Both the position numbers and the translations under genes were made by a program. A stretch of 11,633 nt of DNA from Deltaproteobacteria bacterium (GTDB lineage Bacteria > Desulfobacterota > Desulfarculia > Adiutricales > Adiutricaceae): positions 1 to 11,633 of the forward strand of contig JAITJT010000113.1 of the NCBI GenBank assembly GCA_031278795.1, given 5' to 3'. The notes under the pieces were generated by a model. That model was not told where the DNA came from and made no database searches. It saw only the letters and a list, made by a program, of their open reading frames with translations. This document shows, in pieces, positions 1 through 11,633 of this stretch (its first letter is position 1; every line of letters starts with the position of its first letter).

Positions 1-18
1 ATGTCAAGATGTCAACAT

Positions 19-95
19 GGAAATTGGAGATTGGAGATTGGAGATTGGAGATTGAAGATTGAAGATTGAAGATTGAAGATGAGAGATTGAAGATT
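19..95. repeat. 7-bp tandem repeat (GGAGATT / GAAGATT)
   Basis: About eleven head-to-tail copies of a 7-bp unit. One GGAAATT is followed by four GGAGATT and then mostly GAAGATT, with one irregular junction near 75-88. The switch from GGAGATT to GAAGATT copies suggests expansion by slippage of two related units. The unit is not a multiple of 3, so it is unlikely to be coding. Short plus-strand peptides through it end at stops within the array. Confidence 0.9.
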
Positions 96-151
96 GATAA
101 CAATTGATGAGAATTGAGAAGTTTCGGATGTCAGATTGAATCTTTGATTAA

Positions 152-345
152 CTGATTGATTGATGATTTATTTATTTATTCATTTATTTATTTGTTTGTT
201 TGTTTGTTTGCTTGTTTGTTTGTTTGTTTGTTTGTTTGTTTATTTGTTTATTTGTTTGTTTGTTTATTTGTTTCTTTGCTTGTTTGTTTGATTGATTAAT
301 TGTTTATTTGATTGATTGATTGATTGATTGTTTATTTGATTGATT
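152..345. repeat. Degenerate 4-bp tandem repeat (TTTG/TTTA/ATTG)
   Basis: Nearly 200 bp built from the tetranucleotides TGAT, TTTA and TTTG with single-base variants, arranged in blocks (TGAT, TTTA, TTTG, mixed, TGAT again). It lies beyond the 3' end of the MaoC-like gene. A short minus-strand frame runs into it but is low complexity and has no support as a gene. Slippage is the likely origin. With the 7-bp array, 1-454 contains no gene that I can support. Confidence 0.85.
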
Positions 346-454
346 ATTTTTGAATAAAAAAAGTGTGCCGCAATTATTCATCTCTTTGTGCCTTATAAGC
401 GCAAAATGCTTTAACGCGACATAATCTTTATTATTGTTCTCTTTTTGGAAGAGC

Positions 455-988
455 TTATACTTTTTCCTTAACCGGCTTAAATAAAATCGCTCCCTCGCCA
501 TCAATCACCAGTTTTCCGTCCTGGTTCACAATGGTCGTCTTCAAGGTAACCTTTGGCGTGCGACTATCTAGAGTCACCACCTCGACTCGTACTTTTATGC
601 TGTCACCTAGGAAAACCGGGGATTTGAACTCTACGTTTTGGTAAAGATAGATGGAACCCGGCCCGGGCAAAACGGTCCCAAAGATAGTCCCCACAAAACT
701 CAAGGGAAGAAGGCCGTGGGCTATTCTCTTCTTAAATAGCGTGCCTAAGGCATAGTCCTCATCCATGTGTATGGGATTGAAATCTCCGGTCATGGTGGCA
801 AATGATTCTATCAATTCGCCCGTTATATTGACCGAGAGCTCGTGGTAATCGCCTATCTGGATATCTTGGTAACTTTTCGGGGGCGCCTCTATCCTTCTCG
901 CGGAGCTAGGATCGGTCGCCTTATGCTCGTTACCATTTGCTTTAGTTTTCTCGTTTTCCAGTTTAGATTTTAGCATTTTGATATTCAC
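455..988 (-). CDS. MaoC-like (R)-specific enoyl-CoA hydratase/dehydratase
   Basis: A 177-residue hot-dog-fold protein of the MaoC dehydratase family, which hydrates trans-2-enoyl-CoA to (R)-3-hydroxyacyl-CoA or catalyses the reverse reaction in the cytoplasm. The hydratase-2 signature is clear: FATMTGDFNPIH at about 63-74, with catalytic Asp69 and His74 and the usual Asn71, followed by RIAHG at 88-92. The hot-dog domain spans about 39-172 and matches the usual single-domain length of about 140. The first 38 residues are a polar, Lys/Glu-rich extension. The start is uncertain: the longest frame begins with GTG directly after an in-frame TAA, and an ATG lies four codons further in (976). Neither has a convincing Shine-Dalgarno. 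The gene is about 190 bp downstream of the membrane-protein gene, so co-transcription is possible but not shown. Substrate chain length cannot be told from sequence; PhaJ-like or a fatty-acid pathway role are both possible. Confidence 0.88.
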   Translation of the reverse strand: MNIKMLKSKLENEKTKANGNEHKATDPSSARRIEAPPKSYQDIQIGDYHELSVNITGELIESFATMTGDFNPIHMDEDYALGTLFKKRIAHGLLPLSFVGTIFGTVLPGPGSIYLYQNVEFKSPVFLGDSIKVRVEVVTLDSRTPKVTLKTTIVNQDGKLVIDGEGAILFKPVKEKV

Positions 989-1179
989 TTATTTTTGGTT
1001 CTTGGTTAACTTGTTTTTCTTCACATTTTTCCGCGTTTTAGTTGAAAAGCTATGCATGTTAGGCCGTCCGCATGTAAGCAAATGATTTATCCTTAGCTAC
1101 TCTAGCTTCTTTAGCGTCTTTTTTAAAATTATCTTTCTAGCTTGAATGCCGCGAATATTTCTAAGCTTCTTTATCCACC

Positions 1180-1929
1180 CTAGGATTTTATAAGTATAAA
1201 GACAGCAAGCGACCCTTTAAGCTGATCGAGTAGGAGGATATAGCGCTCGTCACCCCGGCTGATTATGAGGCTGTCTCCGGCCTCCATGGTCCGGGTGTGG
1301 CGGGTGTCCGAGTCCAGGTGCTGAACCCGCACCTGGGCCACCTTGTCCAGGCTGTCTATCTCCAGAATCGACAAACGCACCTGGCCGTCCAGGATGAGTT
1401 TAGACTCCTCCGAGCGCATGGAGATACGGCTTAGGTCCTGGGGATCTAGGTTGTCCTTGGCAATGGAATCCGTGTTCGGCGGGGCGTTTTCCGGGATAAG
1501 GAGATCCGGACCCCGTGGGGCGCCCGAGCCGGCCGCGGCCATGGCGAGATCTCCCTCCTCTGGGGAGTTTGGGGCGGACGCAACTGGAGCTTGTTCGGGG
1601 CTGACACTTTCCGGAGATAGAGCGGGCGCTACAGCGCCCGCGTCTGGGGAAGCGTTAGAAGAAGCGTCCGTTTTAGCTTCAGCTGTGGTGGCTGAGGCGG
1701 GCGCATTTTGGCCTTTAAGTGCCTTAATCTCGTCGGATTGCAGCTTTAGCTGCTCTTTAAGGGAGCTTATTTGGGCCGCCATCCTCACCCGCTCCTCTTC
1801 ATAGCGGGCAATCCTGGCCTTGGCCGTCTGGCGTCCGTTGTCAAAGCTGAAATAGTAAACCAGGCCGCAGAGGATAAATAGAGCAAGGAGGCGCCAGAGC
1901 CTGTCGAATCTGGGGTTTTCCCAACCCAT
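1180..1929 (-). CDS. Single-pass membrane protein, coiled coil and Pro/Ala linker, unknown function
   Basis: 249 residues that I do not recognise as a named family. Visible parts in order: a short N-terminus with basic residues; one hydrophobic segment at about 11-28 (LWRLLALFILCGLVYYFSF); a charged heptad-like region at about 38-73 suggesting a coiled coil; a long Ala/Pro/Ser/Glu-rich linker at about 75-160; and a compact C-terminal domain at about 165-249 with alternating hydrophobic strands (SKLILDGQVRLSILEI, ERYILLLDQL, SLAVFILIK). Topology is probably N-in with the C-terminal domain in the periplasm, which is inference. The ATG overlaps the stop of the dual-receiver gene by one base (TGATG). 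There is no Shine-Dalgarno of its own, so translation is probably coupled to that gene. The tight link to signalling genes suggests a partner or output in the same pathway, but no function can be assigned. Confidence 0.75.
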   Translation of the reverse strand: MGWENPRFDRLWRLLALFILCGLVYYFSFDNGRQTAKARIARYEEERVRMAAQISSLKEQLKLQSDEIKALKGQNAPASATTAEAKTDASSNASPDAGAVAPALSPESVSPEQAPVASAPNSPEEGDLAMAAAGSGAPRGPDLLIPENAPPNTDSIAKDNLDPQDLSRISMRSEESKLILDGQVRLSILEIDSLDKVAQVRVQHLDSDTRHTRTMEAGDSLIISRGDERYILLLDQLKGSLAVFILIKS

Positions 1930-2849
1930 CAGAGGATTAAGCCCAGGGCTATCCTGGTAATGAACTCGGCCGTGGCACTGTCGCTTGCGGGTTTGAGGAG
2001 GCAGTCGTCCACGCCGTTACCCGGGGCCATCACCAGCGGGAGCTTGTCCTCTGAGGCGGTGCAGACCACGAAATAGCAGGGCGTGAATTTCTGGTTGTAT
2101 TTGAGTTCCTTGCAGAAGTCCACCCCGGTCTTGCCGTCCTCCAGGGTGTAGTCCGAGAGCACTATGCGGGGCTTCTCCTTTAAGGTAAGAGGCACCGCCT
2201 CCTCTATGCTTGTGGCGGTGACCACCACGAAATTGAAGTCCTCCAGGAGCTTCTTTAGGATCTCCCTTTGGTAGCCGGAGTCCGATAGCACGAGGATCTT
2301 CCTTGGCTGGGTGCTGACAGGGGTGGTGAGGAGATAGTTCACCAGCTTCTGGGCGCTGTTTAGCTGGATTTTTAATTTTCCCAGCCTCTGGCCCTGGTCC
2401 TGGAGCTCCTGCTCCAGGGACTGGGTGTCCTCACCGGTGCGCGTCCGCGAGGGCCCGGAGTGGGCCCTTTGCAGGGTGTTTATGAAAAGCGTCTTGGTGG
2501 TGTCTTGGAGGAGGAAACCCTTGACGCCCTCGTTGAAGGCCAGAACCACGTTTTCCCTATCAGCCGGTTCCACGGAGTCTATGAAGATGAAGGAGGTGTT
2601 GGGATACTCGTCGGTTACCGCCTGCATGACCTTCACGCTCTGCTCATCCTCGTGGTTATAGTCCATAACCACGATATCCGGCTTCTGTTTGAGGATGGCC
2701 TGGGTAATCCTGGTGATGGGAAGGGCATCTTCCTCGCCCTCCACCGGGGCCTTGGGGGTGAGTACTTGATATTTTTCCCCTTCCAGAAAGCCTTTCAGCT
2801 TCTCGATGAGGGTTTGGTCTTGTATCTGAAAAAAGATTGTTGCGCTCAT
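1929..2849 (-). CDS. Dual receiver-domain protein with degenerate N-terminal receiver
   Basis: 306 residues: receiver-like domain 1 (about 2-128), a Gln/Glu/Leu-rich helical linker (about 142-172), and receiver domain 2 (about 183-304). No DNA-binding or enzymatic output domain is present. Receiver 2 looks functional: acidic Asp190 in the first loop, phospho-acceptor Asp233 (VLSDY), Thr264 (VVCTAS) and Lys286 (LLKPAS). Receiver 1 keeps an Asp63 (VVMDY) and Ser92, but has FFQIQDQ where the acidic pair should be and Gln115 where the conserved Lys is expected (GFLLQDT), so it is probably a pseudo-receiver. The ATG has no good Shine-Dalgarno; the bases before it read TTCCTCTA. The gene lies 261 bp after cheA on the same strand and overlaps the membrane-protein gene downstream by one base. 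It may take phosphate from, or dock to, the CheA; this is inference. Confidence 0.82.
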   Translation of the reverse strand: MSATIFFQIQDQTLIEKLKGFLEGEKYQVLTPKAPVEGEEDALPITRITQAILKQKPDIVVMDYNHEDEQSVKVMQAVTDEYPNTSFIFIDSVEPADRENVVLAFNEGVKGFLLQDTTKTLFINTLQRAHSGPSRTRTGEDTQSLEQELQDQGQRLGKLKIQLNSAQKLVNYLLTTPVSTQPRKILVLSDSGYQREILKKLLEDFNFVVVTATSIEEAVPLTLKEKPRIVLSDYTLEDGKTGVDFCKELKYNQKFTPCYFVVCTASEDKLPLVMAPGNGVDDCLLKPASDSATAEFITRIALGLIL

Positions 2850-2914
2850 TAGAGGAACTTTTTTTGAAATGTGTTGGGGATGTATGGGTCTTGGGTTAAG
2901 GACTCAGTGGGGGC

Positions 2915-2950
2915 TTAAGCGTTTAAAGGATTTTAAATTAAGCGCTTAAA
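2915..2950. repeat. Two near-palindromes TTAAGCG(T/C)TTAAA
   Basis: TTAAGCGTTTAAA (2915-2927) and TTAAGCGCTTAAA (2938-2950, containing the perfect palindrome TTAAGCGCTTAA) sit 23 bp apart, about two helical turns, some 65-100 bp upstream of the dual-receiver start. The layout would fit a pair of operator half-sites for a dimeric regulator, but the AT-rich context makes chance possible. Confidence 0.35.
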
Positions 2951-2951
2951 A

Positions 2952-2983
2952 CTCTTCCGCTGAAACGCTCTATAGCGGAAGGG
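2952..2983 (-). terminator. Hairpin downstream of cheA, possible weak terminator
   Basis: CTTCCGCT (2954-2961) pairs with AGCGGAAG (2974-2981) around a 12-nt loop, and the stem extends by one wobble pair and one C-G pair. On the minus strand the 3' arm is followed by AGTTTTAAG, a short U-rich run. It lies about 130 bp after the cheA stop and could partly terminate the cheY-cheA transcript before the dual-receiver gene. The U-tract is poor, so this is uncertain. Confidence 0.35.
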
Positions 2984-3062
2984 ATAAAATTTCCAAGGTC
3001 TTTCATTAAACAGCCTAAAACAATTCATTCTAGATATGTCTTTACAGACACGTCCCTTGCTA

Positions 3063-3096
3063 TATATAAGGCCTAGCTATTTATATAAGGCCTAGC
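3063..3096. repeat. Tandem duplication of TATATAAGGCCTAGC
   Basis: The 15-bp sequence TATATAAGGCCTAGC occurs at 3063-3077 and 3082-3096, a 19-bp period, immediately downstream of the cheA stop. Each copy contains AGGCCT and a TATATA run. It may be a recent slippage duplication or a paired site. No function can be read from it. Confidence 0.6.
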
Positions 3097-3110
3097 CTGC
3101 CTCTAAATTT

Positions 3111-5297
3111 TCACTCAACAGCTAGGTTTTCGTACTCGACCACGTTGTAGAGTTTCTTCAACTGGTTCTCACAGAAGCGGTTCACCTCTTCTAGGGAGTG
3201 GGTGGTGGAGAACATGACCTTGAGCTTCTCGGTGGCCAGGCCCTTTTCTATCTTCTCGAGGCTGGGGACGGTGTCGATTAGATCGCCCACCAAGGCTAGC
3301 CTTTTTACTATGAGATAGGCTACCAGAGAGGTCTCCTGGAAGGAGGGGCCTATTTGGAACATGGACTGGTAGATGCGCATGCCCTTGGTGATTAGCTTGG
3401 AGAAGTACAATATGGTTCCCAAGGGAGAGAGGTGGAAGTTGCCGTCCTCAGGCTCCTGGGAGGCCTTGTCCTTCTGCTCGGTGCGCTTGTAGCGGGCGAG
3501 CTCGGCCAAGAGATCCGGGTCGCTCACCTCGTAGCCCCGGCCGGCCCTAATCTCGGATATGCCCTGCTCCATGTTCTTGACGGCGTCAAGGAGAAGATCT
3601 ATTACGTCTTGGTCCACCTTCAGCTCTTTTTCGCGCACCTGATCCAAGACTGTCTCCACCTCGTGGACAAAGGTGCCCACGTTGGTGAAACCCGTCATGA
3701 TGAAGTTTCCCTTGATGGAGTGGAAGTGCCTGAATATGGTGTTGACCCTACGGATGTTCTCGGGATCCTTTTCCAGCTGGAAGATCTCCTCGTTAAGATC
3801 GTTTAGGATGTTTATTATCTCAACGTAGAACTCCTCGGCCATAGCCTCGTCCATGGTGCCTTCCTGGGGCTTTCCGGTGGCCGGGGCCTTGGAGGGTGCC
3901 GAGGCGTCTCCAGGAGACGCCTCGGTCTGGGCCTCCTTGGTGTCTTTAGTCTCAGTGGGCTCATCGTCTTCGATATCCTCGATGCTGGAGTGGTCCATGA
4001 AGCTGCCGTCGGTCGCTTCCATGATGCGGCCGGTGGAGAGGGCGATGAGGTCGAAGGGGTCCAGGACCATTCCCAGCTGGCTTCCGCCCAGGATGGTGGT
4101 GCCGGCTACGCCCCGCACGGAAAATATCTCCGGAAGCGGTATGAGCACCAGCTTCTGGGGCCTGATGAACTCCGAGACCTTGAGGGCTATGCGTCCATTT
4201 TTGGCGTCAATGATTATGACCGGAAGGTAGTCCTTGAACTCTGATGAGGCTAGGGGCGTTCCGGTTAAGAGGCCCCTTAGGTCATGGAGAGGCACTATGG
4301 TTCCCAGATAGGTGATACTCTCGGTGCGCTCCATGGTGGTGTGCACGTCTGAGACGTTGAAGGACTGGGTGGCCACTACGTTTCCGATGGGAACCGCGTA
4401 ATAGCTCTCCCCTGAGCGGATTATGAGGGCGTCCGTTATGTTGACCGCTGATAGCTGGGGGATCTTGTAGGTGAAGGTGGTGCCCTTACCGGGAACCGTA
4501 TCCACTATTATCTCACCACCTAGGTTCTCCACCGTGCTCTTGACCACGTCCATGCCCACGCCACGGCCGGATATCTCAGTGGCCTCAGAGGCCGTGGAGA
4601 AGCCCGGGAGCATGATGAGGTTCCAGACCTCCTGCTTGGAGATGGCGTGCGCGGCCGATGCCGGCAGAAAGCCCTTCTCCACCGCCACCTGGCGAATGCG
4701 GTTCTCGTCGAGACCGTGGCCGTCGTCGGCTACGGATACGTAGGTGAAACCCTCTTTCTTGTAGGCGGTTAGGGTAAGTTGGCCCGTGGGGGATTTACCG
4801 GCGTGCTTGCGCTCCAGAGGGTCTTCCAGGCCGTGGTCCACGGCGTTTCGGATCTGGTGGGCCAGAGGCTCGTAGAGCCTCTCGGCCACGGTCTTGTCCA
4901 CCAAGGTGTCCTCACCCACTATCTCGAAATTAACCTGCCTACCCTTCTTCTTGGCCAAATCCCTAACCAATCGCCTGAAGCGCAGGAAGGTCTCCTTGAT
5001 GGGCACCATGCGGATGTCCATGACCAGGTGGTGCAAGTCCGAGGAGATGCGGTTGGTGGTCATGGCCACGTTCTTGATCATCTCCATGGAGTTCTTGTCT
5101 ATGTTCACTGATGCGGTGGAGAGGTGACGCTGGAGGATGGATATGTTGGAGGCGGAGATGATTATCTCCCCGGTCAGGCCCAAGAGCTTGTCCAGATGGG
5201 AGATCTTGACCGCCATGCGGTCCAGTTCGGGGGGAGCGCCTTTGCTCACCTGATCCTTTTGATCGGCTGCGGTTTCTCCCGGGCTGTTACCACTCAT
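3111..5297 (-). CDS. cheA: CheA-type histidine kinase with circularly permuted domains (P3-P4-P5-P1-P2)
   Basis: 728 residues. CheA autophosphorylates on a P1 histidine and passes phosphate to CheY-type receivers in the cytoplasm. Domains in order: P3 dimerisation (about 27-95, ending in DIRMVPI); P4 ATPase (about 96-280) with N box HQIRNAVDHGLE (147-158), G1 DDGHGLD (191-197), F box PGFSTA (231-236), G2 GRGVGMD (244-250) and GKGTTF (270-275); P5 CheW-like (about 284-424, GTIVPLHDLRG); an acidic Pro/Thr linker (about 430-480); P1 Hpt (about 485-605) with HSIKG at 526-530, His526 being the likely phospho-acceptor, and HEVETVLDQV following; then a C-terminal domain (about 638-722; LIVKRLALVGDLIDTVPSLE) that resembles the CheY-binding P2 domain. 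Canonical CheA is P1-P2-P3-P4-P5, so this is a circular permutation with nothing essential missing. The P2 call is by eye and weaker than the rest. The ATG at 5297 is chosen because GAGGG sits 9 nt upstream; a TTG at 5321 is possible. The start overlaps the CheY gene by 11 nt. Confidence 0.93.
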   Translation of the reverse strand: MSGNSPGETAADQKDQVSKGAPPELDRMAVKISHLDKLLGLTGEIIISASNISILQRHLSTASVNIDKNSMEMIKNVAMTTNRISSDLHHLVMDIRMVPIKETFLRFRRLVRDLAKKKGRQVNFEIVGEDTLVDKTVAERLYEPLAHQIRNAVDHGLEDPLERKHAGKSPTGQLTLTAYKKEGFTYVSVADDGHGLDENRIRQVAVEKGFLPASAAHAISKQEVWNLIMLPGFSTASEATEISGRGVGMDVVKSTVENLGGEIIVDTVPGKGTTFTYKIPQLSAVNITDALIIRSGESYYAVPIGNVVATQSFNVSDVHTTMERTESITYLGTIVPLHDLRGLLTGTPLASSEFKDYLPVIIIDAKNGRIALKVSEFIRPQKLVLIPLPEIFSVRGVAGTTILGGSQLGMVLDPFDLIALSTGRIMEATDGSFMDHSSIEDIEDDEPTETKDTKEAQTEASPGDASAPSKAPATGKPQEGTMDEAMAEEFYVEIINILNDLNEEIFQLEKDPENIRRVNTIFRHFHSIKGNFIMTGFTNVGTFVHEVETVLDQVREKELKVDQDVIDLLLDAVKNMEQGISEIRAGRGYEVSDPDLLAELARYKRTEQKDKASQEPEDGNFHLSPLGTILYFSKLITKGMRIYQSMFQIGPSFQETSLVAYLIVKRLALVGDLIDTVPSLEKIEKGLATEKLKVMFSTTHSLEEVNRFCENQLKKLYNVVEYENLAVE

Positions 5298-5691
5298 GAT
5301 TGAATACCCTCGCAAGAACAACGCTCACCATCTCGGCGGTTGGCGGTTTGATTAGATAGTCGTCTGCCCCCAGGCGCAGGGCCCGGAAGATGTACTTGTA
5401 GTCAGCGTGGGTGCTGAGGATGACCACTGGAATGCTACGGTACTTGGCGTTGTTGCGGAGGGCCTCGGTAAGCTCGAAACCGTCCATCTCGGCCATGACC
5501 AGATCGCTTATCACCAGATCCACTGGCGCCTTGGAGAGGAGATCCAGGGCTTCGACACCGTTCACCGCCTCGGTCACAATGAGACCCATGGAGGCGAAGA
5601 GCTCCTTTATGGTCTTCCTGACCGCCTGGTAGTCGTCCACCACCAAGACGGACTTGCCCTGCCAGATCTTTCCGTCAACTTGCTTTGCCAT
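5287..5691 (-). CDS. CheY-like single-domain response regulator
   Basis: A stand-alone receiver of 134 residues (138 if the upstream GTG at 5703 is used). Key residues in 134-numbering: acidic pair Asp19-Asp20 (LVVDDY), phospho-acceptor Asp63 (VISDLVMAEMDGFE), Ser93 at the switch Ser/Thr position (VILSTHAD), Tyr112 at the aromatic switch position and Lys115 before Pro (GADDYLIKPP). All catalytic positions are intact and there is no output domain, so it acts by protein-protein contact. The start is ambiguous: GGGAGA lies about 13 nt before the ATG but only 0-2 nt before the GTG, so ATG is preferred. It is the first gene of the unit and overlaps cheA by 11 nt, which suggests that it is the direct phospho-acceptor of that kinase. 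Whether it controls a flagellar motor or another output is not shown. Confidence 0.92.
   Translation of the reverse strand: MAKQVDGKIWQGKSVLVVDDYQAVRKTIKELFASMGLIVTEAVNGVEALDLLSKAPVDLVISDLVMAEMDGFELTEALRNNAKYRSIPVVILSTHADYKYIFRALRLGADDYLIKPPTAEMVSVVLARVFNHEW
5307..5311 (-). promoter_or_regulatory. Shine-Dalgarno fixing the cheA start
   Basis: GAGGG on the minus strand, 9 nt before the ATG at 5297 and inside the end of the CheY gene. The longer TTG frame (5321) has no such site, which is why the shorter CheA is preferred. Confidence 0.6.
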
Positions 5692-5706
5692 AGGCCGTGC
5701 CACTCT

Positions 5707-5846
5707 CCCAAAAAGGCCCTAAAGCCCCATTTTTCAGCGGATAAATCGTTTTTTCAGGCTCATAACACCACGAAACGAGTATAACATTATGCCACTCCCA
5801 TTACAAATTTAGCCGATTTTGCCTTTTTACCCAAAAAGGCCCTAAA
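5707..5846. repeat. 17-bp perfect direct repeat flanking the cheY promoter
   Basis: CCCAAAAAGGCCCTAAA occurs at 5707-5723 and 5830-5846, 123 bp apart. One copy ends just upstream of the CheY reading frame and overlaps its GGGAGA; the other lies 24 bp upstream of the -35 box. The two copies bracket the predicted promoter. They may be regulator sites or remnants of a duplication. Confidence 0.6.
5778..5806 (-). promoter_or_regulatory. Sigma-70-type promoter for cheY-cheA
   Basis: On the minus strand a -35 TTGTAA (5801-5806) and a -10 TATACT (5778-5783) are separated by exactly 17 bp. Transcription would start near 5771, giving a leader of about 80 nt before the ATG at 5691. No sigma-54 or sigma-28 (flagellar) consensus was seen here. 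Confidence 0.5.
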
Positions 5847-5864
5847 AGTCTAAATGAAAAGCCC

Positions 5865-5893
5865 CTCTGCGGCGCTCTAAACGCGCCGCAGAG
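5865..5893 (-). terminator. Rho-independent terminator after the ybgF-like gene
   Basis: A perfect 11-bp stem, CTCTGCGGCGC (5865-5875) with GCGCCGCAGAG (5883-5893), and a 7-nt loop. On the minus strand the stem is followed by GGGGCTTTTCATTT, a U-rich run. It lies about 50 bp past the lipoprotein stop and separates that gene from cheY. Confidence 0.75.
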
Positions 5894-5940
5894 CTAGAAA
5901 GATTTAGAATTCTGGGAAGAGCATAAGAATACTTCGCAAA

Positions 5941-6882
5941 TTACAGGGTTTTAAGGCGCTCCTTGGCGACTCCGGCTGAGTAGCTCTTGGGGTATTCCCT
6001 CACCACCTTGTTGTAGAGGAGCTTGGCGGAGTTGGTGTCGCCTATGGCTTGGAAGGAGAGGCCCTGCTTGAGTAACGCGGCCGATACCAAGGTGTTCTTG
6101 GGAAAGCCAGTGATCATGGTCTGGTACTCCAGGATAGCGTCCTCGAACTTGCTCTGGAAATATAAAGATTCCCCTATGTAGTACTGGGCCGCCGGAGCCT
6201 GCTTTCCGGTGGGCTCGGCCTTTAAGTACTCCTGAAAGAGAAGCACCGCGCTGGCGTAGTCCTTCTTGTCGAAAAGTAGCTTGGCCCTATCATAGGCGCT
6301 CTCCACTGGGGCTGGCGCCGGAACGGCCGCGGGTGCCTCACCCGAGGGGCCGGCCTGCACCTGGGGCCCGGTCTGGATGGTTCCCTCCGGTAGAGGTGGC
6401 CCAGGCAAAGCTTGCGGCTGGCTAGCCGCGGCGGCTGCGCCCGCCGCGGCGGGAAGGGCTGCTTCGCCCGCAGGGTCAACCACGGGCACGGCCGGAGGGC
6501 TTAGAACCGGAACATTCGCTGGCAAAGGCGGGTTGGGTGTCACCACGGCCACGTCCAGAGGCTGGAGGTTGGCCCTCTTCTCCAGGCGGTCGAGCCTGGC
6601 CGAGAGGTACTCCAGCTGCTGACGAAGGGAAAGTCCTCCGATGGTCGCGGTGTCCACGTTTTCATTGAGGCGCTGGATATTAGTGCGCATCTGGTCTATC
6701 TCTTGCCTGAGGCCCGATCCACCGCCTCCACCAGATTGATCCTTGAGGTTGGCCACCTCCATCTTTAAAACGTTCACCTCGCGCTCCAGGGAGGAATTCC
6801 CAACCAGTCCTCCTCCCGTGGCGCATGAGCACAGGAACAAGAGGGCCAACCCGGCGATAGAGAGTGTCAGCTTATATCTCAT
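5941..6882 (-). CDS. ybgF: YbgF/CpoB-like lipoprotein with coiled coil and TPR repeats
   Basis: 313 residues. In the known family (YbgF/CpoB) the protein trimerises, binds TolA and helps coordinate outer-membrane constriction with septal wall synthesis. Visible here: a signal peptide with lipobox LCSC (Cys20 as lipidated residue; Cys18 also lies in the motif), so it is probably a lipoprotein where E. coli CpoB is soluble; a coiled coil at about 32-104, broken by a Gly-rich stretch at 51-57; a long Pro/Ala-rich linker at about 106-194; and a C-terminal TPR block at about 195-311 (YDRAKLLFDKKDYASAVLLF, YYIGESLYFQSKFEDAILEY, LKQGLSFQAIGDTNSAKLLY). GGGAGA lies 6-7 nt before the ATG. It has its own terminator and a candidate promoter, so it is probably monocistronic. 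No tolQRAB or pal is in the window, so the Tol-Pal link rests on architecture alone. A BamD-like or other TPR lipoprotein is the alternative. Confidence 0.85.
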   Translation of the reverse strand: MRYKLTLSIAGLALLFLCSCATGGGLVGNSSLEREVNVLKMEVANLKDQSGGGGGSGLRQEIDQMRTNIQRLNENVDTATIGGLSLRQQLEYLSARLDRLEKRANLQPLDVAVVTPNPPLPANVPVLSPPAVPVVDPAGEAALPAAAGAAAAASQPQALPGPPLPEGTIQTGPQVQAGPSGEAPAAVPAPAPVESAYDRAKLLFDKKDYASAVLLFQEYLKAEPTGKQAPAAQYYIGESLYFQSKFEDAILEYQTMITGFPKNTLVSAALLKQGLSFQAIGDTNSAKLLYNKVVREYPKSYSAGVAKERLKTL

Positions 6883-6970
6883 GGAAAGTCTCCCAGCTAT
6901 CAGTAAATGACCGCTCTTCCAGAGTCCTAGTGACCAGGATTACGGCCTAAAAAAGCAAAATTATTCCATT

Positions 6971-6999
6971 TTTTTAGCACATGCGGGCCTTATTTTCAA
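6971..6999 (-). promoter_or_regulatory. Candidate promoter of the ybgF-like gene
   Basis: On the minus strand, TTGAAA (6994-6999), a 17-bp spacer and TAAAAA (6971-6976), with TG one base before the -10 box as in extended -10 promoters. It is about 90 bp upstream of the ATG. The -10 is a poor match, so confidence is modest. Confidence 0.35.
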
Positions 7000-7019
7000 C
7001 AAGATGGGCCATCTAGCTG

Positions 7020-7073
7020 AGCTTGTTTCAGGGAGCTTGTTTTAGGGAGCATGTTTTAGGGAGATTGTTTTAG
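7020..7073. repeat. 14-bp tandem repeat, about four copies
   Basis: AGCTTGTTTCAGGG (7020-7033), AGCTTGTTTTAGGG (7034-7047), AGCATGTTTTAGGG (7048-7061) and a partial AGATTGTTTTAG (7062-7073). The copies diverge by one or two bases each. It lies about 20 bp upstream of the candidate ybgF -35 box. Confidence 0.85.
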
Positions 7074-7136
7074 CTCTGGGGAGAAGAAGAGAAATTTTTA
7101 GAAAAGTCGAGCAAAATTTTTATTTGCTAAAAATCA

Positions 7137-7194
7137 GAGGCCTGAAAATCCAAGAGCTTTGGAATCCTAAGACTTAGTCCAAAGGCCAGGCCTC
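7137..7194. other. 58-nt imperfect hairpin, possible structured RNA element
   Basis: Nested complementarity: outer stem GAGGCCTG/CAGGCCTC (8 bp, 7137-7144 with 7187-7194), middle stem CTTTGGA/TCCAAAG (7 bp, 7157-7163 with 7178-7184) and a small inner stem CTAA/TTAG (7167-7170 with 7174-7177). The outer and middle stems are joined by an asymmetric internal loop of 12 and 2 nt. No known RNA family is recognised and transcription is not shown. Confidence 0.4.
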
Positions 7195-7506
7195 ATATCT
7201 TCTAAAAAGCTTACAAGAAAAGGCCAAAGAAGGCTAAAAAATAGACTATCGCGGCCAGTTGCCATGCTCTATGTCGCCAAGCGAGCGCTTCATCGCGTAA
7301 ATTGAGGAATTTTTGCCCGATATTACGGCAAAAGCCGAAAAGGGAAAGGTGGGATCACTAGAAAAGAGAAAAAGAAAGAATGGAAGGGCGAAATTAAAGT
7401 AAGGGCGAAATAAGGGGATAGCGGAAATATTGGAGGGTGAGAGAAGAGAAACGCAAAACTTAGTGGTAAGAAATCTGGATAGGCTAGTTGCAGCTAGATT
7501 TAAGGC

Positions 7507-7532
7507 CCAGAGCTAAAATTTATCCGCTCTGG
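7507..7532 (-). terminator. Hairpin beyond the small exported protein gene
   Basis: CCAGAGC (7507-7513) pairs with GCTCTGG (7526-7532), loop 12 nt, with a further AAGG/CTTT pairing across a bulged C. It lies about 90 bp after the stop of the 7620-8093 gene. The minus-strand 3' side has no U-tract, so a terminator role is only possible. Confidence 0.25.
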
Positions 7533-7619
7533 CTTTGAAGAAATTTTGGCGCGCGAAGTGAATAGATATCAGTTCAGACTTTTAAGGAATAGATGCTCAA
7601 TATTTCAGGATATATATGC

Positions 7620-8093
7620 TCAAAGTTTGAAAAGATAGTAGAAATATGGGATTTCCACCACGTCAGCCTCTTCCAGTTTATGGAGGAGCACCGCGAACTG
7701 GTTCAAGCGCGGTTTCACCAAATTCAGCTCGAACTCGGTGGGCATGGCGTCCGGGCCGTAGGCCTCCAGGAGGATGCCCGTGGTCTTGTCGCTGTTTTTG
7801 CTAACCTCCAGGATGACAATGATGGTGACCTTCACGGCCACGAAGCGGATGCGATCCACTTTCACCTTGAAGTCCTTGGAAAGCTTTGGCTCCACAAAGC
7901 CCCTCTCGAAGTTCTCATCGTGGAGGAGGTTTAAGTACTCCTCATAGAGCTTGAGGTCGCGCTCGTTTAGGGGAGGTTTGTTCCTGAAAAAATCTTCCGG
8001 GAGATAGTTATCCGTGGCCCTAAGGGTTCCGGCAAAAATTCCGAAGGATATTAAGGACAGAATCAGGATGAAAATTTTAGCGTTTGTTTTCAT
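7620..8093 (-). CDS. Small exported protein of unknown function
   Basis: 157 residues, family not recognised. A typical Sec signal peptide is visible: a basic start (MKTNAK), a hydrophobic core (IFILILSLISFGIFAG) and probable cleavage after about Ala26 (LRA-TD). The mature part of about 130 residues has a charged helical start (ERDLKLYEEYLNLLHDENF) and then strand-like segments (FKVKVDRIRFVAVKVTIIVI; VEIPYFYYLF). It has no cysteine in the mature part and no lipobox, so it is probably soluble and periplasmic. The start is well supported: GGGAG lies 6 nt before the ATG and a strong promoter lies just upstream. It stands alone between two large gene-free stretches, so the neighbours give no clue to its role. 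Confidence 0.75.
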   Translation of the reverse strand: MKTNAKIFILILSLISFGIFAGTLRATDNYLPEDFFRNKPPLNERDLKLYEEYLNLLHDENFERGFVEPKLSKDFKVKVDRIRFVAVKVTIIVILEVSKNSDKTTGILLEAYGPDAMPTEFELNLVKPRLNQFAVLLHKLEEADVVEIPYFYYLFKL

Positions 8094-8126
8094 TTTGGCT
8101 CCCTTAGGACCTTGAAGCTGAATTTT

Positions 8127-8155
8127 ATCTTAAGTTGAGCATAGTTCCTTGTCAA
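8127..8155 (-). promoter_or_regulatory. Sigma-70 promoter of the small exported protein
   Basis: On the minus strand, consensus -35 TTGACA (8150-8155), a 17-bp spacer and -10 TAAGAT (8127-8132). It lies about 35 bp from the ATG, giving a leader of roughly 25-30 nt that contains the GGGAG site. Confidence 0.55.
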
Positions 8156-8833
8156 GCTTGAACTCCCATATTTAATCTAACTTTTCTCACAAAATAGCTG
8201 CGGATTCTTAACAAAATTGCGCTCCTTGGCAAGTCATGATAGAGAGCTAAGATCTTAAACGCACCATATACAAGCAACAAAATCTAAAAACACCCCGCAT
8301 ACAGGATTTTTAAGCAAAAAGTACTTCTGAGTACCAAATAGGTAATCGCGCGCGGAGAGAAAAAATTTTTTTCCCTTGGTACTTTAGAAAAAGCTCAAGT
8401 GAAAAATGAGAGAGTTAACAAGATAAGTAAAAACATTTTCAAAATCAAAAGAAAGAGAGAGTAGGGAAAATTTTTGTTCAGCTTAGAGGCAAAAGGTCCG
8501 ATACGTAAATAAGCGGGGAAAATGCGTCTCCACCGCAACCCATGGGTCTAAGGCTCACCCCAAAGGGGCCTCTGACCTAAAAAAAATTCCCCTCTAAAAG
8601 TGGCCTCCTTCTTGCAGTGTCACTTCACGGAAAGCTTCAGCCCCTTTCCCTAAGGCTCATTCCCATTAAGCCACAAGGCCCACCAAACGCAAAAAAAAGA
8701 GGTGGAACCCCAAAAGCCCGGCGGCATAGAAAAAAACGCAAAGGACGTGTGCGGGGTAAAAAGGTGACAGGGGCGGGGAGAAAATTCTCCCTAAGCTAAA
8801 AGAAACCGAAAAAGGCCATGAGGAGTTTTGGCA
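8156..8833. other. Gene-free region upstream of the plus-strand genes
   Basis: No supported gene. Visible elements are a small stem GTACT/AGTAC (8321-8334), a CCCC-AAA-GGGG hairpin (8558-8568), a GGGAGA/TCTCCC hairpin (8776-8791) just upstream of the 8834 gene, and a weak plus-strand promoter-like pair, TTGGCA-16-TAAGAT (8226-8253). A 60-residue Lys/Arg-rich frame at 8617-8799 starts at GTG, has no Shine-Dalgarno and looks like translated low-complexity DNA. The final part is probably the leader of the 8834 gene. Confidence 0.45.
8821..8825 (+). promoter_or_regulatory. Shine-Dalgarno fixing the start at 8834
   Basis: AGGAG, 8 nt before the ATG at 8834. An in-frame TTG at 8828 would leave only 2 nt of spacing, so ATG is preferred. 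Confidence 0.65.
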
Positions 8834-9448
8834 ATGGAACAAGTGACTATAGACGGACAGAATTTTGTGGCCAGCGAAATAGCCGGAGCCAATCTTGAGG
8901 AGATACTTCTTAATATTCTGGAACATCCCTCTACCAGCGGGAGGATCATCACCGGGGTGCTCTTAAACGGCGAGCCCTACTCGGAGGAGGTTCCCCACGC
9001 CGCCCTGGAGGTGGAGCGGGAGTCCATCAAAAGCCTGGAGCTGGACACCTTGACCCTGGAGGACGTGGGAATGGCCTTCCTGAAGCAGGGTCCGGAGTAT
9101 CTGGAGACCCTCATGGAGGCGCTCCCCAGGATAATCGAGGCCTTCCGCCTAGGTGACGAGCAGGAGGCCAATGAATATTTCCTCAACTTCCTGGAATCCC
9201 TACAGCTGCTCATGAGCATGCTGGAGCAGACCAGGCAGGTATTAAATCTCTGGCAGGGCCAAGACGAGGAGAGCAGCTCGGATCTTAGCCAGTTCCTGGA
9301 CTCCCTGGTGGAGGTGCTCAACACCCTCATAAGCCTCCAGGAGCAGAAGGACTGGATCTTCCTGGCGGATGTCTTGGAGTACGAGCTCACCGACGCCCTT
9401 AAAAAGCTCGCGGAACTGCTCCCGCTACTGAGCCATGGCGGCCACTAA
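8834..9448 (+). CDS. Acidic helical protein of unknown function
   Basis: 204 residues, strongly acidic, with no signal peptide or membrane segment, so probably cytoplasmic. The first 80 residues look mixed alpha/beta (VTIDGQNFVASEI, GRIITGVLLNGEPY, IKSLELDTLTLEDV). The rest is almost all amphipathic helix rich in Leu and Glu (YLETLMEALPRIIEAF, FLESLQLLMSMLEQTRQVL, FLDSLVEVLNTLISLQEQ, LTDALKKLAELLPLL). The start is supported by AGGAG 8 nt upstream. It lies 65 bp before the 9514 gene with no terminator between them, so the two are probably co-transcribed. I do not recognise the family; the pairing with a FlgN/FliT-like helical protein allows a role in flagellar or secretion assembly, but that is a guess. 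Confidence 0.78.
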   Translation: MEQVTIDGQNFVASEIAGANLEEILLNILEHPSTSGRIITGVLLNGEPYSEEVPHAALEVERESIKSLELDTLTLEDVGMAFLKQGPEYLETLMEALPRIIEAFRLGDEQEANEYFLNFLESLQLLMSMLEQTRQVLNLWQGQDEESSSDLSQFLDSLVEVLNTLISLQEQKDWIFLADVLEYELTDALKKLAELLPLLSHGGH

Positions 9449-9513
9449 GAAAAACGGGAAGATAATCCGGAAAGCTTTATTTTCCTCTCAATTGCGATTC
9501 AGGAAGGTTAATT

Positions 9514-9960
9514 ATGAAGGATAATAAAAAGTACAACAATTCAGATAAGGCCTTTTTAATGAAAACCCTGGAGCTTTCCAAGGACTGCCTGGATCTCGAC
9601 AGGCATTTCCTAGGCGATCTGGAGAAGAAGGCCGCCTCCGGTGACGATCCCCTGGATCCCTCCCTTTGGGAAAACTTCATAGAGGCCAGACGCAACCTGG
9701 TGGACTTCACCACCTCGAATCTGAACATGCTCGCCCAAGACCGCGAGAGCCAGAACCGACACAAGGATGTCATGAGCCGCTTGGAAAGCACCCTAGGCGA
9801 GGTCGTGAAGCTAGAAGAGAAGCTCACTCGCTTCCTCTCGGAAAACCTGGGAGTGCTCAAAGAGACCATTGACGGCATAAGCAAGAACCAGGCGATTTTC
9901 TCAGCCTACGGCCGCGGAAACGGGAAACCCAGGCCCGAGGCCCTGGAGACCAGGGCATAG
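9514..9960 (+). CDS. Small helical protein, faintly FlgN/FliT-like
   Basis: 148 residues, charged and almost entirely alpha-helical, with no signal peptide or membrane segment. A long helix at about 52-90 is followed by a coiled-coil-like segment at about 91-125 (LESTLGEVVKLEEKLTRFL) and a flexible tail from about residue 132 (YGRGNGKPRPEALETRA). Size, helical make-up and an ISKNQAIFSAYG end resemble flagellar export chaperones of the FlgN/FliT type, which bind hook-associated or cap proteins. These families diverge strongly and I see no decisive motif, so the call is tentative. AGGAAGG (9501-9507) lies 6 nt before the ATG. It is the second gene of a pair and is followed at once by a strong terminator. 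Confidence 0.7.
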   Translation: MKDNKKYNNSDKAFLMKTLELSKDCLDLDRHFLGDLEKKAASGDDPLDPSLWENFIEARRNLVDFTTSNLNMLAQDRESQNRHKDVMSRLESTLGEVVKLEEKLTRFLSENLGVLKETIDGISKNQAIFSAYGRGNGKPRPEALETRA

Positions 9961-9996
9961 TCTAGCGAAAAACTAAATCCCTAAAAAATCATAGCT

Positions 9997-10034
9997 AAGG
10001 CCCGTGGAGAAAAGATTTCTCCACGGGCTTTTTG
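9997..10034 (+). terminator. Strong Rho-independent terminator of the 8834-9960 pair
   Basis: CCCGTGGAGAAA (10001-10012) pairs with TTTCTCCACGGG (10016-10027) across the loop AGA. The stem extends by G-C, G-U, A-U and A-U pairs and runs into CTTTTTGTTT. It starts 36 bp after the stop at 9960. Confidence 0.9.
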
Positions 10035-10237
10035 TTTCCCTATTAGTCGCGGATAACTCGCGCGCGCATCTAAACTAAAGTGTCTTTGGATGTTTTTAAT
10101 AATTAGCTTCCCATGCTTTATGGATATTTAAGTATAGGGCCTCTACAGCCGTTAAGAAATATGGATTTTTAGCTATCTTGGCTCTCTATCAAAGGGAAGT
10201 AGAGAAAAAAACCGCGCGCAAGTTACGAGAGTGTCTC

Positions 10238-11440
10238 ATGAACATTAACTTCAATTTAAGCTCCAGCGTTTTCAACCAAGGTGCGGGAAACAAGCTAAAT
10301 CTTGGAGATGGTCTGAGGATTGGCGGGAAGAAAACATCCGAGATAGTTAAAGCAGAAGATCAAACGAGTGTAGAGCCTACCCAGGTTAAAAGCGAAAATA
10401 ATGTAACTTTTGAGGTAAAACTTAGCCAGAATCTGGAAAGAGCTCAGAAAAAGACTGAGATAACTAATCAGCTAAAGAGCAGCATAATAACACTCTCGAG
10501 TGAGATTGGGCGTAAATTAGGTACCGAGGCGGAAAACGAGTTCAAGGTTGGAATATTAAAGGCCACGGAAGATTCCGTAAACGAAGAGAAAATCGCCGGC
10601 GCGGTCACAGACTTTTTCACCCAAGTGCGGATGCTCCCTGACAAATACCCGACAGCTTACAAACACTTAGCGAGCTTTAACGATTATCTCAATCTAGGCT
10701 TGGATTCCCTAAGTGACGAAAGCGCGGAGACTTGCGAGAAAGGGCTCGCCTACTCCCTAAACGTTTTCTTCAACGGCAAGAGTATTGCGGCATCCTCTGA
10801 TCCGGAGATAAAATACTTTAGCACTGCCTTCGCCTGGGAAAAGCGTGAAAAGGAGCTTGAAGCGGCTGAGACCGACGACGGCCTGGACGGCTACTTCGTC
10901 ATGGACTTTCCCTCAAGCGAGATAATCAAATCCGAGGATTTCTCCATATCCCAAGAATATATCCAGATGGCCGCTGACTATCTTAGGGGAAAGCTAGGGA
11001 GCGAGCAAGCGGCCGACTATCTCCTGGAAAACTATTCCACTAAATTCACGGAGTCTTTCGCCACGGTCGTAGCCACAGTAGCCAAGGAAAACGGCCAAGA
11101 GGCCGCATATGATTTCGTCCTTTTCCTAAACGAAAACGTCGCCCCCAACCTTGAGGCCAGTGGATTTACCTTCCGCGGCTGGAACTTAATGAATGATTAC
11201 TCAAAGTCAAGAGACGAATGGCTAGACCTTCCCGCAGTGGACCAGGAAAACGGTTTGTGGGTTGGGGACAATGAAAAAGAGAGTGAGCTCCAAATAAAGC
11301 GGCACCAAGGCGTTCTCTCCAATTTCAACGCCACCGACTCAGAAACGGGCGCCAAACTGTCCGTTCCCGTGGTGTACGACCTAGACGAGCTCTATGACAC
11401 CTTCCTGTCATCTCAAAAGAAGATAGACCTTGTGGTGTAA
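10238..11440 (+). CDS. Unrecognised 400-residue protein
   Basis: 400 residues from the ATG at 10238, which has GAGAG 6 nt upstream; a longer frame from a TTG at 10178 has less support. There is no signal peptide or membrane segment. The first 60 residues are Asn/Ser/Gly/Lys-rich and probably disordered (MNINFNLSSSVFNQGAGNKL). From about 60 to 160 it is helical (LSQNLERAQKKTEITNQLKS). The middle and C-terminal parts are acidic and mixed, with aromatic-rich stretches (IKYFSTAFAWEKREKEL, ASGFTFRGWNLMNDY) and a long helical region (EYIQMAADYLRGKLGSEQAA). It has one cysteine (about 166). The family is not recognised. A disordered N-terminus without a Sec signal would fit a substrate of a flagellar or type III-like export system, but nothing here proves that. 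It starts 210 bp after the terminator and probably has its own promoter. Confidence 0.78.
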   Translation: MNINFNLSSSVFNQGAGNKLNLGDGLRIGGKKTSEIVKAEDQTSVEPTQVKSENNVTFEVKLSQNLERAQKKTEITNQLKSSIITLSSEIGRKLGTEAENEFKVGILKATEDSVNEEKIAGAVTDFFTQVRMLPDKYPTAYKHLASFNDYLNLGLDSLSDESAETCEKGLAYSLNVFFNGKSIAASSDPEIKYFSTAFAWEKREKELEAAETDDGLDGYFVMDFPSSEIIKSEDFSISQEYIQMAADYLRGKLGSEQAADYLLENYSTKFTESFATVVATVAKENGQEAAYDFVLFLNENVAPNLEASGFTFRGWNLMNDYSKSRDEWLDLPAVDQENGLWVGDNEKESELQIKRHQGVLSNFNATDSETGAKLSVPVVYDLDELYDTFLSSQKKIDLVV

Positions 11441-11452
11441 GCTTATTTAGAA

Positions 11453-11494
11453 CTCTAAGATGAGAAATGCCTAAGCTTTGCGGAAGACTTAGAG
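11453..11494 (+). terminator. Weak stem-loop after the 400-residue gene
   Basis: CTCTAAG (11453-11459) pairs with CTTAGAG (11488-11494) around a 28-nt loop; an inner CTAAG at 11471 competes for the same arm. The following CTATTATTCC is only mildly U-rich. It is a possible terminator, not a convincing one. Confidence 0.25.
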
Positions 11495-11550
11495 CTATTA
11501 TTCCAGAATGCAATATTCTTCACTTAGCTTGAGATTAGTATGCTACTAGC

Positions 11551-11633
11551 TTGGTATTAACATGGTATTAACATGGTATTAACATGGTATTAACATGGTA
11601 TTAACATGGTATTAACATGGTATTAACATGGTA
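11551..11633. repeat. 11-bp tandem repeat (ATGGTATTAAC) running off the window end
   Basis: One variant copy TTGGTATTAAC (11551-11561), six identical copies of ATGGTATTAAC (11562-11627) and a partial copy cut off by the end of the window. Perfect identity suggests recent expansion. Any frame entering it meets TAA, so it is not coding. Confidence 0.95.

Follow-up and report, generated by a model that had tools for sequence, protein, structure and literature searches.

A CheA kinase with rotated domain order, encoded in a conserved three-gene module of two bacterial phyla

Domain order and predicted structure

The window analysed in this study is a stretch of 11,633 nucleotides from a Deltaproteobacteria bacterium (contig JAITJT010000113.1), and it carries a real and complete CheA gene whose parts stand in a rotated order, apparently a variant that has not been described. 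The frame runs on the minus strand from an ATG at 5297 to 3111 and encodes 728 amino acids free of stops, in agreement with the original prediction of one unbroken frame; an alternative TTG start at 5321 (frame 3111..5321) adds 8 residues. The domains of the protein and the neighbouring genes are given in Table 1.

Table 1. Features of the permuted CheA gene and its surroundings, in window coordinates
Feature	Position	Strand	Basis or remark
Permuted CheA, P3-P4-P5-P1-P2, 728 aa	3111..5297	-	frame, Pfam, phmmer, AlphaFold model, fold matches
P3 dimerisation domain, residues 30-95, helices 32-61 and 68-94	5013..5210	-	Pfam, model
P4 ATPase, residues 96-282, N, G1, F and G2 boxes	4452..5012	-	
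P5 CheW-like domain, residues 285-420, internal rather than C-terminal	4038..4445	-	
Acidic disordered linker between P5 and P1, residues 430-481	3855..4010	-	model, composition, identity
P1 Hpt five-helix domain, residues 484-610	3468..3848	-	
His526, presumed phospho-acceptor of P1	3720-3722	-	
P2 response-regulator docking domain, residues 641-727	3117..3377	-	Pfam, model, 2lp4 match
Single-REC CheY-like protein, 138 aa	5287..5703	-	last 11 nt overlap the CheA start
Two-receiver protein, 306 aa, conserved downstream partner	1929..2849	-	
Protein with likely N-terminal membrane helix and coiled coil	1180..1929	-	read by eye
YbgF/CpoB-type gene, upstream of the module	5941-6882	-	

The Pfam search that had been proposed as a check of the domain order returned H-kinase_dim, HATPase_c, CheW, Hpt and P2 (PF07194) in that sequence, with Hpt placed after CheW, and all the motifs claimed for the protein, i.e., the N, G1, F and G2 boxes and HSIKG, were found. 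HATPase_c (residues 141-281, 56.4 bits) and CheW (290-418, 48.6 bits) both exceed their Pfam cut-offs, and it is the presence of these two domains (P4 and P5) in one protein that identifies a CheA in the available text of Berry et al. (2023; PMC10782961). H-kinase_dim, at 30-95, reaches 21.2 bits in the window protein, below the cut-off of 23, and passes it in the two relatives scanned (24.8 and 23.3 bits); the position of P3 before P4 is also seen in the structure model, as two long helices. Hpt (486-578, 41.5 bits) retains the phosphorylatable histidine and scores below the P1 domains of the canonical CheAs scanned. P2, at 654-711, is recognised with 29.5 bits against a cut-off of 23, and in two relatives it obtained 34.6 bits and, for the protein of Deltaproteobacteria bacterium Smac51, 22.5 bits, i.e., under that cut-off. 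As a control, E. coli K-12 CheA went through the same scan and gave Hpt, the CheY-binding domain, H-kinase_dim, HATPase_c and CheW in sequence order.

The best PDB chains in a phmmer search were likewise CheAs, and alignment to E. coli CheA (6s1k) needs two stretches in swapped order, in which query residues 488-609 pair with chain residues 10-131 and query residues 27-422 with chain residues 263-645. In the AlphaFold model, the permuted positions carry folds that match solved structures of P4, P5 and P1, and the P5 resembles that of a CheA-CheW-receptor complex; many other histidine kinases also appear in the fold-search list, where they match the P4 region. The P2 region, preceded by an extra helix (625-636), is built of beta-alpha elements, and the P1-CheY/P2 complex 2lp4 matches residues 480-727 with 210 aligned positions. 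The P2-like nature of the C-terminal domain, as originally proposed, is borne out by both the Pfam profile and the structure match. Between P5 and P1, the anticipated acidic linker of about 50 residues is present: it is predicted to be disordered (pLDDT under 50) and is rich in acidic residues, Ala and Pro (mean D+E 0.21, K+R 0.06 and A+P 0.33 over 119 of the 120 relatives listed, see below). Its mean identity to the window protein across 99 relatives is 0.17, against 0.63-0.84 for the domains.

Family, module and distribution

Relatives were sought with residues 425-728 as query (E <= 1e-3), which yielded 396 proteins, 120 of which were listed. With domain HMMs made from family members themselves, on which this count depends, P5 precedes P1 and P1 precedes P2 in all 120 listed proteins. 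The full order P3-P4-P5-P1-P2 was recovered in 107; 11 showed P4-P5-P1-P2, with no P3 match, and two showed P3-P4-P5-P5-P1-P2, in which P5 is split into two matches. The canonical order P1-P2-P3-P4-P5 is therefore not that of this family, P1-P2 standing behind P5 in 120/120, and the HMMs, the structure model and the listed proteins agree with the original prediction both on the order and on a cut between P2 and P3. A precomputed P2 annotation is absent from some of the listed relatives. That two genes had been joined at the linker by an assembly or gene-calling error is virtually out of the question: the identical junction recurs in all listed proteins, at loci drawn from many assemblies and on the complete Smac51 chromosome (CP026657.1), and the frame in the window has no stop. 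The rotated CheA is a real variant because the same order recurs across so many relatives.

In an alignment of 100 family sequences, the residues of RNA-DHG (N box), DDG, FST and GRGVGMDVV are invariant, as are H526, K529, G530, N531, H545 and E548 of P1, whose H/K/H/E residues are spaced as in E. coli CheA according to the alignment to 6s1k. The histidine motif reads HSIKGN in 119 of the 120 listed proteins and HSMKGN in the remaining one. A Planctomycetaceae copy outside the 100-sequence alignment (L037) has HSITGN, with Lys replaced by Thr, which may be an error or an altered P1. One copy (locus L046 in genome G008) is broken into two open frames, and in another genome (G508) the gene lies on two contigs.

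Two side observations concern individual proteins and their naming. One relative (P0081) has a long acidic insertion within P5 (alignment columns 366-448). Names given to family members at NCBI include 'chemotaxis protein CheW' and 'Hpt domain-containing protein', and JGI often names them CheA.

The gene was found at 47 loci in GTDB contigs, and its immediate neighbours form a conserved module of a CheY-like REC, the permuted CheA and a tandem-REC protein, present in two phyla. A CheY-like gene lies directly upstream in all 44 loci with room for it, and a tandem-REC gene lies downstream in 42/43; in the sole exception (L032) it sits 2.2 kb further down. Positions of the CheY-like protein that we take to be those of the receiver active site, namely, the acidic pair, the phospho-acceptor, Ser/Thr and Lys, are kept in 21/21 aligned rows. 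The first receiver of the tandem-REC protein is degenerate, with the Asp missing in L034 and no conserved Lys. Its second receiver has the Asp in all 21 rows and Thr and Lys in the 20 rows that reach them, with Ser-Asp in place of the usual acidic pair, so that the protein is possibly a pseudo-receiver pair.

Beyond these three genes the surroundings vary. A membrane coiled-coil gene occurs within 4 kb downstream in 30 of the 47 loci and a YbgF gene upstream in 23, each in none of the ten Planctomycetota loci; the C-terminal part of the coiled-coil protein in the window (1180..1929) gave no convincing Pfam match. Ten other neighbours from seven loci were scanned, of which three lacked matches and seven matched an oligopeptide permease, peptidase C26, TPR (two), a sulfite exporter, Memo and phosphofructokinase. 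Given such varied neighbours, the unit common to the lineages consists of three genes. A role in defence was considered and discarded, since none of the three module proteins had a PADLOC match at E <= 1e-5.

The window also holds a run of uncharacterised plus-strand genes (8828-9448, 9514-9960 and 10178-11440). The second of these has a weak FliT match (20.0 bits against a cut-off of 116), and the first and second belong to clusters met again close to the CheA module in related loci, in 14 and 10 of 48 stretches, respectively.

Most of the 47 loci are titled Deltaproteobacteria or Candidatus Adiutrix, and ten Planctomycetota or Planctomycetaceae; single loci come from the Deltaproteobacteria MAG 'DeMMO2_24' (L034) and a 'Proteobacteria' MAG (L036), and one lies on the complete Smac51 chromosome. 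Judging by isolate names, we take the MAGs behind this Deltaproteobacteria and Candidatus Adiutrix majority to be of termite-gut origin. In genome searches, which detect relatives of the window sequence only, the permuted CheA was present in 37 of the 63 whole genomes of one class, to which L034, L036 and Smac51 belong. It was present in 8 of 294 genomes of the phylum of L037, a figure that overstates the frequency because at least four of the eight had already been reached through the GTDB contig search. Smac51 was the only carrier in an even draw of 198 genomes from its phylum, and the next match there drops from 1129 to 281.5 bits and spans residues 17-428 only.

Array genes, host CheAs and the ancestry of the two halves

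Matches to MCP, CheW, CheR, CheB and FliM occur in each of the 11 carrier genomes studied (per genome 5 to 36 MCP, 7 to 17 CheW, 1 to 9 CheR, 1 to 6 CheB and one FliM). In 10 of the 11, the contig of the permuted gene showed no further CheW match and none to CheR or CheB, several of these contigs measuring no more than about 5-10 kb. The Smac51 chromosome has its closest CheR match at a distance of about 16 kb and its closest other CheW match at about 200 kb. A dedicated chemoreceptor in the operon was also considered and dismissed, as an MCP motif occurs in just one of 48 stretches (L046). Because the module brings no array genes, any coupling to arrays would have to go through P5 alone, and in 7 of the 11 genomes no CheW match scores lower than this P5, though P1 likewise scores below its counterparts in the canonical CheAs scanned. 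FliM is found in 35 of 37 carriers of the class, and the link to flagella is nevertheless weak because 17 of 26 non-carriers of the class have it as well.

Together with the other CheAs that the hosts retain, the missing array genes and the low rank of P5 lend some weight to a different, rather improbable reading, in which the protein is a CheA-like kinase outside arrays, its P5 has a different partner, and the three genes make up an independent phosphorelay from the kinase to the CheY-like and tandem-REC proteins. However, P5 is kept within the family (mean identity to the window protein 0.79) with a fold as in the CheA-CheW-receptor complex, the permuted CheA could make use of array genes located elsewhere, and the frequency of FliM among class carriers, which would suit a motility-linked system, points the same way, for what it is worth given the non-carriers.

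Further CheA frames, taken from chosen regions of the 11 genomes and not comprising every CheA, were present in each genome, and in ten of them at least one had P1 ahead of the core; those of G008 finish with the core, and no P1 was recognised in them. Scored over P3-P5, the ten intact family copies in 10 of the 11 genomes reach at least 629 bits and a fragment of the broken copy in the remaining genome 408 bits, while the other CheA frames fetched reach at most 243 bits. In one genome with the permuted CheA (G009), a separate contig (C309, L094) was seen to carry a canonical CheA that has CheR, CheB and a 529-aa frame with two CheW matches a few kilobases off.

Trees of P1 and of the kinase core (P3-P5) were built from 19 family and 44 canonical rows, and wider sets from 13 and 68 rows. 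The sequences used come from two phyla, from E. coli and from a few plasmids. Among the sequences sampled, the permuted family is one clade in both the kinase-core and the P1 trees: it occupies one side of a branch with support of 100/98 for P1 and 100/100 for P3-P5 in the first trees, and it stands on a long stem as its own clade, with E. coli as the sole reference labelled by a described CheA class (F1-F17, ACF, Tfp). P1 lies before the core in all 76 canonical CheAs with usable P1. In the core tree, AU tests reject two joins of the family, one to E. coli CheA taken together with its neighbour L181 (p 0.027), the other to six canonical CheAs from carrier genomes (p 0.008). Like the other AU results here, these p values are lenient because the groups were picked after the trees had been seen. 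The second rejection and the gap in P3-P5 scores rule out an ordinary copy of a host CheA, as far as the six tested and the frames fetched go.

One ancestry for both halves, for which separate P1 and P4 trees had been proposed as a check, fits the trees without being established by them. In the P1 tree the family joins six canonical CheAs from the phylum of Smac51 (97/80), and the same join returns in the wider P1 tree (98/89), where three of the six were kept. The P3-P5 tree places the same six next to the family with weak support (78/69), and the wider core tree does not reject a join with those neighbours (AU p 0.338), nor one with another group (p 0.101). The core tree allows the placement seen with P1 without showing it.

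This leaves some room for accretion, in which a P3-P4-P5 protein such as that of a bipartite CheA was fused to an Hpt-P2 gene of other ancestry and no rotation took place. The available text of PMC10782961 describes bipartite CheAs whose Hpt is encoded by its own gene within the operon, the core tree allows more than one sister for the family, and L119, the nearest canonical CheA by P1 among those scanned, has no P2 match in Pfam. Accretion is nonetheless doubtful: the P1 tree and the first core tree give identical canonical neighbours, the wider core tree does not reject them, and no distant free-standing P1-P2 relative came up. P1-P2 proteins standing alone were sought among relatives with exact words in common. 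This gave 23 matches at 56-89 percent identity, the majority on contigs just a few kilobases long; apart from two on longer contigs, none pointed to a free-standing ancestor.

These two, the P1-P2-sized family proteins P0127 and P0143, lie on contigs of 136 and 29 kb and may stem from split genes or from copies that were broken. At the histidine motif, the canonical CheAs closest to the permuted family by P1 (L119, L121 and L127-L130) have HNIKGN or HNMKGN.

Proposed working scheme and its place among CheA variants

The best explanation, to which a probability of roughly 80% is assigned, is that of an authentic circularly permuted CheA that serves as the kinase of a three-gene module composed of the CheY-like REC, the permuted CheA and the tandem-REC protein. 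Judged from its sequence, it is most likely a working CheA, in which the C-terminal P1 would be phosphorylated by P4, and P2 would dock the neighbouring CheY-like protein. In the proposed scheme, the protein would dimerise through P3, its internal P5 would couple it to receptors and CheW, and P4 would phosphorylate His526, probably in the partner subunit, the flexible linker behind P5 substituting for the usual tether of P1-P2 to P3. P2 would then dock the upstream CheY-like REC, which would take the phosphate; with its intact active site and its overlapping frame, this protein is the likeliest phosphate acceptor, and P2 the likely site at which it docks. The second receiver of the tandem-REC protein may act as a second output or as a phosphate sink.

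The core unit appears undisturbed because the dimer, ATPase and P5 parts keep their usual sequence, and the sole change would be that P1-P2 are now attached behind P5 and no longer ahead of P3. According to the available text of PMC10782961, an Hpt domain set free from the kinase retains full function, and the moved tether should therefore still permit phosphorylation. The rotation would have arisen once, perhaps by tandem duplication with loss of the ends or by fusion of split halves, and might affect array packing. None of the six canonical CheAs tested from carrier genomes would be the source of the permuted gene by rearrangement, and the module would afterwards have moved between lineages as one unit.

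Compared with canonical CheAs such as those of E. coli and Thermotoga maritima, the permuted protein has the same five domains, the kinase boxes and the H/K/H/E residues of P1, and a contiguous P3-P4-P5 and P1 before P2 are common to both; it differs in that P1-P2 follow P5 instead of preceding P3, in that P5 is internal, and in its disordered P5-P1 linker. A C-terminal Hpt is shared with the sensor kinases ArcB, BvgS and EvgS, in which phosphate passes via a receiver to Hpt. To our knowledge these kinases have no CheW domain and no P3, and in the permuted CheA, P1 is the presumed direct substrate of P4.

The survey in PMC10782961 covered 13,673 CheA sequences for the presence, absence and duplication of domains, and its available text quotes P3-P4-P5 as invariably one configuration. 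The variants given there comprise domain loss, duplication and fusion around this constant core, which the permuted CheA likewise keeps; a CheA with its sole Hpt after CheW, or with a rotated order, is not named in that text. The bipartite CheA3/CheA4 of Rhodobacter sphaeroides, treated in the same text, also has P3-P4-P5 and P1 halves that are not joined as usual, but it consists of two proteins, whereas the permuted CheA is one chain with P1-P2 fused behind P5. No description of a permuted CheA was found in the open-access papers searched, in keeping with the earlier remark that the full order had not been described. The 'circular permutation' of PMC2829493 and PMC5907407 is, in the text available, one of gene order and hence unrelated, and the C-terminal HPt in the available text of PMC11784639 lies on another protein, the two CheA-like proteins there having an N-terminal HPt.

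It is an even bet whether the family constitutes a separate chemosensory class, in which a CheA was permuted once and fixed in one lineage of Deltaproteobacteria, with Planctomycetota sharing the self-contained module. If so, this would be a class in which the phosphodonor hangs behind P5 and not before the dimerisation domain; the topology of P1 relative to the signalling core would be free to evolve, and a natural test of how P1 gets to P4 would be at hand. As a caution, surveys of domain composition can miss domain order, and some pipelines misname permuted CheAs. Models of CheA control start from a P1 and P2 that hang on the N-terminus of P3 and from a P5 that closes the signalling core. 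The permuted family departs from both and, being conserved in sequence and present in two phyla, amounts to a domain-swap experiment made by evolution, which can sort the tether-dependent from the tether-independent parts of the P1-P4 encounter and of array assembly.
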